From Fibrobacter sp. (lineage in GTDB: Bacteria; Fibrobacterota; Fibrobacteria; Fibrobacterales; Fibrobacteraceae), in contig JAAZFC010000074.1 in assembly GCA_012511955.1 (NCBI GenBank), forward strand, positions 1 through 62,108: a stretch of 62,108 nt of DNA, written 5' to 3'. A model generated the notes under the pieces. That model saw only the letters and a program-made list of their open reading frames with translations, was not told where the DNA came from and made no database searches. Each line of letters begins with the position of its first letter. Position 1 is the first letter of the stretch. The translations under genes were made by a program, and so were the position numbers. Shown here one piece after another: positions 1-62,108 of the stretch.

Positions 1-406
1 CGGCGATAAGATAGGGAATACCCAAAACTGGGTCGGTAACTTGCATGGAACTGCTAAAAGGAATCACAGCTAAAACCAAGAAAGCTGCAGAAAGGGGGAG
101 TAGGGGAGCGAGTAAATAAGTGAATTTATCAGCACTTTTGGGTACTAATATTTCTTTAAACAAAAGCTTCATCACATCGGCAATGGTTTGTAGTACTCCA
201 TAAGGGCCTACGCGCATGGGGCCGGTGCGAGCTTGGATAAAGCCACAAACTTTACGCTCTACATAAATTAAAATCGGTGCGCCTAAAAAAGGTATGGTTA
301 GTATTCCAATAATTCCTAAAATTCCGTTTACTATAAAAGCTAGTTCCGGAATTGGAATGATGGAACGCACAAAATCGCCTATAAAATTAGTTGTTGCAAA
401 ATCCAT
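1..406 (-). CDS. nuoH: NADH-quinone oxidoreductase subunit H (NuoH), N-terminal part, runs off the left edge
   Basis: Membrane subunit of complex I that sits at the junction with the hydrophilic arm and contributes to the quinone-binding cavity. I translated it from the ATG at 406; the reading frame stays open to base 1 (about 135 residues). After a first membrane segment it shows YVERKVCGFIQARTGP, then RVGPYG, LQTIADVMKLLFKE and a second hydrophobic segment, which is the standard NuoH N-terminal pattern. The start lies 6 nt after the nuoD stop, so it belongs to the same operon. The operon passes from nuoD straight to nuoH, with no nuoE, nuoF or nuoG between them. Confidence 0.93.
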   Translation of the reverse strand, partial: MDFATTNFIGDFVRSIIPIPELAFIVNGILGIIGILTIPFLGAPILIYVERKVCGFIQARTGPMRVGPYGVLQTIADVMKLLFKEILVPKSADKFTYLLAPLLPLSAAFLVLAVIPFSSSMQVTDPVLGIPYLIA

Positions 407-412
407 AAATCC

Positions 413-1564
413 TCAGCGGTCAATCTCGGGGATAACAGGGTCCAAAGACGCTAAAATGGCAACGACATCTGCCAATTTGTAGTCCATACACATTTCATTT
501 AACATGGATAAGTTCGCCAAACTAGGGCTACGAGTGTGAATGCGGTAAGGTTTGTCGCCTTTTTCCGCCACTATAAATGTTCCTAACTGGCCTTTGGCAC
601 TTTCCACCACCGAAGTCCAAGTTCCGGTGGGAAGTCTATATGCAGGTCTAGTTTTGGAACGATAAGGTCCCTCGGGAAACTTGGCCACAGCTTGTTCAAT
701 GATTTTCAAAGATTCTTCCATTTCTTCCATGCGCACCATGTAGCGATCGTAAACATCGCCGTTGTTGCGAACTGGTACGCCAAAATCAAATTCGGAGTAG
801 ATGGAATAAGGCTCATCGCGGCGTAAATCGTAGTCAATGCCAGAGGCGCGTGCCACAGGGCCACTACAGCCGGAATCCAAAGCTTGTTGTTGGGTTAAAA
901 TCCCAATATCTTTGGATCTTTCTAAGAAAACGATGTTTCCGGTGAAAAGTCGATGATATTCCTTCATGGCTGGGCGTAATTTTTTGATAAAATCTTTGAC
1001 TCGGGGAATAAAAGTATCGGGAACATCGTCAAAAGATCCGCCAGGACGGAAGAAGTTCATGGTTAAGCGGGCGCCGCTCAATTCGTCAAATATTTGGGAA
1101 ATAAGCTCTCTTTCTTTAAAAGCGTATAAAAACACGGAAAGAGCGCCCATATCGGCACCAAAGCTTCCGAAAAACACCAAATGCGAGCTAATTCTTTGCA
1201 ATTCATTGACAATTACGCGGATATATTCGGCTCTTTCGGGTACGCCTATATTCATGGCCTTTTCGATGGCCAAGCATACACCTAAGTTATTGATATGACT
1301 AGTCAAGTAGTCAAAACGGTCAGATAGGTGAATATACTGCAAATAAGTTTGGCTCTCGGCTTGTTTTTCGATGCCGCGGTGTATATAACCAAAATGCGGC
1401 ACTACTTCTTTTACGGTTTCACCATCTAAACGCAAAACCAGACGCAAAACCCCGTGGGTGGAGGGGTGTTGGGGACCCAAGTTAATGAAAAATTCTTCGG
1501 TCTCAGAATCTATGGAGCGTCTTTTAAATCCGGGAGGCAGTTGGGTATTACATAAACTATTCAT
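413..1564 (-). CDS. nuoD: NADH-quinone oxidoreductase subunit D (NuoD)
   Basis: 49-kDa-type subunit of the complex I hydrophilic arm; it forms the quinone site together with NuoB and is related to NiFe-hydrogenase large subunits. The 383-residue product has the usual family length and carries GPQHPSTHGVLRLVLRLDGE near residue 31, HFGYIHRGIEK, and the C-terminal DPVIPEIDR ending. ATG at 1564 overlaps the TAA of the upstream nuoBC by one base and is preceded by CGAGG six bases upstream, so translation is probably coupled. It is a stand-alone NuoD, not the NuoCD fusion seen in enterobacteria and Bacteroides. Confidence 0.97.
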   Translation of the reverse strand: MNSLCNTQLPPGFKRRSIDSETEEFFINLGPQHPSTHGVLRLVLRLDGETVKEVVPHFGYIHRGIEKQAESQTYLQYIHLSDRFDYLTSHINNLGVCLAIEKAMNIGVPERAEYIRVIVNELQRISSHLVFFGSFGADMGALSVFLYAFKERELISQIFDELSGARLTMNFFRPGGSFDDVPDTFIPRVKDFIKKLRPAMKEYHRLFTGNIVFLERSKDIGILTQQQALDSGCSGPVARASGIDYDLRRDEPYSIYSEFDFGVPVRNNGDVYDRYMVRMEEMEESLKIIEQAVAKFPEGPYRSKTRPAYRLPTGTWTSVVESAKGQLGTFIVAEKGDKPYRIHTRSPSLANLSMLNEMCMDYKLADVVAILASLDPVIPEIDR

Positions 1565-2805
1565 TAATAACCTCGGGGAATCATAGCGTCAGAAGTGAAA
1601 TCTTTGCGCAGGGGAAAGCCCACAAAATCGTCGTCTAAAAACAAGCGGCGCAAATCGGGATGCCCTTCAAAGCTAATGCCCATCATATCGTAAATTTCTC
1701 TTTCTTTCCACTCTGCGGCGCGGAAAACGCGACTGAGCGTGGGTAATTTGGCTTGAACTTCGTCGGCGGCAGCATCTTCATCTTTTTCTAAGATAGTGCG
1801 GATAATAATCTTATGCTTATGCCGCAAAGATTGCATTTGCACCACCATTTCAAAATTCTCCTTCCAATCAATGGAAAGCATATCAAAGAGATAGTCAAAA
1901 TCCAGGCCGGCTTCGCTTTTCAAAAAGTTGATTAAATCGTAGTAATCCGTTTTGGGCACGGTTAAATTCAGCGCTTCCAAAGGATTATGTTCTTCAATGG
2001 CTTCGGGGCTGATTTCTTCTAAACCATGCACGCCCACTTGGTCGAATTTTTTGCTAATTGCCGTAAAAAGCTGGGCTTTAGTTAGGCCCTTTGCGGGAAT
2101 TTCTGCCAAAGGTACTTCGGGAAAGACCTCTCTTTTCACCCGTACATGCTTATAACCCTGATAATCGGGGTTTTCCTCTTTAAATTTGGCTCGGGCATCG
2201 GCTTGTTCTTCGTCTTTGCGAGTTTCAGAGTGCTTCCACGCCTGCAAAGCATCACCAAATGGATTAGTGATAGGAGAAGTATTAATATCTTCTTCGGTCC
2301 AGGGGTTACGCAAAGTTTCTTTTTTGATTTTTTCTTGTAATAACATTAACCCTTGCAATAGTGCTTCGGGGCGGGGAGGGCATCCAGGGATATAAACATC
2401 CACGGGAATCAAGCGATCGGCGCCTTTAACTACAGAGTAGTTATCGTAATAAAAAGGACCACCAGAAACCGCACAAGCGCCCATGGCAATGACATATTTT
2501 GGCCCAGGCATTTGCTCGTACAGCGTAACCAAAGGTTCCGCCATCTTTTCTACGATGGTTCCCGCGAGGATAATTAAATCCGCTTGGCGGGGGGAAGCGC
2601 GGAAGACTTCGGAACCAAAGCGCGAAATATCGTAACGGGACATAGAGGTCGCCATCATTTCGATAGCGCAACAAGAGGTTCCATAGGTGAGGGGCCAAAG
2701 GGAATTGGATCTAGCCCAATTAACAATAAAATCCACAGCATTGACCATGGATTTTCCCCCGGGAACGGGGTCCAAAACTTTAGGGATGAACTTCATTATT
2801 CCCAT
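1564..2805 (-). CDS. nuoBC: NuoB-NuoC fusion protein of complex I
   Basis: A single 413-residue frame joins two complex I subunits. Residues about 1-160 are NuoB, which holds the N2 4Fe-4S cluster: the Cys pair at 45-46 (GTSCCAIEM), Cys111 (MGACAVSGG) and Cys142 (PGCPPRPE) are all present. Residues about 161-240 are a charged linker rich in Lys and Glu. Residues about 240-413 are NuoC, with [20 protein letters not shown] and the FPLRKDF ending. ATG at 2805 has GGAG seven bases upstream and overlaps nuoA by 10 nt. Fusion of B to C while D stays separate is an uncommon arrangement. No frameshift or internal stop is visible, so the fusion looks genuine. Confidence 0.95.
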
Positions 2806-3179
2806 TGCAAAGCTCCTTTACGCCATGCATAAGCTAAACCACATACCACCACTGTTATAAAAAGTCCTAGCTCTATAAATATAACAGTGGGGCTGATGTG
2901 AGGGTGTTGTCCTGTGGCGACTTTATTGAAAATTCTTACCGCAGGAAATAAAAATAGTGCTTCTATATCAAAAATCAAAAAAAGTAGGGCGTATAGATAG
3001 TACCCTACTTTAAATTGAATACGAGCGGTGCCAAACAGATCCACTCCACATTCGTAAGTTAAATGCTTATGAATGGACTCCTTGGTTCTGTATGAAAGCA
3101 GAAAGCCCGTGATAATGGCGGCGCTGGCTATAAAAGCCCCTAGAAACACAAAAAATATAAGTGGAATGTATTCTTGCAA
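2796..3179 (-). CDS. nuoA: NADH-quinone oxidoreductase subunit A (NuoA)
   Basis: Small membrane subunit of complex I and first gene of the operon. Three hydrophobic segments are visible, with the conserved YECGVD motif in the loop after the first and [13 protein letters not shown] in the second. The frame is open from a TTG at 3206 (136 residues). I prefer the TTG at 3179 (127 residues) because GAGG lies five bases before it and the product then begins QEYIPLIFF, as usual for NuoA; no ATG is available. It overlaps the nuoBC start by 10 nt. Confidence 0.92.
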
Positions 3180-3361
3180 AAGCACCTCGTGAGTTAACAA
3201 AGACAAATATATAATTCGTACAGTTTTTTTAAAGTGCAGTTTGCATTGAGTACCACTTGTTCTATAAATAAGTGCTTTTAGAGCCTATTTTGTGTAATTG
3301 CTCCTCAAAAGCTTGCTAATTTTATAGATTTAGCATGTAAAAGTTTAATTATGGAGATTCT

Positions 3362-6300
3362 ATGAGTAAAAAAGTTATGGTAAGTGTTGATGGTAACGAA
3401 GCTTGTGCAAATATAGCCCACAAAGTGAGTGAGGTGGTGGCGATTTACCCCATTACTCCTTCCTCCACAATGGCTGAGTTATCTGATCTCTGGGCCGCAA
3501 AAGGCGTTAAAAATATTTGGGGACAAGTTCCTCGTGTTATTGAAATGCAATCCGAAGGTGGGGCTATTGGTGCAGTACACGGCTCTTTGCAAGCTGGTGC
3601 AATGACCACCACATTTACTGCCTCCCAAGGCTTGCTTTTGATGATTCCTAACTTCTATAAAATTGCCGGAGAACTCACTCCTGCGGTTTTCCATGTATCG
3701 GCTCGGGCCATTGCTGCTCAAGGTCTATCCATTTTTGGCGACCATTCCGATATTATGTCCATGCGTCAAACTGGCTTTGCTTTATTGGGCGCAGCTTCGG
3801 TGCAAGAAGCCCAAGATATGGCTTTAGTGGCCCACGCTGCTACCCTGGAAGCTAAAGTGCCTTTTGTACACTTCTTTGACGGATTCCGCACTTCCCACGA
3901 AATTATGAAAATCGACCAGGTTTCCGATGCCGATATCAGAACTATGATCGACGAAGCTCAAGTGGAAGATTTCCGCAAACGCGCATTGACTCCCGATGCA
4001 CCTTTGTTACGCGGTACTGCACAAAACCCCGATGTATATTTCCAAGGTCGCGAATCAGTTAATCCTTATTATGAAAAAGTACCTGGAATTGTGCAAAAAC
4101 AAATGGATCGCTTGGCAGAACTCACCGGTCGTCAATATTCACTAGTGGAATATTACGGTGCGGAAGATGCCGAACGCGTAGTAGTTATCATGGGTTCAGG
4201 TGCCCAAACTGTGAAAGAAACAGTGAAATGCTTGAACAATCAAGGGGAAAAAGTCGGTGTTATCACCGTGCGTTTGTATCGCCCTTTCCCTAAAAAAGAA
4301 TTTGTAGCTGCCTTGCCTAAAACAGTGAAATCCATCGCTGTCTTAGACCGCTGTAAAGAGCCTGGTTCCGCTGGCGAACCCTTGTTCCAAGATGTACTCA
4401 CAGCTGTAACCGAAGCGGTGATGAGAAAAGAAGCCGAATTTGAATTGCCCCGCATTATTGGCGGACGCTACGGCTTGTCTTCTAAAGAATTTACCCCTGC
4501 AATGGTAAAAGCAGTAACTGACGAACTCAAAAAAGCTGATCCCAAAGGTAGTTTCACCGTGGGAATCATCGACGATGTTAGTCATACTAGCTTAGATGTA
4601 GATAGCAGTTTCCGCTTACCCAGCAACTTTTTCCAAGCGATGTTCTATGGCTTGGGTGCTGATGGTACTGTGGGTGCTAACAAAAACTCCATTAAAATCA
4701 TTGGTGAAAACACCGATAATTACACCCAGGGATACTTTGTATTTGACTCCAAGAAATCTGGTTCCATGACCATAAGCCACTTGCGCTTTGGTGAAGAGCC
4801 TATTAATGCGCCTTACTTGATTGAAGACGCTGATTTCATTGCTTGTCATCACACTCCGCATTTAGCGCAAATCCCCATGCTCGAAGATGCCAAAGAAGGG
4901 GCAATATTCTTGCTCAATACCACTTATGGCCCCGACGAAGTTTGGGATACTTTCCCCCGTCCGGTACAACAGCTCATTATAGATCGCAAAATCAAAACTT
5001 ATGTGATTGATGCCTATAATGTAGCCAGAGAAACTGGAATGGGTCGTCGCATTAATGGTATAATGCAGACCAGCTTTTTCGCCATTTCTGGTGTGATTGC
5101 TAAAGATGAAGCTATTGAACACATTAAAGTTGCCATTAAAAACACCTATGGCAGCAAAGGTGAAGAAATAGTTAAAAAGAACTGGGATGCAGTGGATCAA
5201 ACTTTGGAATATTTACATGAAGTGAAAATTCCTGAGCAAGTATCTAGCACTTCGGAATACCGACAATCTGTTTCGGAAAAAGCCCCAGAATTTGTCAAGA
5301 AAATCACTGCGGAAATCATGTTTGGTCGCGGCGATGACTTGCCCGTAAGTGCCATGCCCGCCGATGGAACCTATCCTACGGCCACCGCTAAGTGGGAAAA
5401 ACGCGATTTATCCTTGGAAATACCTGTTTGGGAACCCGACTTGTGTATTCAGTGTGGTAAATGCGCCATTGTTTGTCCCCATGCTACCATTCGCACCAAG
5501 GCTTTTGACTTGTCCGATGTTGCCGATGCTCCTGAAACCTTTAAATATACCAAAGCTAGAGGTTTCAAATTAGACGGTGATGTGCAATATTCCGTGCAAA
5601 TTTCACCCTACGACTGTACTGGATGTACTGTTTGTGTGGATGCTTGCCCTGCCATTGACAAGAAAAACCCAGGTCGCAAAGCTATTAATATGGCTGCACA
5701 ACCGCCTATTGCTAAGGCTGAAGCTGAAAACTGGGATTTCTTTATAGATATTCCCGAAGCTGACCGCCTCAAAGTGAATCGCAAAATACCTAAAGGCACG
5801 CAAATTCTCGAACCTTTGTTTGAGTTCTCTGGCGCTTGTCCTGGTTGCGGTGAAACTCCCTACATCAAACTAGTAACTCAACTATTTGGTGATCGCATGA
5901 TTGTGGCCAATGCTACTGGTTGCTCTTCCATTTACGGTGGAAACTTACCCACCACACCTTGGGCCACCAACAAAGATGGTCGCGGCCCGAGCTGGTCAAA
6001 CTCTCTGTTCGAAGATAACGCCGAATTTGGTTTAGGTATGCGTTTAGGTGTAAATAAGCACGCCAACCAAGCTTTGTTGTTAATTGACGAAATGGCAGAT
6101 AAATTGCCCGCAGATTTGATTACTGCTATCAAAGATGTTGACCAAAGCGAAGAAGAAGGTATAGAAACGCAAAGAGAAAATGTGTTGAAACTACGCGAAG
6201 AATTAGCAAAAATCGAAGGCGATCGCGCTCGTTTACTAGAACAAGTTGCCGACTATTTAGTTAAGAAAAGCGTATGGATTATTGGTGGTGATGGCTGGGC

Positions 6301-6949
6301 CTACGATATCGGTTACGGTGGACTAGACCATGTGATTGCCAGCGGTGAAAATGTCAATATCCTTATTTTGGACACCGAAGTTTACTCAAACACCGGCGGA
6401 CAAGCTTCTAAAGCGACAAACTTAGGTGCAGTAGCTCAATTTGCTGCAGCCGGCAAGCGTTCAGGCAAAAAAGACTTAGGTCTAATCGCCATGGCTTACA
6501 AAAATGTTTATGTGGGTTATGTTGCTATGGGTGCCAATGACGGTCAAACCATTAGAACCTTGACCGAAGCGGAGAACTTTAACGGTCCTTCAGTGGTTAT
6601 TGCCTATAGCCCCTGTATTGCTCACGGTTACGACCTTGGCAACATGCTTAAGCACCAAGATATGGCAGTTAAATCTGGTTACTGGCCATTAATGCGCTAC
6701 AACCCTGACTTAGCTGACCAAGGTAAAGCTCCTTTGGTACTAGACAGTCGTGCGCCTAGCATTCCTGTTAAAGAATATATCTTTACTGAAAACCGCTATC
6801 GTCAATTGCTAAATAGCAACCCTGAAATGGCAAATAAACTAGCTGATCAGTTGCAAACTAGCATTGATGAAAAATGGGAATATTTCCAGTATATGTCTAA
6901 CTTAGTGCCTAAAGCTGCAGCAGCAGAAGAAGCTAAAGAAACTGAATAA
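3362..6949 (+). CDS. nifJ: pyruvate:ferredoxin (flavodoxin) oxidoreductase, single-chain
   Basis: Oxidises pyruvate with CoA to acetyl-CoA and CO2 and passes the electrons to ferredoxin or flavodoxin, in the cytoplasm. At 1195 residues it is the full homodimer-type enzyme with gamma, alpha, beta and ferredoxin-like parts on one chain. Two 4Fe-4S motifs are intact: CIQCGKCAIVCP from Cys695 and CTGCTVCVDACP from Cys752. The proximal cluster CPGCGE starts at Cys826, and the thiamine-diphosphate region GDGWAYDIGYGG lies near residue 977, followed by EVYSNTGGQ. ATG is preceded by GGAG. It is transcribed divergently from the NADH-less complex I operon and ends in a strong terminator. Confidence 0.98.
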   Translation: MSKKVMVSVDGNEACANIAHKVSEVVAIYPITPSSTMAELSDLWAAKGVKNIWGQVPRVIEMQSEGGAIGAVHGSLQAGAMTTTFTASQGLLLMIPNFYKIAGELTPAVFHVSARAIAAQGLSIFGDHSDIMSMRQTGFALLGAASVQEAQDMALVAHAATLEAKVPFVHFFDGFRTSHEIMKIDQVSDADIRTMIDEAQVEDFRKRALTPDAPLLRGTAQNPDVYFQGRESVNPYYEKVPGIVQKQMDRLAELTGRQYSLVEYYGAEDAERVVVIMGSGAQTVKETVKCLNNQGEKVGVITVRLYRPFPKKEFVAALPKTVKSIAVLDRCKEPGSAGEPLFQDVLTAVTEAVMRKEAEFELPRIIGGRYGLSSKEFTPAMVKAVTDELKKADPKGSFTVGIIDDVSHTSLDVDSSFRLPSNFFQAMFYGLGADGTVGANKNSIKIIGENTDNYTQGYFVFDSKKSGSMTISHLRFGEEPINAPYLIEDADFIACHHTPHLAQIPMLEDAKEGAIFLLNTTYGPDEVWDTFPRPVQQLIIDRKIKTYVIDAYNVARETGMGRRINGIMQTSFFAISGVIAKDEAIEHIKVAIKNTYGSKGEEIVKKNWDAVDQTLEYLHEVKIPEQVSSTSEYRQSVSEKAPEFVKKITAEIMFGRGDDLPVSAMPADGTYPTATAKWEKRDLSLEIPVWEPDLCIQCGKCAIVCPHATIRTKAFDLSDVADAPETFKYTKARGFKLDGDVQYSVQISPYDCTGCTVCVDACPAIDKKNPGRKAINMAAQPPIAKAEAENWDFFIDIPEADRLKVNRKIPKGTQILEPLFEFSGACPGCGETPYIKLVTQLFGDRMIVANATGCSSIYGGNLPTTPWATNKDGRGPSWSNSLFEDNAEFGLGMRLGVNKHANQALLLIDEMADKLPADLITAIKDVDQSEEEGIETQRENVLKLREELAKIEGDRARLLEQVADYLVKKSVWIIGGDGWAYDIGYGGLDHVIASGENVNILILDTEVYSNTGGQASKATNLGAVAQFAAAGKRSGKKDLGLIAMAYKNVYVGYVAMGANDGQTIRTLTEAENFNGPSVVIAYSPCIAHGYDLGNMLKHQDMAVKSGYWPLMRYNPDLADQGKAPLVLDSRAPSIPVKEYIFTENRYRQLLNSNPEMANKLADQLQTSIDEKWEYFQYMSNLVPKAAAAEEAKETE

Positions 6950-6976
6950 AACTTCCTTTTAAGGTTAAATGATGAA

Positions 6977-7004
6977 GGTCGCTCTTAGGAGCGGCCTTTT
7001 TTTT
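6977..7004 (+). terminator. Rho-independent terminator of nifJ
   Basis: An 8-bp stem (GGTCGCTC at 6977-6984 with GAGCGGCC at 6989-6996, one G-T pair), a TTAG loop and a run of eight T residues lie 27 bases after the nifJ stop. Confidence 0.9.
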
Positions 7005-7009
7005 ATAAT
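7004..7009 (+). promoter_or_regulatory. possible -10 box (TATAAT) for the RmlD-like gene
   Basis: A perfect TATAAT begins on the last T of the nifJ terminator, 13 bases before the ATG at 7022. No convincing -35 box or ribosome-binding site is visible, so if it is used the transcript would be nearly leaderless. Confidence 0.3.
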
Positions 7010-7021
7010 TGCACTCAAATT

Positions 7022-8065
7022 ATGACAGCAAGACTTATATATCAATCCCAACACTCCCCCCAAGAATCGCTGATTTTAGTTACAGGCTTGGCCGGAGTAC
7101 CTGGTTGGAATATCTTTCACGGTTTACGAAATCTTTACCCCGGTAGGGTAGTGGGGCAACGCCCAGCAGATAATCCCAAAGCTAATTGGGAAGACACCTT
7201 TGCTATTAATAGTGAAAATGAAGATCTTTTGCGAGAGTTATTTAAAAAATATTCTTTTGCCGCAGTCATCGATGCTACGGGAAACTGCGCCCTTAAAGCC
7301 TGTGAATGCGCTCCGCATCTTTCTAAAATTTTAAACCAAGACTTTGCCGTGGCCATCGCCACCGAATGCGCCAAATACGATATTCCTCTTTTGCGTATAT
7401 CCACAGATTTTGTGTTTTCGGGAGATGCTGGGGTGGGCAATTACTACGAAGATGATGCCATGGATCCGGTTACCATGTATGGAAAACACATGGCCTGGGC
7501 CGAAATTCTTATTACTAAAAGACACCCTAGCACCGTATTTTTGCGCGCACCTTTGCCCATAGGTTTGAGCCCCGGAGGGAAAGCTGGGGCCATAGACTGG
7601 ATAGAATGGCGTTTTCGCAATGGCAGACCCGCAACCTTGTATTACGATGAATATCGCAGCGTAATTTCCATGCACGATTTGGTAAAAGTGGTGGATTTAT
7701 GGTTGCGTGAACCCCAACGCTTTGCCCCAGGTATATATAACTGTGGCGGCTCCCGCGATGTCAGTTTGTATCAAATTGGGCAAATAATCAACGCTGTGGG
7801 GGGTTACGATCCCCATCTGTTGCATGGCTGTATGCGCATCGAAGCTGGCCCCATGCCGCCACGAACAGGGCATGTAGGGATAAACTGTGATAAGATCAAT
7901 AGCATTTTACCCCCGGGCTTAATACGCCCTTGGCCGGTGGAAGATTATATGTATCCAGGGGACGATAGGGAATGGCACCATACTGTAAATAGAGATAAAT
8001 GGAAAATAAATGATTCTATTGGTACTTTTTTGATGGATGGATTGTATTTTTTAGCTAAGACATGA
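7022..8065 (+). CDS. NAD(P)-dependent sugar reductase, RmlD/dTDP-4-dehydrorhamnose reductase-like
   Basis: Short-chain dehydrogenase of the extended RmlD type, predicted to reduce a nucleotide-sugar or similar substrate in the cytoplasm. The Rossmann entry is a variant, VTGLAGVPGWNI near residue 20. The catalytic region includes STDFVFSG near residue 123 and the YGKHMAWAE Tyr-x-x-x-Lys motif near residue 150; at 347 residues it is a little longer than RmlD. Nothing around it forms an obvious sugar cluster, so the substrate cannot be named. Its stop overlaps the start of the next gene (ATGA), so the two are co-transcribed. There is no clear Shine-Dalgarno. Confidence 0.8.
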   Translation: MTARLIYQSQHSPQESLILVTGLAGVPGWNIFHGLRNLYPGRVVGQRPADNPKANWEDTFAINSENEDLLRELFKKYSFAAVIDATGNCALKACECAPHLSKILNQDFAVAIATECAKYDIPLLRISTDFVFSGDAGVGNYYEDDAMDPVTMYGKHMAWAEILITKRHPSTVFLRAPLPIGLSPGGKAGAIDWIEWRFRNGRPATLYYDEYRSVISMHDLVKVVDLWLREPQRFAPGIYNCGGSRDVSLYQIGQIINAVGGYDPHLLHGCMRIEAGPMPPRTGHVGINCDKINSILPPGLIRPWPVEDYMYPGDDREWHHTVNRDKWKINDSIGTFLMDGLYFLAKT

Positions 8066-8451
8066 AGTTAAAAAAGTTTCCCAAGATTCCCAAAGGGGTG
8101 AAAATCGCTTACAATGTGCTAGAACGCCTAGTGCGTATAGTATTTTTGTTGTTGCTATGCTATGCAGTGATTTTTACCGTGGGTGTAACTTGGGGCGCTT
8201 GGCAAGGCTATAAAAAAATAAATGCCTTTTTAGATGAAGTAAAAGTTCTGCGCACTGAAAACCCTGTGCAAACTAATTATATGCAGGTCATGCAAGACAC
8301 CATGGAGGGAGAATTAAAGCATATTTATGTGCCTTTGGATTCCATAAATCCCTGGTTAGTCAAAGCGGTGCTGGCCGCCGAAGATGCTGGCTTTTATTAT
8401 CATCCTGGAGTAGATGTGCGCGCTATTGCTGAAGCCATGGATATGAACTAA
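8062..8451 (+). pseudogene. mtgA: monofunctional peptidoglycan glycosyltransferase (GT51, MtgA-like), N-terminal part before an in-frame TAA
   Basis: MtgA-type enzymes polymerise lipid II into glycan strands at the inner membrane. This part has a cytoplasmic Lys-rich start, one membrane segment (residues about 25-50), and GT51 motif 1, EDAGFYYHPGVD, with the catalytic Glu. The frame is then stopped by TAA at 8449-8451. The same frame continues directly downstream with the rest of the domain, so this is a nonsense change rather than a frameshift. As written, the product lacks motifs 2 to 4 and should be inactive. A sequencing error or readthrough cannot be excluded. Its ATG overlaps the preceding gene by four bases. 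Confidence 0.85.
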
Positions 8452-8880
8452 AAACGCAAACGCACGGTTTTTGGGGGTAGCACCATCACCCAACAAGTGG
8501 CCAAGAACTTGTTTTTAAGCAGTGAAAGATCCTGGGAACGCAAAGGCAAGGAATTGGCTTATGCTCTGTTAATGGAGCATTATTTGGGCAAAGAACGCAT
8601 ATTGGAATTGTATTTGAACTACGCCCAATGGGGTAAAAAGCTTTTTGGAGCCGAAGCAGCTTGCCAAGAGTATTATAAGCGATCTTGTCAAAAAATCAGC
8701 GTCGAACAATCTGTGAATTTAGCAGCTATTTTGGCTAATCCTAGCAGATATAACCCCTATATGAGAAAATCTAAGTTTATGACCCAACGCCGTGGGGTGA
8801 TATATGCCAATATGTTTCCCCGGGATACTTTGAATTTGGACTCCACCAATACCTTGATTGTAGAAGAAAATCCAGAATAA
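8452..8880 (+). pseudogene. mtgA: GT51 peptidoglycan glycosyltransferase (MtgA-like), C-terminal part after the in-frame TAA
   Basis: In the same frame as the preceding part and immediately after its stop, the sequence reads KRKRTVFGGSTITQQ. This is GT51 motif 2, followed by VAKNLFLS and by the motif 3-4 region around KELAYALLMEHYLGKERILE and LYLNYAQWG. No further stop occurs until 8880. The first internal ATG is at 8497, after motif 2 has passed, so independent translation would not give an active enzyme. The absence of further decay suggests the TAA is recent or is an assembly error. Rejoined, the protein would be 272 residues, a normal MtgA length. Confidence 0.85.
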
Positions 8881-8935
8881 ATGACATATTCGCTTAAATA
8901 AATTATTTTAGTAAAAAACAAATACGGAGAATAAT

Positions 8936-9613
8936 ATGTTTAGGTATATGGCTTTGTTATTAGCCCTGAGTTTGCAACTGGTTTTTGCTCTTAAACCCAC
9001 CAAAGAACTAGCGGTGCTAAATGTAACCGTGCAAAATGAAATGGGAGCATTATTGCCCGGGGAAACCATCATTTTTAAAGCTGTGCACAAGCAAAAAGAT
9101 TATTCTGCCAAGTCCGATCGCAATGGCCAGCTATCTTTGCATTTGCCCAAAGGGGAGGCTTACGATATTTATGTGGTGAGTTTGGGGGATGATCCCACCC
9201 ATTGTGGTGAACTTAAAATCCCTTTGACTGCCGGGGTGGGGAACTGGACCGTTACCTATGAAAACAGCACCTATACCCTTAAAAACGTACTTTTTGATAC
9301 CGGAAAAGCCACGCTTCAAGCTGTTTCTAGCGTGGAATTAGATAAAGTAGCTCGCAACCTTAATAGAGAAGAAAATATTAATATCAACTTTGAAGTGGCA
9401 GGGCATACGGACAATGTGGGCGGAGAAGCATTTAACATTGAACTTTCCCAAGCTCGTGCCGAATCCGTGCGTAGCTATTTAATAGGAAAAGGTGTTAAAG
9501 CTAGCCGTTTACAAGCCCAAGGCTATGGTTATTCTCAGCCTGTAGCCTCCAACGCCAACGAGGCTGGCCGAGCGCAAAACCGCCGCACCGAACTCCGCCG
9601 TTTAGATGAGTAG
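8936..9613 (+). CDS. OmpA-like periplasmic/outer-membrane protein
   Basis: Envelope protein expected to bind peptidoglycan through its C-terminal OmpA domain. It has a signal peptide (MFRYMALLLALSLQLVFA), a beta-rich region at about 20-115 resembling a carboxypeptidase-regulatory or transthyretin fold, and an OmpA domain at about 116-225. The OmpA domain shows VLFDTGKATL, VAGHTDNVGG and the AQNRRTELRR end, which carry the diaminopimelate-binding Asp and Arg positions. There is no beta-barrel of its own. ATG at 8936 is preceded by GGAG. It follows the disrupted mtgA by 55 bases. The closing OmpA block resembles that of the large OmpA protein at 38922. Confidence 0.85.
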   Translation: MFRYMALLLALSLQLVFALKPTKELAVLNVTVQNEMGALLPGETIIFKAVHKQKDYSAKSDRNGQLSLHLPKGEAYDIYVVSLGDDPTHCGELKIPLTAGVGNWTVTYENSTYTLKNVLFDTGKATLQAVSSVELDKVARNLNREENININFEVAGHTDNVGGEAFNIELSQARAESVRSYLIGKGVKASRLQAQGYGYSQPVASNANEAGRAQNRRTELRRLDE

Positions 9614-9880
9614 GGTGATGTCGGCCCACGGTCATCGAGTGGTTTCGCAAAAGTGTAAAAGGGTGTTTTTAGGCGAAATTGTATCGAGATGGGCGCTTTT
9701 GTAACTAGCTTCGCGGGGAGTACTAAGCCGTACCAAGCTTTCTACAAACTAACTACTTACTACTCTTTTCAATGACTGTTGGAATGCCTACTCCCCAAGA
9801 ATAGTTTTTCGGAGCGAGCGGGATGCTAGGCTAGGCTTGCTAGGGAAAATTCATGAGTAATACATCTAGTATTTTGAGCG
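9614..9880. repeat. intergenic region carrying two dispersed repeat units (copy A)
   Basis: There is no gene here. At 9627-9644 lies CACGGTCATCGAGTGGTT, also seen at 29552-29570 and in variant forms elsewhere. From about 9704 to 9760 lies GCTTCGCGGGGAGTACTAAGC followed by ACCAAGCTTTCTACAAACTAACTACTTAC, a unit shared with 60864-60950 and, inverted, with 29724-29817. This copy lacks the middle GCATCAAGAT part that the other two have. Confidence 0.7.
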
Positions 9881-10735
9881 TTATTTTATCGCAGTCTGAC
9901 GATGCATAGCGCCTGCGGAGCCAGAAGAAGAACCTAACTCAAGATCACCAGCATAAACCCTAAGCACCACCTCCTCGCCACCCTCCGCAGCGGTTTTAAA
10001 AAGCAAGCTGCCATCGTCGGCGATTCCTTGGATCACGCCTTCTTGGGCGGTGTCGTTTTGCACGAGGCGAGCGGGGCTTCCTACAAAGTTGGTCATTTTC
10101 CGCCAAGTATCCAGCCAGGGTTGCAAAGCTTGGCTTTCATACTTTTCCCAAGCTTTTTCCAAGCGTTGGAGCAGGCATTTTAAAATATATTCGCGGTTGA
10201 GCCGATGTCCGCATATTTCTCTTAAGCTGGTGGCAGGCTTTGCAATGCTTTGTAGTTCTGAGGCAGTGATATTAATATTTATTCCTATACCTAAAATTAA
10301 GGCTCCACCGCTAGGAGAATTCCATTTTTCCGCTAAAATTCCGCAAATTTTGTGATGATTATGCAACAAATCGTTGGGCCACTTAACTTGTAGCTCAAAA
10401 CCCCATGAACTTAACATTTGAGCTAGTTCTATGCCGGCAATTTGCGTGGCTTGGGGCCAATTTATGGCTTGGGTGTGCGGTCGTGTCAAAATGCTAAAAT
10501 ACAGGTTTTTTCCCGGGGGAGAAATCCAAGTTCTATCAAAACGACCTTTGCCCTGGCTTTGCTGATCGGCCACAATCACGGTGTTTAAAGGCAAAAATTC
10601 GGCGTTTTTCTGCAACCAGACATTGGTGCTGTCTATATGCTTAAAAGTCCGCAAAAGGGGGATATCCCATTGCTCCATGGGTGCTTCTGGTGCTAAAAGC
10701 TCAGGGGGCAATAATTCCGTATTAAAGTCATTCAT
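9881..10735 (-). CDS. birA: biotin--[acetyl-CoA carboxylase] ligase (BirA), catalytic-only form
   Basis: Activates biotin as biotinyl-AMP and attaches it to carrier proteins such as the acetyl-CoA carboxylase BCCP. The 284-residue product begins directly with the ligase domain: HIDSTNVWL near residue 32, the biotinyl-AMP loop QSQGKGRFDRTW near residue 60, VKWPNDL and ILGIGININI. A short C-terminal SH3-like cap follows. The winged-helix repressor domain of E. coli BirA is missing, so it should not act as a biotin-operon repressor. It is divergent from murI with a 60-70 base shared upstream region. Confidence 0.93.
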   Translation of the reverse strand: MNDFNTELLPPELLAPEAPMEQWDIPLLRTFKHIDSTNVWLQKNAEFLPLNTVIVADQQSQGKGRFDRTWISPPGKNLYFSILTRPHTQAINWPQATQIAGIELAQMLSSWGFELQVKWPNDLLHNHHKICGILAEKWNSPSGGALILGIGININITASELQSIAKPATSLREICGHRLNREYILKCLLQRLEKAWEKYESQALQPWLDTWRKMTNFVGSPARLVQNDTAQEGVIQGIADDGSLLFKTAAEGGEEVVLRVYAGDLELGSSSGSAGAMHRQTAIK

Positions 10736-10802
10736 AGGCTTAATTTAAAAATACTAGCGTAATTATGATTTATATTTAAGTTTTAATTGGAAATTGACAA
10801 AA

Positions 10803-11615
10803 ATGATAGGCGTATTTGATTCAGGATTTGGTGGCCTCACCGTTTTAAAGGAATTGCGACAGAAGTTAGCTTCCTACGACTTTGTGTATCTGGGCGATAA
10901 TGCTCGTTCGCCCTATGGAAACAGATCTTTTGATACCATTTTAGAATATACCCGTCAGGCCGTAGATTTTTTATTTGCCCAGGGTTGTGAATTGGTGATT
11001 TTGGCCTGCAACACCGCATCGGCACGAGCTTTGCGCAGTTTGCAACAAAATTGGCTGCCCCAAGTCGCCCCTCAAAAGCGCATTTTAGGAGTAATTCGCC
11101 CTTTGAGTGAAGACTTAGGAGCTTGGTCAAAGTCCGCAAAAATCGGAATTTTAGGCACCTCCGGCACGGTGAAATCCCAAAGTTACCCCCTAGAACTGGC
11201 AAAATTTTGGCCTGGGGTGCAGGTATTTCAACAAGCTTGTCCGCTACTGGTGCCTCTCATAGAAAATGGCGAAGTTTCTGGACCTGGTGCCGAATACTTT
11301 GTGCGCAAATACACCCAACAACTCATGGCCCAAGCCCCGCAAATAGATGTGGTTGCACTAGCCTGCACCCATTATCCGCTACTCTTACCGCTTTTCCGAG
11401 ATAATTTAGCATCCCATATTAAAATCGTGGAGCAAGGTCCCTTAATCGCCACTAAAACCCAGGATTATTTGCGCCGGCATCCTGAAATTGAGCAAAAACT
11501 CACGCAAAATGGCAAGTGCATTTACTACACCACCGACGAATCCCAAGCTTTTGATTCGGGAGCTGCGGATTTTTTAGGAAGCCAAATAAAGTCCAGCCAA
11601 GTGAGTTTAGGGTAG
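10803..11615 (+). CDS. murI: glutamate racemase
   Basis: Interconverts L- and D-glutamate to supply D-Glu for peptidoglycan. Both catalytic cysteines are in their motifs: LACNTASARAL near residue 70 and ALACTHYPLLLP near residue 182; the substrate loop FDSGFGGLTVL and GDNARSPYG are also present. The frame is open from a TTG at 10794, but the ATG at 10803 gives the usual MIGVFDSGFGG start, so I chose that. It is divergent from birA. About 270 residues is the normal length. Confidence 0.95.
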   Translation: MIGVFDSGFGGLTVLKELRQKLASYDFVYLGDNARSPYGNRSFDTILEYTRQAVDFLFAQGCELVILACNTASARALRSLQQNWLPQVAPQKRILGVIRPLSEDLGAWSKSAKIGILGTSGTVKSQSYPLELAKFWPGVQVFQQACPLLVPLIENGEVSGPGAEYFVRKYTQQLMAQAPQIDVVALACTHYPLLLPLFRDNLASHIKIVEQGPLIATKTQDYLRRHPEIEQKLTQNGKCIYYTTDESQAFDSGAADFLGSQIKSSQVSLG

Positions 11616-11731
11616 GGCTTTTGAAAATTAAAACTTGACTTTAGTTTAGTAATTTGTAACTTTAAAGCTTAAAGGCTCTCGCAAAAGAGTCGTCTTATAG
11701 TATTTTGTTTTTTTTAGCACGGAGTTGCCCA

Positions 11732-12382
11732 ATGCCCATAGCACAAATTAATTTAGAAGGCTGGCAAGATTATATCGGAAAAGAATCAGGTATTTTATTG
11801 TATGTAGAAACCAGTATGCAGTCTGTTTTACCGGTTAGAGATCAGTTAAATGACAATGAAAAGGGCGCTTTTTGGGAGCCTAATTACGAAACATCTACTT
11901 GGGGTTTAGAATCTTGTTTATATGCCAAAAGAGTTAATGCCATAGTCAAAGCCAAGCACAAATATGTGTTTTTTGGCACTCGTTATGCCGGTTTCGATGC
12001 GGATTACACCGATAAGTATTTGATTATGGGTTTTATGGAGGTCTCTAAAACTCGAGATATGCGTGAAAGGCATATTCGCCAATATATGTTAAACGCTGAA
12101 GAAGGCACCCCCGAACCCGAATGTATGATGCTCAACGAATCTTTGGCTTTGTACGGAGATATGCACTTTGTGGGTTTAGAAGATAGCTTTGAAGTTACCC
12201 ACGATTGGCTTAAAGGCCACGAACTTAGAGGCAGACCCACCAGACAGTTGCGTTTAGTAATGGAAGATGAACCTCTGACAGAAGTTATGGAACATCTTAA
12301 ATCAAAGCCCAATATCATCGGTGAATATGTGCAAATAGCCCACGAGTTTAAGCTGGCTATGTTGGCTGACGAAGACGATTAA
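11732..12382 (+). CDS. conserved-looking protein of unknown function
   Basis: I do not recognise the family. The 216-residue product is acidic and soluble, with no signal peptide or membrane segment. Notable stretches are WQDYIGKESGILLYVETSM near the start, YVFFGTRYAGFDADYTDKY and LIMGFMEVSKTRDMRERHIR in the middle, and an acidic tail. The ATG at 11732 has GGAG seven bases upstream; a TTG at 11705 is less likely. Its last 26 bases overlap the 3' end of the convergent uvrA-like gene. Codon use and base composition look like the neighbours, so there is no sign of recent transfer. Confidence 0.7.
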   Translation: MPIAQINLEGWQDYIGKESGILLYVETSMQSVLPVRDQLNDNEKGAFWEPNYETSTWGLESCLYAKRVNAIVKAKHKYVFFGTRYAGFDADYTDKYLIMGFMEVSKTRDMRERHIRQYMLNAEEGTPEPECMMLNESLALYGDMHFVGLEDSFEVTHDWLKGHELRGRPTRQLRLVMEDEPLTEVMEHLKSKPNIIGEYVQIAHEFKLAMLADEDD

Positions 12383-14771
12383 TGATATTGATAATATCCC
12401 CCCCATGGGCTCCCGCTTGGGGGCCCATTTCTATTATCATGTTGGCGGCATTCATAAAAGCTTGACTGTGCTCTATTACCACCACAGTGTGTTGTTGGGT
12501 AATGAGTTTTTGCATTAAGTCTAAAAGATGACGACTGTCGTTTCGATGCAAACCCCGAGCGGGTTCATCAAAGATGTATAAGCAGGGCTTTTCGGGGTTT
12601 CTTTGCAATTCCGCGGCTAATTTAAGCCTCTGCATTTCCCCTGCGGAGCAGTTTTTAGTGGCATGACCTAAGCGCAAATATCCTAGTCCCACTTGCAAAA
12701 GCGGATCTAATTTGCTTTTTACCGGGGGAATATCTCTAAAAATCTTGGCGGCTTGGGCAATGCTCAAATCGAATATCTCCGCAATATTTAGCGTTTTAAA
12801 GCGAATTTCCAAAACTTCGTCCCTAAAGCGCTTGCCCAAACATTGGTGGCAAGGCACATCGCCAAATTGCGTGGGATCTTCTAAATAGCCCAAGCCGGCA
12901 CAAGCTTCACAGCGCCCGCCTTTGGTATTGGGGCTAAAACGAGTGGCGGTATAGCCTTTTACTTTGGCCGCCGGCGTGCTGGCCAACAATCGCCGCAAAG
13001 GTGTTAAAATATCCGTAACCGTGGCCACCATGGAACGCTTATTGCCTCGCAAATACGAGCTATCCACCGCTATAACTTCAGAAATATTCCCGGAATTTAA
13101 TAGCTTTCCCAAAGCTTGGTCAGAATCATCTTGGGCTTCTTGAAAAAGCGAAAGCAGCACCTCAAAAATCAAGGTGCTTTTGCCCGAACCGCTGATGCCA
13201 CTCACTAAAGTCATAGCTCCTAGGGGAATTTTAACCTTTAAGCTTTGCAAATAGCGGAAATCCGTGCTAAATTCAAGAAATTTACCCTTAAAAGTCGTGG
13301 TTAAAGGCTTAACTTCTTCTGGTGCTTGGAGCCACCTACCCGTGGGAGAATTGGGATTGGCTAAAATTTGTGCAGCGGGACCTTGATGCAGTACTTCACC
13401 GCCTTTTTCCCCGGCTTCGGGGCCGATTTCCACCATCCAATCTGCCTGGGCAAGTAATTTTGGGTGATGCTCTATAAGTACAATGGTATTTTGCCGGCGC
13501 TGAATTGCTTGCAGTAATTTCCACAAACTAGCGCAATCCTTGGGATGCAAGCCGCTCGCAGGCTCATCTAAGACAAAAATCAACTTAGATAGATGCCCGC
13601 CCGCTAAAGGCACCAAGCGCAGGCGCAATAGCTCGCCATCAGAAATGTTTTGCCCCGGGCGATGCAAAGATAAATGCCCTAAACCCAAGCTTTCCATGGC
13701 TTGCAGTCTATCTTGCAACTGTTGCCAAGAAATATGCAAAACTGGAGCTAAATTCTGAAAAATTGTGCGTAAATATGTTTGTAAATCTTCGGCGGCTTGG
13801 CTTTGCAGTTCTTCCCAGCTAAAATTTCCCCATTTTGAGCTTCTTAAGACTTTTTTCAGCCTAAAACCCTGGCATTCGGGGCAAATTTTGTGCTTTTTGG
13901 CGTTTTTTGCTTGGATCGTTCCAGTTCCAGCGCATTTTTTGCAGCGTCCCATGGGGGAGTGCGGGCTAAACAAATTGGCGTGGTAATTGTGAATCACGAT
14001 TCCGTGGGTGGGGCATTGGGGATGCACGCTCATATAAGACATTTCATCGTCGTTTTTTACCCACAATGCGTTTTCGCCCATGCGTAGAGCGGTTTCTATG
14101 CTGTCGGCTAGGCGCGAGCGCATGTTTTCTTTGATGATAATTCTATCCACCACCACCTGCACTTCTCGGGGAATAATTTGCGCAGTTTTAGCATCTAATT
14201 CGGCGCATAAATATTCTTTTTCATCGGCGAAAAGCCGCATAAATCCCTGGCTAAGCAAGTCTTGGGCAATTTCCCCCAAAGAGCGTTTTTTTAAACTGAT
14301 GGGGGCGAGTATATGCAAACGCGATTGCAGGGGATATGCTAAAATGCGCAGTAGCATTTGCTGGGAATTAAGTGCGTGGATTGCTGTGTTACAATGGGGG
14401 CAAAAAAGCTGCGCGCCATGCACCCATATTTGCCTAAGCAAGTTGTCGCACTCGCTGATGCTCCCCACCGTGGCGCGGGGGTTAGCCATAAAAGCCCCGG
14501 ATTTAAAAGCTATGCTGGGACCAAGACCTTCGATGGAATCCACGGGTACTGGGTTGGCGGAGCCTGCTAATTGAGCCAAATATGGGTTGAGAGTTTCTAA
14601 ATAGCGACGCTGACTTTCGTGGTGCAAAGTGCCCAAAGCCAAAGAACTTTTGCCCGAACCCGAAGGACCGCAAATAGCTGTGATGCTTTCCACGGGAATA
14701 TCGGCATTTACCTGCTTTAAATTATGTAAGCTAGCCCCGCGAATCTTGATAAATTCAGTAAATTCACTCAT
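12357..14771 (-). CDS. UvrA-like excinuclease ATPase, short form without the insertion domain
   Basis: UvrA is the ABC-type damage sensor of nucleotide excision repair. This 804-residue protein is well below the usual ~940. Both ATPase halves are present: Walker A GPSGSGKSSLA near residue 36 and GISGSGKSTLI in the second half, with Walker B FVLDEPASGLH and YIFDEPARGLH. The UvrB-binding region (about 130-250, with VVVDRIIIKENMRSRLADSIETAL) is kept. The insertion domain, normally about 100 residues between the CxxC pairs of the second zinc site, is reduced to about 14 residues (CKKCAGTG to CPECQG). The ABC signatures read SDGE and SAGE, not SGGE. It may be a second, specialised UvrA. Its start overlaps the sfsA stop (TAATG). 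Confidence 0.88.
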   Translation of the reverse strand: MSEFTEFIKIRGASLHNLKQVNADIPVESITAICGPSGSGKSSLALGTLHHESQRRYLETLNPYLAQLAGSANPVPVDSIEGLGPSIAFKSGAFMANPRATVGSISECDNLLRQIWVHGAQLFCPHCNTAIHALNSQQMLLRILAYPLQSRLHILAPISLKKRSLGEIAQDLLSQGFMRLFADEKEYLCAELDAKTAQIIPREVQVVVDRIIIKENMRSRLADSIETALRMGENALWVKNDDEMSYMSVHPQCPTHGIVIHNYHANLFSPHSPMGRCKKCAGTGTIQAKNAKKHKICPECQGFRLKKVLRSSKWGNFSWEELQSQAAEDLQTYLRTIFQNLAPVLHISWQQLQDRLQAMESLGLGHLSLHRPGQNISDGELLRLRLVPLAGGHLSKLIFVLDEPASGLHPKDCASLWKLLQAIQRRQNTIVLIEHHPKLLAQADWMVEIGPEAGEKGGEVLHQGPAAQILANPNSPTGRWLQAPEEVKPLTTTFKGKFLEFSTDFRYLQSLKVKIPLGAMTLVSGISGSGKSTLIFEVLLSLFQEAQDDSDQALGKLLNSGNISEVIAVDSSYLRGNKRSMVATVTDILTPLRRLLASTPAAKVKGYTATRFSPNTKGGRCEACAGLGYLEDPTQFGDVPCHQCLGKRFRDEVLEIRFKTLNIAEIFDLSIAQAAKIFRDIPPVKSKLDPLLQVGLGYLRLGHATKNCSAGEMQRLKLAAELQRNPEKPCLYIFDEPARGLHRNDSRHLLDLMQKLITQQHTVVVIEHSQAFMNAANMIIEMGPQAGAHGGDIINIINRLRQPT

Positions 14772-15484
14772 TATAAAATAATAGGAACTTCCCTGCGAGC
14801 TTCGATTTTCATGGTGTCGTTTTCTAAGTCAAAATCGAGTTTTAAATTGCGAGCTTCTACCCCTTGCTCCACCGCTTTTTGCAATTCCGCTGCATAATGA
14901 GGGTCTATATGCGCGGCGGGGGAAAATCTTTGCCCATCGCTACGGCTGAGCAAAAATAATATCACCGCTTTATCTCCTTGCTTTACCAGCTCGGCTAGCT
15001 CTGCCAAGTGTTTTGCACCTCGCTGGGTAACTGCATCGGGAAACTGAGTCAAATTAGGGTCATCTTCCCCTTGTAAAGTGGCGTTTTTAACCTCAATCCA
15101 AGTTTTTTGTCCCTGGTTTTCTACCAAAAAATCTAAGCGACTGCGATCGGAGCTTTTAACTTCGCGGCGAAGTTGATCTTCCTTATTTACCCCTTTAAAC
15201 CACCCATTGCTGAGCGCTTCTTCCACTAAGCGATTGGAGCGCGCAGTGTTCACCATAACCATGGTTTTATCCGCCAATTCAATGACTTCGAGGGTGTGGG
15301 GATATTTTCTTTTTTTGTTGTCTGATAAGGATAAAAATACTTTGTTGCCGGGGTCCAATAAGCCTCGCATGGATCCCGTATTGGGGCAATGGGCGGTGAT
15401 GGTTCCCTGGGGAGTTTCTACATCTACCATAAAGCGTTTATATCTTCTGATTAAAGTACCAGTGGTCAAATTAGTTAATAGCAA
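14771..15484 (-). CDS. sfsA: SfsA family protein (sugar fermentation stimulation protein homologue)
   Basis: SfsA proteins carry an OB-fold and a PD-(D/E)XK nuclease-like domain; their cellular role is poorly defined. The 237-residue product has the family signature HCPNTGSMRGLLDPG near residue 33, then SNRLVEEAL, RLDFLVEN and WIEVKNATL, where Asp, Glu and Lys form the nuclease-like site, and FLLSRSDGQRFSPA. It starts at a TTG at 15484, supported by AAGAAGG six bases upstream. It lies between the BrkB-family gene and the uvrA-like gene in one minus-strand operon. Confidence 0.93.
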   Translation of the reverse strand: MLLTNLTTGTLIRRYKRFMVDVETPQGTITAHCPNTGSMRGLLDPGNKVFLSLSDNKKRKYPHTLEVIELADKTMVMVNTARSNRLVEEALSNGWFKGVNKEDQLRREVKSSDRSRLDFLVENQGQKTWIEVKNATLQGEDDPNLTQFPDAVTQRGAKHLAELAELVKQGDKAVILFLLSRSDGQRFSPAAHIDPHYAAELQKAVEQGVEARNLKLDFDLENDTMKIEARREVPIIL

Positions 15485-15518
15485 TTTTTACCTTCTTAAA
15501 ATTATGGGGCAGTGAAAA

Positions 15519-16388
15519 TTAGGGTGGCCAGTTTTGCAAGCGCCATGCCAAAGCATTGCCAAATAGCACTAAACTCCATAAAACATATATTAATAACATA
15601 ACTAAAGGGATAAATGCCAAGGAGCCGTAAAAAAGGCTCATGCGTAAGAAAAATAGAGATTGCAGTGCGATAAATATCCAGACAAAAGCGCGGATTAAAA
15701 TGGTTATTAAAAAGGCCGAGAACAAGGCGTAATAGGTGTTGACTTTGGTGTAGGGTGTAACTTTATAAAGCACAAAAAGAGCGCCAAAAACTAAACCGTG
15801 AAAGCCTATAAACGAAACCATACTAGACATGCTTTTCCAAACTTCTGCACCGCCGATGGGGGTTTCTTGGGAAAGCAAAAGCATCAAATGTTTAATATAA
15901 GAAAGCACCCCTGAAACTCCGGCAAAAGCTAAAACCACAAAAATCAAAAGGGGGATAGACATTAAAATCTTAGAAAACAGCTTGCGATTTTTAGGTACTC
16001 CCCAAATTACATTAAAATTGGTCTCTAAGTTTTCTAAAGCGGCCACAAAAGTTACAAAAAGTCCGGCGGATCCTATCAGACCTAACTGTTTAAAGCCCAC
16101 CATGCGTGCTTTTTCGATAATGGGGGACAATTGTCGCATGGGTAAACCTAATTGAAATCGGTTATTTAACTCTGGTAAAAGATCCGCAGCAATATCAAAA
16201 ATCCCAAAAGCCCCCGCAATGGAATGAATTAAAATAAGTAGGGGAATCACTGCCAATAAAGTGGTATATGTCAAAGCAGAAGCTCGCGTAAATCCATGAT
16301 GTTTTGTATAATGTGAAATGGTGGATTTAGTTATGCGATATAAAACTCTCCATAATCTTAATGTAATGGATAATATTTTGTTCATCAA
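15519..16388 (-). CDS. YihY/BrkB family inner-membrane protein
   Basis: Polytopic membrane protein of the YihY (virulence factor BrkB) family, whose function is not firmly established. The 289-residue product has about six hydrophobic segments and the family motif GFTRASALTYTTLLAVIPLL near residue 32, followed by the ALENLETNFNVIWGVPKNR loop. It is first in a minus-strand operon with sfsA and the uvrA-like gene, and is divergent from the lipoprotein gene at 16408 with only 19 bases between the two starts. Confidence 0.9.
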   Translation of the reverse strand: MMNKILSITLRLWRVLYRITKSTISHYTKHHGFTRASALTYTTLLAVIPLLILIHSIAGAFGIFDIAADLLPELNNRFQLGLPMRQLSPIIEKARMVGFKQLGLIGSAGLFVTFVAALENLETNFNVIWGVPKNRKLFSKILMSIPLLIFVVLAFAGVSGVLSYIKHLMLLLSQETPIGGAEVWKSMSSMVSFIGFHGLVFGALFVLYKVTPYTKVNTYYALFSAFLITILIRAFVWIFIALQSLFFLRMSLFYGSLAFIPLVMLLIYVLWSLVLFGNALAWRLQNWPP

Positions 16389-16407
16389 AAAAACTTACAT
16401 TCTAACC

Positions 16408-17292
16408 ATGATATTTAAAGGTCTATGGACGGTATTTTTGTGCTTTATGCTCTGGAGCTGTGGTTTTGAGTATAGTTCTGGCACAGATTCGCCTTATTAT
16501 GCTAAACATTGCTCAGCTAATGCAGATATGCCTTTGGGTCGCAGTCCCATATGTTGGACTTTTGCCGAGCGAGAAAATGCCATGTATATTCTAGATGATT
16601 TTTCAGGAATAAGTCGCTGGATTTTGCATCATAATGATTGTAATTGGGAGCTGGATCGTAGCTTTGGCGATGAGGGATTAAAAAGTTTAGATGGTTTTGT
16701 AGATGAAATTCATTGGCACCAAGGGCAAGTTTGGATGCGCAATGGCTCTGTGGTAGAAAATCAAGAAAAAACAGTGTATTGCATGGGCTCTAGCACTGAA
16801 AGTTTTGGAGTTTGGGCTTCGAAGTTAGTTATGTCGGCTAGTGTGGGGGCGCAAGTCTTTGATGTATCGGGAGGGCGTTGCAATAACGATGGCTTTGTGG
16901 GTAATGTGCAAACCCAAGCTGTAGGAGTCAATGATCACAGTATTTTGCTAGCAGAAAAGCCTTTAATAGACGGCACCATGAGTTTTTGGTCTTACGATTG
17001 GCAGGGGAGTTTGAAATGGTTTTATATGCAAGAAGCCCAAGGCGCATTGTGCGGGGTAGATAAAATAGCCATGGGGCGAGAAGTGGCGCTTTTATTAGAC
17101 CTTAAATGTCATCAAGTGGGGGTTTTGGGCTATCATGGCGATATGCTGGGAGTGCTTTCTTTACGAGATCACGGCGTGCCTCGGCGCATTAAGGATATAG
17201 CGGCTGGAGAACTAGGTGAGTTTTGGTTGCTATCTACTGGACAACCTTTGACTTATAAGCTTTCTTACCGATATTTAATGGGTAATATTTAA
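16408..17292 (+). CDS. predicted lipoprotein of unknown function
   Basis: The frame is open from 16318, but the ATG at 16408 gives a proper lipoprotein signal: hydrophobic segment, then LWSC with the lipidated Cys at residue 18. The mature ~277-residue protein is rich in Trp, Gly and Cys, with repeated short beta-like stretches (for example SRWILHHNDCNWELDRSFG and VWMRNGSVV) that suggest a beta-propeller-like fold; this is inference. I recognise no named domain. It stands alone, divergent from the BrkB-family gene and convergent with the GGDEF-EAL gene. Confidence 0.75.
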   Translation: MIFKGLWTVFLCFMLWSCGFEYSSGTDSPYYAKHCSANADMPLGRSPICWTFAERENAMYILDDFSGISRWILHHNDCNWELDRSFGDEGLKSLDGFVDEIHWHQGQVWMRNGSVVENQEKTVYCMGSSTESFGVWASKLVMSASVGAQVFDVSGGRCNNDGFVGNVQTQAVGVNDHSILLAEKPLIDGTMSFWSYDWQGSLKWFYMQEAQGALCGVDKIAMGREVALLLDLKCHQVGVLGYHGDMLGVLSLRDHGVPRRIKDIAAGELGEFWLLSTGQPLTYKLSYRYLMGNI

Positions 17293-17315
17293 GATGAAAT
17301 TTGTTTTCTAAAGGG

Positions 17316-19451
17316 TTATTCAGCTAGCTTTTCTTTGAGAGAAAAACTGCGCATCCAGTCAAAAACTTTCACAGCAGGCATAGGCTTGGAGAACCAAAAT
17401 CCTTGTAAAAGAGTGCAGCCCTCCGCTTTTAAAAATTCTGCTTGAATCTTTTTTTCCACTCCTTCAGCAACTATATTGAGTTGTAGGCTTTTCGCCAAGG
17501 CAATGATAGCTTTGGTTATTTCTGAATCATCGTGATCGTGGGGTAGATCCATCACAAAAGTTCTATCAATTTTTAGGGTATTAATAGGAAGTTTCTTTAA
17601 GTATGCCAAGGAGGAGTACCCCGTACCAAAATCATCCACAGAAACATTCACATTTAATGCCTGTAATTTATTTAAGACATCAATGGCATGGCTGGGGTTT
17701 TCCATTATCTGAGATTCAGTAACTTCTAAAGTCAAAGCCCCAGAGATAATACCAGTTTCCTGAATTATAGTGCTAATGCGTTCGTGTAAGTTTTCCTGCT
17801 GAAATTGTTTGGGGGAAAGGTTTACCGAAATTCCAATATCCTTGTACCCAGCTGCGTACCATTTCATCAGTTCTTGGCAGGATTTGCGCAACACAAATTC
17901 TCCTAGGGGAATAATTAAGTTAGTCTCTTCGGCTAAGGGGATAAAAGAAGCGGGTTGAATCATGCCTCTTTCAGGATCAAACCAACGCACTAAAGCCTCA
18001 AAATGCTTAACTACACCTGTGGTGTAATCAATGATAGGCTGAAAGAAAACCTGCATTTCTTTTTGCTCTATAGCTCGCCTTAATTTGGTTTCTAGTTGAA
18101 TACGATTAATAGCATGGGAGCGCATTTCTTCGGTGAAAAGGATCCAGCTACCCGGAGCCATGGCTTTGGCGTGATGCATAGCTGTGGCTACATCTCCCAG
18201 CAACTGTGCCACTTGGGTGTGTTCCTCATTGCGAATAACTATGCCCATGCCTGCACTGAGCACAATATGTTGCCCGTTTACAATCAGAGGTTCTGCTAAA
18301 ATATTCTGTAATTTTGCAACAAATTCTCCCACAGTTTCTGGGGTTTGTGCAGTGGTGAGTAAAATGGCAAATTCATCGCCGCTCATGCGTGCGAGCACAT
18401 CTTGTTCAGTCATCAAAGAATTTAAGCGCGTAGCCACAATGGTCAAAACTTGATCACCAAATAGATGCCCTAAACCGTTATTTATTAGCTGAAATTGATC
18501 GAGATTTAATTGTACCAGTGCAAAAGTAGCTTCAGGGTTGTCTTTGCAGTTCTGCATAAGCCCATTAATTTTTTCTCTAAATAAAATGCGGTTGGGGAGG
18601 TCTGTGAGTGCGTCATGGGTACTATCGTGGATAAGTTGCCTTTCCATGCGCTTTATTTCAGTAATATCAGATTGCGATCCGGCAAAGCGATGGGGCTCTT
18701 TATTTTCATCTAGTACCAACATCCCTTGAATTAAAATCCAACGATATTCCCCCATATTGTCTTGGATGCGATATTCGTGTCTAAAGCGATTGTGTTTTTT
18801 GCTTAAATGTTCTTGTAATCGTTTAGAAAGTTCTTTTTTATCGACAGGATGCACCAAGTTTAGCCAATCGGAAAGATTATTTTGAAAATCTTCTTCGGAG
18901 TAACCCAACATATTGAGCCAGCGAGGGGAAAAATAAAGTTCATCAGTTTTTAAGTGCCAATCCCACAACCCATCGTTGGAACTTTGAGCAGCTAACTGAA
19001 ACCTTTCTTCACTTTCGCGCAAGCGGTTTTGTAGGCTTACTTTTTCGCTCTCATCATGGAAAATCCAACACCAAAGCCTTTCTCCAAAAACAGCAGTAGA
19101 AACAGCATTGATAATAATAGCGTGTCTGTTAAAATTTATGGGAGAACTGCGTAAAAAATATTGGTCTCTATTGTTAGAAGAACGCAAGCATTTTAAAAAG
19201 AACTGCTCTATAAATTCAATTTCGGCAAAATTTTGAGAAAACAAGCGAATAAAATTGTTTTGGTCAGATTTATTGTAAGACTCTTTATCAACGGTGAAAA
19301 AGTTGTGCCAAGCTTTGTTCGCATACACTAAACAACCGCTTTGATTTATAAAACAAAGTGGTACGGGGATATGGGAAGTTAATTGGAATAACTTTTCCAC
19401 TGTACCATCATATCCCTTATCGCCATCAGATTTTAAACTTTTGGTGTTCAT
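17316..19451 (-). CDS. PAS-GGDEF-EAL protein (cyclic-di-GMP turnover)
   Basis: Predicted to make and/or degrade the second messenger cyclic di-GMP. The order in 711 residues is: PAS at about 20-130, PAS/PAC at about 145-265 (with the FAGSQSDITEIKRMERQL end), GGDEF at about 270-435 and EAL at about 445-700. The GGDEF motif is SGDEF (MSGDEFAILL), a variant often still active. The EAL domain keeps FEALVRW, the metal-binding DDFGTGYSSLAYLK and LKIDRTFV, so phosphodiesterase activity is likely. No membrane segment or signal peptide is visible, so it is a soluble sensor. It is divergent from clpB. Confidence 0.95.
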   Translation of the reverse strand: MNTKSLKSDGDKGYDGTVEKLFQLTSHIPVPLCFINQSGCLVYANKAWHNFFTVDKESYNKSDQNNFIRLFSQNFAEIEFIEQFFLKCLRSSNNRDQYFLRSSPINFNRHAIIINAVSTAVFGERLWCWIFHDESEKVSLQNRLRESEERFQLAAQSSNDGLWDWHLKTDELYFSPRWLNMLGYSEEDFQNNLSDWLNLVHPVDKKELSKRLQEHLSKKHNRFRHEYRIQDNMGEYRWILIQGMLVLDENKEPHRFAGSQSDITEIKRMERQLIHDSTHDALTDLPNRILFREKINGLMQNCKDNPEATFALVQLNLDQFQLINNGLGHLFGDQVLTIVATRLNSLMTEQDVLARMSGDEFAILLTTAQTPETVGEFVAKLQNILAEPLIVNGQHIVLSAGMGIVIRNEEHTQVAQLLGDVATAMHHAKAMAPGSWILFTEEMRSHAINRIQLETKLRRAIEQKEMQVFFQPIIDYTTGVVKHFEALVRWFDPERGMIQPASFIPLAEETNLIIPLGEFVLRKSCQELMKWYAAGYKDIGISVNLSPKQFQQENLHERISTIIQETGIISGALTLEVTESQIMENPSHAIDVLNKLQALNVNVSVDDFGTGYSSLAYLKKLPINTLKIDRTFVMDLPHDHDDSEITKAIIALAKSLQLNIVAEGVEKKIQAEFLKAEGCTLLQGFWFSKPMPAVKVFDWMRSFSLKEKLAE

Positions 19452-19500
19452 TAAAGCCTATAAAATGTAATTAAGCCACAATCTTAATAATTATCTTAAA

Positions 19501-19517
19501 TGTTCTATAAAAGAACA
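19501..19517. promoter_or_regulatory. perfect inverted repeat, possible operator
   Basis: TGTTCTATAAAAGAACA is a perfect 6-bp inverted repeat with a 5-base spacer. It lies between the divergent GGDEF-EAL gene and clpB, 50 bases upstream of the former and about 147 upstream of the latter. It is not a CIRCE element; the bound factor is unknown. Confidence 0.4.
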
Positions 19518-19663
19518 AGATTTATTTAACAAAATAATCAAAGTATTTCAAATTGAAGCATTTTATCGTGTTTTTTTAATGGCTCGGTTTTTGCTGTAAA
19601 GATATTAGAAAGTTTTAAAATTTATGAGTTTTTATAAAAAGTTTAATATCGTAGAGGAAATAA

Positions 19664-22219
19664 ATGCAAGAATGGAATCCCCAGGCGCAAAAAATTATCG
19701 CTAAAGCCCAGGAGCAACAGGAGCGTTTGCGCCACGCTCAGCTCGATGTTTTGCACCTTGGCTGGGCTTTGTTAGACGCTCCCGATGCTCGGTTGCGCAA
19801 TTTGTACAAAGCTAAGCAATTAGTGGTGGCCGAAGCTAAAACCCAAGTTCAAAGATTGTATCAAGGGGTGGCACAAATCAGTAGCCCCGACCCCGATGCC
19901 GTTCCCGCCAGCGATTTGCTGCGCGTACTCAAGGCGGCTTTGCAAAGCGCCCGGCACCAGGGTTTTGCCCTCGCCGAGCCCCAACACTTGTTGGTGGCAT
20001 TGCTCAAATACGCCAGTCATAGCCAATTAATCAAGGTTTTCACCACTGCTTTGGGCAATGCCGAAGCGGTGCAACTATGGCTTTCTGACAGCATGTCTGC
20101 CCAAGCCGTACAAGAAGAAGACAGCGCCTTACAAAAATATGGTCGCGAGCTAGTTGCCCTCGTAGGCGAAGGCAAATTAGATCCGGTAATAGGTCGGGAC
20201 GATGAAATTCGCCGTTTGATTCGCATTTTGGCCCGCAAAACCAAAAATAATCCCGTATTGGTGGGGGAGCCTGGCGTGGGGAAAACCGCCATTGCCGAAG
20301 GCTTAGCCGCGCGTATTTATCGTGGCGATGTCCCCGAGATTCTCAAAGATAAAAAGGTGTTTTCACTGGATTTAGCCAGCCTTATGGCTGGTGCGAAATA
20401 TCGCGGGGAATTTGAGGAACGCATGCAAAATGTGTTGCAAGAACTAGAAGATGATGGCAATACTCTGGTGTTTATCGATGAAATCCACAATATCGTGGGA
20501 GCGGGTAAAACCGAAGGCAGCATGGATTTGGGCAATATGCTCAAGCCCAAGTTAGCCCGGGGCGAACTGCATTGTATCGGCGCTACCACCATTGGCGAAT
20601 ATCGCAAATATATTGAAAAAGACGCCGCTTTGGAGCGTCGTTTTCAGCCCATTAGCGTAGAAGAACCCAGTCCCGAAGATGCTATCTCTATTTTGCGGGG
20701 CATCAAAGATGGTTTTGAGGAGCATCACGGAGTGCGTTTAAATGACCAAGCCTTAGTGGCGGCGGTGCAGATGAGTACCCGGGTGATTTCTGATCGCTTT
20801 TTGCCCGACAAAGCCATCGACTTAATAGATGAAGCTGCGGCCATGGTAAAAACCCAAATTGACACGGTTCCCGAAGAACTGGACAGCCAACAGCGTAAAT
20901 TGTTGCAATTGCGCATCGAAAGTCAAGCTTTAGCGGTGGAAACTGATGAGCGCAGCCAAGAGCGTTTGCGAGAAATTAAAGATGAAATAGCCGAGTTAGA
21001 ACCCCTAGTACAAGAGGGTTTAGAGCATTGGAAAGAGTTGCGGTTGCGCTTTGATCAGGTGAAGGAAATCCAAGAAAAGATTCGCCTAACTCGAGAAGAA
21101 ATGGAAAAAGCTGAAGCCGACTACGATTTATCTCGGGCGGCGGAGCTAAAATACAAGACGCTGGTGGATTTACAAGCAGAATTGGAGCGAGTGCGCGCCG
21201 ATTTAGAAGCTAGCGGCAAAGAGGGGGATTTAAGCCCCGAAGTTAGCGAAGAAAGCATTGCTTTGGTGGTTTCGAGGTGGACGGGGATTCCTGTGCACAA
21301 GTTGCGAGAAACCGAAAAACAGCGACTATTAGAGCTGAGCGAACGCATTAAAACTCGCTTGGTGGGTCAAGATCACGCGGTTTATGCGGTGAGCGAGGCG
21401 ATTTTGCGCAATAGGGCTGGTTTGGGGCGGGTAAATGGCCCCATTGGTTCATTTCTGTTAGTGGGGCCTACCGGGGTGGGGAAAACCGAACTAGCCCGCA
21501 GTTTGGCGGTGGAGCTGTTTGACGGCGAACAGTCTATGATACGCATAGATATGAGCGAATATATGGAAAAGCATTCCGTGAGCAGACTTATAGGTTCGCC
21601 GCCGGGATATGTGGGACACGATGAGGGTGGCCAGCTCACCGAAGCGGTGCGCACTCAGCCCTACAGTGTGATTTTATTAGACGAGGTGGAAAAAGCTCAC
21701 CCCGATGTGTTCCATGTATTGTTGCAAGTTTTAGATGATGGGCACTTGACCGATGGTAAAGGCCGTCAGGTGAATTTTAAAAACACCTTGATTTTGATGA
21801 CTTCAAACTTAGGGGCAGAAATGTTTGCCCAATCCGACGATGTGGTGGGTTTAAAAGAAATTCAGCCCTATATGCGCCAGTATTTTAAGCCAGAATTTAT
21901 AAATCGCATCGATGAAACTTTGGTTTTCCAAAAGCTGGGCAAAAAAGAGCAACGGCGCATTGTGGAGCGCAAACTGTATTTGCTAGATCAGCGTTTAAGA
22001 GAGCGACACATAAGTTTGAGTAGCTCGGAGCGCGCCGTAGATGCTATTGTGGAGCAGGCTTATGAACCTGATTTTGGTGCGCGTCCTTTGCAACGCTTTA
22101 TACAACATCGTATTGAAACGCCTTTAAGTCGTAAAATATTGTCTGGTAAAATTTCTGCTGATAGCCAAGTGCATTTGGATTATAGTGAAAGTAATTTTAC
22201 CTTTGAAAACCAAACTTAA
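19664..22219 (+). CDS. clpB: ATP-dependent disaggregase ClpB
   Basis: Hsp100 chaperone that pulls proteins out of aggregates together with DnaK. The 851-residue product has a Clp N-domain (1-145), a first AAA+ module with Walker [14 protein letters not shown] near residue 200, a coiled-coil middle domain (about 400-530, rich in Glu, Lys and Leu), which separates ClpB from ClpA and ClpC, and a second AAA+ module with [13 protein letters not shown] near residue 602. ATG is preceded by GAGG. The Clp N-domain is less typical than the rest. No CIRCE element was seen upstream, so heat-shock control is not evident. Confidence 0.96.
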
Positions 22220-22220
22220 T

Positions 22221-22242
22221 TTTGAACTCTGTGTGGTTCAAA
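22221..22242. terminator. weak stem-loop between clpB and the cyclophilin gene
   Basis: TTTGAAC and GTTCAAA form a 7-bp stem with an 8-base loop, followed by TTTT. It could attenuate or end clpB transcription; the stem is short and AT-rich. Confidence 0.35.
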
Positions 22243-22263
22243 TTTTAATAACGGAGAATTGTC

Positions 22264-22812
22264 ATGTTTAAACAAACCGATGCCCCTCAAACAGGTGAAA
22301 CCATTGCCTTGATGAAAACCACAAAAGGGGAGATGAAAATCCGCCTTTTTGTGGAGCAAGTGGGCGAAGCTGCAGAGAACTTTGTGGAATTAGCCAATCA
22401 AGGTCATTATAACGATGTTCCTTTTCATCGTGTAATCGAAGGCTTTGTGATTCAAGGCGGAGATTTTACTGCACGCAATGGTACTGGTGGTCATTCTTAT
22501 AAAGGTCCTGGTACAAAAATCGGTGATGTTTATCATGACGGTTTATCGCATATTCGCGGTGCACTGAGCTGGGCCAAAACCCAGGCTCCCAATTCCATTG
22601 GAAGCCAGTTTTTTGTAGTTCATCCCGAAGAAGGCACGCATTTCTTGGATCATCCCCAAGGCGGAGGCCCCGCAGAAGGTTATACCGTTTTTGGCCAAGT
22701 CTATGAAGGTTTTGAAGCCCTAGATGCCATCGCCACAGCTCCCACCGGACGCGGCGATGCTCCCACGGAAGAAATCTTAATAGAATCTGTAGAAATCTCT
22801 GTTTTAGAGTAA
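22264..22812 (+). CDS. cyclophilin-type peptidyl-prolyl cis-trans isomerase
   Basis: Catalyses proline isomerisation during protein folding. The 182-residue product lacks a signal peptide and should be cytoplasmic. It has the core cyclophilin motifs: FHRVIEGFVIQGGDFT near residue 57 with the catalytic Arg, GALSWAKTQAPNSIGSQFFV, where the position usually held by Met-Ala is Ser-Trp-Ala, and YTVFGQVYEGFEALDAI. GGAG precedes the ATG. It follows clpB by 44 bases and may be co-transcribed as a folding pair. Its 3' end overlaps the convergent gene at 22804 by nine bases. Confidence 0.95.
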   Translation: MFKQTDAPQTGETIALMKTTKGEMKIRLFVEQVGEAAENFVELANQGHYNDVPFHRVIEGFVIQGGDFTARNGTGGHSYKGPGTKIGDVYHDGLSHIRGALSWAKTQAPNSIGSQFFVVHPEEGTHFLDHPQGGGPAEGYTVFGQVYEGFEALDAIATAPTGRGDAPTEEILIESVEISVLE

Positions 22813-23346
22813 GGAATACAATACCACTGCCAACACGGAAAGGGCTCCAATGCCTAAAACCCAGTTGGCAGCTTGGCTAACTTTATCAGGACTTTCAGTT
22901 TCCACTTGACTTTGTTCAAGATCTCCAACGCTGATTTCAAATAACTTGATAAAATTTGCGATATTTCCTGTGGAATTTGCTGAAATCACTATGCTTTCTT
23001 GTTGTATTTCTTTGCCCGATTTGTCGATTAAAAAAGCAGTGATTTTGCTTTCACCTTCTTTTTCAGTGTTTTCAACTTGTCCATAAATTGCCTGTTGAGC
23101 TTGGCTGTTGGCTAAGGCTTGTTTAGTACAGTCATAATCACAGGCTTCTTGTTTGTTTGTGACTTCTGTGCTTACTAGTTCCCATTTGCTACTGTTTGTT
23201 ATACCTCTTTGAATGGCTTGATCGATTTGTTGCAATTGTTCTGCTGGAATATTAGCTAGGTTACTAAAAGGGCTAACTATAATCTGCACTGCCCAGGTTG
23301 TGGTAATACCTGCAATAAGTAATAAAGAAAGTTGTTTTTTAAACAT
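22804..23346 (-). CDS. envelope protein of unknown function with N- and C-terminal hydrophobic segments
   Basis: The 180-residue product has an N-terminal signal or anchor (residues about 5-20), a periplasmic region with one Cys pair (ACDYDC) that could form a disulfide, and a C-terminal membrane segment (WVLGIGALSVLAVVLYSLL). The middle has SNLANIPAEQLQQIDQAIQRGI and a QAIYGQVENTE-like beta stretch reminiscent of small lipoprotein or curli-accessory folds, but I assign no family. It directly follows the RND exporter gene by two bases in a minus-strand operon, so it may assist that transporter. Confidence 0.7.
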   Translation of the reverse strand: MFKKQLSLLLIAGITTTWAVQIIVSPFSNLANIPAEQLQQIDQAIQRGITNSSKWELVSTEVTNKQEACDYDCTKQALANSQAQQAIYGQVENTEKEGESKITAFLIDKSGKEIQQESIVISANSTGNIANFIKLFEISVGDLEQSQVETESPDKVSQAANWVLGIGALSVLAVVLYSLL

Positions 23347-23348
23347 TT

Positions 23349-24962
23349 TTAACCTTCGTCTTGGTTAGTGGGTTGAAACAATTTTTGCGCCAGCCAAGGT
23401 ATAAATATTTGACTAGAGCATAGAAATAAAAATAATCCCAAAACAGCAATTTCGCCAATGGTTCTCATACCGCGATGGCTAATAAATAAGACTCCGCCGA
23501 ATCCAGCCATGGTGGTGGTGGTCGAAGCCATTACCATTTTTCCCATATTATTGTACAGGGCTTTGAGTCCGCCTCGATGTCTATAGGTATCGATCCAGGC
23601 TATGAGCATATATATAGTGGCATCAATGCCTACGCCAATCACGGTGGGAATCACGATGATATTGTATATTCCTAACTTACAAACATCAAATGCGAGAGTA
23701 AACAGCCCCATAAAGCTCACGGTCCATATTACCCCCATAAGCAAACTAGCTCCGCTGATTAAAACTAAACGCGGCTTGCGTAAACTCAAGATTAAAATCA
23801 GTAAAATCACTGAAATAATAAGCACTGCCATGGTTAAACTGTCTTTTTTAACCACTTTTACCACATCGGATATGATAAACTGACTGGAAAACACTCGTAA
23901 ATCTTGGCCGCCAAAGTTCCAGTGACTGTAGCGATCCTGGAATTTGGCGATTTCTCTGGCATCACCGCCGCGGAATTTACCATAAATAAAACCAATATTT
24001 CCATAAGTGTCGTCTTTTTCCCGCAGCATATCCACGGACCAAGCAGGCAAGTCTTCCACGCTAAAAGTGCTATCTATGGCCGTAAATTTACGCAAAAGGG
24101 CAATGTTTAGGGAATCTGAACCCGTGGCGCGATCAAAAACCCTAGCTTCTGCCAAATCTCGAATTTCTTCGATGAGTTCCAAGCGTTCTTCTTGATCTTC
24201 TTGGGAAGGAACAAAGGTTTTTAGGGTTAAAAAACTCCGCAAATAGGGGTCTTTTTCTTCGTGTAAGCGCACCATTAAAGTGTCGTAAAGTTGGTCTAAT
24301 TGTGCAGGGTCATCACCCATGACCACCGCTGGGGTAGAGGTGGTGCGTTTGCCTCCCTGGGCTACGCCAGTGCTAATACGCGTCACATTTTCCCTTTTAG
24401 GACGGCGCAATTTCTGAAAATCATGTTCAAATTCGGTGAATTGGCTCATAAATATTAGGGGAACGCTAATCACCAAGGCGGCAATGGCCAAGCGGTTGAT
24501 AATGCGCCCAATATCGGCATTGGTCCAGGAGTCGGGGATAATGCGCCTATCTGGAGAGGGGGGGAGGCCGTTGAGGGTGAGTATAAATACTGGCAGAGCA
24601 AAGAGCGCCGAAGTTACGCTTAAAGTTATTCCCACCGCAGCAATTACGCCAAATTCATAAAATCCGGTAAAATGAGCAAAAAGTAAGGTTAAAAGTCCGC
24701 TAGCTGTGGTGAGAGCAGCTAAAAACATAGGTCTGAATAGGTGTTCAATGGTCTTTTTTAGGGCGTCTTTTAAATCTCCAGAGCGGGATTGTTGAATTTG
24801 GCAGTTTCCCATAAAGTGAATGGAATAGTCGATGCCCATCCCCATGATAATGGAGGCTACAAATAGGGTAAAGGGGTTGAGATAGCCATACCACAAAGCG
24901 GTGAAAGCCAGCATTAACATACAAGCAAACCCTATTTGTAAGCTCAGTAATATCGGTGCCAC
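23349..24962 (-). CDS. RND/MMPL family exporter, C-terminal two-thirds (separated from its N-terminal part by an in-frame stop)
   Basis: Continues the exporter begun in the next gene upstream. It carries the remaining membrane segments, including MGMGIDYSIHF, the conserved Asp region of MMPL-type RND pumps, and the second set around GVGIDATIYMLIAW. A large periplasmic loop lies between (about 180-340). It is in the same frame as the upstream part, with a TAA and six codons (WARRGL) between. The GTG at 24962 could restart translation but has no clear ribosome-binding site. The likely substrate is a lipid or hopanoid-like molecule, which is inference from the family. Probably a broken gene. Confidence 0.8.
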   Translation of the reverse strand: MAPILLSLQIGFACMLMLAFTALWYGYLNPFTLFVASIIMGMGIDYSIHFMGNCQIQQSRSGDLKDALKKTIEHLFRPMFLAALTTASGLLTLLFAHFTGFYEFGVIAAVGITLSVTSALFALPVFILTLNGLPPSPDRRIIPDSWTNADIGRIINRLAIAALVISVPLIFMSQFTEFEHDFQKLRRPKRENVTRISTGVAQGGKRTTSTPAVVMGDDPAQLDQLYDTLMVRLHEEKDPYLRSFLTLKTFVPSQEDQEERLELIEEIRDLAEARVFDRATGSDSLNIALLRKFTAIDSTFSVEDLPAWSVDMLREKDDTYGNIGFIYGKFRGGDAREIAKFQDRYSHWNFGGQDLRVFSSQFIISDVVKVVKKDSLTMAVLIISVILLILILSLRKPRLVLISGASLLMGVIWTVSFMGLFTLAFDVCKLGIYNIIVIPTVIGVGIDATIYMLIAWIDTYRHRGGLKALYNNMGKMVMASTTTTMAGFGGVLFISHRGMRTIGEIAVLGLFLFLCSSQIFIPWLAQKLFQPTNQDEG

Positions 24963-24980
24963 CAGCCCTCGGCGCGCCCA

Positions 24981-25973
24981 TTAGAAAAACTCTCGCAGAT
25001 AAGCAACACTAAAAGATGCTTTGGGGGGGGAAGGGCTAAAAAACCATACCACTAAGAAGAAGATTAATATCACCGAAATAACTAAGGAAATGGCTGAGTC
25101 CGATTTGAGATCTTCTACTTCTTTGAGGCTTTCATAAGTGCCTTCAATGCTTAATCTAAAGGGAGCTTCGTATTGTTTTTGGCGAAATTTCTGCAAAAGA
25201 GTGTCGGCTCGCATGGTTACTAATTCGGCAAAGTCTATATCCGTAGAGGGTTTGGTAAGTTTGCATTGAACCACGCCGTTAAAAGCGGTGCGCGGGGGAG
25301 AAAGTTGCCCTATTAAGCGAGTTTTATATTGGGAAGGCAGGTTCTGTTTGGGATTCCATTCATCTTGAACTGCATCGGGGTTTTGTGAGGCAAAAAAGTC
25401 ACTAAAAACATCGGCGGCTTCGTCGGGAAGCCCCAGTTCTTGGGGAATAGAAGCATCAAACCATATACGCTCGGTTTTTTCTTCTTCTACATCGCCCAGT
25501 AAGTCTATGACAAAGGGTAAATTACTGCGTCCAATCTCGTATTGTATATCTTCTAAATTATCCCTAATGCGTTCCAAGTGGGGAATGGGCAAATAAAGTA
25601 AGGCATGGTCTTGGAAAAACTTGTTTTCATTGTCAATGGTGGCGCTAACTAAAATATCAGTCCAGTTTTGCAATAATTCTTGCTGAATTTCTTCTTGAAT
25701 TTTAGCCACAGTAACTGGATCATCTGACTGTATGGCTATCATAAATTTATCGGTGGAACCAAATCTTTCGTTGGATTCTTCTAGGGCTAATACACTAGGA
25801 GTGTCTCTAGGCAACAGGCTGGCCAAATCGGTGTTGATCTTTAATTGAGTGTTAACTATATATATTGCACTTATCAATACAGACGCAATTACTAGTAACA
25901 AAATTCGCTTATTCCGTGCGGCGAATTCTATGTAATGATGCGCAAATTTTTGGATAATTGTTTTGTCTTGCAT
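24981..25973 (-). CDS. RND/MMPL family exporter, N-terminal third ending at an in-frame stop
   Basis: The 330-residue product has a first membrane segment (residues about 22-42), an RND-type periplasmic domain with SLLPRDTPSVLALEESNERFGS near residue 53, and a second membrane segment (SLVISVILIFFLVVWFF). Right after it comes an atypical stretch of about 20 residues, including a C8 run, that ends at TAA 24983-24981. In MMPL proteins the third segment should follow within a few residues. It therefore looks as if some 60-70 bases, including the stop, were inserted here. The upstream neighbour is a methyltransferase 26 bases away. Confidence 0.8.
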   Translation of the reverse strand: MQDKTIIQKFAHHYIEFAARNKRILLLVIASVLISAIYIVNTQLKINTDLASLLPRDTPSVLALEESNERFGSTDKFMIAIQSDDPVTVAKIQEEIQQELLQNWTDILVSATIDNENKFFQDHALLYLPIPHLERIRDNLEDIQYEIGRSNLPFVIDLLGDVEEEKTERIWFDASIPQELGLPDEAADVFSDFFASQNPDAVQDEWNPKQNLPSQYKTRLIGQLSPPRTAFNGVVQCKLTKPSTDIDFAELVTMRADTLLQKFRQKQYEAPFRLSIEGTYESLKEVEDLKSDSAISLVISVILIFFLVVWFFSPSPPKASFSVAYLREFF

Positions 25974-25999
25974 ATTTGCACAATGTACTAAAAAGCCTT

Positions 26000-26914
26000 T
26001 TAAATGGCTTTAAAATAGCTAATCATATAGCCACCTTGAGTGTCTTCCACATCTCCAGTTTGGTAATACACATCTAATATGACTTCGGAACGCTTGTATT
26101 CACTGCCTAAATATTGGAAAAGCTGATAGGCACGTTTGCCTTTGATGGCTTCTCCCAGGGCACATTCTGCAAATAAACAGCGCCATTGGGTGAGTTCAGT
26201 GAGTTCTTCTCGAGGAGCTTGGGTGTATTCTGCCCTAGCTAATATTCCCCCAGGTTTAAGCAAATGACGCAAATTACGAGAATATACCCGCGCGGTGAGC
26301 AAATCATCGAAAAGCTCCTCTTTGGGAGGCGTGAGAGTTTCATCTTCGGGATCCATTTCGCGGAAACGGGCTAGCATTTCTGCCACGGCCACATCTCTGC
26401 TATTACCGTAGCCGTTTTCATCGAAAATATGCAGATTGTCAGGGTCGGGAATCAGGTTGGGAAACACCAAAAAAAGCAAGTCCATTTTGCCTTTAGGAAG
26501 CTTAAAATTGGGCAAGGAACTTTGGGTTAAAATCATTTGTGGTTGGGGTTTGCGCAAAATGTTTCTACCCGAGCGCAATTCGCACGATTCTTTCTGATTT
26601 TCTTGACATATTTCCAGAAGTTTTTCTGCACCATCTATGCCTAAAAGTTTGGCTTGAGGAAACGCTACTCTTAAAGGTTTAAGCAAATTACCAGAACCAC
26701 AAGCATAGTCGGCTATCCAAGCAGGATCTACTTTCATTTCCTTGCAAAACTTGGCTGCGCTTTGGGCTATATGCTTATAGGCACGGCGGTGGGGCTCATC
26801 TAGGGAGAGTTCTTGCCACCAAGAACCCACTTCAGTATTATAGGCATCAGCACCTGTGGCTAATAAATCTTCAAAATCAATATCGGGGCGAGAGGGTTTG
26901 TTTTCCAATTCCAT
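26000..26914 (-). CDS. SAM-dependent methyltransferase, class I
   Basis: The 304-residue cytoplasmic protein has the SAM-binding glycine loop DYACGSGNLLKPL near residue 69 and the acidic second strand KLLGIDGAEKLLEI. The rest is atypical: MDLLFLVFPNLIPDPDN stands where the usual post-IV motif would be. The substrate is unknown. It heads a minus-strand operon with the RND/MMPL exporter and the envelope protein at 22804, which could fit modification of a lipid that is then exported; that link is inference from gene order alone. Confidence 0.8.
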   Translation of the reverse strand: MELENKPSRPDIDFEDLLATGADAYNTEVGSWWQELSLDEPHRRAYKHIAQSAAKFCKEMKVDPAWIADYACGSGNLLKPLRVAFPQAKLLGIDGAEKLLEICQENQKESCELRSGRNILRKPQPQMILTQSSLPNFKLPKGKMDLLFLVFPNLIPDPDNLHIFDENGYGNSRDVAVAEMLARFREMDPEDETLTPPKEELFDDLLTARVYSRNLRHLLKPGGILARAEYTQAPREELTELTQWRCLFAECALGEAIKGKRAYQLFQYLGSEYKRSEVILDVYYQTGDVEDTQGGYMISYFKAI

Positions 26915-26972
26915 ATTTGTTTATATAGCAATTTTAATTCCAATATTAGTAGCTTTTCTTTCACTTTAAGTC

Positions 26973-27001
26973 TTGACATTTTTTAATGAAATAAGCATAT
27001 T
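26973..27001 (+). promoter_or_regulatory. sigma-70-type promoter of tRNA-Ala
   Basis: A perfect TTGACA at 26973-26978, a 17-base spacer and CATATT at 26996-27001 lie 11 bases before the mature tRNA 5' end, a typical arrangement for a short-leader tRNA promoter. Confidence 0.65.
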
Positions 27002-27012
27002 TGTATTTCCTT

Positions 27013-27085
27013 GGGGCTATAGCTCAGCTGGTAGAGCATCACACTGGCAGTGTGAGGGTCAGCAGTTCGACTCTGCTTAGCTCCA
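27013..27085 (+). tRNA. tRNA-Ala, anticodon GGC
   Basis: The 73-nt sequence folds as a cloverleaf: acceptor GGGGCTA/TAGCTCC with one G-T pair, D stem GCTC/GAGC, anticodon stem TCACA/TGTGA with loop CTGGCAG (anticodon GGC, reads GCC and GCU), and T stem AGCAG/CTGCT with loop TTCGACT. The discriminator is A and CCA is not encoded. Confidence 0.96.
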
Positions 27086-27092
27086 TAACACA

Positions 27093-27122
27093 AAGACTCA
27101 TCGGAATGATGGGTCTTTTTTT
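27093..27122 (+). terminator. terminator of tRNA-Ala
   Basis: AAGACTCATC (27093-27102) pairs with GATGGGTCTT (27108-27117), with one G-T pair and a GGAAT loop, and runs into a T tract. It begins 7 bases after the tRNA. Confidence 0.88.
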
Positions 27123-27173
27123 GTTTTAATATGGCCATTTTGCTACATTTGGGCTGTTTTTTCAGAGAAGTTT

Positions 27174-28514
27174 ATGTTAGATCTTACCCGCGGGCACGAA
27201 GCCAAAGTTTTAATTCGCTTTGCTCTGCCCATGTTGTTGGGAAATGTTTTTCAACAGTTGTATAATACTGTTGATAGCGTAGTAGTGGGGCATTTTGTTA
27301 GTAAACAAGCCCTGGCAGCGGTGGGGCAGGCTTTTCCAGTGATGTTTATTTCCATCGCCCTTATGATGGGATTTGGTATTGCCAGTAATGTTTTAGTGGC
27401 GCAGTTTTTTGGAGCTAAAAACTATAATCAAGTTAAAAAAATCATCGATACCACCATCAGCGTTACCTTGGTTTTTGCAGTGATAATGTCAGTTTTAGGA
27501 TATTTTATTTCCCCTTTGATTTTGAAGATAATGCAGACACCTGCCGATGTGATGCCCGATGCCACTTTGTATTTACGCATAATTTTTGCAGGATCTTTGC
27601 CTAGCTTTGGCTATAATGCGGTTAGTTCTATACAGCGAGGTTTGGGGGATTCTCGTACTCCACTCTACGCTTTGATGATTTCCACCGTTGTCAATGTGGT
27701 TTTAGATTTGCTTTTTGTCATTGTTTTTAAATGGGGCATAGCTGGGGTGGCCATAGCTACAATTATTGCGCAAATTGTAGCGTTATTGTGGATTGTCGCC
27801 TATTTACAACATAACAAAGAAAAGAACTTTATCAACTTTAAGGGTTTGAGTTTTGATAGAGCGATTTTTGCAGATATTCTTAAAATAGGTTTGCCTTCAG
27901 GGGTGCAACAAGCTATGGTGGGCGCAGGTTTAATGGCTTTGACTGGAGTAGTTAATCTTTTTGGAACCGACACTGCCGCGGCTTTTTCGGCGGCGGGTAA
28001 ATTGGATGGCTTTGCCATGATGCCAGCCATGAGTGTGGGCATGGCCATATCTACTTTTAGTGGACAAAACTTTGGTGCAGCCAATTTAGAGCGCATCCGT
28101 CGGGGCTTGTATTTTGGCATAGCTATAACTGTGGGAGTTATAGGGACTATTTCCGTAGGGCTGTTCTTTTGGGGAGATTATTTTGTGCGGTGGTTTACTT
28201 CGGAACCCGAAGTGATAAAAATCGGTTTTGAATATGTGCGCATTGTATCTTTGGGTTATGTTTTGCATGCGGTGATGTTTATTTATGGCGGAGTAATTCG
28301 CGGTGCGGGGAGCGTAATGTTTCCCATGATTTCTACTTTGATGGCCATGTGGATTGTGCGTATTCCTTTGGCTTTTTGGTTATCTAAGCATTGGGGTACA
28401 GACGGTATTTGGTGGTCTATTGTCATAGGCTTTTTTGCCGGTTTCTTGGCCAACATGCTTTATTATTATTTTGGAAATTGGAAAAAACGCCTACATTTGT
28501 TTGTAAAAGATTAA
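27174..28514 (+). CDS. MATE family multidrug/sodium antiporter
   Basis: Inner-membrane efflux pump of the MATE family, expected to expel cationic drugs or metabolites in exchange for Na+ or H+. The 446-residue product has about twelve hydrophobic segments in two halves. The N-terminus shows FALPMLLGNVFQQLYNTVDS with the family Pro and QQLYN motif, and VVVGHFVSKQALAAVG. A second family block lies near residue 275 (AFSAAGKLDGFAMMPAMSVG). It comes after the tRNA terminator and 13 bases before the diaminopimelate dehydrogenase gene, so the two are probably co-transcribed. Confidence 0.93.
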   Translation: MLDLTRGHEAKVLIRFALPMLLGNVFQQLYNTVDSVVVGHFVSKQALAAVGQAFPVMFISIALMMGFGIASNVLVAQFFGAKNYNQVKKIIDTTISVTLVFAVIMSVLGYFISPLILKIMQTPADVMPDATLYLRIIFAGSLPSFGYNAVSSIQRGLGDSRTPLYALMISTVVNVVLDLLFVIVFKWGIAGVAIATIIAQIVALLWIVAYLQHNKEKNFINFKGLSFDRAIFADILKIGLPSGVQQAMVGAGLMALTGVVNLFGTDTAAAFSAAGKLDGFAMMPAMSVGMAISTFSGQNFGAANLERIRRGLYFGIAITVGVIGTISVGLFFWGDYFVRWFTSEPEVIKIGFEYVRIVSLGYVLHAVMFIYGGVIRGAGSVMFPMISTLMAMWIVRIPLAFWLSKHWGTDGIWWSIVIGFFAGFLANMLYYYFGNWKKRLHLFVKD

Positions 28515-28527
28515 TTTGTGAGATATT

Positions 28528-29517
28528 ATGAGTAAAATTCGCATAGCTATTGTGGGATACGGTAATTTAGGGCGCGGGGTGGAAAGTGCCATTGCGCAAA
28601 ATGCCGATATGGAGCTGGTGGCCATGTTTACGCGGCGCGACCCTTCGACGGTGAAATTGCAAAAATCTCCAGCTCCGGTATGCGCTTACGATGATTTGCC
28701 CCAATGGCAGGGCAAAATAGATGTGATGATTTTATGCGGCGGTAGCGCCACGGATTTGGTGGAGCAAAGTCCTTATGTGGCGCAGTGGTTTAATATTATC
28801 GATAGCTATGATAATCACAGTCAAATTCCCGAATATTTTGCCAAAATCGACGAAGTTGCCCAAAAAAATGCCACGGTGGCTCTAATTTCCGTGGGTTGGG
28901 ATCCGGGTTTATTATCGGTGCAACGCATGTACAATACTTGCATTTTGCCCCAAGGACAAACTTATACTTTTTGGGGAAAAGGAGTGAGCCAAGGGCATTC
29001 CGATGCGGTGAGACGAGTGCAAAGCGTGTTAGATGCGCGTCAATATACTATTCCCATAGATTCCGCGTTGGAGCAAGTGCGTCAAGGGGAGAATCCCCAG
29101 CTAAGCCCGGGGCAAAGACACCGCCGGGAGTGCTTTGTGGTAGCCGAAGCTGGTGCGGATTTAGAAAAAATTAGCCAAGAAATTAAAAGCATGCCCGGCT
29201 ATTTTGTTGAATACGAAACCACCGTGCACTTTATAAGCGCCCAAGAATTGGCCGAGGAACATGGCGATTTACCTCACGGTGGGCGAGTGATACATAGTGC
29301 GCTTACCGGATTTGACTTAGAGCATAAGCAAAGGGTGGAGTTTGCCATTGCGCTGGATTCTAACCCAGAGTTTACCGCCAGCGTGATTGTGGCCCACGCT
29401 CGGGCAGTGCAACGCTTAAGCGCCCAAGGGCAAAAAGGGGCTTTTACGATTTTTGACATCGCCCCTGGCTTGCTCAGCCCCGAAAGCCCCGAAGAACTCC
29501 GCCGCAAATATTTGTAA
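28528..29517 (+). CDS. ddh: meso-diaminopimelate D-dehydrogenase
   Basis: NADPH-dependent enzyme that makes meso-diaminopimelate from tetrahydrodipicolinate in one step, for lysine and peptidoglycan. The 329-residue product has the dinucleotide motif IVGYGNLGRGVESAI at residue 8, CGGSATD, VGWDPGLLSVQR and FWGKGVSQGHSDAVRR; the last two are Ddh substrate-site signatures. This route bypasses the succinylase and aminotransferase pathways. It is co-transcribed with the MATE gene. Downstream lies a 525-base region without genes. Confidence 0.95.
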   Translation: MSKIRIAIVGYGNLGRGVESAIAQNADMELVAMFTRRDPSTVKLQKSPAPVCAYDDLPQWQGKIDVMILCGGSATDLVEQSPYVAQWFNIIDSYDNHSQIPEYFAKIDEVAQKNATVALISVGWDPGLLSVQRMYNTCILPQGQTYTFWGKGVSQGHSDAVRRVQSVLDARQYTIPIDSALEQVRQGENPQLSPGQRHRRECFVVAEAGADLEKISQEIKSMPGYFVEYETTVHFISAQELAEEHGDLPHGGRVIHSALTGFDLEHKQRVEFAIALDSNPEFTASVIVAHARAVQRLSAQGQKGAFTIFDIAPGLLSPESPEELRRKYL

Positions 29518-29995
29518 ATTTGTTACACGGTCATCGCCCACGGTCTCCGAGCAACGGTCATCGAGTGGTTGCAAGTTTCAGAGCTTCCGACCTCTTTACA
29601 AACTAGCTGTTGCGAGTTTGTGAAAATCATTTTAGACGAGGTCAGAGAGGTCCCCGAGTGGTTTTACTGCAAAATGCTTTGTGGATTAGTGTAAAACTGT
29701 ATCGAGGGGCGGTCATGAAAAAAAGTAGTAAGTAATAAGTTAGAAGTTGTAAGTTTGTAGAAAGCTTGGTACTTATTTCTTTTCTGCGAATCTTGATGCA
29801 GCTTAGTAATTTCCCCTGAGAAACTAGTTGCGGTTTTATTAAAATTTTGTCGCAACTTACAACTTACAACTCCCCGAAAAACTTGTAGCATCCCCCTACT
29901 TAATTCCCCCTCGATACTATTTTGTCTTTAATTTAAACTTTTAGATGAAGACAAAATCACTCGGGGACCGTGGTTGCACGCCTAACTTACCACGC
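29518..29995. repeat. gene-free region built from dispersed repeat units (copy B)
   Basis: No credible gene lies between 29518 and 30042. Near 29526-29570 there are three partial tandem copies of CACGGTC(A/T)(T/C)CGAG. A further copy AGGTCCCCGAGTGGTTT is at 29648-29664, and an inverted one, AATCACTCGGGGACCGTGG, at about 29955-29973. ACAAACT and AGTTTGT (29598-29604, 29615-29621) form a stem. The stretch 29724-29817 is the reverse complement of the repeat unit at 60864-60950, with AAGCTTGGTACTTATTTC and CTTGATGCAGCTTAGTAA. Confidence 0.7.
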
Positions 29996-30029
29996 AAAAA
30001 AAAGCCGCCTCACTCGAGACGGCCTTTTT
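29996..30029. terminator. bidirectional terminator between copy B repeats and the GH44 gene
   Basis: GCCGCCT (30004-30010) pairs with AGACGGC (30017-30023), with one mismatch, flanked by A8 on the left and CTTTTT on the right. It most likely ends the minus-strand GH44 operon. Confidence 0.75.
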
Positions 30030-30042
30030 GTGTAGGGTAGGG

Positions 30043-32547
30043 TTACTTTTTAAGCAACTTAGTGCTAAATCCTTGATTGGTACGCAAAATGTATAATCCA
30101 GCAGGTAGGTCTAAAGAAACACTTTGCTGCGGGCTAGTTATATCAATGCGTTGCCATAACTTTCCTTGGGGGCTATAAATCTGTACATAACGCGTGGTTT
30201 TTGGGGTTTGCAAATGCAATAGATTACCGTGCCATTGAACGCTAAAGTTATTGGCTATTTGTAGTTTGCTTTGCACTGAACTGGCAGTTTTTTCTAAAGA
30301 AATTTGCCAAATTGTCCATGTTGCACTTTCGCCAGTTTGCAGTTGAAAATTCACTTGCTGTTTTAAGTTGAGCTTGGAGCCGGCACCAAATTCTTCCCAT
30401 TTTACACAATGGGTGCTGCGTTTTGTGGCTTTAGGCCATAGGGGAGAGTTGGGCATAAAGCTTTGGGTTTTAGTATCGTCAGAGCCATCAACTTGCCCTA
30501 AAGAACCTTGTAGTCCCACAGTAGACTCGTAGTCTAGGCAAATACCTGCATATTCGCTTAAATCAATGCTTTGTGGCTTGCTACCTGTAGGAGTGCTGGC
30601 CCAGGAAAAACCAATTCCTGCGTAATTCCATGCTTGTTCTTCATTTTGTTTAGCAATAAATTCAACACTAATGCTTTGGTTAGTGTTAATGCCATCGGCA
30701 CTGATGTCAGTCATGGTGCTTAGTGTATCGCAATAATTATACCACCAATCGCCTAGTTTACCTGAAGGTTGGCGAACTTGCGCACCAGCTTCGTAATCCC
30801 AAACCACAGTATTTTCACCAGAAGCAGAGCTGCCTTTGTCACTGGAAGATGAACTAGGAGGAATTTCTCTTTCTGCAAATTCTGGCTTAGTCCCAGGGTC
30901 GTTTAAGCTAAATACCAAGGCATTTACTGACATGGGCTCAGCTTGGTAAAGGATTTTATCTTTATCTAAATCTATTCCATGGGCATAAAGGGCATTGCTG
31001 CTTTTATTTTTAAAAGTTTCGCCTCTTAAATAAGCTAAATCAAAAGCTGGAACCCAAGTTCCTCCGTGCACAAAATCGCTGACTTTTAAGTTTAGGGTTT
31101 GCGTACTTTCTTGACGATTAACAACTATCACCGTGAGAGAATCACCTGCAGCAGAAATCGAGGGGTAAATGGAAAGCAAATGATCTTCACTATGCTGTGG
31201 GTTTAAAGCTAGTTCTTTGCCATAAGTGGTGAATAAGTGCATGGTTTCAAACATACCATTGTACATATCCCAGGGAGTAAATAGCTCCACATCTCCGGCT
31301 GCTCCAAATTCTCCTAATTGAGAAGCGTACCACACCGCAGCAGCGGAAGCATCGTTTTTAATCCCATCAATGGTACCAAATTCGGTGAGTCCCGTGGTTA
31401 TTCCGTGGTTTTCACCCACATATTGATCGAGCCAGCGCCTAATGCGCAGTAAAATATATTGCTTATTAAGTTTGTCGTCCCATGCTCCAGTGCTCGTTTT
31501 AAGTCCATTGGAACCAGAAAAGGCGTAAGTTGTGTCAAACCAAACCCGGTGCACTTGTAAAATGTCCGCGCGATCACTAACTTCGTTATAACCAGGGTAA
31601 AAATGTATATCAAACACATCTACTAAGCGTTTCCCAGTGCGTTTTTGTTCTTCGCCGATGCGTTTGATAACATATTCTATAAAAGGGTAGTATTTACCAC
31701 CCACTTCTATGGATTCTTCGTGCCATTTATACCATTGCCATTCATTGGTAAGCACTGGGCCTACAATTTTAATTTCGGGGAATTTGGCGCGAGCTTTGAG
31801 GGCGGCATCCACATATATTTGCACGAAATCTTCAGCGCTCATGGTGTCTGGCATAACATCGTCATGGGTGGAATGCCAAATATCGGCTTCATTATCCGTA
31901 TTCCAGTACAAAAAGTTGTTTTTATCTAAGCCTAATTGATCAGCTCCAGAGCCAAACCAGTGATCCATAATGCCGAGGTTTTCTTCTACGCTACAACGTT
32001 CTAAATAAAGTTCAGGATCGTGGGGAGCGCTAGGCTTTTCACCTTCAGCGCTAATTGGAGGAGTTCCAGCCCAGTTGTTATTGGTACCTATGCTGCCAGT
32101 GTTTTCATCTATCCACCAAGCGTAACCATTATAGAGACCATCATTAAAATTATATTCATCGGTTTTCGCACACCAACCCAGCATAGAAATTGCAAACAAT
32201 CCTTGTACACCGGTTAATCTATCGTTAATTTCTTGGGCGCTAAAATCCCAATCGTTGTCGTAAACATTGTTATACCAGTCAGGGTGGGAAGTTTTTTTGC
32301 GTTTCCAGTTGTATTTAGAAGCGTTGTTTCCGTTGTTCATGCGCACCATGGTTAAACCTGCATCCAAATACTTTGTAATGGTATCAGCATGGGTGGGGAC
32401 ATCAGAGTTCTGCGAAATACCGTGGTTTTTACCGTAAATATAAGGTGAAACTTTTTGAGTTGCGCCTTGAGCGTCAACTGTGAATTCCAAAGTAGAGGCC
32501 ATGGAAAAAGTGACGCTCAAAATTAAGAATAATATTAACTTCTTCAT
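30043..32547 (-). CDS. secreted GH44 endoglucanase/xyloglucanase with C-terminal sorting domain
   Basis: Predicted extracellular beta-glucanase. From the start at 32547 (834 residues): signal peptide MKKLILFLILSVTFSMAS; a GH44 catalytic domain to about 540 with acid/base Glu220 in YWNTDNEADIW and candidate nucleophile Glu389 in GLTEFGT; a Ser-rich linker near 560-575; a beta-rich, CBM11-like module to about 770; and a C-terminal domain with VQIYSPQGKLWQRI and DLPAGLYILRT, typical of type IX secretion sorting. AGAGG lies five bases before this ATG, which overlaps the upstream stop. The family usually has NEP where this has NEA. It is third in an operon after a TIGR02147 regulator and a lipoprotein. 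Family assignment is from motifs. Confidence 0.85.
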   Translation of the reverse strand: MKKLILFLILSVTFSMASTLEFTVDAQGATQKVSPYIYGKNHGISQNSDVPTHADTITKYLDAGLTMVRMNNGNNASKYNWKRKKTSHPDWYNNVYDNDWDFSAQEINDRLTGVQGLFAISMLGWCAKTDEYNFNDGLYNGYAWWIDENTGSIGTNNNWAGTPPISAEGEKPSAPHDPELYLERCSVEENLGIMDHWFGSGADQLGLDKNNFLYWNTDNEADIWHSTHDDVMPDTMSAEDFVQIYVDAALKARAKFPEIKIVGPVLTNEWQWYKWHEESIEVGGKYYPFIEYVIKRIGEEQKRTGKRLVDVFDIHFYPGYNEVSDRADILQVHRVWFDTTYAFSGSNGLKTSTGAWDDKLNKQYILLRIRRWLDQYVGENHGITTGLTEFGTIDGIKNDASAAAVWYASQLGEFGAAGDVELFTPWDMYNGMFETMHLFTTYGKELALNPQHSEDHLLSIYPSISAAGDSLTVIVVNRQESTQTLNLKVSDFVHGGTWVPAFDLAYLRGETFKNKSSNALYAHGIDLDKDKILYQAEPMSVNALVFSLNDPGTKPEFAEREIPPSSSSSDKGSSASGENTVVWDYEAGAQVRQPSGKLGDWWYNYCDTLSTMTDISADGINTNQSISVEFIAKQNEEQAWNYAGIGFSWASTPTGSKPQSIDLSEYAGICLDYESTVGLQGSLGQVDGSDDTKTQSFMPNSPLWPKATKRSTHCVKWEEFGAGSKLNLKQQVNFQLQTGESATWTIWQISLEKTASSVQSKLQIANNFSVQWHGNLLHLQTPKTTRYVQIYSPQGKLWQRIDITSPQQSVSLDLPAGLYILRTNQGFSTKLLKK

Positions 32548-33740
32548 CATGGCCTCTTTAATTGGGGGAACATTTGTTGTGGAACAACACCGTGTAAAAC
32601 TAGATGGTCTAACCATAGTTCTGCTGTATTACCAGTCATAAATATTATACTATTAATGTGACTTAAATCACCTGTCTCTAAAAGCGTGGTTTCTTTTCCA
32701 TTTAGGCTAAAGGCACTGGGCAGCAGGTTCAACCTTTCCCACGAGGAGGGAAGGTGAACCTGGGTGGCATAAGTGCGCACACTGTCTGCCGAGTTGGGGG
32801 GTATAACTATAAGTTGAATTGTAAAATCGCCTTGGCCTTGGGCGTAAAAACTTAAACTGTCCATGTTAGAAAGATCTACAGTATTATTAGGCGTGTCTGC
32901 TAGGTGACTTTCATAAAAGTCCATACCGCAATGAGCAAAGCCGCCGTAACAGACATCAAAGTTAAGATGAGCGGCAACACCTAATTCAGATAATGAAGCT
33001 GGTTTGCGGGCGTCGTGCAAGTTTCCTGGGTTAATGCTACTGCTTGAATCAACGGAACAAAACCACCAGCCAGTACTAGTGAGCCAGTGCCATTTATTGG
33101 CGTTTCCACCTCTAGTAAAGTCTTCTATGATTACTGAATCGCCTTCTGCAATTTCTATATCTTCCCAGACTTCTATTTGGCCACTTTGCACTCTAGTATT
33201 TATTAAGGGCAATAAGCTACTATCACCCTGGGCAATTAAAGTCCATTCTCCAGGAGGAAGCTTGCTGCTAAACTTCCCTTCAGCATCACTTTGAACTTGG
33301 TGCGAAGAGTGAGCGAAATACATTTTATTACTGATTTTTTGCGCTAAATTACCGTGAATTTGAGCTGGTTTTTCCAATTGCAATATTAAATTTTCTTGAG
33401 CTTGGTTGAGAGTCTTTTGCGCCACCAAGCCATTCCATTCGGCTTCGATGGTTAGGGGCCAAGAAGGTGTTTTAATGCTAGTTTGTTTCGATTTTGAACG
33501 CGATGAGTCCGTTACAGGAGATTTGTCTTTCCATATACTGTCAGTCCACCCTTGGATGGGAACCACTTTGAGTAAAGCGTTGCTTACGGGCTGCCCCAAG
33601 GTGTCTAAGACTTGTACAGCTAAAGTGTTGCCAGCTTCATCCCATACGCCGCCGCCCGCGTGGTTCGTTTCTGAGCAACTTAGCCAAATATTTAAGCCTA
33701 GAACAACCAAAAAAGCTATTAATAATTTAAACTTTTTCAT
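32547..33740 (-). CDS. lipoprotein with carboxypeptidase-regulatory-like domain and a beta-rich C-terminal domain
   Basis: The 397-residue product starts at the ATG at 33740 (GGGGG upstream). The lipobox WLSC puts the lipidated Cys at residue 22. The next part, AGGGVWDEAGNTLAVQVLD, then GQPVSNALLKVVP, is a carboxypeptidase-regulatory-like Ig fold and is clearly related to the start of the lipoprotein at 54360. Residues about 205-390 look like a CBM11 or CIA30-type jelly roll (VIIEDFTRGGNANKWHW start, WLDHLVLHG end), probably binding polysaccharide. It overlaps the TIGR02147 gene by 14 nt and the GH44 gene by a few bases, so the three are translated as a unit. Confidence 0.82.
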   Translation of the reverse strand: MKKFKLLIAFLVVLGLNIWLSCSETNHAGGGVWDEAGNTLAVQVLDTLGQPVSNALLKVVPIQGWTDSIWKDKSPVTDSSRSKSKQTSIKTPSWPLTIEAEWNGLVAQKTLNQAQENLILQLEKPAQIHGNLAQKISNKMYFAHSSHQVQSDAEGKFSSKLPPGEWTLIAQGDSSLLPLINTRVQSGQIEVWEDIEIAEGDSVIIEDFTRGGNANKWHWLTSTGWWFCSVDSSSSINPGNLHDARKPASLSELGVAAHLNFDVCYGGFAHCGMDFYESHLADTPNNTVDLSNMDSLSFYAQGQGDFTIQLIVIPPNSADSVRTYATQVHLPSSWERLNLLPSAFSLNGKETTLLETGDLSHINSIIFMTGNTAELWLDHLVLHGVVPQQMFPQLKRP

Positions 33741-34620
33741 TGTTACCCCCACCATCGTTTAGCTGTGCTACGGGGAAAAAAGCATGAGCCAAACGCATAA
33801 TGCGGTCGGGATTTTGCACCCCTTCGATGCGATCCCTAAGCTGTCTTTTGGCTTGCATAATTATCTCTATGCAATCATCAAAAGCTTCCGCATCTACCGC
33901 CATATTTATTACCCTAATATCTCGTTTTGCAGGTGGGTGATTTTCTAAGCTAAGCTTGGCCAAATCCAAACTGTGATTTTGGTAAGCTCGTACCATCACT
34001 TTTTGCACTTGGCCACCGGTTTGTACGCTTTTTTCAGAGGCGTGCCACCTACCTTCGTTGTCTTGATAAACTAAATCGATGTTTTCTAAAAGTTCTAGTG
34101 ATTTTCTCACTTGCGCTGCAGAAATCGTTGGAGTTAAAAGTTTTCCAACTTCTTCGTAATTATCGCTAACTTCATAAATTTGAATAATCGCCCTGAGAGT
34201 GGAATGATACCATTTTTCGTAAAGGCGATTTTGTTCTGCCTTTAAAGTGCGTGCTTTGTTTCCCCGCAAATTGATTATTTGTTCAAATAACTTTTGCGAT
34301 TCAGCTTGCTTTCTGCATTTTCCAAATTTTACAAGTAGTTCAAAGTATTCTTTTGCTAAACCTTGCAAATGCAAATAATCACAAAATCTTGGCAAGGCAG
34401 CTGGGGATATGTGCAACTGTTTTTGCAAGATCCTATAAACTTGGCTGGCATCTAATTTTACGCCTTGACCAAATTTATTATAAGAAAACCAAGAATATTT
34501 CAGCTTGTAAGTATTGAACCAACTTTGCAAATATTCTCTATAATCCAAAAAATCAAAAACAGAAACTCCACAGTTTTTTGCAGAATTTTCATAATTTTTT
34601 GCAATGGATTTTTTCTTCAT
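33727..34620 (-). CDS. TIGR02147 family regulator-like protein (first copy)
   Basis: The 297-residue soluble protein matches the TIGR02147 family, expanded in Fibrobacter. Markers are FDFLDYREYLQSWFNTYK at about 22-39, a helix-turn-helix-like stretch (VKLDASQVYRILQKQLHISP), WYHSTLRAII near residue 138, LLTPTISAAQVRKSLELLENIDLV, and LSLENHPPAKRDIRVINMAV. The family is thought to regulate transcription, but its mechanism is not established. It heads the operon with the lipoprotein and GH44 gene and overlaps the lipoprotein by 14 nt. A second copy at 53489 has the same neighbour. Confidence 0.88.
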   Translation of the reverse strand: MKKKSIAKNYENSAKNCGVSVFDFLDYREYLQSWFNTYKLKYSWFSYNKFGQGVKLDASQVYRILQKQLHISPAALPRFCDYLHLQGLAKEYFELLVKFGKCRKQAESQKLFEQIINLRGNKARTLKAEQNRLYEKWYHSTLRAIIQIYEVSDNYEEVGKLLTPTISAAQVRKSLELLENIDLVYQDNEGRWHASEKSVQTGGQVQKVMVRAYQNHSLDLAKLSLENHPPAKRDIRVINMAVDAEAFDDCIEIIMQAKRQLRDRIEGVQNPDRIMRLAHAFFPVAQLNDGGGNNEKV

Positions 34621-34761
34621 GTTTATAATTTATGCTATTTACAGAAAGAAGGTTAGTTTTTTATAAAATAATATTGCAATAAAAATTGCAATGATATTAA
34701 TGCCGCCTCCATAAATACTGAATTTCTGTTTAGAAACTATATGTTTGTAATTCATAAATGA

Positions 34762-35826
34762 ATGAAAGCTCAGATAATGAAATTTGCAATTTTACTACTA
34801 ATGAGAAAAATTTTAATTATGATTTTTGTGGTGGTGCTTTGTGCTTTTGCTCAAGAGCGTTCAATATTCAGCGAACCGACCATAAGTTCCCGCTATTCTC
34901 CCAAGTTGCAAGAAAAAAATGCTCGTAGTGATAGTTTGCTACCTGCCTTAGATGGCGATATGGCTTTTGCGGAACTTGTTCGTATTAGACCCGGATTATG
35001 GAGTTTAGCTCGTTTAGACGAATATGGCGAAGTGCTCACTAAATTGCAGGTTGATTTGGTGTATATAGATGGGATACGAGAAGATCAATTCTGCATTTTA
35101 GACAAAAAAGCTCCCAATAGCCAAGAAAGTTGGTCTTTGAGCATTGGGATAGACTTTGTGTCTGGCGGATCTAACACGGTGGAAGTGCATGTGCAACAAT
35201 GCTTAGATTATGCCCGCAATGAGCTGGGCTATCAAGTGAGAAAAGGGGATAAAGTGGTGAATATCCCTCCGCGCAAAGTCATAGAAGAAATTGCCCAGAG
35301 TGAAATCCCCGAAGTTTTGGCGGTGGATTTGCAAGCCAGAGTGTTAAATGCCCACCGCGAAGTGGCGCATACTGGACAATGCCCCAAAGATATTGACGCA
35401 TATATGGTGCTTTTTGAAGTCTGGGAACAGGTTAAAGATTTACCCATGGATTTAGTGTTAATCAATGATTTACTTAATCCCAAAAATAATGGGCAAAAAG
35501 CGGTGCATAGTTGTGCTTTTAGTCGCGAATGGAACAAAAGATATTCAGAATCTGCTGTTTTGCAGTGCAATATAGACGCGAATTTTTGCAAATATAAGCA
35601 AAGTGAAGATGGCACTACTCGCTGGTCTTTCGATTATGATGAGAATGTCTTGATTTTCGAACCTTTAAAGGTGCTATTCCTTAAGTTTGGGGGGAAATCC
35701 ATTCGTAAAGGGGGAGCTGTAATGGATTTGCGGATAATTCCATTGTCTTCTTCTATGTTTTTGGAGGCCTATATAGACAAAAGTGGCCTGCCGGCCACTT
35801 TAGGATTAATAACTGTGGGTAAATAA
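34762..35826 (+). CDS. secreted protein of unknown function
   Basis: The 354-residue product has a signal peptide, most naturally read from the in-frame Met at residue 14 (MRKILIMIFVVVLCAFA). The mature part has four widely spaced Cys residues (FCILD, QQCLDYA, GQCPKD and HSCAF regions) and an alternating alpha/beta pattern, but no family that I recognise. It is divergent from the TIGR02147 gene (141 bases apart) and ends exactly where the convergent ilvH ends. The role is unknown; a periplasmic or surface location is likely. Confidence 0.7.
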   Translation: MKAQIMKFAILLLMRKILIMIFVVVLCAFAQERSIFSEPTISSRYSPKLQEKNARSDSLLPALDGDMAFAELVRIRPGLWSLARLDEYGEVLTKLQVDLVYIDGIREDQFCILDKKAPNSQESWSLSIGIDFVSGGSNTVEVHVQQCLDYARNELGYQVRKGDKVVNIPPRKVIEEIAQSEIPEVLAVDLQARVLNAHREVAHTGQCPKDIDAYMVLFEVWEQVKDLPMDLVLINDLLNPKNNGQKAVHSCAFSREWNKRYSESAVLQCNIDANFCKYKQSEDGTTRWSFDYDENVLIFEPLKVLFLKFGGKSIRKGGAVMDLRIIPLSSSMFLEAYIDKSGLPATLGLITVGK

Positions 35827-36327
35827 TTAGGTAACTTCGTCGCCACGGGCCATAATAACTTTACCCGTGCGAATGAACTCAATGACCCCGAATTTTTCTA
35901 ATAAGCCTGTGATAGCATCGATTTTTTCGGTGCTACCCGTAACTTGAAAAATCATAGCAGTTTCGGTCATATCTAAAGTTGTAGCTTTAAAATGATTGGC
36001 TATTTGTAAAAGTTCTGTGCGCTCTTCGCTGCAAGCTTTTACTTTGAATAGAGCCATTTCACGCTGTACTAAAGATATACCTGTATGGTCATGGGCATGA
36101 ATTACATCTACCAATTTTTCTAGTTGTAGTATTATTTGCTCCAAAGTGTCAGGATTACCCCTAGCCACAATGCTAATACGAGAAAAATTACCATCTAAAG
36201 CGGGGGAGACCACTAAAGAATCAATGTTGTAGCCTCGACGCGAGAACACCAAGGCTATGCGTACTAAAACTCCAGGTTTATTAGAAACCAAAAGACTGAT
36301 AGAATGAGCTGGATCTTGTATAGTCAT
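35827..36327 (-). CDS. ilvH: acetolactate synthase, small regulatory subunit
   Basis: Regulatory subunit of acetohydroxyacid synthase, giving valine feedback control in branched-chain amino acid synthesis. The 166-residue product has an N-terminal ACT domain (SLLVSNKPGVLVRIALVFSR) and the C-terminal partner domain. GAGG lies before the ATG. It starts 7 bases after ilvB ends, so the two subunits are made from one transcript. Confidence 0.95.
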   Translation of the reverse strand: MTIQDPAHSISLLVSNKPGVLVRIALVFSRRGYNIDSLVVSPALDGNFSRISIVARGNPDTLEQIILQLEKLVDVIHAHDHTGISLVQREMALFKVKACSEERTELLQIANHFKATTLDMTETAMIFQVTGSTEKIDAITGLLEKFGVIEFIRTGKVIMARGDEVT

Positions 36328-36334
36328 ATTTACC

Positions 36335-38053
36335 TCAAGTGCTGCCTGTGGGCTTAGCTAGTTTAGTTTTAGGGGGTTCAATAATCATATTACTAAGGGG
36401 AGCTCCCGGGGGGACCATGGGGAATACATTATCTTCTTTTTCACATTCGCAATGAATTAGAACTGGACCTTCATTGTAATCCAAAGCTCTTTGCAACATT
36501 CTGGCCGCATCTATGGGGCGCCTAATGCGCAAAGCTTTGATGCCAAAAGATCCTGCAAGTTTTACAAAGTCTGGGTTGCCTTCTAAATCTACCCCAGAAT
36601 AACGCTTATCGTAGAACATGTCTTGCCATTGGCGTACCATTCCCAGGTATTTGTTATCCATTACCAATATTTTCACTGGCAATTTATGAATAGCTGCGGT
36701 GGCAAGTTCGGCCATGGTCATTTGGAAACCACCATCGCCTACAATGGCTACCACGGGCATTCCAGTTTGGTTGCCAATAGCTGCTCCAATGGCTGCAGGG
36801 AATCCAAAACCCATGGTTCCCGCTCCGCCCGAAGACAGAAATTGATTGGGGCCATCGGGTTTAAAGAACTGCGCTGCCCACATTTGATGTTGGCCAACAT
36901 CGGTGGTTACAATAGCTTTACCTTTAGTTAGTCTATTGAGTTCATGGATAATGTGCTGCATTCGCAAACCGCCCTTTTTGGCATAACGCAAGGGGAACTT
37001 CTTTTTCCACTGGTTAATTTGCTCTAACCAATCTTCGGTATCAAGCTTATTCATAAAAGGCATAAGCTGGTCTAATACCAATTTGGCATCGCCATGTAAA
37101 AACACATCGGGCTGAATTACTTTGCCATTTTCTGCTTTCTCAATATCTATATGCAAAACAGTGGCATCTGCGCAGAATTCGTCTATTTTTCCGGTAATAC
37201 GGTCATCCCAGCGAGAACCTATGGAAAAAATCAAGTCGCAATCAGCTACCGCTTTGTTGGCGTAAACCGTACCGTGCATTCCGAGCATGCCCAAAGCTAA
37301 ATCATGGTTAACAGGGAAAGTCCCAAGTCCCAATAAAGTTTGAGCTACCGGTGCATTTAAGCGTTCGGCGAGTTCGCGCACTTGCTTTTGTGCACCGCTA
37401 ATCATAGCTCCATGCCCCACTAACAAAACAGGCTTTTTAGACTTCGCTAACAGTTCGGCGGCTTTTTTTACCAAATCTTCGTCGGCTCGTTCAGGGATTT
37501 TATATCCAGGTAAATCCACAGTATCTACAAAAGGAGCTGTGCAAACTCCTGAACTAACATCTTTAGGCACATCGATTAGTACTGGGCCAGGCCTTCCTGT
37601 GCGAGCAATATGAAAAGCCTCTTTCATTACTCGAGGTAAATCATTGCTGTCTTTAGTTAAATATGAGTGTTTAACTATGGGGAAGCTCATGCCAGAAGTG
37701 TCACACTCCTGAAAGGCATCTAAGCCTAAGCTAGGAGTAACTGTTTGTCCAGTTATAACAATCATAGGCACCGAATCCATTTGAGCGGTGTAAATTCCAG
37801 TCAATGTATTGGTGGCTGCAGGGCCTGAAGTAACTATAACAACGCCGGGTTTTCCAGTTACGCGGGCATAGCCATCGGCCATGTGTGTAGCCCCTTGTTC
37901 GTGCCTAGATAAAATAAGTTTGATAGAAGAGTCTAAAATAGCGTCATATATAGGTATAACCGCACCCCCTGGGTAACCAAAGACTACCTCTACGCCTTCG
38001 CGTTTGAGGGCTTCAATGATTACTCTGGCGCCATCTATATGGATTGTACTCAT
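36335..38053 (-). CDS. ilvB: acetolactate synthase, large catalytic subunit
   Basis: ThDP-dependent enzyme that condenses two pyruvates to acetolactate (or pyruvate with 2-ketobutyrate), the first common step for valine, leucine and isoleucine. The start at 38053 (AGGA upstream) gives 572 residues, the normal size; a longer frame to 38149 has no ribosome-binding site. Seen are [20 protein letters not shown], the ThDP Glu region [16 protein letters not shown], the FAD-domain stretch [20 protein letters not shown], and the ThDP-binding GDGGFQMT...ELATA block. No leader peptide for attenuation is evident upstream. Confidence 0.97.
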
Positions 38054-38171
38054 GTTTGGTCCTTTGTTTGCTTTTGATTTATCATGTAAATATAAAATAT
38101 TTATGCGGTAAAGGGAGGGGTTAAGGTTAAAATGTTGATAATTAAACACTTTTTAAGTAAGGAAGGTTAAA

Positions 38172-38831
38172 ATGATTGATAAAAATGACAATATAGCTCC
38201 ACGGGAAAAGATTTTGCAGCAAGGTGTTGCTCAACTTCGCGATTTTGAGTTGATTGCAGTGGTTTTAGGAAGCGGTAGTCGAGGGAATGATGTGTTTAAT
38301 ATTGCAAAGGAGGTGTCTTTGTTGTTGAGTCGCTTGGGTAAAGCACCTAAAATAGAAGATTTGTTGTGTGTTTCTGGGGTTGGGGTGGTTAAAGCTTGTC
38401 AAATTTTGGCGTGTCTTGAGTTGTCTCAGCGTTTTTTGTTATCGACTTCGGCTAAAATAGTAACAAAACCTGAAGATTTAGTTCCTAGTCTAGCTTTTAT
38501 GAAAGGCTTACGGCAAGAAAGTATGGTGGTGGTGTGTTTTAATGGTTCTAATCAAATATTAGGCATACATCGGCTGACTATGGGCTTAGCCAATCAAACG
38601 CAAATTCACAATCGCGAAGCTTTTGCTGCAGCTATACAGGATCGCGCTTTGGGGGTTATTTTTGCTCATAATCATCCATCGGGGAGCTTAAAGCCTAGCT
38701 TACAAGATTTAGAATGCACAAAAAACTTGGTACAATGTGGTGAAATTATAGGCATTCCAGTTTTAGATCATATTATAATATCGCCTAGGGGGTGGAGTAG
38801 TATCAAAGAATCTTATCCTCATATATTTTAG
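38172..38831 (+). CDS. radC: RadC/JAB-domain protein
   Basis: RadC proteins have a JAB/MPN metalloprotease-like domain; the old DNA repair assignment is not firm. The 219-residue product has a helix-hairpin-helix-like N-terminus (DLLCVSGVGVVKACQIL near residue 57) and the JAMM metal motif HNHPSGSLKPSLQD near residue 165. GGAAGG before the ATG is a good ribosome-binding site. It is divergent from ilvB. It stands alone and resembles the chromosomal, not the mobile-element, type in length. Confidence 0.93.
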   Translation: MIDKNDNIAPREKILQQGVAQLRDFELIAVVLGSGSRGNDVFNIAKEVSLLLSRLGKAPKIEDLLCVSGVGVVKACQILACLELSQRFLLSTSAKIVTKPEDLVPSLAFMKGLRQESMVVVCFNGSNQILGIHRLTMGLANQTQIHNREAFAAAIQDRALGVIFAHNHPSGSLKPSLQDLECTKNLVQCGEIIGIPVLDHIIISPRGWSSIKESYPHIF

Positions 38832-38921
38832 TTAAGTTCTTTTTATGACTTAACCTAAAATTAAAATATTGTTAAATTGTATTTAAAGCTGTTTAAAAAA
38901 AATTCTGTCGGAGGAGTTTAG

Positions 38922-40661
38922 ATGAAGCGGATATTATTTGTGCTAGCCTTGGCAATTTCTTTTGGTCAAGCTAGTCTTAATAAAGATGGAATGCTAGGAG
39001 TTAATCGCACTTTTTCTGCGCAAACTTCTGGGCATTCCAAGTTTGGTGTAGGTTTTTTAGCTGATATAACCATAGATCAGGGTATGTTTGGCACTGTAAG
39101 CAGAGTGAATCCCCTTGGTAACGGAGAAGATTTACATCCTGTACAACTTATAGACTCAACTCATATAACTACATGTGAAGGTGAGCAATGCTATAACCTA
39201 AAGGGCTCAACCATTGACGGTGTTACTGGTGCTGGCGCCAACTTCTTTATGTCGCTTGGCCTAAGTGATTACTTCGATTTGTCTATATCTTTGCCTATAT
39301 ACCACGAGTCATATAAGCAGACCGGGCAATGGGCCTATATGCACAGAAGCGGTAAATATGAGTTTGTTGAAAATAGTCCGGTTTATGGCATTAGTAAAAC
39401 TGGAATTGGAGATTTACGCCTCAATGCAAAGTTCCGTGCCCCTATGCCCGAAGATAATTTAATTGATTTGGCATTGTTCTTGGGTGGAACTATAAGTATG
39501 AGTAGTGAAAGAGGGCTATGGGTGCGTGAAAGTGAATATTTAGGAACCGCTAATAGTAATTTAACTACTGGTTTTGGTATGCCTGAGCATTCGTGGAAAA
39601 TCGGTGCTGCAGCCACTTTTGATTTCCGTAATATAGATAATGGTTTTCCTTTGTTGGCACATTTCAACTTCGGTTATAGGTCCCCACTAAAGGATTATCC
39701 AAAGATTATGCATATAGCTGGAGCAGTGGAATTGTTCCTTATCGATTATTTTAGTGTATTCGGCGAAATTTATAAAGAAATGCCAGAAGGTGCCCCGGCC
39801 AATGAAATTGATGTTATGGAAATCACCTTTGGAGGCGCTATACATACAGGAATTGGTTTGGAAATATATGTGGCTGCCCATTCATTTATGGGTAATGCGA
39901 GCAAATTTGCCAATCTAATGGGGGGGCAAAATAGAGAAAGAGTGGTTTTGTATCAAGGTCGCACTATGCCCAATTTATATGGTATGGTTGGTCTAACATG
40001 GCACGGTTTCCTTACACCACAAGATGATTATGACGATGATTATTACTACCAAGAACCTGTGGTGCTAGAAAAAGTTGTGGAACATCACAATACCATTATT
40101 GAAAGAGATACAGTGGTTCAAGTGGAGACTAAAGTAGATACAGTAGTTCAAGTGGAAACTAAAGTTGACACCCTAGTGGAAACTAAGGTGGATACCTTGG
40201 TGCATATTCAGACTGACACTCTAACTAAAATCGATACTCTAGTGGAAACTAAAGTTGATACACTTGTGCAAATCCAAACCGATACATTGGTAATCCGTGA
40301 TACTTTAATGATAGAAAAAGAAGCTGTAGTTATTATGCACGGCGTGAACTTCGCTACTGGCTCTGCTGATTTAACCACGGAAAGTTTTGAAAAGCTCGAT
40401 GAAGTAGCTGCTACTTTAAAAAATTCCCCTGGCGTAGTGCTCGAAATCAGTGGACATACAGATGATAGAGGGTCGTCAGCCATAAATGATAGGCTTTCTC
40501 GAGAACGGGCGGAGTCTGTGGTGCGTTATATGGTGTCCCAAGGCGTTCCTCAAGAACAACTGTCCTCTGTGGGTTATGGAAGTTCTAGGCCTGTGGCTTC
40601 TAATAGGACTGCTGAAGGTAGAGAAAAGAACCGTCGCATAGAGATGAAGAGATTAGAATAG
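38922..40661 (+). CDS. OmpA family outer-membrane protein with VETKVDT repeat stalk
   Basis: The 579-residue product has a signal peptide (MKRILFVLALAISFGQA), a beta-barrel-like region (about 20-375, alternating aromatic strands), a repeat region at about 401-464 made of variants of VETKVDTLV and IQTDTL, and an OmpA peptidoglycan-binding domain (about 465-579, with GVNFATGSADL, ISGHTDDRGS and KNRRIEMKRL). A very strong GGAGGAG precedes the ATG. It likely anchors the outer membrane to the cell wall, with the repeat as spacer. A perfect terminator follows. Confidence 0.9.
   Translation: MKRILFVLALAISFGQASLNKDGMLGVNRTFSAQTSGHSKFGVGFLADITIDQGMFGTVSRVNPLGNGEDLHPVQLIDSTHITTCEGEQCYNLKGSTIDGVTGAGANFFMSLGLSDYFDLSISLPIYHESYKQTGQWAYMHRSGKYEFVENSPVYGISKTGIGDLRLNAKFRAPMPEDNLIDLALFLGGTISMSSERGLWVRESEYLGTANSNLTTGFGMPEHSWKIGAAATFDFRNIDNGFPLLAHFNFGYRSPLKDYPKIMHIAGAVELFLIDYFSVFGEIYKEMPEGAPANEIDVMEITFGGAIHTGIGLEIYVAAHSFMGNASKFANLMGGQNRERVVLYQGRTMPNLYGMVGLTWHGFLTPQDDYDDDYYYQEPVVLEKVVEHHNTIIERDTVVQVETKVDTVVQVETKVDTLVETKVDTLVHIQTDTLTKIDTLVETKVDTLVQIQTDTLVIRDTLMIEKEAVVIMHGVNFATGSADLTTESFEKLDEVAATLKNSPGVVLEISGHTDDRGSSAINDRLSRERAESVVRYMVSQGVPQEQLSSVGYGSSRPVASNRTAEGREKNRRIEMKRLE
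40122..40315 (+). repeat. degenerate coding repeats (VETKVDT / IQTDTL units)
   Basis: About 190 bases inside the OmpA gene hold four VETKVDT(V/L) units and two IQTDTL units. The DNA copies share GTGGA(A/G)ACTAA(A/G)GT cores, so the number of units could change by recombination or slippage without changing frame. Confidence 0.8.
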
Positions 40662-40679
40662 AAAAAAGAAAAAGCAAAA

Positions 40680-40709
40680 GGCTGCTAAGTTATCTTAGCA
40701 GCCTTTTTT
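40680..40709. terminator. bidirectional terminator between the OmpA gene and rpiA
   Basis: GGCTGCTAAG (40680-40689) and CTTAGCAGCC (40694-40703) form a perfect 10-bp stem with a TTAT loop and T6. An A-rich left flank allows use by the minus-strand rpiA as well. Confidence 0.93.
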
Positions 40710-40752
40710 ATTTGCAAAAAAATAGATAAATGATTGTAAATTGTGTAAATAC

Positions 40753-41436
40753 TTAGAGTTCTACGATAGAGTCTTTTTTAGCTACAATAGCTTTGTGAGC
40801 TAAACCTATGAACATACCGTGTTCTAAAAGACCAGGGATATTTTGCAGTTTATCGGATAATGTGGCAGGGTTTTCGATGTTGGGAAATTTAGCGTCGGCA
40901 ATGAGATTGCCACTGTCAGAAATCACTGGACCGTCTTTGCGCAATCCTTGGCGTACGGTAAAATCTCCCCCTAATTTTTGGATGCGGCTTTCCACTAAAC
41001 CCAAAGCGCAGGGTAATAGTTCTAAGGGAACAGCGAAGTTCTGACCTAATTGTGGCACTAATTTGCTTTCGTCGGCGATAATCACGAACTTTTGTGCTAA
41101 AGTAGCCACGATTTTTTCCATCAAATGCGCTGCACCACGGCCTTTGATTAGATTTAACTGGGGATCAATTTCATCAGCACCATCCACAGCAATGTCTAAA
41201 AAACTGGTTTGCCCTAGATCTTGGAGCAATATATTGTGTTTTTGGCAAATCAAAGTAGAAGACCAAGAGGTGGAAACCCCAGTTATATGCATGCCTTCTG
41301 TTTTGATGCGATGAGCCAGGTGCTCAATGAAAAAATTTACTGTGGAGCCAGTACCGATTCCCACTAAATCTCCAGATTTAACCATGTTTGCAGCTTTTAT
41401 TGCTGCTTGCTGTTTGAGTTTGTCTGCTGAGCTCAT
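40753..41436 (-). CDS. rpiA: ribose-5-phosphate isomerase A
   Basis: Interconverts ribose-5-phosphate and ribulose-5-phosphate in the pentose phosphate pathway. The 227-residue product has VGIGTGSTVNFFIEHL near residue 21, the substrate-site motif DIAVDGADEIDPQLNLIKGRG near residue 82, and the conserved Glu and Lys. It follows the FKBP isomerase gene by 15 bases in the same direction. The 5' region contains a good start at ATG 41436. Confidence 0.96.
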   Translation of the reverse strand: MSSADKLKQQAAIKAANMVKSGDLVGIGTGSTVNFFIEHLAHRIKTEGMHITGVSTSWSSTLICQKHNILLQDLGQTSFLDIAVDGADEIDPQLNLIKGRGAAHLMEKIVATLAQKFVIIADESKLVPQLGQNFAVPLELLPCALGLVESRIQKLGGDFTVRQGLRKDGPVISDSGNLIADAKFPNIENPATLSDKLQNIPGLLEHGMFIGLAHKAIVAKKDSIVEL

Positions 41437-41451
41437 AGTTTCCTATATCAA

Positions 41452-42033
41452 TTAAAAATCTTTCCAAAAATTAGTGAAGTCATCATCTTCGTCATCGTCG
41501 TGTTCAGGGTAACCCTGTTCAACTTCTTGAAGGGTAGCAGCTTCAACGCTAATTATTTCTACCACAAAAGTTAAATCCATTCCAGCAAAAGGATGATTGG
41601 CATCTAAAATAACACTTTCTTCTCGTATTTCCTTTAAAATGCAGATTTCTATGTCGTCATCAATGGTGTGGTTGATAATTTCAGCGGGATCGTCAGGGAT
41701 ATTCCAGTCTTCTTGGGGAAAGTCCGTGCGTAACATTTCTATTTCCATACCCAGCCATAATTGTCCAATATCTTGCAGTTCGTCTTTAGGAACTTCTAAA
41801 ATGTTTTTGGGTTCTTGCTTGCCATAAGCATCTTCTGCTTTAAGAGACACTACAACAGTTTCTCCAACGGGGAGACCTTTTAATGCTTCTTGTAGTTTTA
41901 GCGGCACATAGTTTGAAACTCCCTGAATATACAAAACAGGCTGGAAAGGGGGAATTTCCTCGAGTATTTTGCCATTTTTATCTTTTAATTGATAAGCAAT
42001 GGTTATTTTTAACTTATCTTCAACCTTGTTCAT
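41452..42033 (-). CDS. FKBP-type peptidyl-prolyl isomerase, SlyD-like
   Basis: Folding catalyst of the SlyD group, in which an FKBP domain holds an inserted IF chaperone domain. The 193-residue product opens with KITIAYQLKDKNGKILEEIP, and has LKEALKGLPVGETVVVSLKAEDAYG, with the insert about residues 75-130, then DANHPFAGMDLTFVVEI. The tail is acidic (EHDDDEDDDFTNFWKDF) rather than the His-rich metal-binding tail of E. coli SlyD, so nickel binding by the tail is unlikely. Cytoplasmic. Co-transcribed with rpiA. Confidence 0.92.
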   Translation of the reverse strand: MNKVEDKLKITIAYQLKDKNGKILEEIPPFQPVLYIQGVSNYVPLKLQEALKGLPVGETVVVSLKAEDAYGKQEPKNILEVPKDELQDIGQLWLGMEIEMLRTDFPQEDWNIPDDPAEIINHTIDDDIEICILKEIREESVILDANHPFAGMDLTFVVEIISVEAATLQEVEQGYPEHDDDEDDDFTNFWKDF

Positions 42034-42086
42034 TAGAATTTAAATATAACTAATGTAAAATTCTAATTTTGCTAAAGAGAGATAAA

Positions 42087-42536
42087 ATGAAAATACTTTT
42101 TGTTTGTTTAGGAAATATTTGTAGATCACCCGCTGCAGAGGGTGTGGCTAGGGTGGTCGTCAAAGAATTAGCAGAAGAAATTACTTTTGATAGCGCAGGC
42201 TTAGGAAACTGGCATATTGGCAAGCCGCCTCATAAACCCATGCGTCAAGTAGCTGCAGAAAAGGGTTATCCCATTGATGATTTGAGCGCACGCCAAGTAA
42301 AAAGTACTGATTTCCAGGAGTTTGACTGGATTGTAGCCATGGATTCTTCGAATTTAGAAGAGTTAAAGCGTTTAAAAGATTTGTATGGTGGTAAAGCCCA
42401 ATTATCGATGCTACTTGACCCCAAAAATCATGGGCAAAAAGATGTCCCCGACCCTTATTACGGCGATATGGACTTGTTTTATGAAAGTTTTGGACTTATT
42501 GAGCGGGCTGTTCCTGATTTTTTGCGTAAATTGTAG
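42087..42536 (+). CDS. low-molecular-weight protein-tyrosine phosphatase
   Basis: Removes phosphate from protein tyrosines, often on exopolysaccharide-related kinases. The ATG at 42087 gives a 149-residue product starting MKILFVCLGNICRSP, which holds the catalytic C-x5-R loop (Cys8, Arg14). The general acid Asp is in DPYYGD near residue 122. The longer frame from 42069 starts at a TTG and is less likely. First gene of a plus-strand group with a metallophosphoesterase and a pseudouridine synthase. Confidence 0.93.
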   Translation: MKILFVCLGNICRSPAAEGVARVVVKELAEEITFDSAGLGNWHIGKPPHKPMRQVAAEKGYPIDDLSARQVKSTDFQEFDWIVAMDSSNLEELKRLKDLYGGKAQLSMLLDPKNHGQKDVPDPYYGDMDLFYESFGLIERAVPDFLRKL

Positions 42537-42544
42537 GGATATTT

Positions 42545-43270
42545 ATGATATACGGTATTTTTTCTGATATACATGCTAACTTGTCTGCTTTAGAAGCTGT
42601 GGAAAATTCCATGGCTGAACATGGTGTAGAAAGGCGTGTCTGTTTAGGGGATTTAGTGGGCTATTGTGCCGATGTGGAAGAATGTGTGCAGCTCACTGCG
42701 AAGATTAGTGATATATGCGTGATGGGGAATCACGATAGCGTAGCTGTTAAGCGAGAATCATCTATGCATTTTAACCAATATGCACGCTATGTTATAGAGT
42801 GGACCCAACAAAACCTTTCTGAAAGTGCTATTAATTATCTTAAAAGCTTAGCTTATATGGTAGAAGAAGGTGATATCTGTTTTGTGCATGCTTCACCCAA
42901 ATCCCCCGCAGATTGGTACTATATAGCTTCCTTAGATGAAGCCATGGATGCTTTTGAGTTTTTTACTACTAAATATTGCTTTGTGGGCCATACCCATAAC
43001 CCTGTTATAGTGGCATTAGATGATGGCTTTCCCCAAGTTATAGAAGAAGACTTTTATCAAGTCCAAGGCTCAGAACGTTTGCTTATAAATGTGGGCAGTG
43101 TTGGTCAACCTAGGGATAGAGATGCCCGAGCAAGTTGGTGCTTATTTGATAGTGAAAAAGAAACTATACGCATTGTACGGGTTGAATACGACATTTCAAT
43201 CACTCAAAAAAATATGCGTAAAAGAGATTTCCCCATATTTCTCATAAAAAGATTGGCAGAAGGTCGTTAA
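42545..43270 (+). CDS. calcineurin-like metallophosphoesterase
   Basis: The 241-residue product has all metal-site motifs in order: DIHANLSALEAV near residue 8, GDLVGYCADVEEC, GNHDSVAV, and the C-terminal GHTHNP plus NVGSVGQPRD. The arrangement resembles YfcE and diadenosine tetraphosphatase-type enzymes, but the substrate cannot be told. ATG lies 8 bases after the phosphatase stop, so the two are translated from one message; the next gene starts 2 bases after its stop. Confidence 0.92.
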   Translation: MIYGIFSDIHANLSALEAVENSMAEHGVERRVCLGDLVGYCADVEECVQLTAKISDICVMGNHDSVAVKRESSMHFNQYARYVIEWTQQNLSESAINYLKSLAYMVEEGDICFVHASPKSPADWYYIASLDEAMDAFEFFTTKYCFVGHTHNPVIVALDDGFPQVIEEDFYQVQGSERLLINVGSVGQPRDRDARASWCLFDSEKETIRIVRVEYDISITQKNMRKRDFPIFLIKRLAEGR

Positions 43271-43272
43271 AT

Positions 43273-44220
43273 ATGTTGCGTATAGTTGTAGATAAACATT
43301 CTGGAGAACAGCGTTTAGATCGTTGGATGCGCAAACAGTTGCCGCATTTAAGTCTGAGCTTTATTTTTAGCATATTGCGTAAGAAAAGGGTTCGCGTTAA
43401 TGGCAAGGTTTATAGAGGAGCAGAGTATGTACAAGTGGGGGACGAGGTTTGTATTTATGAAAATATAAGTGCTGCGCCTAAAGTTTCCACTAAAGATTCT
43501 TGGGGTAATAGAAAAATACCTAGCAATTTGAATTTTTTAATTCAAAACCCTGATTGGGTAGTGATAGACAAGCCTTCTGGTATGGCATCTCAGCCAGGTA
43601 GTGGCATTCCCCAAGGAGAATCTGTGGTAGAATGGTTGCAGGTATGGGCACAAAATCAGGGTATAGATTTTAAGCCAGCTTTGGTGCAACGCTTAGACCT
43701 AGAAACTAGCGGGGTAATCTTAGCTGCGCTAAGTGGAAAAGGAGTGCGGGAGCTAAACACTTTAATGCGCCAGCACAAAGTGCAAAAAGAATATTTGGCT
43801 TTGGTAAAAGGAAAGTTAAAATGCCCCCGCGGAAGCATTAATTTAGCACTAAATCGCCAAGATTCTGCCCAAGGGGCAAAAATGCAAGTGGGGGAGGGCA
43901 AAGATTCTTTGACAAAGTACCAGTTGGAACGCAGTTACGGTGATTATAGCTTGGTGCGCATCAAATTAATTACTGGACGCATGCACCAAATCCGCGCACA
44001 TTTTGCGCATATTGGGCATCCCTTGCTTGGCGATAAACGCTACGGTGATTTTGCCTTAAACCGTGAGTTTCAAAAGGAATTTGGCTTGAAAAGATTGTTT
44101 TTGCATGCCAATATGCTTATTTGGGACTGGGAAAATAAAAGGCAAGAGAGCATTAGTGCCTTGCCTTTAGAGCTTAAAGATGTTTTAGCCAAATTACGGC
44201 AAAATCTAAGACGAGCCTAA
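43273..44220 (+). CDS. RluA/RluD-family pseudouridine synthase
   Basis: Modifies uridines in ribosomal or transfer RNA. The 315-residue protein has an N-terminal S4 RNA-binding domain (LDRWMRKQLPHLSLSFIFSI, then VRVNGKVYRGAEYVQVGDEV) and the catalytic domain, with VQRLDLETSGVILAAL around the catalytic Asp near residue 141 and LITGRMHQIRAHFAHIGHPL. Which RNA positions it modifies cannot be told. It is last in the plus-strand group; its stop overlaps the convergent nqrF stop by four bases. Confidence 0.93.
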   Translation: MLRIVVDKHSGEQRLDRWMRKQLPHLSLSFIFSILRKKRVRVNGKVYRGAEYVQVGDEVCIYENISAAPKVSTKDSWGNRKIPSNLNFLIQNPDWVVIDKPSGMASQPGSGIPQGESVVEWLQVWAQNQGIDFKPALVQRLDLETSGVILAALSGKGVRELNTLMRQHKVQKEYLALVKGKLKCPRGSINLALNRQDSAQGAKMQVGEGKDSLTKYQLERSYGDYSLVRIKLITGRMHQIRAHFAHIGHPLLGDKRYGDFALNREFQKEFGLKRLFLHANMLIWDWENKRQESISALPLELKDVLAKLRQNLRRA

Positions 44221-45434
44221 AACTCGTCTAAGTGAATCATATCTTCTTCTACGCCCAGATCCCAAAGCATTTTTTTCACCGCAGAACACATCATGGGAGG
44301 ACCGCACATATAGTATTCGCAATCCTCTGGAGCGGGATGATCTTTTAAATATTGCTCAAAAAGCACTTCGTGAATGAATCCCGTATAGCCTTCCCAGTTA
44401 TCTTCGGGGAGGGGAGATGAAAGAGCTACATGGTAGCTAAAGCTGGGGAATTCGTCGGCGATGGCTTTGAAATGATCGTCGTAGAACATTTCGCGCTTGG
44501 AACGAGCGCCATACCAGAACGAGGTTTTACGAGGGGTACGGTTGGTTTGGAATTGGTCAAAAATATGCGAGCGCATGGGAGCCATTCCTGCACCACCACC
44601 GATGAAAATCATTTCTCGGTCCGTATCTTGCACAAAGAAATCTCCATAAGGACCAGAAACCACCACATCATCCCCGGGTTTAAGGTTAAATATATAAGAA
44701 GATGCTAAACCTGGGGGTAAATCCAAGTTAGGAGGGGGAGTGGCTATGCGTACATTTAGCATGATAATATTCCCCTCAGCTGGGTGGTTTGCCATGGAAT
44801 AAGCCCTGAAAATTGGGGAAGGGTTATGGGCTACATAGTCCCATAATTTATATTGATCCCATTCTGCCCGGAACTCTTCTTCTATATCAAACTCTTTAAA
44901 ACTTAAATCTTTGTATGCGGGAACATCTATTTGTACATATCCCCCAGATTTAAAGTCAAGAGTTTCTCCATCTTGAATCTCTAAAATTAATTCTTTAATA
45001 TAGGTGGCTACATTATGATTAGAGCGTACTTTGCATTTAAATTGCTTGATATTAAAGATTTCATCGGGAATTTGCAATTTTAAGTCGTTTTTAATTCGCA
45101 CTTGGCAAGAAAGTCGCCAATTATCTTTGGCTTCTCCACGGGTTACATGTCCGGTTTCTGTGGGGAGAATTTCGCCTCCACCTTCTAAAACTTGGCATTT
45201 GCACAAACCGCATGTTCCTTGTCCGCCACAAGCTGCAGGTAAAAATATATCATGCTCAGCCAAGGCGCTCAATAGGTTATCCCCAGGGCTAGCTTCTTTG
45301 GTTAGGCTGTCGTCGCCATTGATAAATAACTTAACCTTACCCGCGGGCATTAGCTTGGATTTGGCCAATGCTAGAGCCAATACCATGGCTAAGATTATAA
45401 CCGTAAAAATTACTACACTAATTAAAACAGACAT
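44217..45434 (-). CDS. nqrF: Na+-translocating NADH:quinone reductase subunit F
   Basis: Electron entry subunit: takes a hydride from NADH to FAD and passes electrons to a 2Fe-2S centre. The 405-residue product has one N-terminal membrane helix, the ferredoxin motif PAACGGQGTCGLCKCQVL with a distal Cys (RLSCQV), the FAD site RAYSMANHP and the NAD site GGGAGMAPMRSH, with CGPPMMCSAV near the end. The ATG has GGAG upstream. Last gene of the six-gene nqr operon. Confidence 0.97.
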   Translation of the reverse strand: MSVLISVVIFTVIILAMVLALALAKSKLMPAGKVKLFINGDDSLTKEASPGDNLLSALAEHDIFLPAACGGQGTCGLCKCQVLEGGGEILPTETGHVTRGEAKDNWRLSCQVRIKNDLKLQIPDEIFNIKQFKCKVRSNHNVATYIKELILEIQDGETLDFKSGGYVQIDVPAYKDLSFKEFDIEEEFRAEWDQYKLWDYVAHNPSPIFRAYSMANHPAEGNIIMLNVRIATPPPNLDLPPGLASSYIFNLKPGDDVVVSGPYGDFFVQDTDREMIFIGGGAGMAPMRSHIFDQFQTNRTPRKTSFWYGARSKREMFYDDHFKAIADEFPSFSYHVALSSPLPEDNWEGYTGFIHEVLFEQYLKDHPAPEDCEYYMCGPPMMCSAVKKMLWDLGVEEDMIHLDEF

Positions 45435-45444
45435 AGTTTCTCCA

Positions 45445-46059
45445 CTATAACTGAATACCAGCGAAACACATAAAGGCCATGGCCATTAGTCCGCTAGCAA
45501 TAAATACTAAACCAGTTCCTTGCACACCAGCTGGGGCGTTGGTATAGCGCATTTTTTGTTGAATGCCGGCTAAGCCCAAAATAGCTAACCACCAACCGAT
45601 ACCAGAACCAGCACCGTAAACCATAGATTCGGCAAAATTGTAGTTACGCTCAACCATAAACAAAGCTGCACCTAAAATAGCACAGTTTACCGTAATCAAA
45701 GGAAGGAAAATACCCAATGAGTTATATAAAGCTGGAGAAAATCTATCCACTATCATTTCTACTAATTGTACCGCCGATGCAATGACAGCAATAAAGGTTA
45801 TAAAAGTGAGAAAACTAAGGTCTAAACCTTGCATACCAAAGCGTTCTAAAGCGTTGGGTTTAAGCAAAAACTCATAAATGAGCCAGTTTAGAGGCATGGT
45901 GAAAATCATTACGAAAACTACGGCTACGCCTAAACCAAAAGCTGTTTCCACCTTCTTTGAACACGCCAAGAAGGAACACATTCCCAAAAAGAATGCGAGG
46001 AGAATGTTTTCTACGAAAATTGATTCTACAAATAAGCTGAGATAGTGTACAATATCCAT
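45445..46059 (-). CDS. nqrE: Na+-translocating NADH:quinone reductase subunit E
   Basis: Integral membrane subunit of the sodium pump that, with NqrD, binds a shared iron-sulfur centre and forms part of the ion path. The 204-residue product has six hydrophobic segments and the family stretches [20 protein letters not shown] and [13 protein letters not shown], each with the conserved Cys. It begins one base after nqrD ends. Confidence 0.97.
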
Positions 46060-46683
46060 CTATTTTCCTCCTTGATGGGCTACTATTTCTCTCTGTCCCC
46101 AAAATATTAGGCCAATTAAGAAAAATGCCCCAGGTGCTAAGACCATAAGTCCCATATCAGAGTAACCCATATTGTAAAAAGCTTCGGGAATTACTTGAAA
46201 GCCTAAGAGTTTACCAGCGCCTAAAAGTTCCCGCGCCCCCGCCACTAAAATAAGAATTACTCCATAGCCTAAGCCATTGGCAATGCCATCGAACATAGAG
46301 GGGATTACAGGGTTGGCTAGGGCAAAGGCCTCGGCTCTACCCATAACTATGCAGTTGGTGATAATTAAGCCCACAAATACGCTAAGAGCTTTGGAAGTTT
46401 CATAGACAAAAGCTTGAAGTACCTGGTCTATGACTATAACTAAAGTAGATATCACCACTAGTTCTACAATCATGCGAATACTGGAGGGGATAACCTTGCG
46501 CATAGCTGAAATAATCATATTAGACAAGGTGATCACCACAGTTAAAGATATAGCCATCACCGTTGCTGCTTTAAGTTGGGTAGTTACAGCCAATGCTGAA
46601 CAAATTCCTAAAACTTGGAAGAGAATGGGATTATTAGACCATATTCCTTCTTTTAAAATTTCCATATTGCTGGATTTAGCCAT
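46060..46683 (-). CDS. nqrD: Na+-translocating NADH:quinone reductase subunit D
   Basis: Membrane partner of NqrE. The 207-residue product has six hydrophobic segments, with NPILFQVLGICSALAVTTQL near the start and VGLIITNCIVMGRAEAFA in the middle, carrying the conserved Cys residues. It overlaps the nqrC end by 8 nt. Confidence 0.97.
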   Translation of the reverse strand: MAKSSNMEILKEGIWSNNPILFQVLGICSALAVTTQLKAATVMAISLTVVITLSNMIISAMRKVIPSSIRMIVELVVISTLVIVIDQVLQAFVYETSKALSVFVGLIITNCIVMGRAEAFALANPVIPSMFDGIANGLGYGVILILVAGARELLGAGKLLGFQVIPEAFYNMGYSDMGLMVLAPGAFFLIGLIFWGQREIVAHQGGK

Positions 46684-47383
46684 TGCTGCGTCCTTTCTTA
46701 AAATATTCTTGATAGGTTTTTAAATCTTCTAAAATAAAGTCGTTTACGCCATTGGTGGTCATGGTGGCTCCCGCAATACCATCTACTAAATGGTCAATCA
46801 TGGGGTCATCAGGTACTACGCTGCCTTTCTTAATTTGCACCGAAACCAAGTTACCTTGTTCATCCATGATTTTTTTGCCTTGCCAGCGCTTTTGGAACCA
46901 ATCAGTGTCGATATCTGCGCCCAAACCAGCAGTTTCACCATGTTTGTAAAAAGTGATGCCTTTTACGGTGTTAAAATCGTTTTCAAAGGCTAGATAACCA
47001 TAAATAGTGGACCATAAACCTTTACCCGAAACAGGAATACAAATAGCTTGAACCTGGCCGTTTACCACAGCTTGATAAACCGGTAGCCTTTCCTTTTCAT
47101 TTTCTTCTAAATCGCTGGGTTTCAAGCCTTCTATGACTTCACCTTGCTTATTAACCACGATTTCTTTTACACTTTTGTCGTAAAGTTCTTCCACGGCTAC
47201 ATCAGACTTCATATCTCCTGAAATTTGTAGTGCCAGCAAGATGTTCTTTTTAACATCTACCCGGAAGTTAAATTCCTGACGAGGTTTTAGCAGTTGCACT
47301 GTACCAGCTAATATAAGAGCACTAACAATACTGACTACAAAAGCAAAAATCAGAGCTTTTTGATTTTCATTACGCACGGGCAA
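46676..47383 (-). CDS. nqrC: Na+-translocating NADH:quinone reductase subunit C
   Basis: FMN-bearing subunit. The 235-residue product has an N-terminal membrane anchor (FAFVVSIVSALILAGTV), a periplasmic FMN domain, and the covalent flavin site GIAGATMTTNGV (Thr in SGAT-type motif) near residue 211. It overlaps nqrB by 14 nt and nqrD by 8 nt, which indicates tight coupling. Confidence 0.96.
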   Translation of the reverse strand: MPVRNENQKALIFAFVVSIVSALILAGTVQLLKPRQEFNFRVDVKKNILLALQISGDMKSDVAVEELYDKSVKEIVVNKQGEVIEGLKPSDLEENEKERLPVYQAVVNGQVQAICIPVSGKGLWSTIYGYLAFENDFNTVKGITFYKHGETAGLGADIDTDWFQKRWQGKKIMDEQGNLVSVQIKKGSVVPDDPMIDHLVDGIAGATMTTNGVNDFILEDLKTYQEYFKKGRSNG

Positions 47384-48569
47384 GCCTCCTGCGGATATTT
47401 AGTTGCAAAATTACCCAGTCTATAAGGGGAGCAAAAATATTCATAAATAGAATAGCGAGCATCATACCTTCGGGGTAGGCAGGGTTTAAAACTCGTATGA
47501 GAATGGCTAAAACGCCAATTAAAAACCCATAAATGTATTTACCCAGACTCGTAGCAGCAGCACTCACCGGATCCGTGGTCATAAACACAGCTCCAAATGC
47601 AAAACCACCCATTACCAAATGATAGTACCAAGGTAAATTCATAAAGGCCAAGGATGTTTCCGATCCAAATAGGTTAAATACTATGCCCATAAAAGCTCCA
47701 CCCACAATGGTGCTGAGCATAACTTTGTAAGATGCTACTCCAGTTATGAGCAGAATTAGTGCTCCAATTCCAAAGGCAATAACGCTAGTTTCTCCAATGG
47801 ATCCTGGAATGGTTCCTATAAGCATATTTTTAAAATTAAATCCGGCTTCGCTAAGCTGTTCTACCACATTGGTTCCTCTAGGGGCAGTGGCGGCGATGGC
47901 TAAAGGCGTAGCTCCTGAATATCCATCTACCAATTGTTCTTTGTGAGCTTCAATGGCTCTCCAAACATTGTCTCCAGATATTTTGGTGGGATAAGAAAAG
48001 AATATAAAAGCGCGAGCGGTTAGAGCGGGGTTGAGGAAGTTAAATCCTGTGCCTCCAAATACCTCTTTGGCAAAAATCACTCCAAAAGCTGTTCCCACAC
48101 CAATCATCCACAAAGGTATTTCTGCAGGCATGGTCAAAGGGATAAGCATCCCTGTTACCAAAAAGCCTTCGTTGACTTCGTGGTTGCGAATTAGGGCGAA
48201 AATAAACTCTATTCCCAAACCCACCGCATAGGAAACCACCAGTTGGGGGATTAATACTTTTGCACCTATAAACATGGCGTTTAAAAAAGAGGCATCTAAA
48301 CCCACCACGCTGTTGATGGTTTGCATCCCTGTGTTCCACATTCCAAAAAGCACAGCGGGAATCAAGGCTAAAATCACCGTGGACATCAGTCTTTTCGAAT
48401 CCAGGCTATCGCGGATATGCACCTTGCTCTCCGTAACCAAAGCAGGAGTGCGTGCAAAAGTGTCAAAAGCTTCTACCGCACGGTGCATTTTCTCTAAAGG
48501 TTGCCCTGGCTGACTGAGTTCATTTAGTTTATCTAAGGGTTTTTCTAAAATTTTAGCGATAAAATTCAT
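47370..48569 (-). CDS. nqrB: Na+-translocating NADH:quinone reductase subunit B
   Basis: Main membrane subunit and central part of the sodium channel; it also holds FMN and riboflavin. The 399-residue product has about ten hydrophobic segments and the covalent FMN site DGYSGATPLA near residue 222. Also visible are NEGFLVTGMLIPLTMP and GGTGFNFLNPALTARAF, which are family signatures. It starts three bases after nqrA ends. Confidence 0.97.
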   Translation of the reverse strand: MNFIAKILEKPLDKLNELSQPGQPLEKMHRAVEAFDTFARTPALVTESKVHIRDSLDSKRLMSTVILALIPAVLFGMWNTGMQTINSVVGLDASFLNAMFIGAKVLIPQLVVSYAVGLGIEFIFALIRNHEVNEGFLVTGMLIPLTMPAEIPLWMIGVGTAFGVIFAKEVFGGTGFNFLNPALTARAFIFFSYPTKISGDNVWRAIEAHKEQLVDGYSGATPLAIAATAPRGTNVVEQLSEAGFNFKNMLIGTIPGSIGETSVIAFGIGALILLITGVASYKVMLSTIVGGAFMGIVFNLFGSETSLAFMNLPWYYHLVMGGFAFGAVFMTTDPVSAAATSLGKYIYGFLIGVLAILIRVLNPAYPEGMMLAILFMNIFAPLIDWVILQLNIRRRLARA

Positions 48570-48572
48570 GGA

Positions 48573-49922
48573 TTAACCCTCCTTTTCCAAGATATTTAGA
48601 CCTTGACGCACAATTTCTGCCACTTCTACTTTAGAAGGACAGGCAAAGGTGCATAGCGCCACATCTTCGGGGGCGAGTTCCAGTAACCCGAGCTTTTCCA
48701 TTTCGTCGATATCCTCAGCTATAATGGCTTTGAGTAAAAAACCCACTTCAATATCGTGGGGGACAAAGCGTTCATAGTTTTCTGTTAAAATAATGGCTCT
48801 TTCGCCACCGTTTAGGGAAGTATTTAAGTTCCATTTCTTATTTCCAAAAATTTTGGAAGCAAAAAGCCTAAAGGTGGAAAAACTTTTGAATCCTGGGCCA
48901 GTCCAATGCTGATCTTCACTGATATAATGCTGCTGCCCACCTTCGGGAATGCAACTGATTAGACTGTCGTAAAAACCCACGAAACCCTCTTTACCAATGG
49001 AGTTTCCAGTAAGCACATTACCAGAGATAATTCGGGTGTCCTCCCATTGAATCTCAGCAAAATCAGCCACGGCACTATGGCGAGTAATGGTAAAATATTG
49101 CTGACGCAATGCCTTGCTGCCTGCCACTGCCACTATGGTTTGAGTAGGGGTAATCCCTTTGCTAATAGCTTCGCCAATAAGTGCTGCGTGTTCTGCAGTT
49201 AGGTACCAAACCACATCTCCGCGATTAAGAGGAGAAACTTTGGCAATGTGTGTGCCAATCAAGCCTGCGGGGTGAGGGCCATCAAATTTTTGATGTTGCA
49301 CGCGTTGATATTTTTCAAAGCTCTGATCTTTAACCGCACTGTCCAAATGTATGTCTTTGCAAAAGCGTTTGAGAATATCTATGCCTTTTTGCAAAAACTC
49401 TTGGTGGTTTTGTAAAATCACCGCCTGTTGGGCCGCTAAAGGTGCCGTATCCATGGCGTTAATAAAGATAGCTTTGGGAAGCTTATTAAAATCGGCGACT
49501 TTTTCAAAAGGTCTTTGGCGTATCAGAGGCCAAACCCCCAAAGCTTTGAGCTTTGCACAAAGCACTTCTAGTTCTATCCCGTGAATCTGATCATCGGAGA
49601 GAGCTCCGTGCTCCACCGCTGAGTTTTGCCCGTCTGATTCAATTTCTACACGAAGCAAAGCTCGGCGTTCTCCACGCACAATGGCTTTGACTTTACCAGA
49701 AACCGTAGAGGTCAAAATTAAAGATTCATCTTCTTTGGCAACTAAAACAGGGCTTCCGATTTGTACATCGTCCCCTTCATTAACGGCTAGTCGCCAGGCA
49801 ATATAAGGAAAATCTTGAGGCTGTAAGGCAATGGTCTTTGCAGCAGTGAAAGTCTCAACGCGAGCTTCGGCAAGACCATCTAACGCAATATCCAGTCCTT
49901 TTTTGATATAGTGTATGGACAA
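48573..49922 (-). CDS. nqrA: Na+-translocating NADH:quinone reductase subunit A
   Basis: Peripheral quinone-associated subunit and first gene of the nqr operon. The 449-residue product opens with IKKGLDIALDG and has the family stretches FPYIAWRLAVNEGDDVQIG and HPAGLIGTHIAKVSPLN. It starts at a TTG at 49922, supported by AGGAG six bases upstream; there is no better ATG. With nqrA to nqrF complete, the pump is expected to work. Confidence 0.97.
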   Translation of the reverse strand: MSIHYIKKGLDIALDGLAEARVETFTAAKTIALQPQDFPYIAWRLAVNEGDDVQIGSPVLVAKEDESLILTSTVSGKVKAIVRGERRALLRVEIESDGQNSAVEHGALSDDQIHGIELEVLCAKLKALGVWPLIRQRPFEKVADFNKLPKAIFINAMDTAPLAAQQAVILQNHQEFLQKGIDILKRFCKDIHLDSAVKDQSFEKYQRVQHQKFDGPHPAGLIGTHIAKVSPLNRGDVVWYLTAEHAALIGEAISKGITPTQTIVAVAGSKALRQQYFTITRHSAVADFAEIQWEDTRIISGNVLTGNSIGKEGFVGFYDSLISCIPEGGQQHYISEDQHWTGPGFKSFSTFRLFASKIFGNKKWNLNTSLNGGERAIILTENYERFVPHDIEVGFLLKAIIAEDIDEMEKLGLLELAPEDVALCTFACPSKVEVAEIVRQGLNILEKEG

Positions 49923-50003
49923 GAAAAACTCCTAGTAGGGTGATTCGACCAAAATTTACTTATAATCTAGTAAAAAGTTGTTAAAAAACATACCAAATTA
50001 AGC

Positions 50004-50879
50004 TTAAAATTCCCCAAGGAATATAACCTCTCGTTCCAAAACTATAGAACTATGAGTTTTAACTTTGGCGATAACCTTTTCTGACAAATCCCATATATCT
50101 TGGGCGGTGGCTCCGCCTAAATTTACAATGAAATTGGCATGCTTATGCGAAACTTGAGCTTTTCCCATTTGCAAACCTTTGAGGCCAGCTTTTTCAATAA
50201 GTGCGCCGGCAAAATTGTTTTTTGGCCTTTTAAACATAGAACCTGCGTTGGGAAGCTCAATGGGTTGTTGATCTTTGCGTTTTTTTAGATTCTTTTGCAT
50301 AATTTTGCGCAAATCTCTTCCTGAATTAAGGGTTAGTGCCATTTCTACTTCTAAAATCCACTCATGGTTTTGGGTGAAGATGCTATTTCTATAAGCAAAG
50401 TTGCATTCATGGTTTTGTCGTTTTATCACTTGGCCTCGGGAGTTTAAGCTAGTTACACTGGTGATAATTTGTTTTAGTTCTTGGCCATAAGCACCTGCAT
50501 TTATATAGGTGCCGCCACCTACGGTTCCAGGAATCCCTGCCAAAAGCTCAATTCCTGATAAATCAGTCTTAATAGCCTCAGCTACAACTTTATTTAACAA
50601 ACAACCCGCCTGAGCTTTGATTTTGTTTCCAGATATTTGCCATTGACTAAAACTTTTGCCCAAGTGAATAATTAAGCCGGGAAAACCTCGGTCAGAAACC
50701 ACCACATTAGAACCTTTGCCTAAAATAAAAACAGGTAATTTTTGTAGTAGAGTCCAGCTGTGCAAGGCTTTTATTTCATCGATACTTTGTGGTTCAGCAA
50801 AATATTTTACAATTCCGCCTACTTTAAAGGTAGTCCATGGTTTTATGGAAATATTTTTTCTAACAAGACTTGTAATCAC
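50004..50879 (-). CDS. murB: UDP-N-acetylenolpyruvoylglucosamine reductase
   Basis: Makes UDP-N-acetylmuramate for peptidoglycan. The 291-residue product is the shorter MurB type with FAD-site motifs FKVGGIVKYFAEP, LGKGSNVVVSDRGFPGL and GIPGTVGGGTYINAGAYG, plus the active-site Ser in PNAGSMFKRP and the final Glu near LERE. It uses a GTG start at 50879, and is divergent from the primase-like gene by 30 bases. Confidence 0.95.
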   Translation of the reverse strand: MITSLVRKNISIKPWTTFKVGGIVKYFAEPQSIDEIKALHSWTLLQKLPVFILGKGSNVVVSDRGFPGLIIHLGKSFSQWQISGNKIKAQAGCLLNKVVAEAIKTDLSGIELLAGIPGTVGGGTYINAGAYGQELKQIITSVTSLNSRGQVIKRQNHECNFAYRNSIFTQNHEWILEVEMALTLNSGRDLRKIMQKNLKKRKDQQPIELPNAGSMFKRPKNNFAGALIEKAGLKGLQMGKAQVSHKHANFIVNLGGATAQDIWDLSEKVIAKVKTHSSIVLEREVIFLGEF

Positions 50880-50909
50880 ACTATAAATTTAGTTATAATC
50901 ATAATAGAT

Positions 50910-52001
50910 ATGTCGAAAAAATTACCCCTGGGAACTTTCGAAAATTTTAAGCGGATAATTTCCATTACCGCGGTGGCTGAGGCATTGGGGTTAAAACCTA
51001 AAAATGGCAAATTTCGTTGCTTTGAACCTACTAGGCATAGTCATGGTGATAGAACCCCCAGTGTTTCTATTTCCGAAGAAAAAGGCTTGTACCGTTGTTG
51101 GGTTTGTCCCGATGTAAAGGGCGATGTTATAGATTTGGTGCGGCAAAATTTGAACTATTCTTTTAGAGATGCTTTGAGTTGGTTAAGTGAAATGTATCCC
51201 CATGCTAGCCAATATTTACCTGATAATCTTTATGCGCCTGGCAAAAAAGTAGTTTATGAAAAGCCTGATATAGATGAAATTGTTAGCAATGACCCTGAAA
51301 CTCTTATGCCTGCCCATTGGCGTGAAAAAACCATTTTAAAATTTTTGAAAATGTTAGCGCCCATCGAAAAAGCTGATTCCCAAGGACAACTAGCTGCGCA
51401 AAAGTATTTGATGAAACGGAAAATCTTTGCTAAAACTGCAAAAACTATGCGTTTGCGTTGGGTGGATGATTACGGTCGTATTAACGAAACCATGCAGAGG
51501 AATTTCTCTCGGGAGCTTTTATTTTCCACAGGATTGATTAATGAAAAAGGCAATTTGCGATTTTATAAACATCCTTTGATTATTCCTTATTTGGATGCTG
51601 AATTTAGACCTTTGCATTTTCAGGCAAGAGCTTTGGATCCTACTATAAAGCCTAAAGAATTGAGTTTAAAAGGAAAAATACCCGTTCCTTACAACAGTGC
51701 TGTTCTAAATGGAGAACCTGGTTGGGTTTATTTGTGTGAAGGCCCCATAGATGCCTTAACACTTATAGAACAAGGTTTTGCTGCTGTGGCTGTGCCAGGA
51801 GTGCAGCATCTAAAAGCAGAATGGGTGCATAAATTTAAAAACAAAAAAGTCAAGGTTTGTTACGACAATGATGTTGCAGGAAATCAAGCTGCCACTAGAG
51901 TGATTGAACAGTTTAACCAAGAAGGCATAAAAGCTGAGCGCTTAGACTTTTTACCCGATGGCAGCGATATTAATGATTGGTTTACGCAAAATAACAACTA
52001 A
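50910..52001 (+). CDS. small CHC2 zinc-finger/TOPRIM primase-like protein
   Basis: The 363-residue product resembles the front part of DnaG but is far shorter than a full primase (about 600). Residues 37-66 are a CHC2-type zinc ribbon (Cys37, His45, Cys63, Cys66) with a widened C-to-H spacing of seven residues. A TOPRIM domain follows at about 272-350 with LCEGPIDALTLIEQG (catalytic Glu), VCYDNDVAGNQAATR (Asp pair) and DGSDINDWF. A helical region lies between. There is no helicase-binding C-terminal domain. The longer frame from 50760 overlaps murB and is not credible. It could be a mobile-element relic or a second primase; no replication or phage gene lies nearby. Confidence 0.85.
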   Translation: MSKKLPLGTFENFKRIISITAVAEALGLKPKNGKFRCFEPTRHSHGDRTPSVSISEEKGLYRCWVCPDVKGDVIDLVRQNLNYSFRDALSWLSEMYPHASQYLPDNLYAPGKKVVYEKPDIDEIVSNDPETLMPAHWREKTILKFLKMLAPIEKADSQGQLAAQKYLMKRKIFAKTAKTMRLRWVDDYGRINETMQRNFSRELLFSTGLINEKGNLRFYKHPLIIPYLDAEFRPLHFQARALDPTIKPKELSLKGKIPVPYNSAVLNGEPGWVYLCEGPIDALTLIEQGFAAVAVPGVQHLKAEWVHKFKNKKVKVCYDNDVAGNQAATRVIEQFNQEGIKAERLDFLPDGSDINDWFTQNNN

Positions 52002-52681
52002 GAAAGCATAATTTGTTCGAGTTCTAAAGGGCTAACAGCTTTGCCATTGCGGTAGGCGCGCATATTTCCCCCAGAAATTTCATCAATTAGAGCAATGTGT
52101 TGATCTGCATCTACGCGACCAAATTCAAACTTAATATCGTAAAGTTCCAAGTCTTTTTTAGCCATTTCTACGCGGATAATTTCTCCGATTTCTTTGGTCA
52201 TTTTCACTAAAGTTTGATATTCTGCTTTAGACATTATATCTAGCATTTCTAAAGCTTCGTCGGTGATCAAAGGATCGTTGCGCTCATCATCTTTTAAAGT
52301 AACCTCTACCAAAGCGGGGAGCTTATAACCTTCTTGGCAATAAAGCCCATAGCGTCGCAAAAAGCTACCCACCGCGCGATAACGCAAAATTACTTCTACA
52401 CCTTTACCAAAAGCTTCTGCTTTTTTTACGGTCATGGTGGTGTTTTCAAAGTCTGCGGAGATAAAATGCGTGGGGATTCCTGCGGCATTAATCTTTTCAA
52501 AAAAGAAAGTGCTGAGCTTGAGGCCAGACTTTCCTGCCCCTTCCATAGTTAAACCCACAGTATTGGCGCCAGGGTCAAAAACGCCATCGCTACCAGTAAC
52601 ATCATCTTTAAATTTCAAAATTACCGTGCCATTGTCCGCAAAATAAACATCTTTAGTTTTGCCTTCAAATTTTAATTGCAT
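51998..52681 (-). CDS. purC: phosphoribosylaminoimidazole-succinocarboxamide synthase
   Basis: SAICAR synthetase of purine synthesis, joining aspartate to CAIR with ATP. The 227-residue product has EGKTKDVYFADNGTVILKFKDD at the start, VEVILRYRAVGSFLRRYG near residue 95, and DIKFEFGRVDADQHIALIDE near residue 181. It is divergent from the FISUMP gene and its stop overlaps the convergent primase-like gene stop by four bases. Confidence 0.96.
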   Translation of the reverse strand: MQLKFEGKTKDVYFADNGTVILKFKDDVTGSDGVFDPGANTVGLTMEGAGKSGLKLSTFFFEKINAAGIPTHFISADFENTTMTVKKAEAFGKGVEVILRYRAVGSFLRRYGLYCQEGYKLPALVEVTLKDDERNDPLITDEALEMLDIMSKAEYQTLVKMTKEIGEIIRVEMAKKDLELYDIKFEFGRVDADQHIALIDEISGGNMRAYRNGKAVSPLELEQIMLS

Positions 52682-52748
52682 ATATTACTCGTTAGTTGTA
52701 AAATTATGATAAAAGTAAAATAAAAAACATATAGTGTAGGAGTAGTCA

Positions 52749-53387
52749 GTGAAAATTAAGCTTTTTCCTTTTGTATTAGTGCTTTTAGTCAACTTAACTG
52801 TGGCTAAAGAAGTGTTTTTAGATTCACGGGACAGTACGGAATACCCTGTGGTTAAAATTGGCAAACAACACTGGATGGCCAAAAACTTAGCTTATTTGCC
52901 AGAAGTCAGCTTAAAAAATGTAGAATCTGATACTTCGGCTATGTACTATATCTATAACGGAAATACCGAAGTTGTGGCCACCGCTAAACAAGAAAAAGCA
53001 TATCAAAGTTGTGGTGCGTTGTATAATTGGATATCAGCCCAAACTGCTTGTCCTGAAGGTTGGCGTCTGCCCAACGATGCCGATTGGAATGAATTAATAG
53101 CTTTTGGTGGTGATAGCATTGGCTACAAGCTAAAAAGCAAAGACGATGGTAGGGGAGGAGACCTTTTTGGCTTCAATGCAACCCCTAGCGGCAGTTATAG
53201 TCAAGAGGGATTTTATGATGGAGGCTACAAAGCCAGTTGGTGGAGTGCCAGTGCTTTGGATGACTACAACGGAAATTACTATCACTTAAGTTATGACAGT
53301 GATAAATTCGTCAGATATCAGGTTAGTAAAGCCAATGGTTTTTCGGTACGCTGTATTAAAACCAGCACTAAAACCCAAAAACCATAA
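52749..53387 (+). CDS. secreted FISUMP-domain protein
   Basis: Belongs to the TIGR02145 Fibrobacter succinogenes major paralogous family; the function is not established. The 212-residue product starts at GTG 52749 (AGGAG seven bases upstream) with signal peptide KIKLFPFVLVLLVNLTVA. The domain shows VKIGKQHWMAKNLAYLPE, YQSCGALYNWISAQTACPEGWRLP, the SWWSASALDD region and a final GFSVRCIK. The three Cys residues (CGALY, CPEGW, RCIK) are the family ones. It precedes the second TIGR02147 gene by about 100 bases and is in the same direction. Confidence 0.9.
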   Translation: MKIKLFPFVLVLLVNLTVAKEVFLDSRDSTEYPVVKIGKQHWMAKNLAYLPEVSLKNVESDTSAMYYIYNGNTEVVATAKQEKAYQSCGALYNWISAQTACPEGWRLPNDADWNELIAFGGDSIGYKLKSKDDGRGGDLFGFNATPSGSYSQEGFYDGGYKASWWSASALDDYNGNYYHLSYDSDKFVRYQVSKANGFSVRCIKTSTKTQKP

Positions 53388-53427
53388 AATTAGGTGTTTT
53401 AAAACGGTTTTTTAAACTGTTGATTTT

Positions 53428-53448
53428 AAGGTCAACACTAAGGTCAAC
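53428..53448. promoter_or_regulatory. direct repeat AAGGTCAAC x2 upstream of the second TIGR02147 gene
   Basis: Two copies of AAGGTCAAC at 53428-53436 and 53440-53448 are spaced 12 bases apart, start to start. They lie 41 bases before the ATG at 53489, and could be an operator. GTTTTAAAAC (53396-53405) lies just upstream. Confidence 0.35.
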
Positions 53449-53488
53449 GAAGTTTGTTTTAGTTGGCTTTTGCATATATATTTGTTTT

Positions 53489-54367
53489 ATGGGTCTAAAG
53501 CAAAATCCAGATATATATAAATACACCGATTATCGCGCATTTTTGCGTGATTGGTTTGAAGCCTATAAAATGGATTCAAGTTATATGAGTTATCGCTATT
53601 TATCTCGGCGCACAGGAGTAGATGCGGGGTATTTAGCTCATGTTTTTCAAGGAAACAAGCATTTATCAGATAAAGCGGTGAAGATTTTTGCCGAATATTT
53701 AGAATTTGATAGCAATGCTAGTCGCTATTTTGCTGCCATGGTGCTATTTAACAAAGCTCGCCGTGAAGAAGACATACGCGATCGTTTCAACAAACTTATG
53801 TCATTGCGAGATTCTGATGCTCGAATATTAAACCAACAGGAATACCGCTATTGGATGCACTGGTATATACCAGCGGTGCGCTTAACTCTGCTAACCGAAG
53901 ATTTCACTGGAGATTTTAAACATTTGGGGCAGCGAATTACCCCACATATTACTGCAGCTCAAGCCAAAGAAGCGGTGCAGGTATTGTTAGATTTAGGACT
54001 AGTGGTTTTGCGTGATGATGGGGTTTACGAAGTGCAAGATGCGCATCTTTCCACCGGAGATGAGTGGACCAGCGCAGCCATTAGGGAATTTCAATCTAAA
54101 ACTTTGCAGTTAGCCCAAAACAGTTTGCGTAACCATCCCCCAGAAATCAGGGAAATAGCCACCCTTAGTTTAGCTGTTCCCAAAGAAGAAATAGCCACTT
54201 TGCAAGAAATGATGCGAGATTTTCGCTCCAAAGTGGCTAAATGGGCCGTGGCCATGGATAGTTCGGACTATGTAATGCAAATGAATTTATCGTGTTTTCC
54301 CATAAGTGTTTTTAGCGAAGATGTGGATGCTTTTAAAAAGAAAAAAAAGCGAGGCAAAAATGCATAA
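53489..54367 (+). CDS. TIGR02147 family regulator-like protein (second copy)
   Basis: The 292-residue product from the ATG at 53489 has the same plan as the first copy: KYTDYRAFLRDWFEAYK near residue 12, a helix-turn-helix-like VDAGYLAHVFQGNKHLS, YWMHWYIPAVRLTLL near residue 125, RITPHITAAQAKEAVQVLLDLGLV and NSLRNHPPEIREIATLSLAV. The longer frame to 53420 starts at a TTG with no ribosome-binding site. Its last 8 bases overlap the lipoprotein start. It may regulate its own operon. Confidence 0.88.
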   Translation: MGLKQNPDIYKYTDYRAFLRDWFEAYKMDSSYMSYRYLSRRTGVDAGYLAHVFQGNKHLSDKAVKIFAEYLEFDSNASRYFAAMVLFNKARREEDIRDRFNKLMSLRDSDARILNQQEYRYWMHWYIPAVRLTLLTEDFTGDFKHLGQRITPHITAAQAKEAVQVLLDLGLVVLRDDGVYEVQDAHLSTGDEWTSAAIREFQSKTLQLAQNSLRNHPPEIREIATLSLAVPKEEIATLQEMMRDFRSKVAKWAVAMDSSDYVMQMNLSCFPISVFSEDVDAFKKKKKRGKNA

Positions 54368-56027
54368 ATGGTTTTTGTTTTTCTTTTTTGTCATTCTTAG
54401 CTCCTGTTCCGATAAGGTGGCTGGGCGTGGGGGAGTAGATGAAACTTCTAATGGTATCCACGCTTATGTTACTGATGAAAATGGCAATGGTGTTGCCTCT
54501 GCTATGGTGATATTGCGTCCTGTAAATTACTTGGCACAAAATAGCATGGCTTTGCAAAACTTGGATTTGGGGATATATAATGGCACCACTGATGAATACG
54601 GGCATTTTCACATAGATACTCTTGTCCCTGGTGAATATATACTCGAAGTGCGTGCACCGGAGCTTGGAACTTTGACTAAGTTAGTAGTAGAAAAAGCCAC
54701 TTTGCAAGATGTTTTGGCTGATACCATATCTTTGCAAAAATACGCATCTTTAACGGGGAAGGTTGACCTAGCTCCAGATATGCCCTATGCCCGGGTGGCA
54801 ATATTGGGAATGGATAGAGTTGTGCATACGGATAAAGAGGGTAATTTTAGCATTGATGGAGTGCCTTCAGGAGATATAATCACTGTGGTTTTAGCTGCCA
54901 CCGAAGATAAAATATTAGGCGAGTTAGCTTTAAATATAAATCCTTCCGAAGAGCTAAGCATAGGTGGATTTATCAGTTCGCCTTCTTCTTTAGATGAATG
55001 GAAATACAGTGCAGACATAGCCATAAACACTCAAGATTTAACTAAAGATTTGCAAAATTACAGTTTTCCCATACATTTTCGTGGTGGGGATTTTCCCGTA
55101 GGTTCTTCTTTGACTGGAGCAGATTTGCGTCTTTACGATGCAAAAGAACAAGCTGTGGAGTTTGCAGTGACCCATTGGAGCCCCTCTACCCGTGAGGGGA
55201 CTATTTGGGTGCGTTTAGATAAAATTAAGGCAAGCGATGCTATAAATTTAAAACTCTATTGGGGAAGACCAGGAACTTTGTCTTTAAGTACTCCAGAAAA
55301 TGTATTTGACACAGCGCAATGGGCGGCGGTGGTGCCTTTGCAAAACTCTTTTGTAGATGCTGAAGGTGATTTGCGCACTCCGGTTTATGCCACTGGATCA
55401 GTGCCTGGTTTGGTGATAGGTACTGATGGCTTTCCTCCGGAGTTTTCAGCTTCAGGAACTTGGTTCGATGGCTTGGAGCAGGGAGTGGGCATCCACGGTT
55501 TTCCTCTGGATTTTGGTCGTGAAAATTATACAGTGCAAATTTGGCTACGCCCTGAACTTGAGGGGGGAATTTGGCTAAGTCGAGATAATAAAGCTGGGGG
55601 TAACTGGAATCATTCTGAAAGAGCTTTTTATTTAGGTGGAGATTTTTCTATCAACGCTAATCGTGGCTTGCAACCCACGCAAATTACTCATGGAAGCCCT
55701 TACAATACTTATGCGAGAGCAAAGGATTCAGTGGCTTTGCACGAATGGGTGCATTTGGCACTGCGCTGCACTACTTGGAACGAAGATACTTTGCAGGCCC
55801 AATGGTATATAAACGGGCAAGCTGTGAAAACCAATAATGATTTGGTATTGTCAGAGCCAGATAAAATGCGCGATACCTTGTATATAGCCACGGAAATGTT
55901 TGAGCGTTCATTTTTGGGAGATATTTACCAATTACAGATTGCCAAAAAAGCATTGGATCCAGCTCGCATAGCTTTTGATGCTTTGATCCAACGACCAAAC
56001 AACCCTTTAATTTCTGTGAAATTTTAA
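54360..56027 (+). CDS. lipoprotein with carboxypeptidase-regulatory-like, DUF2341-like and LamG-like domains
   Basis: The 555-residue product has a lipobox with the lipidated Cys at residue 16 (LSSCSDK). A conserved GGVDETSNGIHAYVTDENG, then GVASAMVILRPVNYL, forms the first Ig-like part, related to that of the lipoprotein at 32547. A second Ig-like unit follows (about 125-200). Then comes a DUF2341-like stretch (about 210-310, LRLYDAKEQAVEFAVTHW) and a LamG/concanavalin-like domain (about 320-545, YTVQIWLRPELEGGIW and HEWVHLALR), probably binding a carbohydrate. The ATG at 54360 overlaps the TIGR02147 stop by 8 nt. Confidence 0.85.
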   Translation: MHKWFLFFFFVILSSCSDKVAGRGGVDETSNGIHAYVTDENGNGVASAMVILRPVNYLAQNSMALQNLDLGIYNGTTDEYGHFHIDTLVPGEYILEVRAPELGTLTKLVVEKATLQDVLADTISLQKYASLTGKVDLAPDMPYARVAILGMDRVVHTDKEGNFSIDGVPSGDIITVVLAATEDKILGELALNINPSEELSIGGFISSPSSLDEWKYSADIAINTQDLTKDLQNYSFPIHFRGGDFPVGSSLTGADLRLYDAKEQAVEFAVTHWSPSTREGTIWVRLDKIKASDAINLKLYWGRPGTLSLSTPENVFDTAQWAAVVPLQNSFVDAEGDLRTPVYATGSVPGLVIGTDGFPPEFSASGTWFDGLEQGVGIHGFPLDFGRENYTVQIWLRPELEGGIWLSRDNKAGGNWNHSERAFYLGGDFSINANRGLQPTQITHGSPYNTYARAKDSVALHEWVHLALRCTTWNEDTLQAQWYINGQAVKTNNDLVLSEPDKMRDTLYIATEMFERSFLGDIYQLQIAKKALDPARIAFDALIQRPNNPLISVKF

Positions 56028-56111
56028 AAAAGTTTGATTTAATTCATTGTTTTTTAAAATATATGTTATATATAATATATATTAAAATTTATCTAATTAA
56101 GAGGAGTTTCC

Positions 56112-56453
56112 ATGAATAAGAAGCCTGTATTTATTTTTATATCTATTTTGTTTTTACTAGCTCTAAGCTCTTGTGAAATAACCGTAGTTGATAATTCAAC
56201 TCGTGATTGCGAAACTTACGGGTATGGGTATGTAACTGTTGATAATAAAACTTCAGATCCTTATGATGTTTATTTAGATGGTTATAGAGAGTTTACAATT
56301 CAAGGAAGAACGAGTAAAGAGATTGAAGTAGACGAAGGCACTGCCTATTTTGAAGCAGAGCAATTAAGTGGTTACTTGCTATGGCCTACAGAAATTGATA
56401 AGAGAATAAATGTCAAAGCTTGCTCTGAATATGATTTTATAATTAGAGAATAG
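56112..56453 (+). CDS. small predicted lipoprotein of unknown function
   Basis: The 113-residue product has a clear lipobox (ALSSC, Cys at residue 21) and a beta-rich mature part with YGYVTVDNKTSDPYDVYLDG, which resembles small Ig-like surface proteins, but I assign no family. GAGGAG precedes the ATG. It follows the LamG-type lipoprotein by 84 bases, with an AT-rich gap, and is followed by a terminator. Confidence 0.7.
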   Translation: MNKKPVFIFISILFLLALSSCEITVVDNSTRDCETYGYGYVTVDNKTSDPYDVYLDGYREFTIQGRTSKEIEVDEGTAYFEAEQLSGYLLWPTEIDKRINVKACSEYDFIIRE

Positions 56454-56478
56454 TGCCAATAGATATCATTTTTATTAT

Positions 56479-56508
56479 AAACAGCGTTCCTTTGGGCGCT
56501 GTTTTTTT
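56479..56508 (+). terminator. terminator after the small lipoprotein gene
   Basis: AACAGCGTTC (56480-56489) pairs with GGGCGCTGTT (56494-56503) with G-T pairs, then runs into T7. Confidence 0.85.
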
Positions 56509-56581
56509 ATATCTAGGTTTAAAGCTTGAATTTTATTAAGTTAAAATTCAGACGGTGACATTTATTGAGGAGTGCGCAGTA

Positions 56582-57694
56582 ATGCATAGAATTACCAACC
56601 CTTTGCTGATTAAAATGCTCAATGAGCCTTTGGCTTTTAGCGATAAAGATTTTGATGACTTAATAGCTAGCTATTTGTTGGACAATAAAAAATACGCTGT
56701 GCAAAAAGCTTTTGATGATTTCCGTCAATGTATTAGGCATATTTATGATATAAATGAGGATCGTTTAAAAGAAACTTCGTGCGCAAATACAGGAATCATG
56801 GGGGTGTTAAATAAGCGCAGTACAGATAAAAGGCAAAAGAAATATTTTAAACGCATTGCAAATCAAAAAACCTCACAAAAGTATGTGAAAATATATGTAG
56901 AAGGGGATTCTTGGTTTTTATTTCCGCTTTTTGTCAAAGATATAGTGGATTGGCTTAGCAAAAATCCTCATTATCTGCTTTATTCTGATGCCTATGGCGG
57001 AGATTGGCTCACCAATATTATTTATGAGGGTCAATATATAGAAGCTTTGACTGTACACGACCCCGATGTTTTTTTGATAAGTGGAGGCGGTAACGATTTG
57101 GTGGGAAACGAACGCCTTGCGGTGATGGTAAGTGGCAAAGCGCAGCAAAAGTCCAAGCACACCCCAGAAACTTTAGCCGATATTAGTGATGCCAGCCAGC
57201 GGGAACTTATTTTATTGGCACAACCCTATATAACCAAAGATTTTTATAGCTTTATTTGGACTTTGAAAGCCCAATTTACCATGCTTTTTAAAGGGATATA
57301 TGAAAACACCACAAAGTTTAAAGATATGATTACCATAACCCACGGATATGCCTATCCTTATCCCAAAAAAGGCAATAACTTTAGCTTAGGAACTCCATTG
57401 CAACCATTGGTAAATAAGGTGGCAGAAACAGGTAAATGGCTATTTAGACCTTTGATGATTAAGGGGATTTTGGATCCTCGCTTGCAACAAGCCCTGGCCA
57501 TGACTTTTATTTATGAATACAATGAGATGCTTATCGACTTATCTAAAAAGTTTGCCAATGTGCATCACATTGACTGTCGTGATATACCGCAAAAACAAAG
57601 CGATTGGTACGATGAACTTCATCTTAAAAGTCATAAATACAAACAAGTGGCCCAGCGCTATCAGAGCTTAATTGATAGCAAATTTAAGACTTGA
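56582..57694 (+). CDS. SGNH/GDSL-type hydrolase-like protein
   Basis: The 370-residue product (ATG at 56582, GAGGAG upstream) has the blocks of a SGNH esterase: block I VEGDSWFLFP near residue 106, block III GGGNDLVGNE near residue 165, and block V DELHLKSHKY near residue 342 with the Asp-His pair. The nucleophile would be the Ser in GDS. A long Lys-rich N-terminal part (1-100) has no match I recognise, and there is no signal peptide, so it may be cytoplasmic. The substrate is unknown. The next gene, on the minus strand, ends 7 bases away. Confidence 0.8.
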   Translation: MHRITNPLLIKMLNEPLAFSDKDFDDLIASYLLDNKKYAVQKAFDDFRQCIRHIYDINEDRLKETSCANTGIMGVLNKRSTDKRQKKYFKRIANQKTSQKYVKIYVEGDSWFLFPLFVKDIVDWLSKNPHYLLYSDAYGGDWLTNIIYEGQYIEALTVHDPDVFLISGGGNDLVGNERLAVMVSGKAQQKSKHTPETLADISDASQRELILLAQPYITKDFYSFIWTLKAQFTMLFKGIYENTTKFKDMITITHGYAYPYPKKGNNFSLGTPLQPLVNKVAETGKWLFRPLMIKGILDPRLQQALAMTFIYEYNEMLIDLSKKFANVHHIDCRDIPQKQSDWYDELHLKSHKYKQVAQRYQSLIDSKFKT

Positions 57695-57701
57695 TTTTGT
57701 A

Positions 57702-58370
57702 CTACAACTTGGTAAATACGCGATCTTCGGGCCAACGAGCTTTGGGGAGCTTGGCGTTGAAGTTTTCTACGCTGCCATAACCTATGGCTAAGGCAACTTT
57801 GGCATTTAGACCTTGGGCGGGTAAATCAAACTCTGCATCTAAAGCGGCGAAGTCCAAGCCTTCCACAGCTAAACTATCAATGCCTTGTTGGGCTAGGGTA
57901 GCCATGGTAAAGCCTAAGTTCAGGTAAATTTGTTGATTAATCCACGCTTGGGTGGCACTGGGATCTTGGCGCAAGATGCTTAAATAGCCCATGCGACCGG
58001 CATTGCCCTCAACTTTTTGTTCGGGGAGGGGAAACCTGCCTGCTTGGTCTTCAAGTTCTATTAATTCTTCTAAATATTCATCACTGACTTCTGTTTTGGC
58101 ACAAAAGATCACCACTAAAGATGAATCGCGCACTTTGGGAAAATTCCCCACAAAAGGAGGAGCTTGCGCACCGCTTTTAAGGCGCTCTTTGCCCTCTTCA
58201 GAAGATATCAAAAGGAAATGCCAGGGTTGAGAGTTCACGCTAGAAGGGCTGAGGCGCAAGGTGGCTTCGATGGTGGCGATTTGCTCGGCAGAAAGCTGTT
58301 TTTGCTTATCAAAAGCCTTTGTAGCGTGTCTTTTTTGCAAATTTTTGGTTATGTTATTTTGATTGTTCAT
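57702..58370 (-). CDS. nitroreductase family FMN-dependent oxidoreductase
   Basis: Predicted NAD(P)H- and FMN-dependent reductase of the NfsB group. The product from the ATG at 58370 is 222 residues and has QKRHATKAFDKQKQLS near residue 8, LRLSPSSVNSQPWHFLLI near residue 37 (FMN contact), LGFTMATLAQQGIDSLAVEG, and the usual GYGSVENFNAKLPKARWPE end. The TTG at 58385 is a less likely start. It follows the GH3 gene by about 35 bases in the same direction. Confidence 0.92.
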   Translation of the reverse strand: MNNQNNITKNLQKRHATKAFDKQKQLSAEQIATIEATLRLSPSSVNSQPWHFLLISSEEGKERLKSGAQAPPFVGNFPKVRDSSLVVIFCAKTEVSDEYLEELIELEDQAGRFPLPEQKVEGNAGRMGYLSILRQDPSATQAWINQQIYLNLGFTMATLAQQGIDSLAVEGLDFAALDAEFDLPAQGLNAKVALAIGYGSVENFNAKLPKARWPEDRVFTKL

Positions 58371-58404
58371 AACTTTAATATACAAAATTTGTTTTACAAA
58401 TATT

Positions 58405-60813
58405 CTAGTAGCTTAAACCATAGCCATATTCGTAAAGAGGTGTTTTTCCATCGCCCACATTAATGGGAATTTGAGACGCTGAAGCTGGCCAACTATGGGG
58501 TAATTTTCCCGTGGGAGCATGATCCCCAAATAGCACATCAGCCACCCCTGCACCCTCTGTGCCTGGGAGCCAAGCCACCATAAAAGCATCACTAGCTGTA
58601 ATCAAAGGGGATATGGGTAAAGGCCTGCCTGTAATAAATACGGTAACTACTTTTTTCCCGGCATTGTGATATTCATCTATTTGTGACAAATAACCCAGGG
58701 ATTCAATGCTTCTAAATGTAGGGCCACCACCCCAATCGTAGGATTGGAATATTTGACCTTCAAAATCATGTCCGCGGTAATCGCCATACCATTCGGCGTA
58801 GGGTTTTTCGCCCACCACATAAACCACTAAATCAGCATCTTGGGCGCTAGAAGTAAATGTAGCAGAGGGAGCCACTTGCTTCATACCGCTTAAAATGTTG
58901 GTTCCTCCAGGAAAGCCACTATTGCCTGAACCGCCTTGCCAGCCACGGGTCCAACCGCCGCATTGATAGCCAATATTTTCTGCAAAAATCCCAGTTACAA
59001 ACACTTTAGCGTTTTTAGAAATTGGTAAAATACCAGATTCGTTTTTTAAAAGCACCATGCTTTTGCGCACGGCTTCCCGGGCAATATCCCGGTGGGCAGA
59101 AGCGCCAATTAAAGCTGATTTACTGCGATATTCTGATGGTCCATTGGGGTTATCCATGCGACCAGCCCTGAACTTGGCGCGTAAAATACGGCGCACCGCA
59201 TCGTCAATTCTGTTTTGAGAAACATCGCCGGAATTAACCAAGGATTTTAAAGTGCTGCTAAAAGATCTGTAGGAGTCTGGAACCATGCCCATATCTATAC
59301 CTGCATTGATGGCTTTTCTGATGGATTCTGAAGATGAAGTTCCAGTATTTTGTCCCGAATAATCCCCCGCTTCGCCAGGGGTTCTAGAGTTTTCTATGCC
59401 TTCCCAGTCTGCGATAATGTAACCATCAAAAGCCAGTTCGGTTTTGAGCCATCCAGTCATGCGCAAGGAGTCTATGTGTTGATGTACACCGTTAATTTGA
59501 TTAAAACTGGCCATGACGCTTAAAACCCCTTGCTCTACCACAGCCTCGTAACCAGGTAAATGAATTTCCCGCAGTTCTTGGTCGCTTATGTTCGCATTGC
59601 CTCTATCGTAGCCTTTGTCTGTGGAACCATCGGCTAAAAAGTGCTTGGCAGTGGAAATCACACGCCAATCTGCGTTATATTTATCGCCTTGCAAGCCTCG
59701 CACCATGGCGGCGCCCATTTCCACAGCTAATTCGGGAGTTTCGCCATAGCCTTCGTAAACGCGACCCCAGCGTTCATCACGGGGTACACCGATGGAGGGA
59801 GAAAAGTTTAAATCAATATTGGCTGCCCACATTTCTTTGGCAATGGCTTCGCCAATGCGACGCACTAAAGCAGAATCTCTGGTGGCTCCCAAACCAATAT
59901 TATGAGGGAAAATCGTGGCTCCGGCAACATCGCCCATGCCGTGGACATTATCTTTACCATAACTTACCGGAATGTTTTTAGACCAAGCTGAATTAGCAAA
60001 AGAAGCTAAGTAGCCACCGCCGCCTTGTAGGGCACTGCCCCAGTTAAAACCACCAGAAGAGGTGCCGCCTTCTGCATTTCCTTGGGTCATTTGTCCGATT
60101 TTATCGTCTAAACTCATTAAATCCATTACAGAATCGATGCGGGCTTCTAAAGGGTCGGTTTTTAAAACGATATTTCCCAAATCTTTGGCATCTAGGCTTG
60201 TAACCGTGAGGGTTTCTGGTAAAAATCCAGCTTTACGAACTAGTAAAAAAGCATTAGATTCTGCACTACTGCGCTGCAAAATACTTGGGGAAAGTGCCCC
60301 TTCGGACACTAGTTCTGCAGGGGCGGAATGTTGTCCTTGGTAGTTTAATGAACCCAAGAAAACACGCTCGGAGCCAAATTGCGCAAAAATCATATATATG
60401 CCATAAGGAGCTGAATTAAGCAGAGAAAGGGGAGATTTTAACAAGTTTACTCCACTTTGGGCATGAAATACCTGTTCAGCTTGGACTTGGGCTTTAATAT
60501 CAGTGGCGAGGATTTTTACCGGCTGAGCCTGGGGGAGCCAAAAGGTGAAATTGGCATTTAAAGATAAACTTCTCTTGTGAGGTCTGCTTTTGGTAATATC
60601 TATATCAATGTCGGCATTAGCTCCTCCAAAATCAAAATTACCTTGGGCATCGGAGAGAACTCGAGCGTGGGCTATGAGGTTGGTGCCGCTTTTTAGCTGA
60701 ACTGCGGCATCTTTAATGGAGTTGCCATCATCTGAAAGCACTTTTCCCGATAAATTCACCGGTGCAGCGTGGGCAAATACCCCAACTAAAATCATTGTTA
60801 ATAAAATCCGCAT
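58405..60813 (-). CDS. secreted GH3 beta-glucosidase with N-terminal Ig-like domain
   Basis: Predicted exo-acting glucosidase for cellodextrins. The 802-residue product has a signal peptide (MRILLTMILVGVFAHA), an N-terminal carboxypeptidase-regulatory-like domain (about 18-110), a linker region, and the GH3 domain from about 230. Seen are SYGKDNVHGMGDVAGATIFP, KHFLADG, and the nucleophile Asp in YIIADWEGIE near residue 467; the C-terminal half has FVTGIFAENIGYQCGGWTRGW. It stops right at YGYGLSY, so it lacks the fibronectin type III-like tail of many GH3 enzymes. GGAG precedes the ATG. Confidence 0.95.
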   Translation of the reverse strand: MRILLTMILVGVFAHAAPVNLSGKVLSDDGNSIKDAAVQLKSGTNLIAHARVLSDAQGNFDFGGANADIDIDITKSRPHKRSLSLNANFTFWLPQAQPVKILATDIKAQVQAEQVFHAQSGVNLLKSPLSLLNSAPYGIYMIFAQFGSERVFLGSLNYQGQHSAPAELVSEGALSPSILQRSSAESNAFLLVRKAGFLPETLTVTSLDAKDLGNIVLKTDPLEARIDSVMDLMSLDDKIGQMTQGNAEGGTSSGGFNWGSALQGGGGYLASFANSAWSKNIPVSYGKDNVHGMGDVAGATIFPHNIGLGATRDSALVRRIGEAIAKEMWAANIDLNFSPSIGVPRDERWGRVYEGYGETPELAVEMGAAMVRGLQGDKYNADWRVISTAKHFLADGSTDKGYDRGNANISDQELREIHLPGYEAVVEQGVLSVMASFNQINGVHQHIDSLRMTGWLKTELAFDGYIIADWEGIENSRTPGEAGDYSGQNTGTSSSESIRKAINAGIDMGMVPDSYRSFSSTLKSLVNSGDVSQNRIDDAVRRILRAKFRAGRMDNPNGPSEYRSKSALIGASAHRDIAREAVRKSMVLLKNESGILPISKNAKVFVTGIFAENIGYQCGGWTRGWQGGSGNSGFPGGTNILSGMKQVAPSATFTSSAQDADLVVYVVGEKPYAEWYGDYRGHDFEGQIFQSYDWGGGPTFRSIESLGYLSQIDEYHNAGKKVVTVFITGRPLPISPLITASDAFMVAWLPGTEGAGVADVLFGDHAPTGKLPHSWPASASQIPINVGDGKTPLYEYGYGLSY

Positions 60814-60863
60814 ATAAACTCCATAATTGAACTATACTTAAATATATATTTATCTGATGGTTG

Positions 60864-60950
60864 CTACAAGCTTCGCGGGGAATAGTAAGCTGCATCAAGA
60901 TTTGCAGAATTGAAGGAAATACGGCGCTTTCTGCAAACTAACTACTTCTT
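60864..60950. repeat. dispersed repeat unit (copy C)
   Basis: AAGCTTCGCGGGGAATAGTAAG, then GCTGCATCAAGATTTGCAGAA and, further on, GCGCTTTCTGCAAACTAACTAC, match copy A at 9704-9760 and the reverse of copy B at 29724-29817. CTGCAAACT (60931-60939) and AGTTTGCAG (60962-60970) form a 9-bp stem overlapping the end of the small ORF. Confidence 0.65.
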
Positions 60951-61117
60951 CATTTTGACGAAGTTTGCAGAGGATCTAAGAGCATGATTTTACCGTTTTG
61001 AGAAACTACTATTTTACTGTTTTTTGATTTTTTAAATTCAACCATGCGCTCGTAAGCTAATTCTAGGCCTGCGAGGATTTTCTTGGTTTTTTCTTCAAAA
61101 TCTTCATTGTCTTTCAT
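60950..61117 (-). CDS. 55-residue protein overlapping the zeta-toxin-like gene, possible partner
   Basis: Read on the minus strand from the ATG at 61117, the frame gives MKDNEDFEEKTKKILAGLEL and continues with AYERMVEFKKSKNSKIVVSQNGKIMLLDP, ending in TGA at 60950. It has helical and then beta-like halves and is strongly charged. Its start overlaps the zeta-like gene by 14 bases and follows it on the same strand. This is the layout of a small co-translated partner, perhaps an antitoxin. The tail lies in the repeat of copy C, so the last few residues may be acquired. The family is not recognised. Confidence 0.6.
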   Translation of the reverse strand: MKDNEDFEEKTKKILAGLELAYERMVEFKKSKNSKIVVSQNGKIMLLDPLQTSSK

Positions 61118-61694
61118 AATAATCCTCAATTAGTTGAAACTTTTCTTGATTAATAATTTTGATTGGTCCATCTCTGTTGTCTTTAGAAGCAATCAATTCA
61201 TGTTTGCCTTGGGAATTGTCGAAAATTAAAGCTTCGTTAACAATGGGAAGATAAATATTAAAAAGATTGCTTATTCCTTTAATATATCTTCGCGCAATTA
61301 CTTCGGGTTCAATGTTGTGGCCGCCTTCAGCAACACGGATTTTAACTCTTTTTTTGGCCAGCGAAATACTATTCAACCAAAAAAACACCAATGTTACATT
61401 GTAATTATCTTTTTGAGCTTTAAGCACAGTATTTCTATAACTTCTAGTTGCTAAAGTTGTTTCAAAAGCGAAGTTTTGGGAGTGATAAAGCAGTTCCTTG
61501 ACTCTGGTGAGCATTATTTTCCCTGCCTTAAAGGCTACTTTTTCAGGTTGAAAAGGTGACAACCCCTTGGCTATTTCATCTGCATTGACAAACTCTTTGC
61601 AGTCCAAAATTTCAGGCAATACGGTGTATGATGCGGTGGTTTTTCCAGCACCATTGCAACCCGAAATAATATAAAGCTGTTTTTTTGTCATCAT
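61104..61694 (-). CDS. zeta-toxin-like P-loop kinase
   Basis: Zeta toxins phosphorylate UDP-N-acetylglucosamine and block cell-wall synthesis when not held by their antitoxin. The 196-residue product has Walker A SGCNGAGKTTASY near residue 11, NADEIAKGLSPFQ (conserved Asp and Glu) near residue 38, FAFETTLATRSY near residue 74, and VAEGGHNIEPEVIARRY with the Arg pair near residue 121. This resembles the chromosomal zeta-like family without an epsilon antitoxin. It overlaps the small ORF at its 3' end. An actual toxin role is inferred. Confidence 0.85.
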   Translation of the reverse strand: MMTKKQLYIISGCNGAGKTTASYTVLPEILDCKEFVNADEIAKGLSPFQPEKVAFKAGKIMLTRVKELLYHSQNFAFETTLATRSYRNTVLKAQKDNYNVTLVFFWLNSISLAKKRVKIRVAEGGHNIEPEVIARRYIKGISNLFNIYLPIVNEALIFDNSQGKHELIASKDNRDGPIKIINQEKFQLIEDYYERQ

Positions 61695-61763
61695 TTTAAA
61701 TTTACAAAAATTTCTTGGTTATATGCTTTTACCAGCTAAAAGTCCGGAAGTTCTAAGACTTGT

Positions 61764-61784
61764 AATCACTCGGGGTCCGTGCTT
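61764..61784 (-). repeat. short dispersed motif (inverted copy D)
   Basis: AATCACTCGGGGTCCGTGC matches the inverted copy at 29955-29973 (AATCACTCGGGGACCGTGG), and its reverse complement resembles CACGGTCATCGAGTGGTT at 9627 and 29552. Confidence 0.65.
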
Positions 61785-61792
61785 ACAAACAC

Positions 61793-61820
61793 AAAAAGGT
61801 GCCTTTTCAAGCACCTTTTT
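61793..61820. terminator. bidirectional terminator
   Basis: AAAAAGGTGC (61793-61802) and GCACCTTTTT (61811-61820) form a perfect 10-bp stem with an 8-base loop; it ends the minus-strand nuclease-like gene. Confidence 0.92.
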
Positions 61821-61840
61821 AAAAATACTTTCAAGTTGTT

Positions 61841-62108
61841 TTATTCAGCAGGGTTATCAATTATTTGCTGAACTTCGGCTTCACTTAACTTAGCAATGCG
61901 AGCTATGGTGGCAATATCAAGCCCTTCAGCGTGCATGGATTTTACCATTTTTCGCTGTTTTTGCGCTTCGCCTTCGGCTTTACCTTTGGCTAAACCTTTA
62001 TCTTCAGCGTTATACAGTCTGTTTAGTTCATCTGCTTCTTTCTTTTCTAAAGATTGAAAATAGTGAACCATATCAGTGTCGCTCATAACCCTTTTGTAAT
62101 CTTCGTAC
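61841..62108 (-). CDS. Rpn-type recombination-promoting nuclease/transposase-like protein, C-terminal end (runs off the right edge)
   Basis: The frame is open to base 62108 through YEDYKRVMSDTDMV, so the ATG at 62086 is internal. The visible ~88 residues have a helical stretch (FQSLEKKEADELNRLYNAED), a KGLAKGKAEGEAQKQRK-type repeat, and a C-terminal helix-turn-helix-like AEGLDIATIARIAKLSEAEV. This is the usual tail of Rpn and PD-(D/E)XK transposase-like proteins; the nuclease domain lies outside the window. The family call rests on the tail alone. Confidence 0.7.
   Translation of the reverse strand, partial: YEDYKRVMSDTDMVHYFQSLEKKEADELNRLYNAEDKGLAKGKAEGEAQKQRKMVKSMHAEGLDIATIARIAKLSEAEVQQIIDNPAE

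Follow-up and report, generated by a model that had tools for sequence, protein, structure and literature searches.

The locus raises the question of why a gene for a putative transcription regulator should be joined, by an overlap of a few nucleotides, to a gene for an exported lipoprotein, and what the two proteins do together. The window (the whole stretch of 62,108 nucleotides that was analysed) contains two such pairs. According to the original prediction, the pair combines a conserved front end, described as a GGV-DE-N Ig-like block, with exchangeable back ends next to a dedicated regulator, and might form an undescribed signalling or surface-display system. The pair under study consists of the following features.

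53489-54367, plus strand: TIGR02147/DUF4423 transcription regulator, 292 amino acids, with an HTH-like N-terminal part, a winged-helix-like middle and a C-terminal domain.
54360-56027, plus strand: partner lipoprotein, 555 amino acids, with a signal peptide, the lipobox ILSSC, the motif AGRGGVDETSNG, and CarboxypepD_reg, DUF2341 and LamG/ConA-like domains.
54405-54455, plus strand: codons Cys16-Gly32 of the lipoprotein, the conserved post-lipobox motif (CSDKVAGRGGVDETSNG).

The two reading frames overlap by exactly 8 nt (ATGCATAA, 54360-54367), as predicted. The regulator is a full-length member of TIGR02147 (Fsuc_second; 234 bits, cut-off 50, model positions 2-270) and DUF4423 (PF14394; 8.7e-26, 91 bits, cut-off 30), passing both curated cut-offs by a wide margin along the whole model. 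These families are annotated solely as a paralogous group and a domain of unknown function. For this member HTH_3 and HTH_31 fall below their cut-offs; among 42 relatives the strongest HTH_3 match is 3.6e-6. The AlphaFold2 model of the regulator (pLDDT 88.5, pTM 0.68) comprises an HTH-like helical domain, a winged-helix-like segment and a C-terminal domain, and contains no membrane segment; a fold search of the PDB with this model returned weak winged-helix matches and no close fold.

The lipoprotein has a signal peptide, lipobox and cysteine (MHKWFLFFFFVILSSC) that predict acylation, and its mature form would begin with CSDKVAGRGGVDETSNG, directly after ILSSC. Pfam identifies CarboxypepD_reg (5.1e-12), DUF2341 (4.8e-10) and Laminin_G_3 (3e-10) domains; the last two had been anticipated from the sequence. 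AlphaFold2 gave no usable model of the lipoprotein alone (pLDDT 36). From its LamG/ConA-like domain we infer a glycan-binding surface protein. Directly 5' of the cassette lies a gene for a FISUMP/Fib_succ_major protein (TIGR02145; 52749-53387), a member of a Fibrobacter paralogous family without known function, which ends 30 bp ahead of the predicted operator described below. Directly 3' is a small lipoprotein (56112-56453) with a weak NigD-like match only, and 56555-57694 encodes a 379-residue protein with sub-threshold matches to GDSL hydrolases.

The second pair in the window, copy 1, is located on the opposite strand.

33727-34620, minus strand: second TIGR02147 regulator (TIGR02147, 202.7 bits; DUF4423, 1.1e-24).
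32547-33755, minus strand: copy 1 partner lipoprotein, with a lipobox and the motif AGGGVWDEAGN.
30043-32616, minus strand: GH44 glycoside hydrolase with a T9SS sorting domain, directly 3' of copy 1 (PF12891, 3.8e-24; TIGR04183).

The GH44 gene is likely to be part of the output of the copy 1 module. The genome to which the window belongs (G000; 2.68 Mb in 150 contigs) encodes 11 TIGR02147 regulators, ten with a partner directly downstream and one with a convergent partner, and the recurrence of the pair is therefore confirmed. Its cassettes adjoin two GH9 genes and genes for GH10, GH16, GH5, GH44 and a CE2 esterase; L053 and L059 have no polysaccharide gene alongside, which we count against our preferred explanation. 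These neighbours are most simply accounted for together if each module serves a single plant polysaccharide. The L053 partner (G000:C130) is membrane-anchored and not lipidated, and retains the motif in the form AGGSATGN; a type IV pilin-like gene cluster is located opposite it.

How general is this pairing? TIGR02147 genes occur in 41 of 41 Fibrobacterota genomes, in which their copy number ranges from 1 to at least 46. We analysed 71 Fibrobacterota loci, namely all intact genes of four genomes (G000, G001, G016 and G040) and eight singles. An exported partner, nearly always a lipoprotein, is encoded directly downstream in 67 of them, with a gap of about -28 to +72 nt. One clade is exceptional: its partner gene converges on the regulator gene in G000, belongs to a divergent operon in G001 and is unlinked in G016. 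L101, a regulator of G016, lacks a partner. Named relatives found by protein search are mostly from Fibrobacterota; the named loci belong to Fibrobacter, Raymondbacteria, Chitinispirillia, a Bdellovibrionales record and records titled Sedimentisphaerales and 'bacterium'. By inspection, in about 20 of 29 further loci (Bdellovibrionales relatives and the 'bacterium' record) the regulator gene overlaps or adjoins one for a partner whose motif is related to that described below. A search of viral contigs returned no match. Three loci depart from the usual arrangement: at L065 (G001:C1:90727 and 93211) the first lipoprotein gene is followed on its 3' side by another that also encodes the motif and lacks its own regulator; at L237 (G016:C1:1353507-1355057) a motif-bearing lipoprotein stands beside a TIGR02147 fragment only, a decaying cassette; and L234 (G072:C31:18472-21306) is a 945-residue reading frame with the TIGR02147 domain at its start, a natural fusion to a C-terminal part without assigned identity.

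What the partners have in common is a short sequence. Expectation-maximisation over 128 partners yields a motif of about nine residues just after the lipobox, AGG-[GST]-[ST]-[E/D]-T-[GET]-N, in which the acidic residue and the asparagine carry the most information. Scores above the 99th percentile of shuffled sequences are reached by 101 of 128 partners within residues 1-95, compared with 1 of 115 within residues 96-190 of the same proteins. A profile of lipobox plus motif was then run against three whole genomes; as it had been trained on these partners, the informative point is the absence of other hits. Of 49 hits below 1e-4, 48 lie beside a TIGR02147 gene or fragment, as do all ten hits below 1e-5 in the window's genome. 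The motif is retained in partners that lack an Ig-like domain and in partners with signal-peptidase-I signals, and a related motif (GGVDVGN, GFEIGNG, VGNGGD) in the Bdellovibrionales relatives usually follows a signal of the signal-peptidase-I type. The predicted front end thus survives as a short motif after the lipobox; the Ig-like block as the conserved unit is rejected, given that partners lacking it have the motif. The combination of this front end with exchangeable back ends in a modular pair is borne out. The near-exclusivity of the motif suggests that it is a specific handle.

The pairs are also inherited together. Random mixing of regulator and lipoprotein families, the outcome that the original prediction named as speaking against it, can be rejected: in 18 of 20 reciprocal-best regulator pairs (at least 49% identity, three genera) the best-matching lipoprotein is the cognate one, and in the other two the cognate ranks third. 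This set includes the clade that is unlinked in G016, where partners were assigned by hand from the motif. Motif variants track the regulator clades in the tree, and within genomes motif distance correlates with regulator distance (G000, r=0.41, p=0.011; G001, r=0.23, p=0.021). The correlation in G001 disappears after removal of close relatives, which indicates joint inheritance rather than contact.

The upstream region of the regulator points to what the module may control. Two features are relevant here.

53418-53437, no strand assigned: predicted operator, palindrome TGTTGATTTTAAGGTCAACA, the sole exact match in the window; it is followed by an extra half-site, GGTCAAC.
53477-53482, plus strand: -10-like element TATATT, 40 bp after the palindrome, a spacing that recurs across 28 sites.

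The pattern GTTGA-N8-TCAAC is also present upstream of both orthologous regulators of G010, a genome of another genus (49 and 51% identity), whose partners carry the motifs GGDETTNG and GVDETSNG. As the pattern had been fixed before these loci were read, G010 provides an independent check. Exact sites number six in G000, against three for the reversed control pattern, and ten against one in G010; chance placement was judged from such control patterns together with gene identity. One G000 site is that of the window cassette itself. Three others lie upstream of a PL11 rhamnogalacturonan lyase (5e-214; PDB 4cag/2z8r), of a GH43 enzyme closest to endo-1,5-arabinanases and divergent from a lipoprotein gene, and of a SASA esterase, behind which lies the gene for a GDSL enzyme similar to rhamnogalacturonan acetylesterase. 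The remaining two are within a gene and at a terminator-like hairpin. In G010, three sites belong to the two cassettes, and others stand at two PL11 genes, at a pectinesterase gene and at the gene for a deacetylase-like lipoprotein; the rest lack a convincing target. Sites without a sensible target (C63 and C82 in G000, C34 and C184 in G010) count against our preferred explanation. By their sequences, the identified enzymes fit the breakdown of rhamnogalacturonan I (RG-I) and its arabinan side chains, except for the pectinesterase, which acts on homogalacturonan, and the generic deacetylase. If there are about 30 pectin-related genes per genome, as we assumed, the probability of three pectin hits among five non-cassette sites arising by chance is well below one in a million.

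The position of the palindrome is informative about its possible mode of action. When 28 sites are aligned at the palindrome, a peak of -10-like hexamers appears 40 bp downstream (mean score 4.11, compared with a maximum of 3.96 in 500 shuffles); the TATATT of the window is absent from the consensus-scan listing. TATATT ends 6 nt ahead of the ATG, and the regulator transcript may therefore be leaderless. Several cassettes have the palindrome at this same distance of 52-53 nt from the ATG. If the hexamer is a -10 element, the palindromes are centred near -61.5 (-61 to -62), the classical position for class I activators, and the predicted spacing fits such a site.

A sister clade of regulators (L051, L075 and L081) presents a similar picture. 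The sequences 5' of orthologous regulators align poorly except for shared repeats that are specific to each clade; in this clade the repeat is a palindrome, GTTGTYT-N2-RGACAAC, upstream of the regulator. The same palindrome is found upstream of two lipoprotein genes, the convergent one of G000 (identical 16-mer) and the unlinked one of G016 (one mismatch), so that co-regulation of regulator and partner is supported by palindromes common to both genes where these are not in one operon. Further sites lie about 46-110 bp 5' of genes for Pectinesterase (PF01095), Pec_lyase (PF09492), Pectate_lyase_4 (PF00544) and RGL11 proteins and for a PL1-like enzyme matching the pectate lyase of PDB entry 9buj, in three genera. 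Some one-mismatch sites inside G016 genes are probably due to chance. Given the sites at pectin genes and at the cognate lipoprotein, the clade looks like a pectin regulator with the lipoprotein in its regulon. All three cognate lipoproteins contain LamG domains. Exported proteins of 898 and 870 residues with only a Big_7 domain (L239:5200-7893 and L235:4609-7218) are encoded beside the operator of this clade in G001 and G016, and are candidates for a new pectin-related protein.

A single operator common to all paralogues was sought and not found: sites are clade-specific, and a motif search in G001 returned an A/T-rich palindrome only. The inverted-repeat peak pooled over all Fibrobacterota regulators is present and modest, and is counted against our preferred explanation. 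A long inverted repeat upstream of L104 in G016, AAAATCCGTATTCAGGTAGAATACGGATTTT, occupies the region from about 80 to about 50 nt 5' of the regulator start. The L049 clade has direct repeats, GTGTTCCCAA, in place of a palindrome, conserved in six genomes of six genera.

Our preferred explanation, to which we assign a probability of about 0.62 as a whole, is that the genome contains about 11 paralogous regulatory modules, each specific for a substrate, of which the window pair is one. Its regulator, the TIGR02147/DUF4423 protein, would be a cytoplasmic transcription activator that binds GTTGA-N8-TCAAC, centred near -61.5, ahead both of its own operon and of RG-I genes (PL11 lyase, endo-1,5-arabinanase, and the SASA and rhamnogalacturonan-acetylesterase-like esterases), driving these genes along with itself. 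The co-translated lipoprotein would be exported, lipidated and anchored, and its ConA-like/DUF2341 back end would bind the target glycan, making it the putative surface receptor or capture protein of the module. The regulator may in turn respond to the state of the lipoprotein, for which the post-lipobox motif would be the shared handle. The signalling function proposed at the outset is upheld as far as a predicted output, the pectin-degradation genes, can be named; that the lipoprotein probably senses or binds the glycan is our reading. Since the regulator lacks a membrane segment and the lipoprotein lacks a cytoplasmic part, sensing must involve an unseen step.

A serious rival explanation, which we consider possible, if rather unlikely, is a plain regulon: the C-terminal domain of the regulator senses a cytoplasmic glycan breakdown product, and the lipoprotein is a target only, a surface glycan-binding or capture protein that does not signal and whose motif is a sorting or assembly signal. 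The regulator has no membrane segment and a large conserved C-terminal domain that could bind a ligand, and the G016 lipoprotein is an unlinked target just as the enzymes are. A scan for residue covariation between motif and regulator returned the same regulator positions for control columns; that it established no covariation counts for this explanation and against the preferred one. The rival is at odds with the near-confinement of the motif to TIGR02147 partners, its retention in other phyla, where back ends are unrelated and signal peptides differ, and the nearly one-to-one pairing of overlapping genes. Very improbable, in our view, is an autoregulated repressor of a variable surface protein, in which the cassettes are stand-alone adhesin or antigen units and the links to polysaccharide enzymes are coincidental. 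The lipoproteins do diverge faster than the regulators (about 23-39% versus 50-85% identity between orthologues) and many paralogues have unrelated back ends, but the operators are shared with unlinked pectin genes in several genera, the palindromes lie near -61.5 and not over the promoter core, and cassettes are conserved with their partners across genera. That the motif is a general lipoprotein sorting or export signal of these bacteria, found with TIGR02147 by accident, is hardly credible: its position just after the acylated cysteine resembles that of known sorting signals, but the profile finds almost only TIGR02147 partners and the related motif in Bdellovibrionota follows non-lipoprotein signal peptides.

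The preferred explanation, a substrate-specific activator with feedback from its lipoprotein, can be extended, tentatively and with more doubt than conviction, to a new class of envelope-to-gene signalling present in several phyla. A soluble activator would be controlled by its own co-translated exported partner through the motif at the mature N-terminus, for instance if it bound the not yet exported precursor. Its activity could then depend on whether the surface protein has engaged glycan or been exported, with no need for a membrane-spanning transducer.

Relatives of Fibrobacter are major degraders of plant fibre, and we found no description of the regulators of their polysaccharide genes. 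Fibrobacter is not mentioned in a 2024 review of bacterial hemicellulase regulation (PMC10766802). A proteomic study of the cellulose response of F. succinogenes invokes glucose sensing and cyclic-di-GMP, and a term search of its text returned no TIGR02147/DUF4423-type regulator (PMC6851124). The literature searched contained no mention of TIGR02147, a table entry only for DUF4423, and no function, operator or partner for either; in this respect the system is undescribed, as had been suspected. A large family of unknown function thereby gains a predicted function, operator and target genes, and is paired with a motif-tagged exported partner in several phyla, including the predatory Bdellovibrionota. 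The module suggests how Fibrobacter relatives control polysaccharide digestion, and the window copy appears to switch on genes for the breakdown of one particular pectin.

Among known systems, the post-lipobox motif invites comparison with the lipoprotein export signal (LES) of Bacteroidota surface lipoproteins, which is likewise short, conserved and placed directly behind the acylated cysteine. The two differ in composition, and the LES is common to surface lipoproteins in general, while the present motif is almost restricted to partners of TIGR02147 genes and does not qualify as an LES. PrgX and lipoprotein-derived pheromones exemplify HTH regulators that are read by peptides from exported precursors. 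As in such systems, a soluble HTH protein is functionally linked to the N-terminal region of an exported protein, but the conserved part lies after the cleavage site and not in the signal peptide, and neither Pfam nor the PDB fold search returned a match to the Rgg/PrgX type. In the SigI/RsgI modules of Clostridium thermocellum, RsgI is a single membrane-spanning anti-sigma protein that is cut by proteases to free the sigma factor (PMC4711584, PMC12203970). In both systems a genome encodes multiple paralogous modules, each of which has an extracytoplasmic part matched to a polysaccharide and controls the corresponding enzyme genes; here, unlike in SigI/RsgI, a soluble HTH-type regulator and a separate lipoprotein take the place of a sigma factor and a membrane-spanning protein, and the Pfam and TIGR profile matches include neither a sigma nor an anti-sigma domain. 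Hybrid two-component and ECF sigma/anti-sigma systems of Gram-negative bacteria likewise control polysaccharide-degradation genes locally and according to substrate (PMC10766802). Pfam finds only DUF4423 in the regulator and no kinase or receiver domain, and no ECF sigma or FecR-type anti-sigma family is among the domain matches. The working principle is known from RsgI, hybrid two-component and ECF systems; the parts of the present system are not previously known ones.
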